A DNA stretch of 40,723 bases from Rhodospirillales bacterium (GTDB lineage: Bacteria > Pseudomonadota > Alphaproteobacteria > Acetobacterales > Acetobacteraceae): NCBI GenBank assembly GCA_025352565.1, contig JANXTF010000009.1:1-40723 (forward strand). Direction: 5' to 3'. Position 1 is the first letter of the stretch; every line of letters starts with the position of its first letter. Below are positions 1 to 40,723 of this stretch, in pieces. The notes below the pieces were generated by a model that worked only from the letters and a program-made list of their open reading frames with translations, searched no databases and was not told the DNA's origin. Both the position numbers and the translations under genes were made by a program.

Positions 1-148
1 CGCCCGTCTCGGGATGCCGGCGAATCACCATTGCGGGTTGCGTGGGCGCCACGTTCCAATTCGGCGCGATGTTGGGGAGCGGGTTCGTCGCCCGGAACAA
101 GGCGCGGATCGCTTCGGGTGGCAGATAGCTCGCGTATCTTCCGCACAT
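1..148 (-). CDS. SOS response-associated peptidase (SRAP/YedK/HMCES family), 5' part only
   Basis: Reading leftward from the ATG at 148-146, the protein starts Met-Cys-Gly-Arg-Tyr and continues through PPEAIRALFR, NPLPNIAPNWNVAPTQ and VIRRHPETG. This is the typical SRAP N-terminus. Cys2 is the residue that, once Met1 is removed, forms the thiazolidine crosslink to abasic sites in single-stranded DNA; that chemistry is family knowledge. About 49 codons are visible and the rest lies beyond the left edge. The gene is divergent from the small protein at 241. A LexA-type box (208-222) and a promoter-like pair (169-197) precede it, fitting SOS control. An open rightward frame over the same bases looks like a shadow. 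The family call is strong despite the truncation. Confidence 0.9.
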   Translation of the reverse strand, partial: MCGRYASYLPPEAIRALFRATNPLPNIAPNWNVAPTQPAMVIRRHPETG

Positions 149-168
149 GCCGGGCACCGTGCCAGCAT

Positions 169-197
169 CGGGTATGGCATGCTACCACGCCGCTCAA
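169..197 (-). promoter_or_regulatory. Candidate sigma70-type promoter for the SRAP gene
   Basis: On the minus strand TTGAGC (197-192) is followed after 17 bases by TACCCG (174-169). This would start transcription about 15 bases before the ATG at 148. The -10 element is weak, as is common in high-GC alphaproteobacteria. The LexA box lies just upstream of the -35. Confidence 0.4.
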
Positions 198-238
198 CGC
201 TCACTCTGTTCCCGTTGCGTTCATGGTGGCATGCTACC
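175..238. repeat. Two copies of a 12-base direct repeat with a palindromic GCATGC core
   Basis: TGGCATGCTACC occurs at 175-186 and again at 227-238, 52 bases apart start to start, about five helical turns. The second copy sits in GGTGGCATGCTACC, a palindrome with one mismatched pair around GCATGC. The copies flank the LexA-type box, and the second reaches within three bases of the start at 241. They could be a pair of operators for an unidentified regulator. Nothing else supports that. Confidence 0.4.
208..222. promoter_or_regulatory. Putative LexA box, GTTC-N7-GTTC
   Basis: GTTC at 208-211 and GTTC at 219-222 are separated by exactly seven bases, matching the direct-repeat LexA operator known in alphaproteobacteria. 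It lies between the divergent SRAP gene and the small Cys-rich gene and could control both. Eight fixed bases would match by chance about once in a window this size on both strands, so the support comes mainly from its position next to an SOS-associated gene. Confidence 0.55.
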
Positions 239-240
239 CC

Positions 241-534
241 ATGCCGCCGACCCTCCCGCCCGATCGCGCGCTCGCCCTGGCCGCCTCGGTGCGCACGCTG
301 CGTCACCTTTGGCTTGCGGTCGAGTGCTGCGGTTCGTCCATCATCCCGCTGCGGATGCTTCCCGCGCGGGGCACGCTGGCCGACGTAACCCTCGCGCTGC
401 GGTGCAAGAAATGCGGGCAACCGGCCCGGCGCGCGGTGTTGCTGGACAATCCGACGGGGCAGATGCCGGCGATATGGGGTGGACGGCCGCCGTGGCGGCT
501 TGTGGTATTGGACCGCCAGCCAGGCTGCCCTTAG
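241..534 (+). CDS. Small Cys-rich conserved hypothetical protein (zinc-knuckle-like)
   Basis: About 97 residues from the ATG at 241; an in-frame ATG at 223 would add six residues but abuts the LexA-type box. No clear ribosome binding site favours either. The protein has a Val-Glu-Cys-Cys-Gly segment near residue 30, then RCKKCGQPARR near residue 60, a single CxxC knuckle, and a Pro/Trp-rich tail ending Gly-Cys-Pro. It resembles short, uncharacterised alphaproteobacterial proteins with an RCxxCG motif. Metal binding is inferred from the cysteines only. It is divergent from the SRAP gene and may share its LexA-type operator, so an SOS-linked role is possible but unproven. Confidence 0.6.
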   Translation: MPPTLPPDRALALAASVRTLRHLWLAVECCGSSIIPLRMLPARGTLADVTLALRCKKCGQPARRAVLLDNPTGQMPAIWGGRPPWRLVVLDRQPGCP

Positions 535-625
535 CCCAAGCCTGTATCTAACCGCATCCACGCCAGTATATTGGACAAATTATGGACACGAGCCCGAGAG
601 AAACACCGTAAGTCGTTGTTTTAAT

Positions 626-701
626 TGGCATCCCGTACGAGATTCGAACTCGTGTTACCGCCGTGAAAGGGCGGTGTCCTGGGCCTCTAGACGAACGGGA
701 C
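626..701 (-). tRNA. tRNA-Glu (anticodon TTC)
   Basis: The minus-strand sequence from 701 to 626 folds as a cloverleaf. The acceptor stem is GTCCCGT/ACGGGAT with a G-U first pair, the anticodon stem CCGCC/GGCGG carries the loop CTTTCAC (anticodon TTC), and the T arm is ACGAG-TTCGAAT-CTCGT. The 3' CCA is encoded (626-628). A promoter-like pair lies just upstream. The 3' end shows no integrase or att-like duplication in the visible sequence. Confidence 0.96.
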
Positions 702-715
702 AAAGGCACGCAGGT

Positions 716-744
716 GGGGTAGCCGAGGGCGGAAACGCGGTCAA
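716..744 (-). promoter_or_regulatory. Candidate promoter for tRNA-Glu
   Basis: On the minus strand TTGACC (744-739) is followed after 17 bases by TACCCC (721-716), placing the start a few bases before the tRNA 5' end at 701. The pair lies in the 49-base gap between the stop of the Kdo hydroxylase gene and the tRNA. Confidence 0.45.
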
Positions 745-750
745 GAAGTC

Positions 751-1665
751 TCAGCCGCTGGCACCCTCGCCAAGCTTGCGCCCCGTGATCCGCTCCAGCA
801 CCCGCAGCGGCGAAAGCGTCGGATCGGCCATGGCCTCGACTGGAAGGTGAAACGTCTGCTCGAATGCGAAACGCCCCGCCAACGCGGCGTGCAGCACGCA
901 ATCCGTGTAACACATCCATGCGGTCCCGGGCGGGAACGACACCACCGTTCGCGGGGCGTCCCGCTGATATCCGGCGTCGAGCTTCGCTGCGTCGTGCAGG
1001 CGCAGCATGTAGTGGTCATAGGCGCTCCGCCGCGTCTTGGTCAGCCCAAGCTTGTGCATCACATAGGCCTGGCCGGGCAACGGCCGCCGCAGCTTCGGCA
1101 TGAACCCGCGCGCGAACGCCTCGAACGGTTCGCCCACCCGCCACACGCGTTCAACGCCATCCGGCGCGGCGTTGGCGAACACGCGCAGGATGCGCCGTCC
1201 GCCTGTGGGACGCGTGGGGAACGCATCGACGTGCAACAGCTTATCGTCATGCCGCGCCGTGGAGGCACGACCGGCGATTTCCGAAGGGCGGAAGCTCGTG
1301 CGGGCACGCTCGATCCGTGAAGCGTAGCGCGGGAACAACGCGCCCACGAGTGCGTGCGCCCGGCCGCCGAACTGCTCCATGACCGCGCCAAGCCGGGCTT
1401 TATCCAGGTCCTGGGCCGAGGTACCATGCACGCGGCCCGTGGCGGGATCGAGGCTGACGTTCTTGCGGCCCTCGTCGCCTGCGGCCATGCCGAGGAGCCG
1501 ACGCGCCTCGGGGTCCGGGTCGAAGGCAAGATGGGGGAAAAACAGGACTCGGCCGCGCTCCAGGGCCGTGACGGCCCGCATCTGTTTGTCGGGTGAGAAC
1601 GACGACTCCCAGTCACGGGTCTCGAACAACTCCACGACGCTCGTTGCGCGCGCGACGTCTTCCAA
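751..1665 (-). CDS. kdoO: Kdo hydroxylase family protein (Fe(II)/2-oxoglutarate dioxygenase)
   Basis: The protein has 304 residues from a TTG start at 1665, chosen because a GAGGA sequence lies about ten bases upstream and the length fits the family (about 300). The frame is open further upstream but there overlaps the M15 gene. Conserved blocks include ALERGRVLFFPHLAF near residue 35, HVDAFPTRPTGGRRILRVFAN from residue 145 and SFPPGTAWMCYTD followed by VLHAALAG. His145, Asp147 and His259 are the likely iron ligands. Characterised family members hydroxylate C3 of Kdo in the lipopolysaccharide inner core. The gene lies last before tRNA-Glu and 82 bases after the M15 peptidase gene, with a possible promoter of its own. 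Confidence 0.85.
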   Translation of the reverse strand: MEDVARATSVVELFETRDWESSFSPDKQMRAVTALERGRVLFFPHLAFDPDPEARRLLGMAAGDEGRKNVSLDPATGRVHGTSAQDLDKARLGAVMEQFGGRAHALVGALFPRYASRIERARTSFRPSEIAGRASTARHDDKLLHVDAFPTRPTGGRRILRVFANAAPDGVERVWRVGEPFEAFARGFMPKLRRPLPGQAYVMHKLGLTKTRRSAYDHYMLRLHDAAKLDAGYQRDAPRTVVSFPPGTAWMCYTDCVLHAALAGRFAFEQTFHLPVEAMADPTLSPLRVLERITGRKLGEGASG

Positions 1666-1708
1666 GATAGCGAATTCCTCATGTTGCCGAGCGACCGATC
1701 GAGCCGCG

Positions 1709-1737
1709 TTTATGATGCAATCCGACCCGAAAGTTAA
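1709..1737 (-). promoter_or_regulatory. Candidate promoter for the Kdo hydroxylase gene
   Basis: TTAACT (1737-1732) and CATAAA (1714-1709) lie 17 bases apart on the minus strand. They sit in a locally AT-rich patch between the M15 stop codon and the Kdo hydroxylase start. The -10 matches moderately. A separate start of transcription would explain the only sizeable gap in this gene run. Confidence 0.35.
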
Positions 1738-1747
1738 TTCAAATCGC

Positions 1748-2452
1748 TCAATCCGCGTCCTCGCTGCCCTGTCCAAGCAATTCCGGGCGATATTCGAAAT
1801 GCATCGTGTCGTAATGCGACCAGCGGCCGCCCCAGATGAAGCCGTGGCGCTCGAAGGCGGCCACGATCTCGGCGGGGACACGGTTGCGCCAGGGCGCGCG
1901 GCGCCACAGCCAGTAGTCGCCGCTGCCGAGATTGATGTCGATCGCGGCGCCATAGGCATGCATCGAGGGCTCGCCCGTGTCGGCCACCGCGCGACAGACA
2001 TAGGTGCCCGCCATGGGCCACAGGAAGCGGCGCCATTCCGGAGCGTCCAACTCGCGGGCGACTGCAGCGAGGTGGCGGTCGATGTGGTTCACCCCGGTGA
2101 TGCGCACGGAACGGCCGCCGGGCCATGGGATCGACACGAGATGCGGGACCACCTCGCCGCGCCTGCAATCGCCATACATCTTGGCGAGGAGCGCCGGGTT
2201 GCGCGCCCGACCGGGGTCGGCTCCCTCGCTGGGCGGGTCCAACGGCATCCCGCGTGGGTAGGACGCCGAGACCTGTTCCAGGATCGAGCGTTCTCCGGTG
2301 GACCACGCCATGCGCGTGCCGTCGGGCCACACCAATTCGGGACCGTCCACCACGAATTGCCCTGGGTAGGCGGCAAGCAGGGCCTGTATGGCCGACGGCG
2401 GAGGCGCCGCCGCGGCGGTCAGCAACGCGGCCGCGAGAGCGAGAACCCTCAC
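1748..2452 (-). CDS. Secreted M15-family D-alanyl-D-alanine carboxypeptidase-like protein
   Basis: The GTG start at 2452 overlaps the recJ stop in GTGA and places a signal peptide (VRVLALAAALLTAAAAP) at the N-terminus, giving 234 residues. A start further upstream would spoil the signal peptide. The VanY/M15 zinc motif SMHAYGAAIDINL (S-x-H-x-x-G-x-A-x-D) and the later YDTMHFEY, supplying a second metal His and the catalytic acid, are intact. Family members trim peptidoglycan stem peptides in the periplasm, so a cell-wall role is expected. Coupling to recJ is probably only transcriptional convenience. Substrate is unknown. Confidence 0.85.
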   Translation of the reverse strand: MRVLALAAALLTAAAAPPPSAIQALLAAYPGQFVVDGPELVWPDGTRMAWSTGERSILEQVSASYPRGMPLDPPSEGADPGRARNPALLAKMYGDCRRGEVVPHLVSIPWPGGRSVRITGVNHIDRHLAAVARELDAPEWRRFLWPMAGTYVCRAVADTGEPSMHAYGAAIDINLGSGDYWLWRRAPWRNRVPAEIVAAFERHGFIWGGRWSHYDTMHFEYRPELLGQGSEDAD

Positions 2453-4101
2453 GCCACTGCACCGTCGCTGACGAAGAAGCTGGCGGTGACGGTGCCGTTC
2501 CATTCCTCGGCGCGGAGATGCCCTGCCAAATGCAGGACGGCGCCGTCGCGCGCCAGCAGAGCGTCGGCCAGCTTGCCTCCCTTGGCGCGGAACATCAGCG
2601 CCTTCACCCGAGCGCCGCCGCTCTCGCCGGACAGCATGGCGCGGATGGTGGCGCCCTCGCGGCCGATGCGTTCGGCATGGGCCACCCGCATGCGCGGCAG
2701 CACCATGAGCGGCTCGGCGTTGCCGTTGCCGTAGGGGGCGAGGCGGGCGAGGTGCCCCGCCGTCTCGGTGGTGCAGGCGGCGGCGGCGAGCGTGCCCTCG
2801 ATCAGCAGGTCGGCCGCGCGGGGCAGCAGCGCGGCCCCAGCGAGGCGTTCGTCCATGAACCCGTGGAGCGCCGCGAGACCGGCCGCGGGCAGGCTAAAGC
2901 CCGCCGCCATGGCATGCCCGCCGCCAGTGGTCAGCAATCCCGCCTGCCGCGCCGCGATCACGGCCGCGCCGAGGTTATGCCCCGGCACAGAGCGGGCCGA
3001 GCCCTTGGCCATGCCGTCGGCGATGCCGGCGACCAGGGCCGGGCGGTTGAAGCGCTCCTTGATGCGGCCGGCGACGATGCCGACCACGCCCGGATGCCAC
3101 CCCTCCCCCGCCACCACGGCCACCGCATGGCCCGCGTCGATCTGCGCCTCGGCCTGGGCGAGCGCGCCGTCAAGCATGGATTGCTCGACCTCCTGGCGCT
3201 GGCGGTTCACGCCGTCGAGCGCGGCGGCCAGGGCGGCCGCCTCCACCGGGTCCTGGCACAGCAGCAGGCGCAGCCCGAGATCGGCCTCGCTGATGCGGCC
3301 GGCGGCGTTGATGCGGGGGCCGAGCGCGAAGCCGAGCGTGTGCGCGTCGGGCCGGGTGCGCGATTGCGCCACTTCCAGCAGCGCCGCGAGGCCGGGTCGC
3401 TCGCGGCGGGCGAGCACGCGCAGGCCCTGGACCACGAAGGCGCGGTTGAGGCCGGTGAGCGGCATCACGTCGCACACGGTGGCCAGCGCCACCATATCGA
3501 GCAGGCCCATGAGGTCGGGCTCGGGGCGGGCGGCGAAGAAATCGGCGCGGCGGAGCATCCGGACCGTTGCGATGGCGGCGAGGAAGCTGACGCCGGCGGC
3601 GCACAGGCCGCTCATCCCGGAGGCGCAATCCAGCCGATTGGGGTTGACGGTGGCGATCACGGCGGGCGGCGGGCCCTCGCAGACATGATGGTCGAGCACC
3701 AGCACCTCGGCCCGGCCCCGCACGGCGGACAGCGCCTCGCCGGCGGCTGAGCCGCAATCGACGCACACGATGAGGCTGGCGCCGCGTCCGGCAAGGCCAA
3801 CCAGGGCAGCCGCGTTGGGGCCGTAGCCCTCGCGAATGCGGTCCGGCACGTAGGAGATGACGGTGCAGCCGAGGGCGCGCAGCGTGGTGGCCATGATGGC
3901 GCCGGCGCAGGCGCCATCCACGTCGTAGTCGCCGAACACGGCCACGGTCTCCCGCGCCATGACGGCGCGGGCCAGCCTTGTGGCGGCCACTTCCATGTCG
4001 ATCAGCGTGTGCGGGTCGGGCAGCAGAGCGCGCAAGGTGGGTTCGAGGAAATGCGCCGCCGTCTCGGCGTCGATGCCGCGCGCGGCGAGCAGGCGGCCCA
4101 T
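2449..4101 (-). CDS. recJ: Single-stranded-DNA-specific exonuclease RecJ
   Basis: RecJ degrades single-stranded DNA 5' to 3' in recombination and mismatch repair. The protein shows the DHH-family metal motifs DYDVDG and LDHH, then FALGPRINAAGR, GWHPGVVGIVAGR and GGGHAMAAGF, followed by the C-terminal OB-like part. From the first ATG at 4101 it has 550 residues, short for the family. The same frame stays open upstream to 4251 and encodes a typical RecJ N-terminus (LGVTASLTGRRW, then AERIGLGLAQRLGIPEI), but with no ATG, GTG or TTG. A CTG at 4251 or ATT at 4248, overlapping the glpX stop, would give about 600 residues. The true start is therefore unresolved. The gene follows glpX and overlaps the M15 gene by four bases. 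Confidence 0.93.
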   Translation of the reverse strand: MGRLLAARGIDAETAAHFLEPTLRALLPDPHTLIDMEVAATRLARAVMARETVAVFGDYDVDGACAGAIMATTLRALGCTVISYVPDRIREGYGPNAAALVGLAGRGASLIVCVDCGSAAGEALSAVRGRAEVLVLDHHVCEGPPPAVIATVNPNRLDCASGMSGLCAAGVSFLAAIATVRMLRRADFFAARPEPDLMGLLDMVALATVCDVMPLTGLNRAFVVQGLRVLARRERPGLAALLEVAQSRTRPDAHTLGFALGPRINAAGRISEADLGLRLLLCQDPVEAAALAAALDGVNRQRQEVEQSMLDGALAQAEAQIDAGHAVAVVAGEGWHPGVVGIVAGRIKERFNRPALVAGIADGMAKGSARSVPGHNLGAAVIAARQAGLLTTGGGHAMAAGFSLPAAGLAALHGFMDERLAGAALLPRAADLLIEGTLAAAACTTETAGHLARLAPYGNGNAEPLMVLPRMRVAHAERIGREGATIRAMLSGESGGARVKALMFRAKGGKLADALLARDGAVLHLAGHLRAEEWNGTVTASFFVSDGAVA

Positions 4102-4247
4102 GATCTCGGGGATTCCGAGCCGCTGGGCGAGGCCGAGGCCGATGCGCTCGGCCCCCGCGTCGCGCCACAGCCAGCGCCGCCCGGTCAGGCTGGCGGTGAC
4201 GCCGAGGACGTGGCTTCCCCCGGCGGGCGCGAGAGCGAGGGCAGCAA

Positions 4248-5234
<987 letters not shown>

Positions 5235-5255
5235 GTTTTGTCTCGGTTCCTGGTC

Positions 5256-6544
5256 TTACGCCGGTTCTATGCGGATCATGGTCGGGTCCTCGAGCACGGC
5301 GTCAAGCGCCGTCAGCCGCGCGAGCACCGCCGACATGGCAGATTCGCGGACCTCGTGTGTCACCAGCACCACCGGCACCGCCTCGCCGGGGCTGCGGCCG
5401 CGCTGCAGCATGCTTTCGAGCGAGACGCCGTGGTCGCGGAGCGCCGCCGTCACGTCGGCGATGACGCCGGGACGGTCCACCACCATCAGGCGCAGATAGT
5501 AGGCGCCGACATAGGCCTCCATCGGCACCGACGGCGCGTTGGACAGCGCGCCGGAGGCGGCACCCCACACCGGCGTCACACGGTTACGCACGATATCGAT
5601 GAGGTCGGACACCACGGCGGACGCCGTCGGACCGGCGCCGGCGCCGCGGCCCTCCAGCATGATCCGCCCGACGAAATCGCCTTCCGCGACCACGGCGTTG
5701 AACACGCCATCCACCCGCGCGATGGGTGCGGCCTCGGGCACCATGCAGGGATGCACGCGCGCCTCGATGCCGGCCTCGGTCTGCCGCGCGATGCCCAGCA
5801 GCTTGATGCGATAGCCGAGCTCCGTCGCGAACGCGATGTCGAGCGCGGAGACGCGGCGGATGCCTTCGACATGGACCGCGTCGAAGGCCACCGGGCGGCC
5901 GAAGGCGAGTGCGGCGAGGATGGCCAGCTTGTGGGCGGCGTCGATGCCGTCCACGTCGAAACTCGGGTCGCTTTCGGCGTAACCGAGCTTCTGAGCGTCG
6001 GCCAGAACGTCGGCGAATTCGCGGCCGCGCTCGCGCATCACGGTGAGGATGTAGTTGCAGGTGCCGTTCAGGATGCCGGCGACACGGCTGATGCGGTTGC
6101 CGGAGAGACCCTCGCGCAGCGCCTTGATGACCGGGATGCCGCCCGCCACCGCCGCCTCGAACGCCAGCGGCACGCCGGCGCGCTCGGCGGCATTGGCCAA
6201 TTCGGCGCCATGAACGGCCAGCAGCGCCTTGTTGGCCGTCACCACCGGCTTGCCGGCGGCGAGAGCCGCCTCCACCAATGCCCGCGCGGGGCCGTCGGCG
6301 CCGCCGATCACCTCGACGACCACATCCACGGCCGGGTCATGCGCGAGCGCCACCGGATCGTCGTACCAGCGGAGCCCGGCGAGCGAGATGCCGCGGTCGC
6401 GCCCACGATCTCGCGCCGAGACCGCGGTGACCGCGATGGGGCGGCCGGCGCGCGCGGTGATGAGATCGGCGTTCTGGCGGAGCATGGCCAGCACGCCGCC
6501 GCCCACCGTGCCGAGGCCGGCGACCGCGACCGAAAGCGGGCGGG

Positions 6545-6548
<4 letters not shown>
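5256..6548 (-). CDS. hom: Homoserine dehydrogenase
   Basis: Hom reduces aspartate semialdehyde to homoserine for threonine and methionine synthesis. The ATG at 6548 overlaps the aminotransferase stop (ATGA) and starts a protein of 430 residues with the nucleotide-binding loop AGLGTVGGGV at residues 10-19. The catalytic domain contains GILNGTCNYIL and ESDPSFDVDGIDAAHKLAILA. A C-terminal ACT domain (VDRPGVIADVTAALRDHGVSLESM) suggests feedback inhibition by an amino acid, typically threonine. Length matches the family. Confidence 0.97.
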
Positions 6549-7765
<1,217 letters not shown>

Positions 7766-7796
7766 GGTTCAGGGTCCGGAAATTACGGAAGAAGGT

Positions 7797-7811
7797 GGCG
7801 GCTGGGCCGCC
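7797..7811 (-). terminator. Short GC hairpin between the ParA-like and aminotransferase genes
   Basis: GGCGGC (7797-7802) and GCCGCC (7806-7811) form a 6-bp stem with a three-base loop. On the minus strand it is followed by a pyrimidine-rich stretch but no true U tract. It lies in the 56-base gap after the ParA-like stop and could weaken read-through or be incidental. Confidence 0.3.
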
Positions 7812-7821
7812 GGGAAGCGGC

Positions 7822-8688
7822 CTAGCTGGCGAACCAGTCGCCGATCGGCTGCATGACCTCGAGCGTGCGGTTGCCCCACGCAATCTCCGCCCGCGCCTGA
7901 CGCAGCGCGCGCAGCAACGCCGCCCCGGTGAGCTTGTCCGAGCGCAAGACGGCCTCGGCCTCGGAGACCATGCGGTCGATGCGCTGGAACACAACGGAGC
8001 CGATATTGGCCACCGCCAGCTTCTCGACGCGCATGACATGAACTCGTCCAGGCTGAGAGGCGACCAAGCGATCGCGGTACAGATTCCAGTCGTGCATCTC
8101 GTCGTCGAAGCGGCCGAAATACTCCTGCTCGACGATAAACACGCGGGTCTGGGACCCCCAGTTCACCACGCTGTCGATGGCGGTGCGGGCGCTTTCCACC
8201 GAGTCGCCGGCGGTGGTGAGCGGCACCACGACGCCGATCCGTGCGCCGTCCTCGGGAAAAATCGGACGCGGCTCGTCATCGAGGATGCGGCAGATCTCGG
8301 TGAACATGTTCGAGCCGAGGTCGATGACCATGTTGCCGAGACCGATGGCGTACAGCATGTCGTCCCATGCGGTAGCGTTAGGGTCGTAGGCAAGCTCGCG
8401 CATCGCCTCGAAGGCGGCGGCGTTGCGGGCGTCGCGGTGGGTGACGCTGCCGATGCCGTCCTCGCTTCGGAAGATCGCGGCCAGACGGGGATGGCGTTCA
8501 TACTCGCGCACCTCGACCGTTTTCATCAGCATCGGATAACGCTGCAGCAGGCTGACGATCACCGCGTTGGCCGTGGTGGTCTTGCCGCTGGATTTGTCGT
8601 TCGCGAAGATCAGCGTCTTGCGAGACTTCGCCGCCGCATGAGGAGCCGCCACATCGGCGGCGGCGTCGGCCTGTTCCATCGTGTCCAT
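7822..8688 (-). CDS. ParA-like P-loop NTPase of unknown function
   Basis: The protein has 288 residues from the ATG at 8688, preceded by GAAGGA about ten bases upstream; an ATG at 8739 would add 17 unlikely residues. The N-terminal core LIFANDKSSGKTTTANAV (residues 26-43) resembles a ParA/MinD-type loop but is one residue shorter between the first Lys and the GK pair. Further segments include MVIDLGSNMFTEICRI, like a switch region, and GVVVPLTTAGDSVESARTAIDSV. No DNA-binding domain or ParB partner is adjacent. It lies between tRNA-Pro and the aminotransferase gene, reading the same way. A NIMIBI-type ATPase is a fair guess; the cargo is unknown. It could be a relic of plasmid or conjugative-element machinery fixed in the chromosome. 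Confidence 0.65.
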   Translation of the reverse strand: MDTMEQADAAADVAAPHAAAKSRKTLIFANDKSSGKTTTANAVIVSLLQRYPMLMKTVEVREYERHPRLAAIFRSEDGIGSVTHRDARNAAAFEAMRELAYDPNATAWDDMLYAIGLGNMVIDLGSNMFTEICRILDDEPRPIFPEDGARIGVVVPLTTAGDSVESARTAIDSVVNWGSQTRVFIVEQEYFGRFDDEMHDWNLYRDRLVASQPGRVHVMRVEKLAVANIGSVVFQRIDRMVSEAEAVLRSDKLTGAALLRALRQARAEIAWGNRTLEVMQPIGDWFAS

Positions 8689-8802
8689 CGCTCGCGAATC
8701 CTTCTGCAGCACGGCCGAAATCGAGGCCGTTCTTACCATAAGCGTTCATCAAGGGAAGCTTTGGCCGATAACGGGGACAGGTGGGTATGCGACCGGGGAA
8801 AA

Positions 8803-8879
8803 TGGTCGGGCAGGCCGGATTCGAACCGACGACCCCCAGTCCCCCAGACTGGTGCGCTACCAGGCTGCGCTACTGCCCG
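8803..8879 (-). tRNA. tRNA-Pro (anticodon GGG)
   Basis: The minus-strand sequence from 8879 to 8803 forms a cloverleaf. The acceptor stem is CGGGCAG/CTGCCCG, the D arm contains GCGCAGCCTGGTAGCGC, the anticodon arm is CCAGT-CTGGGGG-ACTGG with anticodon GGG, and the T loop is TTCGAAT. The 3' CCA is encoded at 8805-8803. Confidence 0.95.
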
Positions 8880-8911
8880 CCATAACCCAGCGACGCATCG
8901 CCGGGCGCGTC

Positions 8912-8940
8912 CATCTAGCAGCGGGAAGGCCCGCCCGCAA
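8912..8940 (-). promoter_or_regulatory. Candidate promoter for tRNA-Pro
   Basis: TTGCGG (8940-8935) and TAGATG (8917-8912) are 17 bases apart on the minus strand, about 33 bases upstream of the tRNA 5' end, directly after the merR-like stop codon. Both hexamers match the consensus moderately. Confidence 0.4.
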
Positions 8941-8947
8941 CGCGTAA

Positions 8948-9496
8948 TCAGGCGGCCAGGAGCGCGCGAAGCGACTCCAGCTCTTTCAGGGCCTCGGCGA
9001 GAACGGCCCGCAGCCGATCGGCCTCGGCGTCGGGTTTGGCGCGTGCCGCGCGGGCGGCGGCGGCCGAAGGAACATCTCTGGCCGCCGCCTGCGCCAGACC
9101 CGGCATCGGCAATTGCGGTTCGGATATGGCCGTCTCGATCGCTTCGCCCTCGATCTCCTGCCGCTCGTCGGCGGGCGCTGGCGGAATGTCGTCGGACAGT
9201 TTGCCGCCGCCCTCGCGTAAAAGCCGCTGCACGCCCTTGATGGTGTAGCCCTGGGTGTAGAGCAGGTCCGAGATGCGGCGCAGCAAGGCGATATCGTCAG
9301 GACGGTAATAGCGCCTGCCGCCGCCCCGCTTCAGCGGCTTCACCTGGGGAAACTTGGTCTCCCAGAAACGCAGCACATGCTGCGGGATATGCAGATCGTC
9401 GGCGACCTCGCTGATCGTGCGGAAAGCATTCGGCGCCTTGCGCGGCTTGAGTCGGGCCTCGACGGACTCGCCGACTGCATCGGCGTCAGAACTCAT
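8948..9496 (-). CDS. MerR-family transcriptional regulator
   Basis: The 182-residue protein has a MerR winged helix-turn-helix at residues 26-90: [28 protein letters not shown], then [18 protein letters not shown] and [14 protein letters not shown]. The C-terminal half is Ala/Glu-rich and ends in a probable short coiled coil, with no cysteine-based metal site, so the signal is unknown. The ATG overlaps the ihfA stop in ATGA, so it is translated with IHF-alpha. This ihfA-merR pairing is common in alphaproteobacteria and the protein is a conserved orphan regulator of unidentified targets. Confidence 0.9.
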
Positions 9497-9813
9497 TCGT
9501 CGTCCCCGTCATCGCCGATGGGCGGCGTCATGTGGTTGACATGCGCCTTGAGTACCTGACTCGGCCGGAACACCAGCACGCGGCGCGGCAGGATAGGAAC
9601 CTCCACGCCCGTCTTAGGGTTGCGGCCAATCCGGCGGCCTTTCTGGCGCACGGAAAACGTTCCGAACCCACTGATTTTAACTGATTCTCCGTTTTCGAGA
9701 ACGGCGGACATGCGGGTCAGCACCGTTTCCAGCAACTCAGCCGATTCATTGCGGGACAAGCCCACTTGCGTGAAGATCGTCTCGGCCAGATGCGCGCGGG
9801 TGACTGTGTTCAT
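9493..9813 (-). CDS. ihfA: Integration host factor subunit alpha
   Basis: IHF-alpha dimerises with IHF-beta to bend DNA at specific sites. The 106-residue protein has the full HU/IHF fold, with an N-terminal helical part ([28 protein letters not shown]) and the DNA-clasping arm [26 protein letters not shown]. The C-terminus is extended and acidic. It follows fabH by a 96-base gap and overlaps the MerR gene. Confidence 0.95.
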
Positions 9814-9819
9814 GCCCGA

Positions 9820-9848
9820 ACGCTATTTCCACCCGCGCCCCGCGTCAA
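9820..9848 (-). promoter_or_regulatory. Candidate promoter for ihfA
   Basis: TTGACG (9848-9843) is followed after 17 bases by TAGCGT (9825-9820) on the minus strand. The predicted transcript would begin almost at the ihfA ATG, giving a leaderless or very short-leader message. It lies in the only sizeable gap between fabH and ihfA. Confidence 0.35.
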
Positions 9849-9909
9849 GAAATGCCGCAAAACAAGTACTTGGCACGGTCCCGTTCCGGGGCCGTCGCAA
9901 GAGCGCCTG

Positions 9910-10890
9910 CTACATCCTCACCAGCGCGGAGCCCCAGGTGAGGCCGCCCCCCAATGCTTCCATCAGCACGAGGTGGCCGGGCCTGATGCGGCCATCGCCG
10001 ATGGCGGTCGCGAGCGCCAGCGGAATGGACGCGGCGGACGTGTTCGCGTGTTGCGCGACGGTCTTGACGACGCGTTCGGGGGGCAGGCCGAGCCTGCGGC
10101 CGATCGCGTCGATGATCCGCAGGTTGGCCTGGTGCGGCACCAGCCAGTCCACCGCCGAATGTGGCAGGCCGTTGGCGGCCAGCGCCTCCTCCACCGCCTC
10201 GGACAGGCGGGTGACGGCGTGGCGGAACACCTCGCGCCCCTGCATCACCAGATGGCCGGAGCGGTCCGGCTGGCCGACCGCGCCATCGACGTAAAGGATA
10301 TCGCCAAGGCTGCCCTGAGCGTGCAGGTGAGTCGAGAGAATGCCACGGCCCGACGACGATGCCTCCTCCGCGCGCAAGAAAACCGCCCCTGCCCCGTCGC
10401 CGAACAGCACGCAGGTTCCGCGGTCCTGCCAATTGAGGATGCGGGAATAGACCTCGGAGCCGATCACGAGCGCGCCTCGAATCTGCCCGGTCCGTAGCAT
10501 CGCGTCGGCAACCGAGAGGCCGTAGATGAATCCGCTGCATGCGGCCGAGATATCGAACCCGAAGCCGCCGGCGCCAAGAGCTGCCTGGACACGCAACGCG
10601 GTGGCCGGAAACGCCTGGTCGGGAGTGGCGGTGGCCAGAATGATCGCGTCAACATCGGTCGCGGTCGCGCCCGCCGCGTCCAGTGCAATGCGTGCGGCCT
10701 GGGTGGCCATGAAGGCGCAGGTCTCGTGCGGCTGGGCCAGATAACGCTGGGTGATGCCGGTGCGCTCACGAATCCAGGCATCGTTGGTGTCGATCGTTTT
10801 GGCCAATTCGTCGTTGGTCACGACGATTTCGGGTAAATAGCTGCCCACGCCAGCCAACACGGAGCGGATGGGCGACGCCTGAGCGGTCAT
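9910..10890 (-). CDS. fabH: 3-oxoacyl-ACP synthase III FabH
   Basis: FabH condenses acetyl-CoA with malonyl-ACP to start fatty-acid synthesis. The ATG at 10890 overlaps the plsX stop (ATGA), giving 326 residues. The catalytic Cys118 lies in FDISAACSGF, His in VPHQANLR and Asn in HANTSAASIP, making the triad complete. The RERTGI segment near residue 41 and the C-terminal GGGLTWGSALVRM are typical. The yceD-rpmF-plsX-fabH order is the conserved lipid-initiation cluster. Confidence 0.97.
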   Translation of the reverse strand: MTAQASPIRSVLAGVGSYLPEIVVTNDELAKTIDTNDAWIRERTGITQRYLAQPHETCAFMATQAARIALDAAGATATDVDAIILATATPDQAFPATALRVQAALGAGGFGFDISAACSGFIYGLSVADAMLRTGQIRGALVIGSEVYSRILNWQDRGTCVLFGDGAGAVFLRAEEASSSGRGILSTHLHAQGSLGDILYVDGAVGQPDRSGHLVMQGREVFRHAVTRLSEAVEEALAANGLPHSAVDWLVPHQANLRIIDAIGRRLGLPPERVVKTVAQHANTSAASIPLALATAIGDGRIRPGHLVLMEALGGGLTWGSALVRM

Positions 10891-12005
10891 ACGGTCTTCT
10901 CGGCCAAATTGGGCCGGGTTGCCGGGCGGCCGGCGTTCGGCAAATTGAGCGCGCCGATGCGTGACAGGCCCTCGCGGATGCGCTCGTTGAAGCGATGAAC
11001 CACCATGTCCATCGCGACGTCGAGCGCGTGGGCAAAACCCTCGGCATCGGTACCGCCGTGGGACTTCACCACCACGCCGTTCAGCCCGACCATGACGGCG
11101 CCGTTGTAGCGGCGCGGGTCGAGCCATTCGCGCAGGCGTTCGAGGCCGGAGCGGGCCAACAGATAGCCGATGCGGGCGCTGAGGCTGGAGGAGAACACTT
11201 GGCGGAGCAGCTGGCCCACCAGGCGCAGCGCCCCCTCGCCGGTCTTCAACGCCACGTTGCCGGTGAAGCCGTCGGTGACGATCACGTCCGTGGTGCCGGC
11301 GGCAATGTCGTTGCCCTCGACGAAGCCATGGAATTGCGGGCCGATATGGCTCTCACGGAGAATTTCGGCCGCCTGACGAAGCTGCTCGTCGCCCTTCTGT
11401 TCTTCCGTGCCGACGTTCAGCAGGCCGATGGTGGGCGCGGTCAGCCCCAGCACGGTGCGGGCGAACACGTCGCCCATCACGGCGAACTCGACGAGGTTGC
11501 GGGTGTCGCACAGCACGTTGGCGCCGAGGTCCAGCATGACCACGTCGCCACGCGCCGATGGGCCGATGGCAGCCATGGCGGGGCGGTCGATGCCGGGCAA
11601 AGTCTTGATGACGATCTTCGACAGGGCAAGCAGAGCCCCGGTGTTGCCCGCCGACACGACGCCGGCCGCTTCGCCCGCCGCGACCGAATCGATCGCCATG
11701 CGCATCGACGCGCCGCGGATGCGCAGCGCGGCGGTGGCCTTCATGTCGTTGCCGATCACGTCGGGCGAATGCCGCAGGGTGCAAACCGCGGCCGCACGGG
11801 CATGACGCTTCAGCAGAGGGGCCAGCATGGCCTCATCACCGAACAGCAAGAAGCGCGCGCCGGGGTGCCGCACAGCCGCCAGCGCGATGCCCTGGACGAC
11901 GATATCGGGAGCGTTGTCGCCCCCCATGCCGTCGATTGCCAAGGAGAACGGTACCACGGAAAGCGGTACCTGCGCCGACGGCGCGTCAGCCACCTTGTCG
12001 CTCAT
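10887..12005 (-). CDS. plsX: Phosphate acyltransferase PlsX
   Basis: PlsX converts acyl-ACP to acyl-phosphate, the donor for glycerol-3-phosphate acylation at the start of phospholipid synthesis. The protein has 372 residues with IDGMGGDNAP near residue 24, then SAGNTGALLA, LDLGANV, NVGTEEQKG and TDGFTGNVALKT, all characteristic. The N-terminus is about 20 residues longer than usual and low in complexity. An in-frame start nearer the conserved core cannot be excluded. Confidence 0.97.
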   Translation of the reverse strand: MSDKVADAPSAQVPLSVVPFSLAIDGMGGDNAPDIVVQGIALAAVRHPGARFLLFGDEAMLAPLLKRHARAAAVCTLRHSPDVIGNDMKATAALRIRGASMRMAIDSVAAGEAAGVVSAGNTGALLALSKIVIKTLPGIDRPAMAAIGPSARGDVVMLDLGANVLCDTRNLVEFAVMGDVFARTVLGLTAPTIGLLNVGTEEQKGDEQLRQAAEILRESHIGPQFHGFVEGNDIAAGTTDVIVTDGFTGNVALKTGEGALRLVGQLLRQVFSSSLSARIGYLLARSGLERLREWLDPRRYNGAVMVGLNGVVVKSHGGTDAEGFAHALDVAMDMVVHRFNERIREGLSRIGALNLPNAGRPATRPNLAEKTV

Positions 12006-12039
12006 AGTTGGACGCGCCGATTTCGCGATCGCGTCGCGG

Positions 12040-12243
12040 TCAGGCGCGGACGGCGCCCTTCAGAGCCTTGCCCGCACCCACCACTTCGCGACCGTCATAG
12101 TGGCCGCAATGCGAGCAGATGTGGTGCGGCCGGCGCAGCTCGCCGCAATTTGGGCAGTCCGCGTGGGCCTCGGGCGTCAACGCCTGATGGCTGCGACGCA
12201 TGCCGCGCCGCGAGGGCGAAGTCTTTCTCTTGGGAACAGCCAT
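12040..12243 (-). CDS. rpmF: 50S ribosomal protein L32
   Basis: The 67-residue protein starts [20 protein letters not shown], the invariant L32 N-terminus, and has a complete zinc ribbon ([18 protein letters not shown]). It lies 34 bases upstream of plsX and 157 bases after yceD, with a possible promoter in that gap. Confidence 0.97.
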
Positions 12244-12349
12244 GGGACGAAGCCCCTCCGGTCAGCGTGGCGACACCGCCTGGCTGCCGACCGAGAAAGG
12301 AAGGCAGTGGGCGCGTGCGGTCACATATTGGCAATAACGCGAGCCGCGC

Positions 12350-12378
12350 CGTCTAGCAGAGGGGGAACATGCCTGCAA
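12350..12378 (-). promoter_or_regulatory. Candidate promoter for rpmF-plsX-fabH
   Basis: TTGCAG (12378-12373) and TAGACG (12355-12350) are 17 bases apart on the minus strand in the gap between yceD and rpmF. The leader would be about 100 bases, leaving room for regulation. I see no other convincing structure in the gap. Confidence 0.35.
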
Positions 12379-12400
12379 GCGCGTCGCGGCATGACTGCAA

Positions 12401-12901
12401 TCAATCTGACGGTCGGAAGCGCGCCAGCGCCGCGAACGGGGATGCCGACTGCTCCTCGACGTCCTCCGCGAGCGCCACGCCGGGCTTGCGGGGATAAGGT
12501 GCCATCATCAGGGCGAGTTGCTCGACCGCCGCTTCGCCGAGGTCGATCATGGCGCTGGCGTAGGGCACCTCGTCGTCGGCCTCGGGGTCGTCATCATCGG
12601 ATTCGCTGCCTTCGGGCACGAAACGCACCCGGAACGCCTCAGCGATGCGTTCCTCGAATGGATCGAGGGTGACGACGCAGTCGCGTGTCAGCCGCGCGCG
12701 CAGGAAGCCGTCGCCGATCAGGCGGCCGAATTCGCCGGGAACCATCGCGAGTCGGAAGCGGCAGGCGAGTTCGGCGATGGCCGCAACCCCAAGACGCGCG
12801 GCGACGGCTTCGCGTTCGTCAGCGTCGGCGACGACCTCGATCTCCGCCCCACCGTGGAACGCCAACTCCGCCTTCCAGGGGCGCGACAGCTCCGTGGTCA
12901 T
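12401..12901 (-). CDS. yceD: YceD family protein (DUF177)
   Basis: The 166-residue protein has the YceD core: AELACRFRLAMV, LRARLTRDCVVTLDPFEERIAEAFRVRFVP, an acidic insert (DDDDPEADDE) and the motif IDLGEAAVEQLALMMAPYPRKPG. YceD is found next to rpmF in most bacteria and has been linked to 23S rRNA accumulation in some lineages. Its N-terminus overlaps the stop of the bc1 chaperone gene (ATGA). Confidence 0.92.
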   Translation of the reverse strand: MTTELSRPWKAELAFHGGAEIEVVADADEREAVAARLGVAAIAELACRFRLAMVPGEFGRLIGDGFLRARLTRDCVVTLDPFEERIAEAFRVRFVPEGSESDDDDPEADDEVPYASAMIDLGEAAVEQLALMMAPYPRKPGVALAEDVEEQSASPFAALARFRPSD

Positions 12902-13425
12902 GCCGCGAACACCGCGCGTCCGGCGCGCAGATCGGCCATGGGCTGGGCGCGAAGGGCCTGGTCGTGGGTGGCCATGATGCCAGCCAGACGTTCCGGCGCG
13001 CCAGGCGGGGCCGCGCCGCGCCAGACGTTGCGGGCGAGCGCCGCGGCGAGAGCCGGCTGGTCATCCGCGTCGAGCGCCGCCTCGTAGGCGGCGGCGCGGC
13101 CGTGGAAAGCTTCCCACATCGCACGGACGCGCTTGCCGACCGCTAGATCGCTCACGCCCAGTTCACGCAGATTGATGTCCATGTCGCTGAACATCGCGTC
13201 GAACACCGCCTGCGCCAAGGCGGGACCAGGCGGCGGCAGACGGCGCAGCGTACGGATCAGCAGCGCGACGTGGACGCCGACCAGGTCGAACCGTCCGTCC
13301 AGCGTGTCGGGCACGCCGAGGTCCTCATAGAACATCGGCGCTCGGGCGGCGGCTACCGCGCTACCGTAGAGTTCGAAGCCGGCACGCTCGTGCCGGCTGC
13401 GTCGCAGTAATCCAAGAAAAGCCAT
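12898..13425 (-). CDS. Ubiquinol-cytochrome c chaperone (CBP3/UQCC1 family)
   Basis: The 175-residue protein matches the Ubiq_cyt_C_chap family, with FYEDLGVPDTLDGRFDLVGVHVALLIRTLR, AQAVFDAMFSDMDINLRELGVSDLAVGKRVRAMWEAFHGR and the final Ala-rich helices. Mitochondrial Cbp3 assists synthesis and assembly of cytochrome b in complex III. By analogy this protein should act at the inner membrane in bc1 assembly. It is the first gene of the yceD-rpmF-plsX run and divergent from the bamE-like gene 164 bases away. Confidence 0.93.
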   Translation of the reverse strand: MAFLGLLRRSRHERAGFELYGSAVAAARAPMFYEDLGVPDTLDGRFDLVGVHVALLIRTLRRLPPPGPALAQAVFDAMFSDMDINLRELGVSDLAVGKRVRAMWEAFHGRAAAYEAALDADDQPALAAALARNVWRGAAPPGAPERLAGIMATHDQALRAQPMADLRAGRAVFAA

Positions 13426-13589
13426 TCACCCTCTCGATGGCCATCCGGCCGATTGACATGGACGGTCCCGCGTGAGACGCCCCGGCGACTATGTCCTAGA
13501 CGTGGCATCGCCTCGCCACCAGTCAATCGCCCCGCCTGGATTGCCCCATTCAATAGGCTTGGCCACATTTGGCTATCGGAGTCTCGCTT

Positions 13590-14111
13590 ATGCATCCCCT
13601 TCATGCCCGCGCCGCCTTTGCACTCGGCCTTGCCTTGACCTTGGGCGCCTGCAGCGTGCCGCATTTCATGGCGTTCAACCCGCAGACGCGCGGCAACATG
13701 GTGGATGCGGATCAGCTTAAGGAACTCGTGCCGGGAACCACGACCCGCGCCGATGTAACGTCGCTGATCGGCTCGCCCACGGCCCGGGCGACGTTCGACG
13801 ACAACACATGGATCTATATCGCCGAGGTCACCCGTCCGGTCATCGGCGGCACGCTGGACGTGAATCAGCAGCAGGTTGTGGTGCTGTCTTTCGACCAGAA
13901 GGGCGTGCTGCGCAACGTCGAGACCAAGACCAAGGCCGACTCGATGCCGGTGCAGGTCGTGTCCCGCACCACGCCCTCACCGGGCAGCGATGCCTCGCTC
14001 TTACAGCAGTTGCTCGGCAACGTGGGCAAGTTCAGCCCGGTGGCGCCGACCGGGAGCGGAGGTGCAAGCGGCAGCGGGATCGGCGGCAGCGGGGCGGCGT
14101 TCGGGCGCTAG
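13590..14111 (+). CDS. bamE: BamE/SmpA-like outer-membrane lipoprotein
   Basis: The ATG at 13590 is preceded by GGAG at good spacing and gives a 173-residue lipoprotein precursor with signal peptide FALGLALTLGAC (lipobox L-G-A-C). An earlier ATG at 13569 would add seven residues. The SmpA/OmlA domain follows: DQLKELVPGTTTRADVTSLIGSPTARATFDDNTWIYIAE, then VVVLSFDQKGVLRNVETKTK. A Gly/Ser-rich tail of about 35 residues follows. BamE supports the outer-membrane beta-barrel assembly complex. The gene is alone on the plus strand between two leftward operons. Confidence 0.93.
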   Translation: MHPLHARAAFALGLALTLGACSVPHFMAFNPQTRGNMVDADQLKELVPGTTTRADVTSLIGSPTARATFDDNTWIYIAEVTRPVIGGTLDVNQQQVVVLSFDQKGVLRNVETKTKADSMPVQVVSRTTPSPGSDASLLQQLLGNVGKFSPVAPTGSGGASGSGIGGSGAAFGR

Positions 14112-14118
14112 AGATAGC

Positions 14119-14143
14119 GGCTCAGACTGCTTTCGTCTGAACC
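14119..14143. terminator. Hairpin between convergent bamE and MFS genes
   Basis: TCAGAC (14122-14127) pairs with GTCTGA (14135-14140) around a seven-base loop, and outer GG/CC pairs extend the stem with one mismatch. It lies 8 bases after the bamE stop and about 27 beyond the MFS stop on the other strand, so it could serve both. No U tract is present. Confidence 0.45.
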
Positions 14144-14169
14144 CAGGTTTCGCTCTGCCAGTCGAACAT

Positions 14170-15342
14170 CTAGACCGCCAGCGCCGACCGCCTGCCGTGG
14201 CGCGCGCGGTGCCATAGGACCAGCGACAAGGCCACCAGCACCGGCGGGATCACGGCGGCGTTCAGCGCCAGCCATCCTGCCTCGGCGTGCAGCGCGCCTG
14301 AGGTGAAGCTCGTCATGGCGACGGTGCCGAATACGATGAAGTCGTTGGCGGCCTGTGCCCGCACGCGCTCGATCGCGCTATGAGCGGTGGAGAGCAGCGT
14401 GGTGGCACCGACGAACATGAAGTTCCAGCCGACACCGAGCACGCAGAGCGCCAGCACGAAATCGTAGAAGCTGGAGCCCCTGAGCGACAGGCCGGCGCAA
14501 AGGATGGTCAATGCGCCGCCGACGACGATGATGCGGTGCGCGCCGAACCGCTGGATCAGGCGACCTGTGAAAAATCCCGGCGCGAACATGCAGATCGCGT
14601 GCAGGCGGATGACGTCGATGCTGTCATTCACCCCAAAGCCGCAGAGCATCATCTGGAGTGGCGTGGACGCCATAATGAGGTTCATGGAGCCATAGCCGAC
14701 GAGGCCCGCCACCGCCGCCGTGACGAAAGTGGGTCGTGCGATGATCTCCGCGATCGGGGTGGGTGACACCACGCGGGCCGGGGCCGGTGGCAGGCGGACG
14801 AAAACCAGGAGCGTCGCCACCGTCAGCGGCAGTATCGCGAGCGCGAGGTAGGTGCCGAGGAACAGCAGCGGGGGCGTCAGATCCTTGGTGCGCTCGACCA
14901 GTTCCGGCCCGAGGATGGCCGCGAGCACGCCGCCTGCCATGACCAGGCCGATGGCCCGAGGCCGCGCTTCGCTGTCGGCCACCTCGGCGGCGGCGAAGCG
15001 GTAATGTTGGCCGATGCCGAAGCCGAGGCCGGTGGGGATCGAGCCCAGGCAGTAGATCAGGAAATCCCCGCGCATCACTCCCCAGGCGTACAGGCCGCAG
15101 CCCACCAGCGAGCCGGCGGCCCCCAGGTAGAAGCCGGGCTTGCGGCCGAGGCGGGCGAAGATCATGCCGGCGGGGATGGACGCGGCCATGGTCGAGGCCA
15201 TCTGGAGCGCGTAGGGCAGCGTGGCGAGCGCCTTGTCGGGGGCCATGGCATGGCCGAGCAGGGCGCTCATGGCCACCTGCCCGATCGAGGATGCGTTCAC
15301 CAATGCCTGGCAGAAGAACAGCAGCCAGACGTTGATATTCAT
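14170..15342 (-). CDS. Major facilitator superfamily transporter
   Basis: The 390-residue protein from the ATG at 15342 (overlapping the thiL stop in ATGA) has about twelve hydrophobic segments. After segment 2 it carries the MFS loop motif IFARLGRKPGFYLGAAGSL, and the second half repeats it weakly (TGRLIQRFGAHRIIVVGG). Substrate cannot be read from the sequence. It is the last gene of the glyA-rib-nusB-thiL run, so a vitamin or precursor is one guess among many. Family relatives include sugar and drug transporters. Confidence 0.88.
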   Translation of the reverse strand: MNINVWLLFFCQALVNASSIGQVAMSALLGHAMAPDKALATLPYALQMASTMAASIPAGMIFARLGRKPGFYLGAAGSLVGCGLYAWGVMRGDFLIYCLGSIPTGLGFGIGQHYRFAAAEVADSEARPRAIGLVMAGGVLAAILGPELVERTKDLTPPLLFLGTYLALAILPLTVATLLVFVRLPPAPARVVSPTPIAEIIARPTFVTAAVAGLVGYGSMNLIMASTPLQMMLCGFGVNDSIDVIRLHAICMFAPGFFTGRLIQRFGAHRIIVVGGALTILCAGLSLRGSSFYDFVLALCVLGVGWNFMFVGATTLLSTAHSAIERVRAQAANDFIVFGTVAMTSFTSGALHAEAGWLALNAAVIPPVLVALSLVLWHRARHGRRSALAV

Positions 15343-16304
15343 GGGAAATGGCTCCAGCCGCCGGCCTCGAACGCCATGGCGGCGCCGTCGCGGCCCAGTA
15401 CAGTAACGGACGGCACAGTGACAGCGGGCGCGCCCGCGTGGAACCACCCGATCCGCGTGACCCGCATGCGCGCCGCGCGGGCCGCATCGTTCAGGGCTTG
15501 CTCACGAGCGGCCGGAACGGCCATCAGGAGTTCGTAGTCGTCTCCGCCTGTGAGGCAGAGCTTGAGGTTGTCCGCCGCCCGGGCCGCTTGCGAGAGCGGC
15601 ACGGCTGCGGCTTCAAGGGTGGCGTCGAGATGGGCCGCGCGGCAGAGATGCCCGAGATCCTGCACGAGTCCGTCGGATACATCCATTGCGGCATGGGCCA
15701 CGCCGTGCAGCGCCAGTCCGAGGCGGGGTTGCGGCAGACGGTAGCGCCCGGCGAGATAGCCGCTCGGATCGTCCAGCCGGCCGGTGGCCGCGAGCAGGCC
15801 GAGCGCGCCATCGCCAATGGTGCCGGTAACCCAGATCCCATCTCCGTCGCGGGCGCCGGAACGGCGAATGGCATGGCCTGGCTCGACGCTGCCAAGGATG
15901 GTCAATGACAGGCTGATCGGCCCCGGTGTCGAGGTGGTATCGCCGCCAAGCAGGGTGAGGCCGAATTCCACCTGATCGGATGCCAACCCGGCCGCGAAGT
16001 CCGCAAACCAGGCGTCTGGCGTGTTGCCGGGGGCGGAGACCGTCATCAGGTAGCCGAACGGCTCGGCACCCATGGCGGCGAGGTCCGACAAATTTGTCCG
16101 CAACAGCTTGCGGCCGATGAAGCCCGGCGGGTCGTCGGGCAGGAAATGCACGCCTGCCACCATCGCATCGGCGGAAACCACCATCTCGCGGCCGGGAGGG
16201 GGCGTGAAGACGGCGGCATCGTCTGCGAGATCGAGCGCGCCGGGGCCGGCCAGGGGACGGAAATGGCGGGCGATAAGGGCGAATTCGGAGGGGAGATCGG
16301 TCAT
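15339..16304 (-). CDS. thiL: Thiamine-monophosphate kinase ThiL
   Basis: ThiL phosphorylates thiamine phosphate to thiamine diphosphate using ATP. From the ATG at 16304 the protein has 321 residues, with the PurM-like metal/ATP site LADDAAVFTPP, VSADAMVAGVHF, NLSDLAAMGAEP, LLGGDTTSTPG, AMDVSDGLVQDL and GGDDYELL all intact. It follows nusB by 74 bases, which hold a hairpin close to its start, and overlaps the MFS gene. The ribH-nusB-thiL order is widespread. Confidence 0.96.
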   Translation of the reverse strand: MTDLPSEFALIARHFRPLAGPGALDLADDAAVFTPPPGREMVVSADAMVAGVHFLPDDPPGFIGRKLLRTNLSDLAAMGAEPFGYLMTVSAPGNTPDAWFADFAAGLASDQVEFGLTLLGGDTTSTPGPISLSLTILGSVEPGHAIRRSGARDGDGIWVTGTIGDGALGLLAATGRLDDPSGYLAGRYRLPQPRLGLALHGVAHAAMDVSDGLVQDLGHLCRAAHLDATLEAAAVPLSQAARAADNLKLCLTGGDDYELLMAVPAAREQALNDAARAARMRVTRIGWFHAGAPAVTVPSVTVLGRDGAAMAFEAGGWSHFP

Positions 16305-16312
16305 TGCGTGAT

Positions 16313-16346
16313 CCACGCCTTCTCTCGACGCGGCGTCAAGGCGTGG
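16313..16346 (-). promoter_or_regulatory. 9-bp hairpin just upstream of thiL
   Basis: CCACGCCTT (16313-16321) and AAGGCGTGG (16338-16346) are perfect complements around a 16-base loop. On the thiL message the 3' arm, with the GAAGG that is the only ribosome-binding-like sequence, ends nine bases before the ATG. Pairing could hide that site. It does not contain the conserved bases of a TPP riboswitch. Confidence 0.35.
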
Positions 16347-16378
16347 CTGGTCGGCCCTCGCCGGCCGGACGACGCGCG

Positions 16379-16861
16379 TTACCCCGCGAACTCCTTCGCC
16401 CGCAGATCCCGCGCGAGTTTGTCGAGCACGCCGTTGGCCATGCGGGGTTCGTCGCCATCGAAGAAGCCGCGGGCGATGTCGAGGTATTCGTTGATGACCA
16501 CCTTGGCGGGCGGGCCATCGGCCATCAGCAACTCGGTGACCCCCGCACGCAGCACCGCGCGCAGCACCGGGTCGATCCGGCCCAGCGGCCAGTCGGCCGA
16601 CAGGGTTTCGGCCAGCAGGGCGTCGATGCGGTCCTGCTGGCGGGTGGCCTCGCGCACGATGCGGGAGAACAGAGGCACCAGGGCGTCGGGAATGCGGCCA
16701 TCCTCGAAGCCGCCACTCCCGGGTAGCTCGCCGAGGCGGTGGCGAACGAATTCGTCGATCACGGTCTCGGGGCTGGTCTGGGCTTGCTCGGCCTGGAACA
16801 ACGCCTGCACAGCGGCGAAACGCGATGCGGTGCGGGGCCGCGCCTTGGCATCGGCCATCAC
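16379..16861 (-). CDS. nusB: Transcription antitermination factor NusB
   Basis: The 160-residue protein has the all-helical NusB pattern: ASRFAAVQALFQAEQ, LFSRIVREATRQQDRIDALLAETL, then RIDPVLRAVLRAGVTELL and PAKVVINEYLDIARGFF. NusB pairs with NusE (S10) on boxA RNA to promote rRNA antitermination. Two adjacent ATGs exist (16861 and 16858); the first overlaps the ribH stop. The C-terminus ends in a basic helix. Confidence 0.95.
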   Translation of the reverse strand: MMADAKARPRTASRFAAVQALFQAEQAQTSPETVIDEFVRHRLGELPGSGGFEDGRIPDALVPLFSRIVREATRQQDRIDALLAETLSADWPLGRIDPVLRAVLRAGVTELLMADGPPAKVVINEYLDIARGFFDGDEPRMANGVLDKLARDLRAKEFAG

Positions 16862-17340
16862 AGGGCTCCCAGGAAACGCGCGACATCGAGCTGCACGAGG
16901 GCGGCCGCCGCCGCCTCGGCGCCCTTATTGTGGCCGTCGGCACCGGAGCGCTGGATGGCCTGCGCCTCGTTGTGGACCGTCAGAATGCCGTTGCCGACGC
17001 ACAGGCAATGGTCGAGCGCCACGCGGGTGAGGCCGGCCATCGCCTCGCGGCAGACATGATCGTAGTGATCGGTGTCGCCGCGCACCACGCAGCCGAGCGC
17101 CACGTAGGCGTCGTAATTGTGGGTGCCCCTCGCGGCGAAGCGGATGGCCGTCGCCAACTCGAGAGCACCCGCCACGTCCAGCACGTCGAACGCCGCGTCG
17201 GCCTCGCTCAGGAGGCGCGCGGCGCCATCGCGCAGGCCATCCGAGATTGTCTTGTAGTAGGGTGCCCGCACGATCAGCACGCGCGGCTTGTGCCCGCGGA
17301 CGGAGGGGGCCGCCGGAAGCGGGGCGTCGGCGGTACTCAT
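16858..17340 (-). CDS. ribH: 6,7-dimethyl-8-ribityllumazine synthase
   Basis: RibH condenses 3,4-dihydroxybutanone 4-phosphate with the ribitylamino-pyrimidine to give lumazine. The 160-residue protein starts at the ATG at 17340 overlapping the ribBA stop. It has the typical core RVLIVRAPYYKTISDGLRDGA, DVAGALELATAIRFAA, YVALGCVVRGDTDHYDHVCREAMAGL with the catalytic His, and NGILTVHNEAQAIQR. The usual Glu-Gln-Ala reads Glu-Ala-Gln here, a mild deviation. Confidence 0.95.
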   Translation of the reverse strand: MSTADAPLPAAPSVRGHKPRVLIVRAPYYKTISDGLRDGAARLLSEADAAFDVLDVAGALELATAIRFAARGTHNYDAYVALGCVVRGDTDHYDHVCREAMAGLTRVALDHCLCVGNGILTVHNEAQAIQRSGADGHNKGAEAAAAALVQLDVARFLGAL

Positions 17341-18443
17341 TCGATGATGGGCCTTTGATCGACGATGGTTAGACCGTAACCCTCCAGGCCGATGATGGTG
17401 CGATGCGTGTTGGAGAGCAGCACCAGATCCTTCACGCCGAGATCGAGCAGGATCTGCGCACCGATGCCGTAGTCGCGCAACTCGGTATGCGGCCGCGGAG
17501 AGCCTGCCAGCAGCTTGACCCGATCCGACAATGCGCGCGGCGCGGTCTCGCGCAGCAGCACGAAGGCGCCGCGACCTTCGGCGGCGATCATCCGCATGGC
17601 GCCGTGCAGGCTGGACCAGTTGCCGCCCAGCATGTCGTTCACGAGATCGACCGTGTGCATGCGGATGAGCGGCGGGGGGCCGTTGGCCAGATCGCCCTTC
17701 ACCAGAACGAAATGCTCGGCGTATTCCACCTTGTTGGCGTACACCATCACCTTCCACTCGCCGCCGATCTCGTGCTGGATCGTGGTCGACTCGACCAGCT
17801 TCACCAACCGCTCGGTGCGGCGGCGATGGGCGATGAGATCGGCGATGGTGCCGAGCTTGAGGCCGTGATGCTGCGCGAAAGCGGCGAGTTCGGGCAGGCG
17901 CGCCATGGTGCCGTCGTCGTTCATGATCTCGCAGATCACGCCCGAGGGGTTGAGGCCGGCGAGGCGGGAGATGTCCACCGCCGCTTCGGTGTGGCCGGCG
18001 CGGATCAGGCTGCCGCCTTCGCGCGCCACCAGCGGAAAGATGTGGCCGGGGGTGACGATGTCGTGCGAGCCGCATTCGGGGTTGATGGCGACCGCGATAG
18101 TGTGGGAGCGGTCATGCGCGGAAATGCCGGTTGTGACCCCTTCCCGCGCCTCGATGGAAACCGTGAAAGCAGTCTGATGGCGGGCCGCGTTGGAGCGGCT
18201 CATCAACGGCAGGCCGAGCTTTTCCACGCGCTGCTGGGTCATCGCCAGGCAGATCAGGCCGCGGGCGTGGCGCGCCATGAAGTTGATCGCGTCTGGCGTG
18301 GCGAACTGGCCGGGGATGACGAGGTCGCCCTCGTTCTCGCGGTCCTCGTCGTCAACCAGGATGAACATACGCCCGGCGCGCGCTTCCTCGATCAGATCCT
18401 CCGCGGAGGAGATGTATTCGGACAATGTGCGTTTGAGGGTCAT
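17337..18443 (-). CDS. ribB: 3,4-dihydroxy-2-butanone-4-phosphate synthase with degenerate GTP cyclohydrolase II domain
   Basis: The 368-residue protein has a complete RibB domain (residues 1-205: [65 protein letters not shown]). The C-terminal RibA-like domain keeps the fold but has lost the zinc cysteines: where GTP cyclohydrolase II has H-S-E-C-x-T-G-D and R-C-D-C, this has [16 protein letters not shown]. The R-Q-E-G-R catalytic segment is RETAPRA. RibB activity is therefore expected, but not GTP cyclohydrolase II. A separate ribA must lie elsewhere. The same degeneration is known in other alphaproteobacterial RibBA proteins. The start overlaps the ribE stop (ATGA). Confidence 0.93.
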
Positions 18444-19039
18444 GCGAACTCCGTCAGTCGGGCGACATAGCGCGCGACCGTGTCGATCTCGATGTTGACC
18501 GGGTCCCCCGGCTTGAGGAAGGCGAATGTCGTGACTTCAGTGGTATGCGGGATGATGTTGACGCCGAAAGTGGCGCCGTTCACCTCGTTCACGGTAAGCG
18601 AGACGCCGTCCACGGCCACGCTGCCCTTGGGTGCGATGTAGCGGGCCAAATGATCGGGCACGCGAAACAACCAGCGGGTGGAGCCGTTTTCGCGCGTGGC
18701 GGACAGCGTTTCGCCCACGCCATCGACGTGGCCGGCCACGATATGGCCGCCCAACTCGTCGCCGACGCGCAGCGGGCGTTCGAGGTTGACGGCGCTCCCC
18801 ACGATCCAGGCGCCGAGCTTGGTCTTGGAGAGGGTCTCGGCCGAGGCGTCGGCGGCGAACCAGTCCGGGCCGATCCCGGTCGCGGTCAGGCAACAGCCGG
18901 AGCAGGCGACCGAGGCGCCGATCGGGATGGCCGCAATGTCCGCCCAGGGAGCGGCGATGACCAGGCGCATGTCGCGCCCGGCCCCGATCGGCTCAATGGC
19001 GCGGACGGTGCCGCGGGCCGTGATTATTCCGGTGAACAT
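18440..19039 (-). CDS. ribE: Riboflavin synthase alpha chain
   Basis: The enzyme dismutates two lumazines to riboflavin and the pyrimidine. The 199-residue protein consists of two lumazine-binding barrels: the first starts MFTGIITARGTV and contains GASVACSGCCLT, and the second contains GGHIVAGHVDGVG and KGSVAVDGVSLTVN. The C-terminus has NIEIDTVARYVARL. The gene lies 21 bases after the quinone reductase gene and overlaps ribBA. Confidence 0.96.
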   Translation of the reverse strand: MFTGIITARGTVRAIEPIGAGRDMRLVIAAPWADIAAIPIGASVACSGCCLTATGIGPDWFAADASAETLSKTKLGAWIVGSAVNLERPLRVGDELGGHIVAGHVDGVGETLSATRENGSTRWLFRVPDHLARYIAPKGSVAVDGVSLTVNEVNGATFGVNIIPHTTEVTTFAFLKPGDPVNIEIDTVARYVARLTEFA

Positions 19040-19060
19040 GTACCTAAAATTCCGTCCCGG

Positions 19061-20038
19061 TCATGGAATGTCCAGCACGACGTTGCCCATGATCTGGCCC
19101 TTCTCCATCGCCTCGTGCGCGTCCGCGATCGCGTCGAGCGGCAGGCGGCGCCCGATCGCATGGATCAGGCCCTGGCCCCGCAACAAGCGGTCGAGGTCGG
19201 CGAGCCCGGCCTCGCGATCCTGTCGGCTGAGTTCATAGACCATGAACATGCGCATGGTGATGGTGCTCAGCATCATCCATAACCCCGGAATCGTCGCCTC
19301 GACGGACCCCGTGCCGTAGACGACCACCGTTCCATGCGGACGCAGCACGCGGGGAATAAGGTGGGCGTTGGCGGCGAGGTCCATGTCGATGACCGCATCG
19401 ACGCCGGCGCCGCCGGTGAGCGCGGCCACGCGCGCTCCGACATCCTCGGTGCGGTAGTTGATGGTCTCCTCGGCACCCGCCAGCCGCGCATGGGCGGCCT
19501 TCGCGTCGCCGCTGATCGTGGTGAGAACGCGCGCGCCACGGGCGCGGGCGAACTGGATGGCGTAATGCCCGACGCCGCCGGCACCGCCATGCACCAGCAT
19601 GGTCGTGCCCGGCGCGGCACCCGCGAGACGCACCGCCTGCATGGCGGTCAGAGCGGGAATGCCGAGGCAGGCGCCGGCAGCGAAATCCAGATCGTCCGGC
19701 AGGCGAACGGCCTGGGTGGCTGGCAGCGCGATATATTGCGCGGCGGTGCCGGAGGCGCGCTTCCACTGGCCGTTCCAGGTCCAGACGCGCTCTCCCACGC
19801 GGGTGTTCGGCACACCCGCGCCCACCGCCTCGATCTCGCCCGCGCCATCGCTGTGCGGGACAACCAGGGGTTCCGACATCGGCCGGCTGCCGCCGCGCGA
19901 CTTCCAGTCCGACGGGTTCACGCCCGACACGCGGAGGCGCACAAGAACCTCGCCGGGACCGGGCACCGGCGTGGGAATTTCGCCAATCCGCAGCACGGAC
20001 CGGGCCGGTCCCTGCGCCGCGTAGAACGCCGCGCGCAT
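19061..20038 (-). CDS. Zinc-independent NADPH:quinone oxidoreductase (MDR superfamily)
   Basis: The protein has 325 residues from the ATG at 20038, which shares one base with the ribD stop (TGATG). It has the GroES-like N-terminal fold (PGPGEVLVRLRVSGVNPSDWKSRGG) and a Rossmann domain with LVHGGAGGVGHYAIQFARARGARVL, the NADPH site. The zinc-binding residues of alcohol dehydrogenases are absent. Its place inside the riboflavin cluster is unusual. A flavin-related role is imaginable, but family members generally reduce quinones or enones without flavin, so the link is probably co-transcription only. Confidence 0.9.
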   Translation of the reverse strand: MRAAFYAAQGPARSVLRIGEIPTPVPGPGEVLVRLRVSGVNPSDWKSRGGSRPMSEPLVVPHSDGAGEIEAVGAGVPNTRVGERVWTWNGQWKRASGTAAQYIALPATQAVRLPDDLDFAAGACLGIPALTAMQAVRLAGAAPGTTMLVHGGAGGVGHYAIQFARARGARVLTTISGDAKAAHARLAGAEETINYRTEDVGARVAALTGGAGVDAVIDMDLAANAHLIPRVLRPHGTVVVYGTGSVEATIPGLWMMLSTITMRMFMVYELSRQDREAGLADLDRLLRGQGLIHAIGRRLPLDAIADAHEAMEKGQIMGNVVLDIP

Positions 20039-21132
20039 CAGGCGATCCGCCTTAATTCGGTCAGCATGTCTTCTCCTGTTGGGACCGCATCGATACGCAC
20101 GAAACGCGGCATGGCGGCGAGGTCGCGCACGCCGAAAGCCTGAACCGCCGGCCAGCCGTCGCCGCCCATGACGGACGGGGCGTGGAACCAGGCGATCCGA
20201 TCCACCAGATCGGCCCGCAGCAGCGCCGCCGCAAGCTGGGCGCCGCCCTCGACGAGCAGGCGCGTGATCCCGCGCGCACCAAGCGCGTGCATGGCGGCGG
20301 CGAGGTCGATGCCGGGTTCGCCGGCTGCAACCTCGATCACATCCGCGCCGGCCGCCCGCATGGCGTCGCGGCGTTCGGTTTCGGCACCGTCGCGACAGAT
20401 GAACCATGAGGGCGACGCCAGGGCCGTGGCGAGCAGGCGTGCGGTCAGCGGGGTGCGCAGGTGGCTGTCGGCGACCACGCGGACGGTGGGCACCGGCTTG
20501 AAGCCGTCGATCCGGCAGGTGAGGTCGGGGTCGTCGGACAATACGGTGCCGACGCCGACCATGACCGCGTCATGCCGGCCGCGCAGCCTATGCGCGACGC
20601 GGCGAGACGATGGGCGGGTGATCCACTGGCTTTCACCCCCGCGCGTGGCGATTTTGCCATCGAGGGTGGTGGCAAGCTTCAGCGTGACGAGCGGGCGGGC
20701 ATGGCGCACGCGGATCAGAAATCCCGCGTTGACCTCACGGGCCTGCTCGGCCAGCAGGCCGGTCTCGACGGCGATGCCCGCCGCCCGCAAGCGGATGATC
20801 CCCTGGCCGTCCACCCGCGCGTCGGGATCGGCGATCGCCACGAAAACGCGCGCGACACCGGCCGAGATCAGGGCGTCGGCGCAAGGCGGCGTGCGGCCGT
20901 GATGGGCGCAGGGTTCCAGCGTGACATAGGCGGTCGCGCCGCGCGCGGCCGCGCCGGCCATCGCCAGCGCCGCGGTTTCGGCGTGGGGCCTCCCGCCCGG
21001 CGCGGTCGCCCCCCTTCCCACCACACGTCCGTTCCGCACCAGCACGCAGCCAACCGACGGGTTGGGCCAGGTGTTGCCCACGCCGCGCCGGGCAAGGGCC
21101 AAAGCAGCCGCCATGTGTTCGTGATCGGACAT
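20038..21132 (-). CDS. ribD: Bifunctional riboflavin deaminase/reductase RibD
   Basis: The 364-residue protein deaminates and then reduces the GTP-derived pyrimidine. The N-terminal deaminase (1-145) has the zinc site: HAETAAL, then LEPCAHHGRTPPCADAL. The reductase domain (150-364) has LKLATTLDGKIA, ESQWITRPSSRRVAHRLRGRHDAVMVGVGTVLSDDPDLTCR and LLVEGGAQLAAALL. It follows nrdR by six bases and overlaps the quinone reductase gene. Confidence 0.96.
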   Translation of the reverse strand: MSDHEHMAAALALARRGVGNTWPNPSVGCVLVRNGRVVGRGATAPGGRPHAETAALAMAGAAARGATAYVTLEPCAHHGRTPPCADALISAGVARVFVAIADPDARVDGQGIIRLRAAGIAVETGLLAEQAREVNAGFLIRVRHARPLVTLKLATTLDGKIATRGGESQWITRPSSRRVAHRLRGRHDAVMVGVGTVLSDDPDLTCRIDGFKPVPTVRVVADSHLRTPLTARLLATALASPSWFICRDGAETERRDAMRAAGADVIEVAAGEPGIDLAAAMHALGARGITRLLVEGGAQLAAALLRADLVDRIAWFHAPSVMGGDGWPAVQAFGVRDLAAMPRFVRIDAVPTGEDMLTELRRIA

Positions 21133-21138
21133 CAGGGC

Positions 21139-21594
21139 TTAGGTCGGCTCGCCGAGTTCGCCCAGGAAGGCTTCGAAATCCTTGGCTTCGCGGAAATTGC
21201 GATAAACCGAGGCGAACCGCACATAGGCCACCGCGTCCACCTCGCGCAGCGTCTCCATCACCAGTTCGCCGATCTGCTTGCTGGCGATGTCGCTCTCGCC
21301 GGACGCCTCCAGCTGACGGACGATGCCGTTGACCACGCGCTCCATCCGTTCCTCAGCCACCGGGCGCTTACGCAGCGCGATACGAACCGAGCGGGCCAGC
21401 TTGTCGCGATCGAACGCCACCCGCCTGCCATCGGCCTTCACCACGGTAAGCTCGCGCAGCTGCACCCGTTCGACGGTGGTGAAGCGCTGACCGCAGCCGC
21501 CGCAGAAGCGCCGCCGGCGGATGGCCGCGGAATCCTCGGTGGGGCGGCTGTCCTTCACCTGGGTGTCGTCGTGGCCGCAGAACGGGCAGCGCAT
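21139..21594 (-). CDS. nrdR: Transcriptional repressor NrdR
   Basis: NrdR senses ATP/dATP and represses ribonucleotide reductase genes. The 151-residue protein has the N-terminal zinc ribbon ([18 protein letters not shown], then [20 protein letters not shown]) and the ATP-cone ([30 protein letters not shown] through [13 protein letters not shown]). It lies ten bases after glyA. A target, nrdB, is at the right end of this window, but its promoter is outside. Confidence 0.97.
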
Positions 21595-21603
21595 AAGGGC
21601 GGG

Positions 21604-22917
21604 TCAGCTTCCCTGGTGGGCGGGGTAGATCGGGAAGCGGGCGCACAGCGCATGAACGCGGGCGCCGACCGCCTGCTCCACGCCGCTGTTGGTGCCGTCG
21701 TTGGAGCGGGCGAGCCCGTCGAGCACCTCGCCGATCATGCGACCGATCTCCTGGAACTCGGACACGCCGAAGCCGCGCGTGGTGCCGGCGGGGGTGCCGA
21801 GGCGCACGCCGGAGGTCACCGCGGGTTTCTCCGGGTCCGACGGGATGGCGTTCTTGTTGGCGGTCATGTGGGCGCGTTCCAGCGTCGCCTCAGCGGCTTT
21901 GCCGGTGACGTGCTTGGGGCGGAGATCGACCAGCATCAAATGCGTGTCGGTGCCGCCGGTGATGATGTCGAGGCCCTGCTCGATCAGGGTGGCGGCCAGG
22001 GCACGGGCATTCTCGGCGACCGCATGCTGATAGGCGCGAAACTCGGGGCGCAGCGCCTCGCCGAACGCCGCCGCCTTGCCGGCGATGACATGCATCAGCG
22101 GACCGCCCTGGAGGCCGGGGAACACGGCGCTGTTGATCTTCTTGCCCAGCTCGGGATCGTTCGAAAGGATCATGCCGCCGCGCGGGCCGCGCAGGGTCTT
22201 GTGGGTGGTGGTGGTCACAACATGGGCGTGCGGCAGCGGGCTCGGGATGACGCCGGCCGCGACCAGCCCGGCGAAATGGGCCATGTCCACCATGAACAGC
22301 GCGCCCACCTCGTCGGCCACGCGGCGGATGCGGGCGAAGTCGATCTTGCGGGAATAGGCCGAGCCGCCGGCGATAATCATGCGTGGCTTCTCGGCCCGGG
22401 CAAGGTGTTCGAGCTGCTCATAGTCCAGCAGGCCGTCCTCCGCGCGGACGCCGTACTGAACGGCGCGGAACCACTTGCCCGACAGGTTGGGGGCGGCGCC
22501 ATGGGTCAGGTGGCCGCCCGCGTCCAGGCTCATGCCAAGGATGGTGTCGCCCGGCTTGAGCAAAGCGAGGAACACCGCCTGGTTGGCCTGGGCGCCCGAA
22601 TGGGGCTGCACGTTGGCGAACTGGCAGTCGAAAAGCTGCTTGGCGCGGTCGATGGCGAGCTGTTCGGCCACGTCCACATAGACGCAGCCGCCGTAGTAGC
22701 GACGGCCGGGATAGCCCTCGGCGTACTTGTTCGTCAGCACCGAGCCTTGCGCCTCGAGCACGGCGGCGGAGACGATGTTCTCGCTGGCGATTAACTCGAT
22801 GCCGTCCTGCTGGCGAACCATCTCGTGAGCGATCGCGGCGGCGAGCACCGGGTCGGTTTCGGCAAGCGGGGCCGCGAAAAAGCGTTGCAGGCTGGAAGCG
22901 GGGGCGTGCTGGTTCAT
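21604..22917 (-). CDS. glyA: Serine hydroxymethyltransferase
   Basis: GlyA interconverts serine and glycine with tetrahydrofolate, the main one-carbon source. The ATG at 22917 gives 437 residues; the frame runs further upstream but lacks homology there. Key blocks are [55 protein letters not shown] and [14 protein letters not shown] with the PLP lysine. It is the first gene of the operon leading to nrdR and the riboflavin genes. It is divergent from the ketopantoate reductase gene, with a 120-base gap holding no clear promoter consensus. Confidence 0.97.
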
Positions 22918-23037
22918 AGCGGTCCGGGTCCTGCCGAGAGGGTGGGATTGCCGTCTAACATGGGCGGCGGGGGCGTGGCCATTGTTGGAGAACGGTTCGA
23001 GGCGCGGCACAATGCAGGTCTGCAAACGGGAGCGACC

Positions 23038-23949
23038 ATGCGCATTCTGATCCTCGGCGCCGGCGGCATCGGCGGCTATTACGGCGGCAAGCTGGCCGCG
23101 GCGGGCGTGGACGTGACGTTCCTGGTGCGGCCGCGCCGCGCTGGGCAATTGGCGCAAGACGGGCTGGTGATCCGCAGCCCCAAGGGCGATCTGCGGATGG
23201 CGGTAACGACCGTGCTCCGTGAGACGGTGGGTGCCGGCTACGATGCGATTTTGCTAAGTTGCAAGGCATACGATCTGGAGGATGCGATCGAGAGCATCCG
23301 CCCGGCGGGACGAGGCGCCCTGATCGTGCCGCTGCTGAACGGCATCAAGCACCTGGACAGGCTGGACGCGGCGTTCGGCGCGGACCATGTGGCTGGCGGC
23401 GTGGCGCTGATCGGGACCACGCTGGAGCCGGACGGCACCATCGTGCATCTCGATCGCGGCGACGGCCTGAGCTATGGGCCGCGCACCCCGGCGCAGGAGG
23501 CTGCTTGCGCGGCACTGAAACCGGCGATCACCGGCAGCGGCTTCGCGGGGCGCCTGAGCCACGAGATCATGCAGGAGATGTGGGAGAAATTCTGCTTCAT
23601 CACCAGCAACGCGGGCATGTGCTGCCTGATGCGGGGCGACATCGGCACGATCGCGCGCACGCAGGAAGGCGCCGGCCTGATGCGCGAGATGATCGCCGAG
23701 TGCGTCGCCACCGCGACGGCCGCCGGCTTCCCGCCGAGGGCGCCGTTCCATGAGCGGATCGACACCCAGTTGACCAACCCGAAATCGGCGATGACCGCTT
23801 CGATGCTGCGCGACCTGCGGCGCGGCAACCAGGTGGAGGCGCAGCATGTGGCGGGGGACATGCTGGCACGGGCGAAGGCGGCCGGGCTCGCGGTGCCGAT
23901 CCTGCGGGCGGTCTATGCGCATCTGCAGGTGTATCAGGCCGGGCTCTGA
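23038..23949 (+). CDS. 2-dehydropantoate 2-reductase family protein (ApbA/PanE)
   Basis: The 303-residue protein starts at the ATG at 23038 after an ACGGGAG ribosome binding site. [23 protein letters not shown] is the NADP-binding loop, and [23 protein letters not shown] and the C-terminal helical domain with [14 protein letters not shown] (the conserved substrate lysine) and [21 protein letters not shown] follow the family pattern. Many such paralogues are not the true pantothenate enzyme, so I withhold the symbol panE. Confidence 0.9.
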
Positions 23950-24022
23950 GATTTCAGCGTTAATACCGCCTTCATATTGATCGCGTATTTTGAGACGACG
24001 ATCACAAGGCGGGACGGAGTCC

Positions 24023-24784
24023 ATGTTTCACGAAGCGGGTCAGCCAGACAATTCAGCACCCCACGCTCGCCTTGCCTCACGGCCACCCGGTCGGATGGCG
24101 GCGCGGACCAGCCAGGAACGGGTCGCGCTCGGGCATGTGAGTTTCCAGCCCTTGATCGACCTCGCCTCGAGACGAGAAATTGGCGCCGAGGCCGTCGAGC
24201 GCAATCGGCACGATTGCGCTTCCCGGCGGGAATACGCACGCGACGAATGGATCCTGCGTTACGCCTGCGCGGTGGCGGCCGAGTGGGGTGCGGGCTGCGT
24301 CGCGGTGAACATCTCCGCGGCGCAGTTGCAAGGCGGCAATTTGCTGCGGCAGGTGGGAGCGGCGCTCGAACGATCGGGGCTGGCGGCCGAGCGGCTGGAG
24401 CTCGAGTTGGCCGAGCCGATCCTGGCGGAGATCGACCTCGACACGTTGCTGGCCCTGTCGGTGATCCGTGACCTGGGCGCCGGGATCGTGCTGGACGAGT
24501 TCGGCACCGGCCACGCCAGCCTGCGGATGCTGAAGCGCCTGCCTCTGAGCGGGCTGAAGCTGGACGTGTCGCTGGTGCGCGAGGTGCCGCATAATCTGGA
24601 GGATGCGGCCATCGCGCGCGCCGTGATCGGGGCCGCCCGTGCCTTGGGCCTGAGCGTTGCGGCGAACGGTATCGAGCATGAGGCGCAATGCGCGGCGCTG
24701 GCGGCGTTCGGGTGCGACACGGGCCAGGGACCGCTGTTCGCGGACGCGTCACGGCTTGCAGGGCTGGCCACGCGGCGTAGATAG
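24023..24784 (+). CDS. Degenerate EAL-domain protein
   Basis: The protein has 253 residues from the ATG at 24023, preceded by GGACGGAGT. The EAL fold is recognisable: GAEAVER at 54-60 in place of EAL-x-R, VNISAAQL with Asn96, LELAEPIL with Glu131, LDEFGTGHASL (Asp158, Glu159 where a second Asp is normal) and LKLDVSLV with Lys179. The AEG motif, whose Glu is required in active c-di-GMP phosphodiesterases, is AANGIEHEAQ, with Asn215. It has no GGDEF, membrane or sensor domain. It is therefore most likely catalytically dead and may be a c-di-GMP or protein-binding regulator. It heads a run with the next two genes. Confidence 0.85.
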   Translation: MFHEAGQPDNSAPHARLASRPPGRMAARTSQERVALGHVSFQPLIDLASRREIGAEAVERNRHDCASRREYARDEWILRYACAVAAEWGAGCVAVNISAAQLQGGNLLRQVGAALERSGLAAERLELELAEPILAEIDLDTLLALSVIRDLGAGIVLDEFGTGHASLRMLKRLPLSGLKLDVSLVREVPHNLEDAAIARAVIGAARALGLSVAANGIEHEAQCAALAAFGCDTGQGPLFADASRLAGLATRRR

Positions 24785-24789
24785 GGCGG

Positions 24790-25059
24790 GTGAACGACGA
24801 ACAGGCCATCATCGCCGAGATCATGCGCCAGGTGGAGGCGCGTGGATCGGACAAGTCCATCTGTCCGAGCGAGGTCGCGCGCGGCCTGGCTCCCGAGGCG
24901 TGGCGGCCGCTGATGAGTGCCGTCCGCCGGGCGGCGGCGAAGCTGTCAGCTTCCGGGCGGTTGGACATTCTCCGCAAGGGCCGCGTGGTTCCGGCGGCCG
25001 AGATGCGCGGTGTAATCCGGCTTCGCGCGCGCGCCACCGCTGACGGGGAGGCCGGCTGA
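24790..25059 (+). CDS. DUF3253 family small protein
   Basis: The 89-residue protein starts at a GTG at 24790, five bases after the EAL gene stop. It shows the DUF3253 pattern: an N-terminal helix with EIMRQVEARGSDKSICPSEVARGL, then EAWRPLMSAVRRAAAKLSASGRLDILRKGRVV. The layout suggests a winged-helix-like fold. Function is unknown. Its stop shares a base with the next gene's ATG. Confidence 0.8.
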   Translation: MNDEQAIIAEIMRQVEARGSDKSICPSEVARGLAPEAWRPLMSAVRRAAAKLSASGRLDILRKGRVVPAAEMRGVIRLRARATADGEAG

Positions 25060-25523
25060 TGCGGCTGCTGCCGATGCTGATGGGCCTGCTGATGCCGGCT
25101 TGCGGCAGCGAGGGGGCGGCCGGGCTGCCGGTTCCGCCGCCGATGGAGTGGGCGGGGCTCCAACGCCCGGGCTCGCCCAACACCGCGCTTGCGGCGCCGG
25201 CCGGCTTCCAGCCGGTGCCGGATGTCGCCACCCGCGTCTATGCCGTGCCGGCCGACACCCTCTATGCCGCGATCCGCAAAGTGGCCGACGCACAGCCGCG
25301 AACCTATGTGGCGGCCGGCTATGACGACCGGCGGCAAATCCACTATGTCGTCCGGTCCGAGACGCTGAATTTTCCCGATCTGGTGACCGTGCAAGTCGGC
25401 GAGAATTCCTCGCTGATCCTGTGGTCGCGCAGCGTGTACGGGCGTTCTGACCTAGGCGTGAACGCCAAACGCCTCGCCACGTGGCTCGCGGCCCTGGACG
25501 CGGCGTTGTCGTCGCCCCACTAG
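25059..25523 (+). CDS. DUF1499 family lipoprotein-like protein
   Basis: The 154-residue protein starts at the ATG at 25059 in a TGATG overlap. A short hydrophobic N-terminus (LLPMLMGLLMPACGS) ends in a lipobox-like L-M-P-A-C, so a lipoprotein anchor is likely. The DUF1499 domain follows: RVYAVPADTLYAAIRKVADAQPRTYV, YVVRSETLNFPDLVTVQV and LILWSRSVYGRSDLGVNAKRLATWLAAL. Function is unknown. The stop codon TAG lies inside the first palindromic element. Confidence 0.85.
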   Translation: MRLLPMLMGLLMPACGSEGAAGLPVPPPMEWAGLQRPGSPNTALAAPAGFQPVPDVATRVYAVPADTLYAAIRKVADAQPRTYVAAGYDDRRQIHYVVRSETLNFPDLVTVQVGENSSLILWSRSVYGRSDLGVNAKRLATWLAALDAALSSPH

Positions 25524-25567
25524 TGGTCCAAACCTGACGCTCGCTACCCGAGCGTCAGGGAATTTGG
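25520..25567. repeat. Imperfect palindromic element 1 (diverged copy)
   Basis: CCTGACGCTCG (25533-25543) pairs perfectly with CGAGCGTCAGG (25549-25559) around a five-base loop, and outer bases CCAAA/TTTGG (25528-25532, 25563-25567) extend it. The left arm begins CTAGTGG at 25520 and reaches CTGACG after seven bases, the same layout as element 2. It overlaps the stop codon of the DUF1499 gene and may also act as its terminator. Confidence 0.7.
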
Positions 25568-25582
25568 CCCATAAAATCAGAG

Positions 25583-25630
25583 CTAGTGGGTAGAATCTGA
25601 CGGATGCTTCCGTCAGATTCTACCCACTAG
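25583..25630. repeat. Perfect 22-bp inverted repeat, palindromic element 2
   Basis: The arms at 25583-25604 and 25609-25630 are exact complements, 22 bases each, around a TGCT loop. The arms begin and end CTAGTGGG/CCCACTAG. The structure lies 30 bases upstream of the ABC transporter start. It resembles REP-type or BIME palindromes and not an intrinsic terminator, because no U tract follows. Confidence 0.85.
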
Positions 25631-25660
25631 TCGCGGCTCCACGACGGCAGAGAGAACACC

Positions 25661-27424
25661 ATGCGCGGCCTCGGCCCCTTCCTGCGTGACGCCTGGTATC
25701 TGGCACGCCCCTACTTCGTCTCCGAGGAACGCTGGTCGGCGCGTGGCCTGCTGGCGGCCATCGTGCTGCTGAACCTGTCGATGGTCGCCATGGACGTGGT
25801 TCTGAGCTACTGGAACCGGGCCTTCTACAACGCCCTTCAGGACAAGAACTGGCAGGATTTCCTTGACCTGCTGCTGACCTGGAAGGTGACGCCGACCGGT
25901 ATCATGCCCGGCTTCTGCGGCGTGGCCGCGATCTATATCGTGGTGTACGTCTATCGCACCTACCTGAACCAGTGGCTGCAAATACGCTGGCGTCGCTGGC
26001 TCACCCGCAGCCTGCTCGACAAGTGGATGGCGGATCGGGCGTACTACCGCATCAGCCTCGGGTCGGGCACCGGCGCCACCGCGACGGCGGGAACCGACAA
26101 CCCCGACCAGCGCATCTCGGAGGACGCGCGGGACTTCGTGAGGGAGAGCCTGTCGCTCAGCCTCGACCTGCTGTCCAACGTGGTCTCGCTGTTCAGCTTC
26201 GTGACCATCCTGTGGACCCTGTCCGGGCCGTTCGTGCTGCTGGGCGTCGGTATCCCGGGCTACATGGTGTGGGTGGCGCTGATCTATGCCGTGGTCGGGA
26301 CATGGTTCACCCATCTGATCGGGAGGCCGCTGGCGGCACTCAATTTCCGCCAGCAGCGGGTGGAGGCGGATTTCCGCTTCGGGCTGGTGCGGCTGCGCGA
26401 GAACGTCGAGGGCGTGGCGCTGTATCACGGCGAGGCGGAGGAGCAGCGCGGGCTGTCAATGCGGTTCCATGAAGTCGCGACCAACTGGTGGGCGATCATG
26501 CAGCGCACCAAGCTGCTGAACGCGCTGATCGCGGGGTATGGGCAGGCCGCCGGGGTGTTCCCGATCATCGTCGCGGCACCCGGCTATTTCGCCGGACGGG
26601 TGGCGCTGGGCGGCATGATGCAGACGGTAAACGCGTTCGGCCAGGTGCAGGGCGCCATGTCGTGGGTGGTGAACTCCTATAGCGTGCTGGCCAACTGGCG
26701 GGCGACGGTGGAGCGGCTCGCGACCTTCGACCGGGAGATCGCGCGCGCCCGCGCGGCGGCGGATCGCGGCGTCGTCAACGCGGCCGATGGCGAGCTGGCT
26801 TACCGCATGGAAGATGTGACGCTGGCGTTGCCCGACGGCCGCATCCTGATGGAACACGCCGATTTGCAGCTTGAGCGCGGCGCCTCCGTGGTGGTGACTG
26901 GCCGCTCGGGGTCGGGCAAATCAACCTTGTTCCGTGCGCTCGCCGGCATCTGGCCGTTCGGCGCCGGCACGGTGCACCGCCCCCCTGGAACCAGCCTGTT
27001 CCTACCGCAGCGCCCCTACATCCCGCTGGGCACGCTTGCCCACGCGGTCGCGTATCCCGCCAAGCCCGACGACCACGGGCGGCCGGCGATCGAGGCCGCC
27101 ATGCGCCAGGCCGGTCTCGATACGCTGATCCCGCGTTTGGACGACGAGGACAAATGGGCGCAGGCGCTATCGGGCGGCGAGCAGCAGCGGCTGGCGGTGG
27201 CGCGGGCCCTGCTACTGCGGCCGGACTGGTTGTTCCTGGACGAGGCGACCGCGAGTCTCGATCCCGAGTCGGAGGCGGAGCTTTATGCGACGCTCAAGCG
27301 CGAGCTGCCGGACACGACAATCGTGTCGATCGCCCACCGCGCCAGCGTGGTGGCACTGCACGCGCGCCAGCTGGCGTTTCAGCGAGCGGAGGACGGTTCC
27401 GCCCGGCTCGTGATGGGAGCCTAG
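25661..27424 (+). CDS. ABC exporter, SbmA/BacA-like membrane domain fused to ATPase (YddA-type)
   Basis: The 587-residue protein fuses an N-terminal ABC_membrane_2 domain (residues 1-340, about six membrane segments, with SYWNRAFYNALQDKNWQDFL and WLQIRWRRWLTRSLLDKWM) to an ATPase. The ATPase has Walker A GRSGSGKST near residue 414, LSGGEQQRLAVARAL and Walker B WLFLDEATASLD, followed by the switch His in SIAHRAS. Relatives include YddA and the vitamin B12 or peptide transporters of the SbmA/BacA group. Substrate is unknown. The gene follows two palindromic elements and its TAG stop is shared in CTAG with the convergent recQ stop. Confidence 0.92.
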   Translation: MRGLGPFLRDAWYLARPYFVSEERWSARGLLAAIVLLNLSMVAMDVVLSYWNRAFYNALQDKNWQDFLDLLLTWKVTPTGIMPGFCGVAAIYIVVYVYRTYLNQWLQIRWRRWLTRSLLDKWMADRAYYRISLGSGTGATATAGTDNPDQRISEDARDFVRESLSLSLDLLSNVVSLFSFVTILWTLSGPFVLLGVGIPGYMVWVALIYAVVGTWFTHLIGRPLAALNFRQQRVEADFRFGLVRLRENVEGVALYHGEAEEQRGLSMRFHEVATNWWAIMQRTKLLNALIAGYGQAAGVFPIIVAAPGYFAGRVALGGMMQTVNAFGQVQGAMSWVVNSYSVLANWRATVERLATFDREIARARAAADRGVVNAADGELAYRMEDVTLALPDGRILMEHADLQLERGASVVVTGRSGSGKSTLFRALAGIWPFGAGTVHRPPGTSLFLPQRPYIPLGTLAHAVAYPAKPDDHGRPAIEAAMRQAGLDTLIPRLDDEDKWAQALSGGEQQRLAVARALLLRPDWLFLDEATASLDPESEAELYATLKRELPDTTIVSIAHRASVVALHARQLAFQRAEDGSARLVMGA

Positions 27425-29244
27425 GCGGACGTGGCGACCGTCTTCAGCACCGCCGCGCCGTAGCGTCCGAGTTTCGACGTCCCCACGCCCTTGATCTGGC
27501 CCAGTTCGTCGGCCGAATGCGGGCGCACGGCCGCGATGTCGCGGAGCACGCTGTCGTGGAAGATAACATAGGGGGGCACGCGCTGGCTCTTCGCTTCATC
27601 CGCGCGCCAGGCCCGCAAGGTCTCGAACAGGTCGCCATCGGCGGCAGGGGCCGGCGCCCGGAGGGCACGCGCCTCCGCGCGCGCGCGGACCGGCGGCGCG
27701 TCCTGGCGCAGCTTGACCGCGATCTCGCCCCGCAGGATCGGACGGGCCTTCTCCGTCACCAGCGACAGGGTCGCGAACTCGCCCATGTCCACCGACAGCA
27801 CGCCCGAAGCGATCAACTGGCGGATCACCCCGCGCCAGAACGCCGGGGCATGCGCTTTCCCGGTGCCGAAGGTGGGCAGCGCCTCGTGGCCCCAGCGCTT
27901 CACCGCGTCGGTCAACTCGCCGCGCAAGACAGCGATCACATGGAGCGCGCCGAAGCGCTGGCCGGTGCGATAGACCGCGGAAAGCACCTTCTGGGCCAGT
28001 TGCAGCCCGTCCACGATGACCGGTGGCGAGAGGCAATTGTCGCAGTGTCCGCAAGGTGCGGGGAGTTCCTCGCCGAAGCAGGCGAGCAAGGCATGGGTGC
28101 GGCACTCGGCGGTCTCGGTGAGCGCGATCATCGCTTCGAGCCGTTGGTTCATCACCCGCTTCTGGGCCGCGGGCGCGGAAGACATTTGCTGGAAATGGCG
28201 CGCGCGGCCGATATCCTCGCCGCCGTAGAGCAGGCGCGTGTCCGCCGGGTCGCCGTCGCGGCCGGCACGGCCGATCTGCTGGTAGTAGGCCTCCGGGCTG
28301 TCCGGCATGTCGAGATGGACCACGAAGCGCACGTCCGGCCGGTCGATGCCCATTCCGAAGGCGATGGTGGCCACCATGACCACGGCCTCGCCGGAGCGGA
28401 ACCGGCGCAGGCCGTCGCGTTTCTGCTCGGGCGGCAGGCCGGCGTGGAACACGATGGACGTGAACCCGCGCGCCTTGAGCGCGGCCGCGACACGCTCGGT
28501 TTTCGCCCGGCTGCCGCAATAGACGATGCCTGCCTGGTCCGCGTGGTCGCGCAGGAAGGCCAGCAGTTGGGCGGTCTCGCCGATCTTGGCTTCGACCGCG
28601 ATGTGCAGGTTGGGCCGATGGAAGCTGGCGGCGAATACCTCGGCGTCGCGCATACCGAGCGCCGCCAGGATGTCGTCACGCGTCCGGTGGTCGGCCGTGG
28701 CGGTGAGCGCCAGCCGCGGCACACCAGGGAACATCTCGGCCAGCTGGTTCAATGCGCGGTATTCCGGCCGGAACTCGTGGCCCCATTGGCTGACGCAATG
28801 CGCCTCGTCCACCGCGACCAGAGCCGTGCGCTGGCGCCGCAGTCGCTCGGTGGTGCCAGGGCTGAGGAGTCGTTCAGGCGAGACGTAGAGGAGGTCCAGT
28901 TCGCCCGCATCGAGCAGGCGGCCGACGCGGCGATGCTCCTCGGGTTCCAGCTCGGAATGCAGCGCGCCGGCCGCGATGCCGAGTTGGCGGAGGGCCGCGA
29001 CCTGGTCGTCCATCAGCGCGATCAAGGGCGAAATGACGATGCCGGTGCCCGGACGGCACAAGGCGGGAACCTGATAACACAGGCTCTTGCCGCCGCCGGT
29101 CGGCATCAGCACCAGCGCGTCGCCGCCGCCCACGACATGGGAGACGGCGGCGGATTGGAGCGGGCGGAAGGCCGGAAAGCCGAACACGCGGTGCAATACG
29201 TCGTCCGGGTCGGCGCCGATTGCGAACAGGCTCCCGTCAGGCAA
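27421..29244 (-). CDS. recQ: ATP-dependent DNA helicase RecQ
   Basis: RecQ unwinds DNA 3' to 5' in recombination and fork repair. The 607-residue protein has the full set: LMPTGGGKSLCYQVPAL (Lys53), VDEAHCVSQWGHEFRPEY, ALTATA, GIVYCGSRAKTERVA, IAFGMGIDRPDVRFVVHLDMP and QQIGRAGRDGD. A zinc domain follows (CRTHALLACFGEELPAPCGHCDNC), then RQC and a C-terminal HRDC domain. The start is taken as TTG at 29244, which has no clear ribosome binding site. The stop overlaps that of the ABC exporter on the other strand. Confidence 0.96.
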   Translation of the reverse strand: MPDGSLFAIGADPDDVLHRVFGFPAFRPLQSAAVSHVVGGGDALVLMPTGGGKSLCYQVPALCRPGTGIVISPLIALMDDQVAALRQLGIAAGALHSELEPEEHRRVGRLLDAGELDLLYVSPERLLSPGTTERLRRQRTALVAVDEAHCVSQWGHEFRPEYRALNQLAEMFPGVPRLALTATADHRTRDDILAALGMRDAEVFAASFHRPNLHIAVEAKIGETAQLLAFLRDHADQAGIVYCGSRAKTERVAAALKARGFTSIVFHAGLPPEQKRDGLRRFRSGEAVVMVATIAFGMGIDRPDVRFVVHLDMPDSPEAYYQQIGRAGRDGDPADTRLLYGGEDIGRARHFQQMSSAPAAQKRVMNQRLEAMIALTETAECRTHALLACFGEELPAPCGHCDNCLSPPVIVDGLQLAQKVLSAVYRTGQRFGALHVIAVLRGELTDAVKRWGHEALPTFGTGKAHAPAFWRGVIRQLIASGVLSVDMGEFATLSLVTEKARPILRGEIAVKLRQDAPPVRARAEARALRAPAPAADGDLFETLRAWRADEAKSQRVPPYVIFHDSVLRDIAAVRPHSADELGQIKGVGTSKLGRYGAAVLKTVATSA

Positions 29245-29258
29245 GCGGCTGGACCCGA

Positions 29259-29654
29259 TCAGCGCGTGAGGACGCTGATCTCCACGCGGCGGCTTTCGAG
29301 CGAGGTGAAGGCGAATGGCGTGCCGCCCATCGCCTCGCGGTGGATTCGGCTGGCGGCCACTCCATTGGCCACCAACTCGTCAGCCACGACCTGCGAGCGG
29401 GTGCGGGAGATGTCGATATTGGCCTGCTTGGAGCCCTCCGGATCCGCGAAGCCGACCACCGCCACGTCGGCGGTGGGATGGGACTGCGCATACACGGCGG
29501 CGGTCTTGACGACCTGCTTGCCCGGCTCGTCCAGCCGCGCGGACAATTCCTGGAAATACAACGGGTAGCGCAGAGGCTGTCCTGACGAGGTAAGGGCCGC
29601 GGGCATGCAGCCCGCGAGGGCGAGCAGCGATCCGAGAACGATTTGACGGCGCAT
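29259..29654 (-). CDS. OmpA-family lipoprotein
   Basis: The protein has 131 residues from the ATG at 29654, chosen because CAGGAG lies about nine bases upstream and the signal peptide RRQIVLGSLLALAGC starts there. The lipobox L-A-G-C gives an outer-membrane lipoprotein. The OmpA-like peptidoglycan-binding domain has YFQELSARLDEPGKQVV, VVGFADPEGSKQANIDISRTRSQVVADELVANGV and RRVEISV, with the DAP-binding Asp and Arg in the usual places. It is expected to anchor the outer membrane to peptidoglycan. It lies 14 bases upstream of recQ. Confidence 0.9.
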   Translation of the reverse strand: MRRQIVLGSLLALAGCMPAALTSSGQPLRYPLYFQELSARLDEPGKQVVKTAAVYAQSHPTADVAVVGFADPEGSKQANIDISRTRSQVVADELVANGVAASRIHREAMGGTPFAFTSLESRRVEISVLTR

Positions 29655-29703
29655 GCGCGCGACTCCTGAAAACGACATCCTGGGGCGGTCTTTGAGACGT
29701 GTG

Positions 29704-29733
29704 GCGATACAGGCGCGTGGGCGCCAGCGTCAA
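29704..29733 (-). promoter_or_regulatory. Candidate promoter for the OmpA-like lipoprotein gene
   Basis: On the minus strand TTGACG (29733-29728) is followed after 18 bases by TATCGC (29709-29704), leaving a leader of about 45 bases before the ATG at 29654. Both hexamers match the consensus well for this genome type. Confidence 0.5.
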
Positions 29734-29816
29734 TTGAATCCTCATGCCCGGTTGCGCTATTGCCCACCCATAGCCGATGACGGGGCGTTTCGAGACATGC
29801 TGAAGGCCAACGGAAA

Positions 29817-30248
29817 TTGAGCCGGGAATATCCCCCTCGCCCCATCGTCGGCATCGGCGTCGCTGTGTTGCGGCCCGGTTCGGTGCTGCTCGTGCGGCGT
29901 GGCAAGCCGCCCAACGAAGGTGCCTGGAGCCTGCCGGGCGGCGCCCAGGAACTGGGCGAGACCGCCGAGGATGCCGCGCGGCGCGAGTTGATGGAGGAAG
30001 CGGGCCTGGCCGTCGGGCCGCTGCTGCTTGCCGCCAACGTGGACAGCATCCATCGCGACCCGGATGGCCGGGTGCGGTACCACTACACGATCATCGACTT
30101 CGCGGCGCGCTGGATGTCAGGAACCCCCCGGCCCGGCAGCGACGTCACGGATGCGGTTTGGGCCGACCACGACCGTGTCGCCGAATTTCATCTATGGGAG
30201 GAGGCGCACCGGGTGATCGGGATCGCCCGCTTCCTGCTCGACCTCTGA
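29817..30248 (+). CDS. NUDIX hydrolase
   Basis: The protein has 143 residues from a TTG at 29817. The Nudix box is complete: GGAQELGETAEDAARRELMEEAGL (G-x5-E-x7-REUxEExGU). The N-terminal VGIGVAVLRPGSVLLVRRGKPPNEGAWSLPGG is typical of the ADP-ribose or general dinucleotide group. Substrate is not readable from sequence. The start has only a weak ribosome binding site and could be a few codons off. The gene is divergent from the OmpA-like gene and convergent with the small membrane-protein gene. Confidence 0.9.
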   Translation: MSREYPPRPIVGIGVAVLRPGSVLLVRRGKPPNEGAWSLPGGAQELGETAEDAARRELMEEAGLAVGPLLLAANVDSIHRDPDGRVRYHYTIIDFAARWMSGTPRPGSDVTDAVWADHDRVAEFHLWEEAHRVIGIARFLLDL

Positions 30249-30250
30249 TT

Positions 30251-30577
30251 TCAGCTCCGCCGCCGCCGAGACCTGGGCGCTTGCCGCTGTGAACGCAAAC
30301 TGAGCGCCACGCCCGCCGCCACGACGCCGAACGCCATTGGCCCAAGCCACGCCGGGCGGACCAGAACCGGCGTCAGCAGCCGGCTCCACACCCAGCCCGG
30401 CAACCGATCATGCGCGAAGGCCTGTACCGTCACCAGCGCCCGGTCATGAAACATCGTCAACAGTTCGGCCAGGCTCATCGCGGCCGGGAACAGGAGCGCC
30501 AGCGAGAAGGCCACGACCATGAAGGCCGCGGCGATCACGGTCACGACCCGAACCGCGATGGCCCGGCGCGGCGTCAC
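30251..30577 (-). CDS. Small two-segment membrane protein coupled to msrP
   Basis: The 108-residue protein starts at an ATG overlapping the msrP stop (ATGA). It has two hydrophobic segments ([20 protein letters not shown] near 11-30 and a second near 75-92: [18 protein letters not shown]), and the C-terminus is strongly basic ([12 protein letters not shown]). I do not recognise a family. It is not MsrQ, which has about six membrane helices and heme ligands. Coupling to msrP suggests a membrane partner, but that is inference from position. Confidence 0.7.
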
Positions 30578-31560
30578 ACGAACAGCTTTTCGGATTTCTT
30601 GTCGTCATACATCGACGCCACGAACTCCCCGTAGCCGTTCCATATCTTCGTCGGCACGACCTCTTGGGACCCAAGCACCGATTCGGTTGCCTGACTCCAG
30701 CGTGGATGCGCCACAGCGGGGTTCACGTTGGCCCAGAACCCGTATTCGTCGGACGCCAGCTTCTCCCAGAACGACACCGGGCGCTTGTCGGTGAAATGAA
30801 CCTCCACAATCGCCTTGACCTGCTTGAAGCCGTATTTCCAAGGGGTTGTAAGGCGGATCGGCGCGCCGTTCTGCGGCGGCGCGGTCTTGCCGTACATGCC
30901 GACCGTCAGAAACGACAGCTCGTTCATCGCCTCCTGTATCGTCAGGCCATCGACATACGGCCAAGGGTAGTACGACTTGCGCAGGCCCGGCATGTTCTTC
31001 TGATCGGCGATGGTTGTGAACACGACATACTTGGCCGAGCCCAGCGGCTCCGCCACGCGCACGAGGTCGGCCAGCGGAAAGCCGGTCCATGGCACCGTCA
31101 TCGCCCAGCGCTCGACGCAGCGGTGGCGATAGACGCGTTCTTCGAGGCTTACCTTTTTAAGCAGCTCTTCGAGCCCGATGGTGCGTGGCTCCTTGACCAT
31201 GCCGGTGACCTTGATCGACCAGGGATCGAGCGGCAGCGCCTGGGCTTCCTTGTACAGCGTCTTGCCGTCGCTGAACTCGTAGTAGTTGTTGTAGGTGGTG
31301 GCATCGTGCTCGGGCGTGATCGGCCGCCCGCCATCGTAGCGGGCGTTGCGGGTGGCCGCGAGCGGCTTCAGCTCCTTCGGAGGTGCCGCCGGCGTGCCGC
31401 CGCCGAACAAACTGAACTGCGCGTGCGCCGCACCCGGCAGCAATGCCAGTCCGGCGCCGGCCAGCAGCATCCGCCGCGTCGGCCGCTCGCCCCGTGCGAT
31501 GTGCTCCGGCGTCACGAGACGCTCCGGGATCTCCCAGCCACGCCGTTGATGGATGAACAT
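30574..31560 (-). CDS. msrP: Protein-methionine-sulfoxide reductase catalytic subunit MsrP
   Basis: MsrP is a periplasmic molybdopterin enzyme that repairs oxidised methionines. From the ATG at 31560 the protein has 328 residues, with a twin-arginine signal ([20 protein letters not shown], residues 28-47). The sulfite-oxidase-type fold carries the Mo-ligand Cys148 in [11 protein letters not shown]. The upstream frame is open but overlaps the divergent gene. No msrQ follows; a 108-residue membrane protein is coupled to it instead. It is divergent from the cysteine desulfhydrase-like gene. Confidence 0.93.
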
Positions 31561-31709
31561 GAGCCTGCCCTTTCCCGAAAACAGTCCTACTTCAACGTTC
31601 GGACTTGGCGCGCGGATGTTACCCACACACTTTGGTCGGAGTTGGGCTTCCCGGCAACGGCCGCTGAAGCGGTCTCGGGATTGATCTGGCGCGCGCAGGG
31701 TGAAACAAG

Positions 31710-31721
31710 GGTGGCGCCACC
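31710..31721. promoter_or_regulatory. 12-bp perfect palindrome upstream of the desulfhydrase-like gene
   Basis: GGTGGCGCCACC is a perfect 12-base palindrome ending 19 bases before the ATG at 31741. It lies in the 180-base divergent spacer between msrP and the desulfhydrase-like gene. It could be an operator for a dimeric regulator, or form a small hairpin in the leader. No regulator gene is adjacent. Confidence 0.35.
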
Positions 31722-31740
31722 GGCCACAAGGAATTGTCTG

Positions 31741-32748
31741 ATGCACCTCGCCCGTTTTCCTCGCGTGAAATTGTGTCATGCGCCCACGGCGCTGGAGCAC
31801 ATGCCGAATCTCACCAGGTTGCTCGGTGGCCCGCAGCTCTGGATCAAGCGCGACGACTGCACCGGAATCGCCACCGGCGGCAACAAGGTCCGCAAGCTGG
31901 AATACCTGATGGGCGAGGCGGTCGAACTCGGCGTCACGCACGTCGTGACGCAGGGGGCGGTGCAGTCCAACCACGTGCGCCAAACCGCCGCCGTCGCCGC
32001 CAAGATGGGGCTGCGCTGCACGGCATTGCTGGAACACCGCATCGCCACCAACGACCCCGACTACCTGTACGGCGGCAACGTGCTGCTCGACCACCTGATG
32101 GGGATCAACATCGAGTACCGCCCCGGCGGCACCGACATGCAGGCGGAGATCGAGGCCGTGGGCGAAAAGCTGAGGTCGCAAGGCGAGACCCCCTACGTCA
32201 TCCCCGGCGGCGGCTCAAACGCGGTGGGGGCGCTGGGTTACGCCCATGTGGCGCTCGAACTGATGGCTCAGGCCAACGAGATGGGACTGCGGATCGACCG
32301 CCTCGTCCACGCGACCGGCAGCGCGGGCACCCAGGCCGGGCTGGTGGCAGGGTTCGAGGCGCTGAACGCGGGCATCCGGGTGCTGGGCATCGGGGTGCGC
32401 AACCCGCGCGACAAGCAGGAAGCCAACGTCCACAAGCTGGCCGAGGCAGTGGCCGCGAAGATCGGCCTCACGGGCGGCATCCGGCGAGAGGCCGTCGAAT
32501 GCAACTGCGACTATGTGGGCGAAGGCTACGGCATCCCCACCGAAGGCATGGCCGAGGCGGTGATGCTGCTGGCCCGCCATGAGGGCATTTTCCTCGACCC
32601 GGTGTATTCGGGCAAAGGCATGGCCGGGTTGATCGACCTGATCCGCAAGGGCGCTTTCGGCCGGGACGAGAACGTCGTGTTCGTCCATACCGGCGGGCAG
32701 GTTGGGCTGTTCGGCTATTCGGATTATCTGAACAGGGCGGCAGCTTAA
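31741..32748 (+). CDS. D-cysteine desulfhydrase / L-cysteate sulfo-lyase family enzyme
   Basis: The 335-residue PLP enzyme starts MHLARFP at the ATG at 31741 after AAGGAAT. The family blocks are [28 protein letters not shown] and [12 protein letters not shown] with the PLP lysine Lys49, [33 protein letters not shown] and [11 protein letters not shown]. This group contains D-cysteine desulfhydrases, ACC deaminases and L-cysteate sulfo-lyase (CuyA). The N-terminus is close to the CuyA type, but substrate cannot be decided here. Divergent msrP makes sulfur metabolism a plausible context. Confidence 0.88.
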
Positions 32749-32794
32749 GCCCCGCTCCGAGGGTCCGAGGCGGCTCTGCCTTTCTGGCTGGCAC

Positions 32795-33850
32795 TCAAAC
32801 CGCCTCGGCGATCGCCCTCCCCATCTCCTGTGTGCTCGCCGTGCCGCCGATGTCGCGGGTACGGGGCCCATCGCGGAGCACCGTCTCGATCGCGCGCACC
32901 ACCGCGTCGCCCGCGTCCTTGTGGCCGAGATGCTCCAGCATCATGGCCCCGGACCATATTTGGCCGATCGGGTTGGCGATGTTCCGGCCGGCGATATCGG
33001 GTGCCGAGCCATGCACCGGCTCGAACATGGACGGGTATTCGCGCTCGGGGTTGAGGTTGGCCGACGGGGCGATGGCGATCGTCCCGGTGCAGGCGGGGCC
33101 GAGGTCCGACAGGATGTCGCCGAACAGGTTGGAGCCGACCACCACGTCGAAGCGGTCCGGGAAGCGCACGAAATGGGCCGCCAGGATGTCGATGTGGTAC
33201 TGGTCGGCGCGGATGTCGGGATACTTGGCACCCATCAGCGCGAACCGCTCGTCCCAGTACGGCATCGAGATCGAGATGCCGTTGGATTTGGTGGCCGACG
33301 TCACGTGCTTCTTGGCCCGCGTGGCGGCAAGTTCGAAGGCGTAGCGCAGGATACGATCCACGCCTCGCCGCGTGAACACCGAGGTTTGCAGCACGAATTC
33401 CTGGTCGGTGCCCTCGAAGCTGCGACCGCCGAGGGAGGAGTACTCGCCCTCGTTGTTCTCGCGCACCACCACGAAGTCGATATCGCCCGTCTCGCGGCCG
33501 CGCAGCGGCGACTCGATGCCGGGCATCAGGCGGATCGGGCGGATGTTGGCGTATTGCTGGAAGCCACGCCTGAGCGCGATGAGCAGACCCCACAGCGAGA
33601 CATGGTCGGGCACCGTCGGGAAGCCGACCGCACCGAGGAAGATCGCGTCGTGGCCGCGGATCTGCGCCAGGCCATCCTCGGGCATCATGCGGCCGTGCTT
33701 GAGGTAGTATTCGCAACCCCAGGGCAACTCGTCCCAATCGAACGCGATGTTGAATCTGCGGGCCGCCGCCTCCAGCACGCGGATGCCCTCGGGCACCACT
33801 TCGGTCCCAATGCCGTCACCGGCGATCATGGCGATCTTGTAGGTTTTCAT
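32795..33850 (-). CDS. Tartrate/D-malate dehydrogenase family enzyme
   Basis: The protein has 351 residues from the ATG at 33850. It belongs to the isopropylmalate/isocitrate dehydrogenase superfamily: KIAMIAGDGIGTEVVPEG, RENNEGEYSSLGGR, TSATKSNGISISMPYWDE, GSNLFGDILSDLGPA and EPVHGSAPDIAGRNIANPIG are the substrate, metal and NAD motifs. The RENNEGEYS loop places it with tartrate dehydrogenase/decarboxylase and D-malate dehydrogenase (DmlA) and not LeuB. It follows the ELM1 gene by 19 bases. The exact substrate is uncertain. Confidence 0.9.
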   Translation of the reverse strand: MKTYKIAMIAGDGIGTEVVPEGIRVLEAAARRFNIAFDWDELPWGCEYYLKHGRMMPEDGLAQIRGHDAIFLGAVGFPTVPDHVSLWGLLIALRRGFQQYANIRPIRLMPGIESPLRGRETGDIDFVVVRENNEGEYSSLGGRSFEGTDQEFVLQTSVFTRRGVDRILRYAFELAATRAKKHVTSATKSNGISISMPYWDERFALMGAKYPDIRADQYHIDILAAHFVRFPDRFDVVVGSNLFGDILSDLGPACTGTIAIAPSANLNPEREYPSMFEPVHGSAPDIAGRNIANPIGQIWSGAMMLEHLGHKDAGDAVVRAIETVLRDGPRTRDIGGTASTQEMGRAIAEAV

Positions 33851-33869
33851 GCGTTTTCTCCTACACGCG

Positions 33870-34928
33870 TCAGTCCGTGCCCGACAACTCAAGGGGAAAC
33901 CTGCGCATGATCTCGTGGGCCACACGCCCCGCCTCGTCGAGCGTCATGCGGGGCCAGGGGGAGACATCGTCGTCCAGCATCCGGATCTGTCCCCGCGCCT
34001 CCATGGCGGCGAGAAAGCGGCGGTGGCGGGTCCCGGCCAATCGCGGAAGGGCGGCGAACACCGGGGCCGAGCTTGCGCAGGCCTCGCTGAGCATCGACAC
34101 CGAATCGGCCGTGACGACGATCGCGTCGGCCATGGCGAGGAAGCCGCGATAGGGATTTTCGTCCGGCTCCCCCCAGCGGTACAGGAGATGCAGCGCCCGC
34201 CCAAGGCCGGCGGCCAGCGCCTCGGTGGCCTCCGGGCCGGTGCGGCGGCTGGTGGTGGCCAGCACGGCACCGCCGCGCTCCGCCGCCAGGCGCGCCACGT
34301 CGCGGCCCAGCTTGTGAGCGTCGGCCGGGGAAAGCCCACCCCCGACCATCAGCGTCACGCGGGGGTGCGGCAGGTGGCCGAGGCGTTCCTTCCATGTTTC
34401 CGCAGCCTGTTGCAGCGCGTTCGGCGACAGGCGGTGCGGCGCGCCCAGGGTGGTGAACACGTTCCCGCTCGCACGCGGACGGTCGTGCTCGGGGATCACC
34501 AGCATGTCGTAGGCGTCGCCCCGGAACAGCCCGGCCAGGCCGGGACGCATGCAATGCACCAGCCGACAACCGAAGCGCGCCTTCAGCCAGAGCCCGACGG
34601 ACGCCGACCGGCTTCCGGCCGAGATGACCAGGCGCGGCGCCGCGGAGCGGGCGGCGAGCATGGTGGTCTGCATCGCCCAGGGTGTCGCGCTCGTGTCCTC
34701 GGCGCGCGAGGGCACCGACAGGCCGAGCAGCGAGCCGTTTCGGGCCAGGGCCGCCACATGGGCCATCCAGTTCCAGCTCAGCGGGATACGGCGGAAGGGC
34801 ACGCCCAGGCGTTCGGCGATGCCAATGGCCTGCGCCGAGGTGCCGGCGCGCGGATCGTCCAGCACCCAGACGCGCTCCGCCACGCGCGCGGCACGGGGCT
34901 CGCGAAGCTGGCGGGCGGTGTCGGTCAT
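33870..34928 (-). CDS. ELM1/GtrOC1 family putative glycosyltransferase-like protein
   Basis: The 352-residue protein matches the mitochondrial-fission ELM1 family (DUF1022): VWVLDDPRAGTSAQAIGIAERLG, WPA-like PRLVISAGSRSASVGLWLKARFG, HCMRPGL, DMLVIPEHDRP, TLGAPHRLSPNALQQAA, TLMVGGGLSPADAHKLGRDVARLAAERGGAVLATTSRRTGPEAT and ADAIVVTADSVSMLSEACASSAPVF. The last block resembles a UDP-sugar site of GT-B glycosyltransferases. Bacterial function is not firmly known. It is divergent from pyrE and heads the short operon with the dehydrogenase. Confidence 0.85.
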   Translation of the reverse strand: MTDTARQLREPRAARVAERVWVLDDPRAGTSAQAIGIAERLGVPFRRIPLSWNWMAHVAALARNGSLLGLSVPSRAEDTSATPWAMQTTMLAARSAAPRLVISAGSRSASVGLWLKARFGCRLVHCMRPGLAGLFRGDAYDMLVIPEHDRPRASGNVFTTLGAPHRLSPNALQQAAETWKERLGHLPHPRVTLMVGGGLSPADAHKLGRDVARLAAERGGAVLATTSRRTGPEATEALAAGLGRALHLLYRWGEPDENPYRGFLAMADAIVVTADSVSMLSEACASSAPVFAALPRLAGTRHRRFLAAMEARGQIRMLDDDVSPWPRMTLDEAGRVAHEIMRRFPLELSGTD

Positions 34929-35000
34929 CCGCGCCTACCCGCCCATGGACGGCGCGCGGGCCGGCGGCTACGAGATATTTTGCCACGGGGGACCTCACGG

Positions 35001-35726
35001 ATGACGACACCGCACATGACGGACTGGGATCGCGATGCCGCGCTAACCACGGCGCGCATTTTGTTGGAGATCAAGGCCGTCAACTTTCGTCCCGAGGAAG
35101 CCTACACGTTCACGTCCGGCTGGAAGTCGCCGGTTTATATAGACTGCCGCCGCATCATCTTCTTCCCCCGCGCCCGCGCCAAGATCTGCGAACTCGGAGT
35201 TGAGAAGATAGCGCGCCACGTCGGCTATGAAAGCATCGACGTGATCGCCGGCGGCGAGACCGCCGGCATTCCCTTCGCCGCCTGGATCGCCGACCGCATG
35301 GCCGCTCCCATGGCCTATGTCCGCAAAAAACCCAAGGGCTTCGGCCGCAACGCGCTGATCGAGGGCGATGTGCCGGAGGGCAAGAGGACATTGCTGGTGG
35401 AGGATCTGACCACCGACGGGGCTTCCAAGATCCAGTTCGCCCAGGCTTTGCGCGATGCCGGCGCGCTGGTCGATCACGCTTTCGTGGTTTTTTTCTACGG
35501 CGTGTTTCCCGGCAGCTTCGAGAAGCTGAGCAAGATGGGCATTTCATTGCATCATCTGTGTACTTGGTGGGACGTTCTCGAAGCCTGCCGGGAACGGCCG
35601 TATTTCGACGAGGCGGCTTTGGGCGAGGTGCGGCGGTTTCTCGAGAACCCCGTGGCGTGGTCAGCGGCTCATGGCGGTGTGGCCAGCGCCGAGGAAGCGG
35701 CGCAGCGGAAGATCGCGGCGGCCTGA
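35001..35726 (+). CDS. pyrE: Orotate phosphoribosyltransferase
   Basis: PyrE makes OMP from orotate and PRPP in pyrimidine synthesis. The protein has 241 residues from the ATG at 35001, preceded by GGGGGA; ATG 35016 is an alternative. It shows FTSGWKSPVYIDCRRIIFFPRAR, VIAGGETAGIPFAAWIAD, YVRKKPKGFGRNALIEG and the PRPP loop LLVEDLTTDGASK. It is divergent from the ELM1 gene and is followed by a 170-base spacer holding an inverted repeat. Confidence 0.96.
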   Translation: MTTPHMTDWDRDAALTTARILLEIKAVNFRPEEAYTFTSGWKSPVYIDCRRIIFFPRARAKICELGVEKIARHVGYESIDVIAGGETAGIPFAAWIADRMAAPMAYVRKKPKGFGRNALIEGDVPEGKRTLLVEDLTTDGASKIQFAQALRDAGALVDHAFVVFFYGVFPGSFEKLSKMGISLHHLCTWWDVLEACRERPYFDEAALGEVRRFLENPVAWSAAHGGVASAEEAAQRKIAAA

Positions 35727-35731
35727 CTTTG

Positions 35732-35832
35732 CTTCCCCCGTTTGTGGGAGGGCCGGGTACCGGGAGCGTGGCATAAGGGCGGATCGTCGGCTGGCCCATC
35801 CCGCACCCGGCTTTCCCCACACGGAGGAGGGG
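35732..35832. repeat. Imperfect long inverted repeat between pyrE and the class III aminotransferase
   Basis: The arms at about 35732-35758 and 35805-35832 are imperfect complements: CTTCCCCCGTTTGTGGGAGG then GCCGGGT, against ACCCGG then CTTTCCCCACACGGAGGAGG. They enclose about 45 bases. This C-rich, G-rich architecture resembles dispersed intergenic palindromes of alphaproteobacteria. It may act as a pyrE terminator. A separate 10-bp palindrome, CTAGGCCTAG, lies at 35850-35859, 37 bases before the next ATG. Confidence 0.5.
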
Positions 35833-35896
35833 TTACCTTCCACCCGCCTCTAGGCCTAGAGTCGCCGCATCAGGCATTCAGCCCAGCGAGGCCCCC

Positions 35897-37306
35897 ATGA
35901 CCCCTCCCCCCGCCGCCCGCGCCAATTCCGCGGTCGCCCGTGACATCGCGAACGTGCTGCACCCTTACACCGACCTCAAGGCGCATCTCGAGACAGGCCC
36001 CATGGTCATCGCGCGCGGCGAGGGCGTGCGGGTCTGGGACGAAAACGGGAAGGGCTACATCGAGAGCGTCGCCGGGCTGTGGTGCGCCTCGCTTGGCTTC
36101 AGCAACGAGCGACTGGTCGAGGCGGCGGCCGCGCAGATGCGCAAGCTGCCGTTCTACCATTCGTTCACCGCCAAGGCGCACACGCCGATGATCGACCTGG
36201 CGGAGATGCTGATCCAGCGGGCGCCGGTGCCCATGAGCAAGGTGTTCTTCGCCAACTCCGGCTCCGAGGCGAACGACACCGCGATCAAGATGGTCTGGTA
36301 TTTCAACAACGCCATCGGCCGCCCGGACAAGAAGAAGCTGATCGGCCGGATCAAGGGCTATCACGGCATCACCTTGGCCGCAGCGTCGCTGACCGGCCTG
36401 CCCGCCAACCACCGCAGCTTCGACGTGCCGCTCGACCGCTTTGTCCACACCGTCTGCCCGCATTTCTATCACGGGGGGCATGACGGCGAGAGCGAGGAGG
36501 CGTTCGCGACCCGCTGCGCCGACGAGCTGGAGCAGCTCATCCTCGCCGAAGGCCCCGACACCGTGGCCGCGATGTGGGCCGAACCGATCATGGGAGCCGG
36601 CGGGGTGATCATCCCGCCGCGTGGCTATTTCCCGAAAATCCAGGCGGTGCTGAAAAAATACGACGTGCTGCTGGTGGCCGACGAAGTGATCTGCGGCTTC
36701 GGGCGCACGGGTTCGTACTGGGGCAGCCAGACGCTCGACATCGTCCCCGACATCCTCACTTGCGCCAAGGCGCTGTCGTCCTCGTATTTGCCGATCAGCG
36801 CGGTGATGGTAAACGAGAGGGTGTTCCAGGGGTTGGCCGAGGAAAGCCATGTCATCGGCACGTTTGGCCATGGCTACACCTATTCCGGCCATCCGGTGCC
36901 CGCCGCCGTCGCGATCGAGACGCTGAAAATCTATGACGAGATGAACATGGTCGAGCATGTCCGGCACGTCGGCGCCCACATGCAGGCCGGCATCCGCGCG
37001 CATTTCGAGGGCCACGAACTGGTCGGCGAAGTGCGCGGCATCGGCCTCATCGGCGGCGTCGAGTTGGTCGCCGACAAGACTGGGCGGCAAAATTTCGACC
37101 CGAAGATGAAGGTGGGGATGCGCATGACCAAGCTGTGCGAAGCGAATGGCGTGATCGCCCGCACCCTGCCCAACGACACTATTGCGTTCAGCCCGCCGCT
37201 CATCATCGACGAGGCGGAAATCGACGAGATGCTGGGCAAGATGCACACGGCGCTGGACGAGCTGACCGTGCAGTTGCGCCGGGAGAGCCTGGCCGTGGTC
37301 AGTTGA
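35897..37306 (+). CDS. Class III PLP aminotransferase (omega-amino acid/polyamine type)
   Basis: The 469-residue protein has the fold type I, class III pattern: HPYTDLKAHLETGPMVIARGEGVRVWDENGKGYIE, VFFANSGSEANDTAIKM, GRIKGYHGITLAAASLTG, the internal-aldimine partner ADEVICGFGRTGSYWGSQ and the PLP lysine Lys291 in TCAKALSSSYLPISAV. Relatives act on beta-alanine, GABA, putrescine or aromatic amines, with pyruvate as a common acceptor. The Leu-Trp-Cys at residue 60 is typical of omega-transaminases. The substrate is not settled. Its stop lies 34 bases from the stop of the convergent polyprenyl synthase gene. Confidence 0.92.
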   Translation: MTPPPAARANSAVARDIANVLHPYTDLKAHLETGPMVIARGEGVRVWDENGKGYIESVAGLWCASLGFSNERLVEAAAAQMRKLPFYHSFTAKAHTPMIDLAEMLIQRAPVPMSKVFFANSGSEANDTAIKMVWYFNNAIGRPDKKKLIGRIKGYHGITLAAASLTGLPANHRSFDVPLDRFVHTVCPHFYHGGHDGESEEAFATRCADELEQLILAEGPDTVAAMWAEPIMGAGGVIIPPRGYFPKIQAVLKKYDVLLVADEVICGFGRTGSYWGSQTLDIVPDILTCAKALSSSYLPISAVMVNERVFQGLAEESHVIGTFGHGYTYSGHPVPAAVAIETLKIYDEMNMVEHVRHVGAHMQAGIRAHFEGHELVGEVRGIGLIGGVELVADKTGRQNFDPKMKVGMRMTKLCEANGVIARTLPNDTIAFSPPLIIDEAEIDEMLGKMHTALDELTVQLRRESLAVVS

Positions 37307-37319
37307 GGCGGCGGCGGAT

Positions 37320-37348
37320 TGCCATCTTACCGGGTGCCATCTACCGGG
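37320..37348. repeat. Tandem 14-15 base duplication at the polyprenyl synthase stop codon
   Basis: TGCCATCTTACCGGG (37320-37334) is followed at once by TGCCATCTACCGGG (37335-37348), one base shorter. The second copy contains the stop codon and last two codons of the polyprenyl synthase gene on the minus strand. It looks like a slippage duplication in the convergent spacer. Confidence 0.6.
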
Positions 37349-38357
37349 CGCGGCTGACGGTGTAGTCCGCCACCGCGAACAGGCTGCGGCGAAACCCGCT
37401 ATCGGGAAAACACGCGAGGGCCGCCTTCGCGTCGCGGGCGAACGCGCCGGCCCGCGCGATCGTCGCCTCGATTGCGCCGCTTTGGGTGATCAGGCGCATG
37501 GCGTGGTCGAGGTCCGACTCGCCCTGCTCGCTCGCCTCGATGGTGCGGCGCCAGAAGCGGCGCTGCTCCTCGTCGCCGGCGGCGTAGGCGACCAGCACCG
37601 GCAACGTGATCTTGCCCTCGCGGAAATCGTCGCCCACGGTCTTGCCCAACAGCGCCTCGTCAGCGGCGTAGTCGAGCGCGTCATCGACCAGTTGGAACGC
37701 CATGCCGAGGCGGGTGCCATAATCGGCGAGAGCCTGCTCCTCCTCGGCCGGGCGGGCGGCGACCACGGCGCCGACCTGGCAGGCGGAAGCGAACAGGGCT
37801 GCCGTCTTGCCGCGGATCACGTCGAGGTAGCGTTCCTCGGACGTGGTAAGGTCGTTCTGCGTCTGCAGCTGCAGCACCTCGCCCTCGGCAATGGTGGCGG
37901 CGGCGCCCGACAGGATTTCGAGCACCCGGAGCGAGCCATCCGACACCATCAGCTGGAAGGCGCGGGCGAACAGGAAGTCCCCCACCAGCACGGAGGCCTT
38001 GTTGCCGAACACCGCGTTGGCACTGGCCAGACCCCGGCGCAGCACGCTCTCGTCCACCACGTCGTCATGCAGCAGGGTCGCGGTGTGGATGAACTCGACG
38101 CAGGCAGCGAGCGCGATGTGGCGGTTGCCCGCGTAGCCGCACATGCGGGCCGATGCCAAGGTCAGCAGCGGTCGCAGCCGCTTGCCGCCGGCGGCGACGA
38201 TGTGCGCGGCAAGCTGCGGGATCAGCGCGACCGGGCTGTCCATGTTGGCGACGATGGTGCGGTTGCACGCATGAAGATCGTCGCGCACGAGCGCCACGAG
38301 CGACGCGAGCGCGTCCTCGCCGTGATCGGGTATAAGAACGGTGGCGGCGACGCTCAA
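37341..38357 (-). CDS. ispB: Long-chain polyprenyl diphosphate synthase (octa/decaprenyl type)
   Basis: This enzyme builds the ubiquinone side chain. The protein has 338 residues from a TTG at 38357, which has GGAG eight bases upstream and the expected N-terminus; no ATG fits. The FARM motif LLHDDVVDESVLRRG, with ASANAVFGNKASVLVGDFL, and the SARM motif FQLVDDALDYAAD, with KTVGDDFREGKITLPVL, are intact. Chain length cannot be read exactly, although alphaproteobacteria mostly use Q10. A promoter-like pair and a small hairpin lie just upstream. Confidence 0.95.
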   Translation of the reverse strand: MSVAATVLIPDHGEDALASLVALVRDDLHACNRTIVANMDSPVALIPQLAAHIVAAGGKRLRPLLTLASARMCGYAGNRHIALAACVEFIHTATLLHDDVVDESVLRRGLASANAVFGNKASVLVGDFLFARAFQLMVSDGSLRVLEILSGAAATIAEGEVLQLQTQNDLTTSEERYLDVIRGKTAALFASACQVGAVVAARPAEEEQALADYGTRLGMAFQLVDDALDYAADEALLGKTVGDDFREGKITLPVLVAYAAGDEEQRRFWRRTIEASEQGESDLDHAMRLITQSGAIEATIARAGAFARDAKAALACFPDSGFRRSLFAVADYTVSRAR

Positions 38358-38389
38358 ACCTAACTCCCAGCGCGGAACATGACAGCGCT

Positions 38390-38408
38390 TGCGTCGCAAC
38401 ACGACGCA
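38390..38408. other. Small 7-bp hairpin in the leader upstream of the polyprenyl synthase gene
   Basis: TGCGTCG (38390-38396) and CGACGCA (38402-38408) pair perfectly around a CAACA loop. It lies at the start of the predicted leader of the polyprenyl synthase message, just downstream of the -10 element on the minus strand. It could be an operator site or message-end protection. Confidence 0.35.
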
Positions 38409-38411
38409 GGC

Positions 38412-38441
38412 ACCATATCGGCGGGCCCGAACACGGGTCAA
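38412..38441 (-). promoter_or_regulatory. Candidate promoter for the polyprenyl synthase gene
   Basis: TTGACC (38441-38436) is followed after 18 bases by TATGGT (38417-38412) on the minus strand. This gives a leader of about 48 bases to the TTG start at 38357. Both hexamers are good, and the pair lies in the divergent spacer. Confidence 0.5.
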
Positions 38442-38488
38442 GGCGAGGCCGCTCCCGGCAAGTCGCTGGCTGTCGGGGAGTGAGGCCG

Positions 38489-38695
38489 ATGCGTGCCGTG
38501 ATCCGTTCGAACGACATGGTTCGATTGAGCTTTCTGGTCGCCCTGCTGCGCGACGCCGGCATCGCCACCGTGATGCTGGACGGCCATGCGAGCGCGATCG
38601 AGGGTAGCATCGGGGCCATTCCGCGCCGGCTGATGGTGGCGGAGGCCGACGAGGCCCAGGCGCGCCGCGTGCTGGCCGAGGCCGGCGAAGCCTGA
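38489..38695 (+). CDS. DUF2007 family small protein
   Basis: The protein has 68 residues from the ATG at 38489, preceded by a strong GGGGAGTGAGG site; a GTG at 38480 would add three residues. The fold pattern is a ferredoxin-like half: MRAVIRSNDMVRLSFLVALLRDAGI, VMLDGHASAIEGSIGAIPRRLMVAEADEAQARRVLAE. It matches DUF2007, also called putative signal-transducing protein. Function is unknown. The stop shares its last base with the ATG of the methyltransferase gene (TGATG), so the two are translated together. Confidence 0.88.
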   Translation: MRAVIRSNDMVRLSFLVALLRDAGIATVMLDGHASAIEGSIGAIPRRLMVAEADEAQARRVLAEAGEA

Positions 38696-39420
38696 TGGAG
38701 ACGAGCGGCGGCACCCTGCTGGGGGGAAGGGTGGTGCATATGCAGCCCCGCGAGGGCCACCGGACCGGGATCGAGCCGGTGCTGCTGGCGGCCTGCGTGC
38801 CGGCCCGCGCGGGGCAGCTCGTGATGGAAGGTGGCACCGGCTCCGGGGCCGGGTTGCTGTGCCTTGCCTGCCGCGTTCCTGGGATGCGTGGGATCGGGAT
38901 CGAGTGGCAGGCGGAGATGGCCGATCTGGCGCGGCGCAACGTCGCGGCGAACGCGGCGGACGGGCGGATCGAGGTGGTCACCGTCGACCTGCTGGCGTGG
39001 CGCGCGGCGGCGCCGTTGGACCATGCCTTCGCCAATCCGCCCTGGCACTGCACGCACGGGACGTCATCGCCCGATCCATCCAAGGAGGCGGCCAAGCGGG
39101 CGGTGGCGGACGGGGTGGGCGGCTGGGCCATGGCGCTGGCCGCGTGTCTGCGCCATGGCGGGACGCTAACGCTGGTCGTGCCGCCTGCCCGTCTGACGGA
39201 ATGCCTCGATGCCGCCAGCGCGGGCGGGTGCGGGAGCACCATCATCTATCCGCTTTGGCCGCGTTCGGGGCGAGAGGCGAAGCTGATGCTGTTTCGGGCC
39301 ACCAAGGGCGGGGGCGGACCGTGCCGCCTGGTGCCAGGCCTCGTGCTGCACGAAGCCGATGGCTTCAGCGGCGAGGCCGAGGCGCTCCTGCGCGACGGGT
39401 TGGCGCTCGATCTGGGCTAG
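38695..39420 (+). CDS. TrmN6-like N6-adenine methyltransferase
   Basis: The 241-residue protein has an SAM-binding Rossmann fold: MEGGTGSGAGLLCLACR as motif I, GIGIEWQAEMADLARRNVAAN as motif II and FANPPWH, the N-P-P-[FYW] motif for amino-group methylation. RTGIEPVLLAA near residue 24 is typical of COG4123 (tRNA1(Val) A37 N6-methyltransferase). Family proteins methylate tRNA, but substrate identity here is unproven. The stop TAG overlaps that of the convergent gene in CTAG. Confidence 0.87.
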   Translation: METSGGTLLGGRVVHMQPREGHRTGIEPVLLAACVPARAGQLVMEGGTGSGAGLLCLACRVPGMRGIGIEWQAEMADLARRNVAANAADGRIEVVTVDLLAWRAAAPLDHAFANPPWHCTHGTSSPDPSKEAAKRAVADGVGGWAMALAACLRHGGTLTLVVPPARLTECLDAASAGGCGSTIIYPLWPRSGREAKLMLFRATKGGGGPCRLVPGLVLHEADGFSGEAEALLRDGLALDLG

Positions 39421-39722
39421 TTTTCGGTATTGGGGTGGCGCAGCAACCAGAGCCGTTCATGGGCCGCGACCAGCGCATCCATGCCGCGGCGGCGGTTCAT
39501 GTCCGAGTCGGTCGCACGGCGGTTGAGCACCATCTCGCAGGTTTGCAGCAATTGCTCGGCGGCGTCGAGATCCGACAGGTCGCAGGCGTGATGGAACGCG
39601 ATCAGAACCTTGTCTGACAGCCGCCGACTGTAGCGCGGCGCGCCGGTAAGACTCCCTCGTGCGACCTCTTCGGTTTCGCTCAACGCCCGTCCTCCCAAGC
39701 CAGTCTCGTCCGCCCCGTGCAT
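39417..39722 (-). CDS. Conserved small helical protein of unknown function
   Basis: The protein has 101 residues from the ATG at 39722; a TTG at 39746 would add eight. The core RRLSDKVLIAFHHACDLSDLDAAEQLLQTCEMVLNRR followed by MNRRRGMDALVAAHERLWLLRHP looks like a helical pair, similar to a tetratricopeptide-like hairpin. I recall similar short proteins only as hypothetical alphaproteobacterial proteins. The gene starts 28 bases after the nrdB stop, so it may be co-transcribed with nrdB. No function can be assigned. Confidence 0.75.
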   Translation of the reverse strand: MHGADETGLGGRALSETEEVARGSLTGAPRYSRRLSDKVLIAFHHACDLSDLDAAEQLLQTCEMVLNRRATDSDMNRRRGMDALVAAHERLWLLRHPNTEN

Positions 39723-39750
39723 ATCGTCGCACGAGGCGGACGGCAATCGG

Positions 39751-40723
39751 TTAGACCGATTGTTGCAGCGGGCCGGTCGGCTGGGGGGAACTGAACACGT
39801 TGTCGGAGAACGCCTCCTCCCACGTACCCGTGGTGGAGGCCTTGCTGTATTCGGTCGAGCGATTTTCGAAGAAATTCGCGTGCTCGGGCGCGTTCAGCAT
39901 GTCGTCAAGCCAGGGCAGTGGGTTGCGCTCGATATGATACAGCGGATTCAGGCCGAGCTGGGTCAGACGGCGATCGGCGATGAAGCGGATATACTGCTTC
40001 ACCTCCGCCGCGTTCAGGCCTTCGACCGCTCCGAGCTCGAAGGCAAGGTCGATGAAGGCGTCCTCGTGCTCCACGATGGTCGAGCAGGTCACGTAGATTT
40101 CATGACGCAGCTGCTCGGTCCAGATTTCCGGGTTCTCCTGCACGAATTCGCGGAACAGGCGGATGATCGACAGGCAGTGCAGCGTCTCGTCGCGGACCGA
40201 CCAGGTGATGATCTGGCCCATGCCCTTCATTTTGCCGAAGCGCGGGAAGTTCAGCAGGATGGCGAACGAGGCGAAGAGTTGCAGACCCTCGGTGAACGCG
40301 CCGAACGCCGCCAATGTCTTGGCGATCTCGTGCTTGTTGTCCACCCGGAAGGACTGCATGTAGTCGTACTTGTCCTTCATCTCCTTGTATTTCATGAAGG
40401 CGGTGTATTCGGTCTCCGGCATCCCGATCGTGTCGAGCAGGTGGCTGTAGGCGGCGATGTGGATGGTCTCGATGTTCGAGAACGCCGACAGCATCATCAG
40501 CACCTCGGTGGGTTTGAACACCTGGCTGTAGTGCTTCATGTAGCAGTTGTTCACCTCGACATCGGCTTGGGTGAAAAACCGGAAGATCTGCGCCAGCAGG
40601 TTGCGCTCCGACTCCGTGAGGGTGCGGTGCCAGTCTTTCACGTCGTCGGCGAGCGGCACTTCCTCGGGCAGCGAATGCACGCGCTGTTGCGTCAGCCACG
40701 CATCGTAGGCCCTCGGGTAGCGG
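39751..40723 (-). CDS. nrdB: Ribonucleotide-diphosphate reductase beta subunit, 5' end outside the window
   Basis: NrdB holds the diiron-tyrosyl radical used by class I ribonucleotide reductase. The reading frame enters from the right edge, so the N-terminus is missing. Iron ligands appear in FFTQADVEVNNCYMKHY, NIETIHIAAYSHLL (Glu, His and the following Tyr), EGLQLFASFAILLNF and RDETLHCLSII, followed by IVEHEDAFIDLAFE. The C-terminal tail is the alpha-subunit-binding part. About 324 codons are visible. NrdR, its usual repressor, is encoded at 21139-21594. Confidence 0.95.
   Translation of the reverse strand, partial: RYPRAYDAWLTQQRVHSLPEEVPLADDVKDWHRTLTESERNLLAQIFRFFTQADVEVNNCYMKHYSQVFKPTEVLMMLSAFSNIETIHIAAYSHLLDTIGMPETEYTAFMKYKEMKDKYDYMQSFRVDNKHEIAKTLAAFGAFTEGLQLFASFAILLNFPRFGKMKGMGQIITWSVRDETLHCLSIIRLFREFVQENPEIWTEQLRHEIYVTCSTIVEHEDAFIDLAFELGAVEGLNAAEVKQYIRFIADRRLTQLGLNPLYHIERNPLPWLDDMLNAPEHANFFENRSTEYSKASTTGTWEEAFSDNVFSSPQPTGPLQQSV

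Follow-up and report, generated by a model that had tools for sequence, protein, structure and literature searches.

In the Correia/NEMIS repeats of Neisseria the two ends of the element pair with each other, and the RIME of rhizobia consist of "two large palindromes". By their descriptions, the closest known systems to the locus studied here are two IS630-type MITEs, RUP and Correia, together with the CIR repeats, a two-arm kind known from Caulobacter and Brucella. RUP, found in Streptococcus pneumoniae and related to IS630-Spn1, is described as 107 bp long and intergenic, with TA-containing targets and IS630-like ends (PMC2229807). Correia/NEMIS (CREE) is likewise given as an IS630-related MITE (PMC2817692), with a form of ~107 bp (PMC2229807) and insertions often at TA; the latter source states its mobilising mechanism as undetermined (PMC2649163). 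For the CIR repeats, the account cited for RUP reports a size of ~110 bp, two arms with a linker, TA termini and a GANTC at the hairpin loop, and says that more information is needed on their mobility mechanism (PMC2229807). In Brucella, the palindromes Bru-RS1/2 (103-105 bp) are repetitive (PMC2267715); they are treated as candidate hot spots of IS711 insertion and not as IS711 derivatives, and IS711 itself duplicates TA in YTAR (PMC2266754). RIME are presented as intergenic repeats whose secondary structure is conserved (PMC2573895). ISY100, a relative of IS630, inserted in vitro almost exclusively at TA (PMC2170065), and according to a title in the reference list of that paper (Tenzen & Ohtsubo 1991), a transposon associated with IS630 prefers the TA within CTAG.

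The window, that is, the whole analysed stretch of 40,723 nucleotides from a Rhodospirillales bacterium (Acetobacteraceae), carries two adjacent palindromes behind a gene for a DUF1499 protein (Table 1). Very probably, these palindromes together form a single MITE (non-autonomous transposon) of 111 bp and of the IS630/Tc1-mariner type, with the insertion and arm pairing accounted for as set out below. Its ends carry IS630-type terminal sequences, CTAGTGG-N7-CTGACG, each apparently doubled as a back-to-back inverted copy, with a linker of ~10 nt joining the two. The usual MITE has a single terminal-repeat stem, whereas this element has two independent hairpins and a linker. Compared by description, it is similar to RUP in size, intergenic position, TA-containing target and ends, but differs from it in the two hairpins with linker and in the CTAG target. 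From Correia/NEMIS, with its end-to-end pairing, it differs in having two separate hairpins. Bru-RS1/2 and RIME resemble it, again by description, as repeated palindromes and as repeated structured intergenic elements, respectively.

Table 1 Features of the two-hairpin element and of its flanking genes, in window coordinates.
Feature	Position	Strand	Basis
Two-hairpin IS630-type MITE (probable), 111 bp, both CTAG copies included	25520..25630	+	Other genome copies; no element at the congener's orthologous site
Left CTAG, target copy; TAG 25521-25523 is the DUF1499 stop codon	25520..25523		G001 orthologue ends in uninterrupted CTAG
Left terminal sequence, resembles IS630-family end beyond the transposase gene 3' end	25520..25549	+	End comparison over 30 nt
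Hairpin 1	25523..25572	+	Folding, covariation, arm comparison
Hairpin 1 core, 11 bp	25533-25543 / 25549-25559	+	Perfect pairing
Hairpin 1 loop	25544-25548	+	Fold
Hairpin 1 bulge, 3 nt	25560-25562	+	Fold
Hairpin 1 outer stem, one T-C mismatch (25527, 25568)	within 25523..25572	+	Fold
Inter-hairpin linker	25573..25582	+	Fold; copies aligned and listed
Hairpin 2, perfect 22-nt arms, CTAG on either end	25583..25630		Inverted-repeat search, fold
Hairpin 2 arms, 4 nt between	25583-25604 / 25609-25630		Perfect inverted repeat
Right terminal sequence, resembles IS630-family end 5' of the transposase gene	25601..25630	-	End comparison over 30 nt
Right CTAG, second target copy	25627..25630		Sequence; single CTAG in G001
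Upstream gene, DUF1499 protein, stop codon within target CTAG	25059..25523	+	PF07386, E 6.7e-12
Downstream gene, ABC transporter (ABC_membrane_2 / SbmA_BacA + ABC_tran)	25661..27424	+	Domain matches

With two mismatches tolerated, the signature CTAGTGG-N7-CTGACG was found at three sites in the window, all of them exact: at 25520-25539 and 25583-25602 on the forward strand, and inverted at 25611-25630. Shuffled windows gave a mean of 0.72 sites, and three sites were reached in 2 of 100. The shared start of both palindromes had been noticed in an earlier, sequence-only reading of the window, which also described the perfect 22-nt arms of the second palindrome, the perfect 11-bp core and outer pairs of the first, and the DUF1499 stop codon inside the latter. 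All of these hold, with a 3-nt bulge to be added to the first palindrome. Both hairpins were more stable than any of 200 shuffles (folding z-scores of -5.80 for hairpin 1 and -9.22 for hairpin 2). At gathering thresholds, Rfam gave nothing in the window beyond two tRNAs, and no match in three loci with IS630-type ends. The same reading had taken the palindromes for two diverged copies of one element. The shared architecture stands, but they are better read as the left and right halves of a single 111-bp composite than as two REP copies, and the different N7s of the two signatures most likely reflect left versus right ends.

The exact pattern occurred 19 times in the 4.5-Mb genome, compared to 0 for a reversed-pattern control; one of the 19 sites, on contig C111, is an IS630 end and not the element. 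BLAST with this region gave 37 matches, and a covariance model of hairpin 1 matched 26 separate places with E-values of 1.1e-5 or lower, so that the further genomic copies expected by the sequence-only reading do exist. Both hairpins, with order and spacing kept, were present at several loci (e.g. on contigs C164, C13, C159 and C39). The copy on C8 has both hairpins with the second half worn, and some copies in the genome retain the left part alone. Outside the source genome, the hairpin 1 model matched 50 other genomes of the family (51/299 with the source genome counted, 35/102 genera, E 0.01) and 10 others among sampled genomes of the class (11/385 with the source genome counted, E 0.001); up to 18 (family) and 14 (class) candidates were scored per genome, and copy numbers are thus lower bounds. 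In the 10 other class genomes, among the 24 loci listed, the second hairpin was recognised by eye in seven and was not visible in three (G046, G340, G609), so a hairpin 1 match is not always a two-hairpin copy. For the site analysis, 78 model matches were reduced to 67 by removing one duplicate locus, eight opposite-strand echoes and two second units, and 17 of the 26 own-genome places entered the left-end, gene-end and GANTC/end analyses. In some copies (L195, L211, L190, and L045 on C46) the hairpin 1 unit is closed by its own CTAG, which suggests that the composite may have arisen from two adjacent palindromic elements that later became mobile as one.

The copies varied in build. The linker/unit 2 start (CTAGTGGAAAATCGAAG, 17 bp) was tandemly expanded inside the element at L026 (G000:C98:4483-4627). 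An extra unit 1 was fused behind unit 2 at L024 (1608-1669, G000:C39), and two unit 1 copies stood in tandem at L172 (2001-2122, G214). A second-unit variant, CTAGTGCTCTGAC, was present in G303 and further genomes. L133, L135 and L174 carried a unit 2 variant of 59 bp with short terminal repeats only (CTAGTGGTGCG...) and without the long hairpin.

Plasmid records gave no match at E 0.01 to a family-type element. Searched with the window element, they gave one matching Methylobacterium record, through the left 30 nt. A 33-nt end query matched 17 plasmid records, 11 of them without an annotated feature beneath the match. Genome contigs scanned with the left 20-mer gave three contigs, none of them by eye a two-hairpin copy. 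On the Methylobacterium nodulans plasmid pMNOD03 (L059, from 2501), a stretch of ~125 bp with inverted CTAGTGGTCCAAATC... ends resembles a plain single-stem IS630-type MITE. On rhizobial plasmids (L060-L063, L065-L068), stretches of ~30 bp matched the left end of IS630 type (CTAGTGGTCAAAATCTGACGCTTGGTACCC type), with no IS630 gene annotated nearby. Annotation there is missing or incomplete, so these could be isolated ends or else belong to elements that lack annotation, as at L064. No description of this two-hairpin family was found in the open-access literature searched, and the matches listed in a literature scan for the end sequences were all unrelated by title.

The family may be identical with or related to the CIR repeats, with a link to GANTC methylation. 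This would be compatible with an IS630-type MITE, and we consider it possible but doubtful. The reported size of ~110 bp, the two arms with linker, the TA termini and the occurrence in alphaproteobacteria (PMC2229807) are all shared, and GANTC was present in unit 1 of 58/67 relative copies. By eye, it sat in the outer stem and bulge and thus outside the loop, the place reported for CIR, and in the own genome it occurred in 1/17 unit 1 copies and 11/17 unit 2 copies, which speaks against this reading.

The insertion of the MITE can be followed at empty sites. The one other genome of the genus in the comparison, G001, had no match to the element. At the orthologous site it reads CACACTAGTCG-acg-CGGCT, where the window has CACTAG-(element)-CTAGTCGCGGCT, and its DUF1499 orthologue stops at a bare CTAG, ending ...CACACTAGTCGacgCGGCT.... 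Seven further own-genome sites were queried against G001. One, on C86, was an empty site, those on C159 and C118 were partly informative, and four were uninformative. At the C86 site, G001 reads AACGGCTAGAACG, with the bare CTAG as the gene's stop, and the source genome reads AACGGCTAG-(element ending CTGG)-AACGG. For C159 and C118, G001 lacks the element and has the two flanks side by side, with diverged junctions; the G001 gene at C118 ends in TGA. Thus, in the window and at one more site, the element occupies a place where the congener has a bare CTAG stop codon. The single CTAG in G001, against one per element end (the right copy on C86 now being CTGG), indicates that the element entered a CTAG and that the target was duplicated; the duplication can be read as TA or as CTAG, which are indistinguishable at the two empty sites. 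Insertion into a CTAG that was a stop codon, with target duplication, would explain the coincidence of element and stop codon. An IS630 transposase, acting in trans, would excise the element and insert it at the TA within a CTAG, with duplication of that TA. At gene ends the duplicated CTAG would preserve the stop codon, and gene-breaking insertions would be lost.

CTAG was ~11-fold depleted in the 270,852 bp of the window and 66 relative loci (70 occurrences vs 799 expected from base composition), and 12/58 control CTAGs served a coding-like frame, from one side or from both, as its in-frame stop. Among the elements, 29 were bounded by CTAG left and right; 16 of these had such a stop at one end, and two others had a different frame running in. 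The difference from the control CTAGs had a Fisher p of 0.0017, calculated over copies that are not independent when they come from one genome or lineage. Forward coding frames entered 32 of 84 left ends (score above 8, a threshold of our own), 18 had reverse coding and 34 were undecided. In 31/32 cases the TAG position was in phase with this forward frame and read TAG (28), TAA (2) or TGG (1). An orientation preference at stop codons, hinted at by the own-genome table, was discarded, because the own-genome search catches truncated copies mainly via their left end; in the 29 full elements the stops were split between left end (9) and right end (7), without preference. CTAG depletion, the roughly one fifth of control CTAGs that are in-frame stops, and the loss of gene-breaking insertions would together place many copies at gene ends. 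Target choice and loss of gene-breaking insertions explain much of the gene-end location, and the excess above control CTAGs leaves room for a further cause.

The sequence-only reading had proposed that the pairing of the arms is a selected structure, visible as covariation. Covariation between the arms was indeed found. In the 78 aligned matches of hairpin 1, 96.6% of cells pair, and there were 156 two-sided pair changes, whereas shuffles gave 44.1 (sd 7.3) and slid structures no more than 19; this count includes all 78 rows (74 distinct), related copies among them, in an alignment fitted to the hairpin 1 model. The own genome and one relative (20 rows) gave seven two-sided cells vs 1.2. In own-genome copies, degenerate ones included, 96.3% of cells pair. 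For hairpin 2, borders could be recognised at 41/93 sites; the 5' arms there were of 33 different kinds, and 662 positions paired, the shuffle maximum being 538. At least 18/20 pairs were formed in 20 of the 41, and some lineages had short terminal repeats only. The 3-nt bulge of hairpin 1 was kept, by eye, in most listed relatives.

Some copies carry an arm that has been rewritten exactly from its partner. In L154 the left arm complements the right one without error over 25 nt, which is not the case in its sister copy L140, and the right arms of L149 and L125 are complementary to the left ones over 24 and 20 nt. The compared sister or related copies have perfect arms of 10-12 nt. Template switching in replication is described as able to create and maintain hairpins (PMC8794818), and rewritten arms are the trace that it would be expected to leave behind. 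Judging from these copies, template switching between the arms would uphold their pairing at least partly, and it may explain part or all of the covariation. Given the exact rewrites, the covariation need not reflect a selected structure. Selection on the structure is possible, and the persistent bulge argues for some constraint.

Such selection could go with a host role in which the hairpins, as part of the RNA, stabilise 3' ends or terminate transcription where genes end, a role that could coexist with transposition. The excess of two-sided changes, the pairing kept even in degenerate copies, the retained bulge and the excess of gene-end stops over control CTAGs are all consistent with it. 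We nevertheless regard this role as unlikely, since the full elements have no orientation preference and arm rewriting by itself is able to yield covariation (PMC8794818). All terminator-like matches lay on the strand opposite to the gene, and a terminator role was rejected for that reason.

The ends of the MITE were compared over 30 nt with those of IS630-family elements. In the window's genome, C4:2771-3922 is a 1152-bp element with CTAGTGG at either end and an intact 364-aa transposase ORF (NF033545 IS630, E 1.1e-75; DDE_3, E 3.8e-18); it has partial relatives on C111 and C137. An IS630-type element on a Paracoccus plasmid has the ends CTAGTGGTCCGAGTCTGACA and CTAGTGTTCTGCACCTGACA and a transposase split over two ORFs. 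The left end of the MITE agreed with left IS ends at 21 (C4), 23 (G017) and 24 (Paracoccus plasmid) positions, and its right end with right IS ends at 20 (C4), 24 (G079) and 18 (Paracoccus plasmid). Ends of the CTAGTG...CTGAC/CTAAC type were found on IS630 elements, with a best agreement of 24/30 on either side. Cross-side comparisons gave 16 to 20 of 30, so the sides were assigned by best match, and for some IS the assignment is ambiguous: the MITE left end scored 20 against the right ends of both C4 and the Paracoccus IS, and the MITE right end scored 20 against the Paracoccus left end, more than against its right end. With this partial side-specificity, the left half (hairpin 1) appears most like left IS ends, and the right half (hairpin 2) like the right IS end of the closest relative.

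After the CTAG, the C4 ends agreed with the MITE at 17/26 (left) and 16/26 (right) positions, equal to the best chance scores among 80,686 window positions, so the resident IS is no more than a candidate helper. The genome assembly, split into 164 contigs, yielded no resident IS whose ends are near-identical to those of the MITE, and a closer partner IS may be missing from it. Relatives of the C4 transposase (E 1e-20 or better) were present in 6 of 12 genomes searched, all 12 with hairpin 1 matches; one of these relatives had only 25% identity. Among eight loci with C4-type transposases, five had a CTAGTG-type end by pattern and three had none (L181, L183, L187). G081, a congener of G303, has the IS630-type end CTAGTGCTCTGAACC next to a transposase fragment. 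The 111-bp element itself has no transposase of its own and many dispersed copies, as is characteristic of MITEs. We infer mobilisation in trans by an IS630 transposase. A transposase of this type most likely moved the element into a CTAG that happened to be the gene's stop codon.

The IS630-type ends, the CTAG target and the empty sites indicate an IS630-family DDE element over the REP/BIME kind suggested by the sequence-only reading. A REP/BIME element mobilised by a REP-associated tyrosine (Y1) transposase would share the paired palindromic units outside coding sequence and the arm covariation, but it is highly improbable and was rejected: PF01797 (Y1_Tnp) had no match in the genome, although the same search was positive in 5/14 control genomes, the element has CTAG at both ends and a single CTAG at its empty sites, its terminal sequences are of IS630 type, its head is CTAG and not of the GTAG/GTGG type described for REPs (PMC2817692), and a GTAG-type head on one side of a short hairpin was not found.

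More speculatively, one ancient IS630-driven two-hairpin family, built of left-end palindrome, linker and right-end palindrome, might underlie the two-arm repeats of alphaproteobacteria (CIR, perhaps also RIME and Bru-RS), with template switching keeping the arms paired and CTAG targeting parking the copies at stop codons. If true, this would give an IS630 source to these two-arm repeats, at least some of which have had a previously unexplained mobility. The MITE account by itself offers an IS630 source for the repeats whose hairpin 1 is matched in 35/102 sampled genera of the family. What sets the element apart from an otherwise known kind, the IS630-type MITE, is its two-hairpin build and its spread. 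The arm covariation of such DNA repeats need not imply selection on RNA structure. A palindrome pair at a stop codon becomes a testable transposon account, in which target choice explains much of the gene-end location of these repeats.
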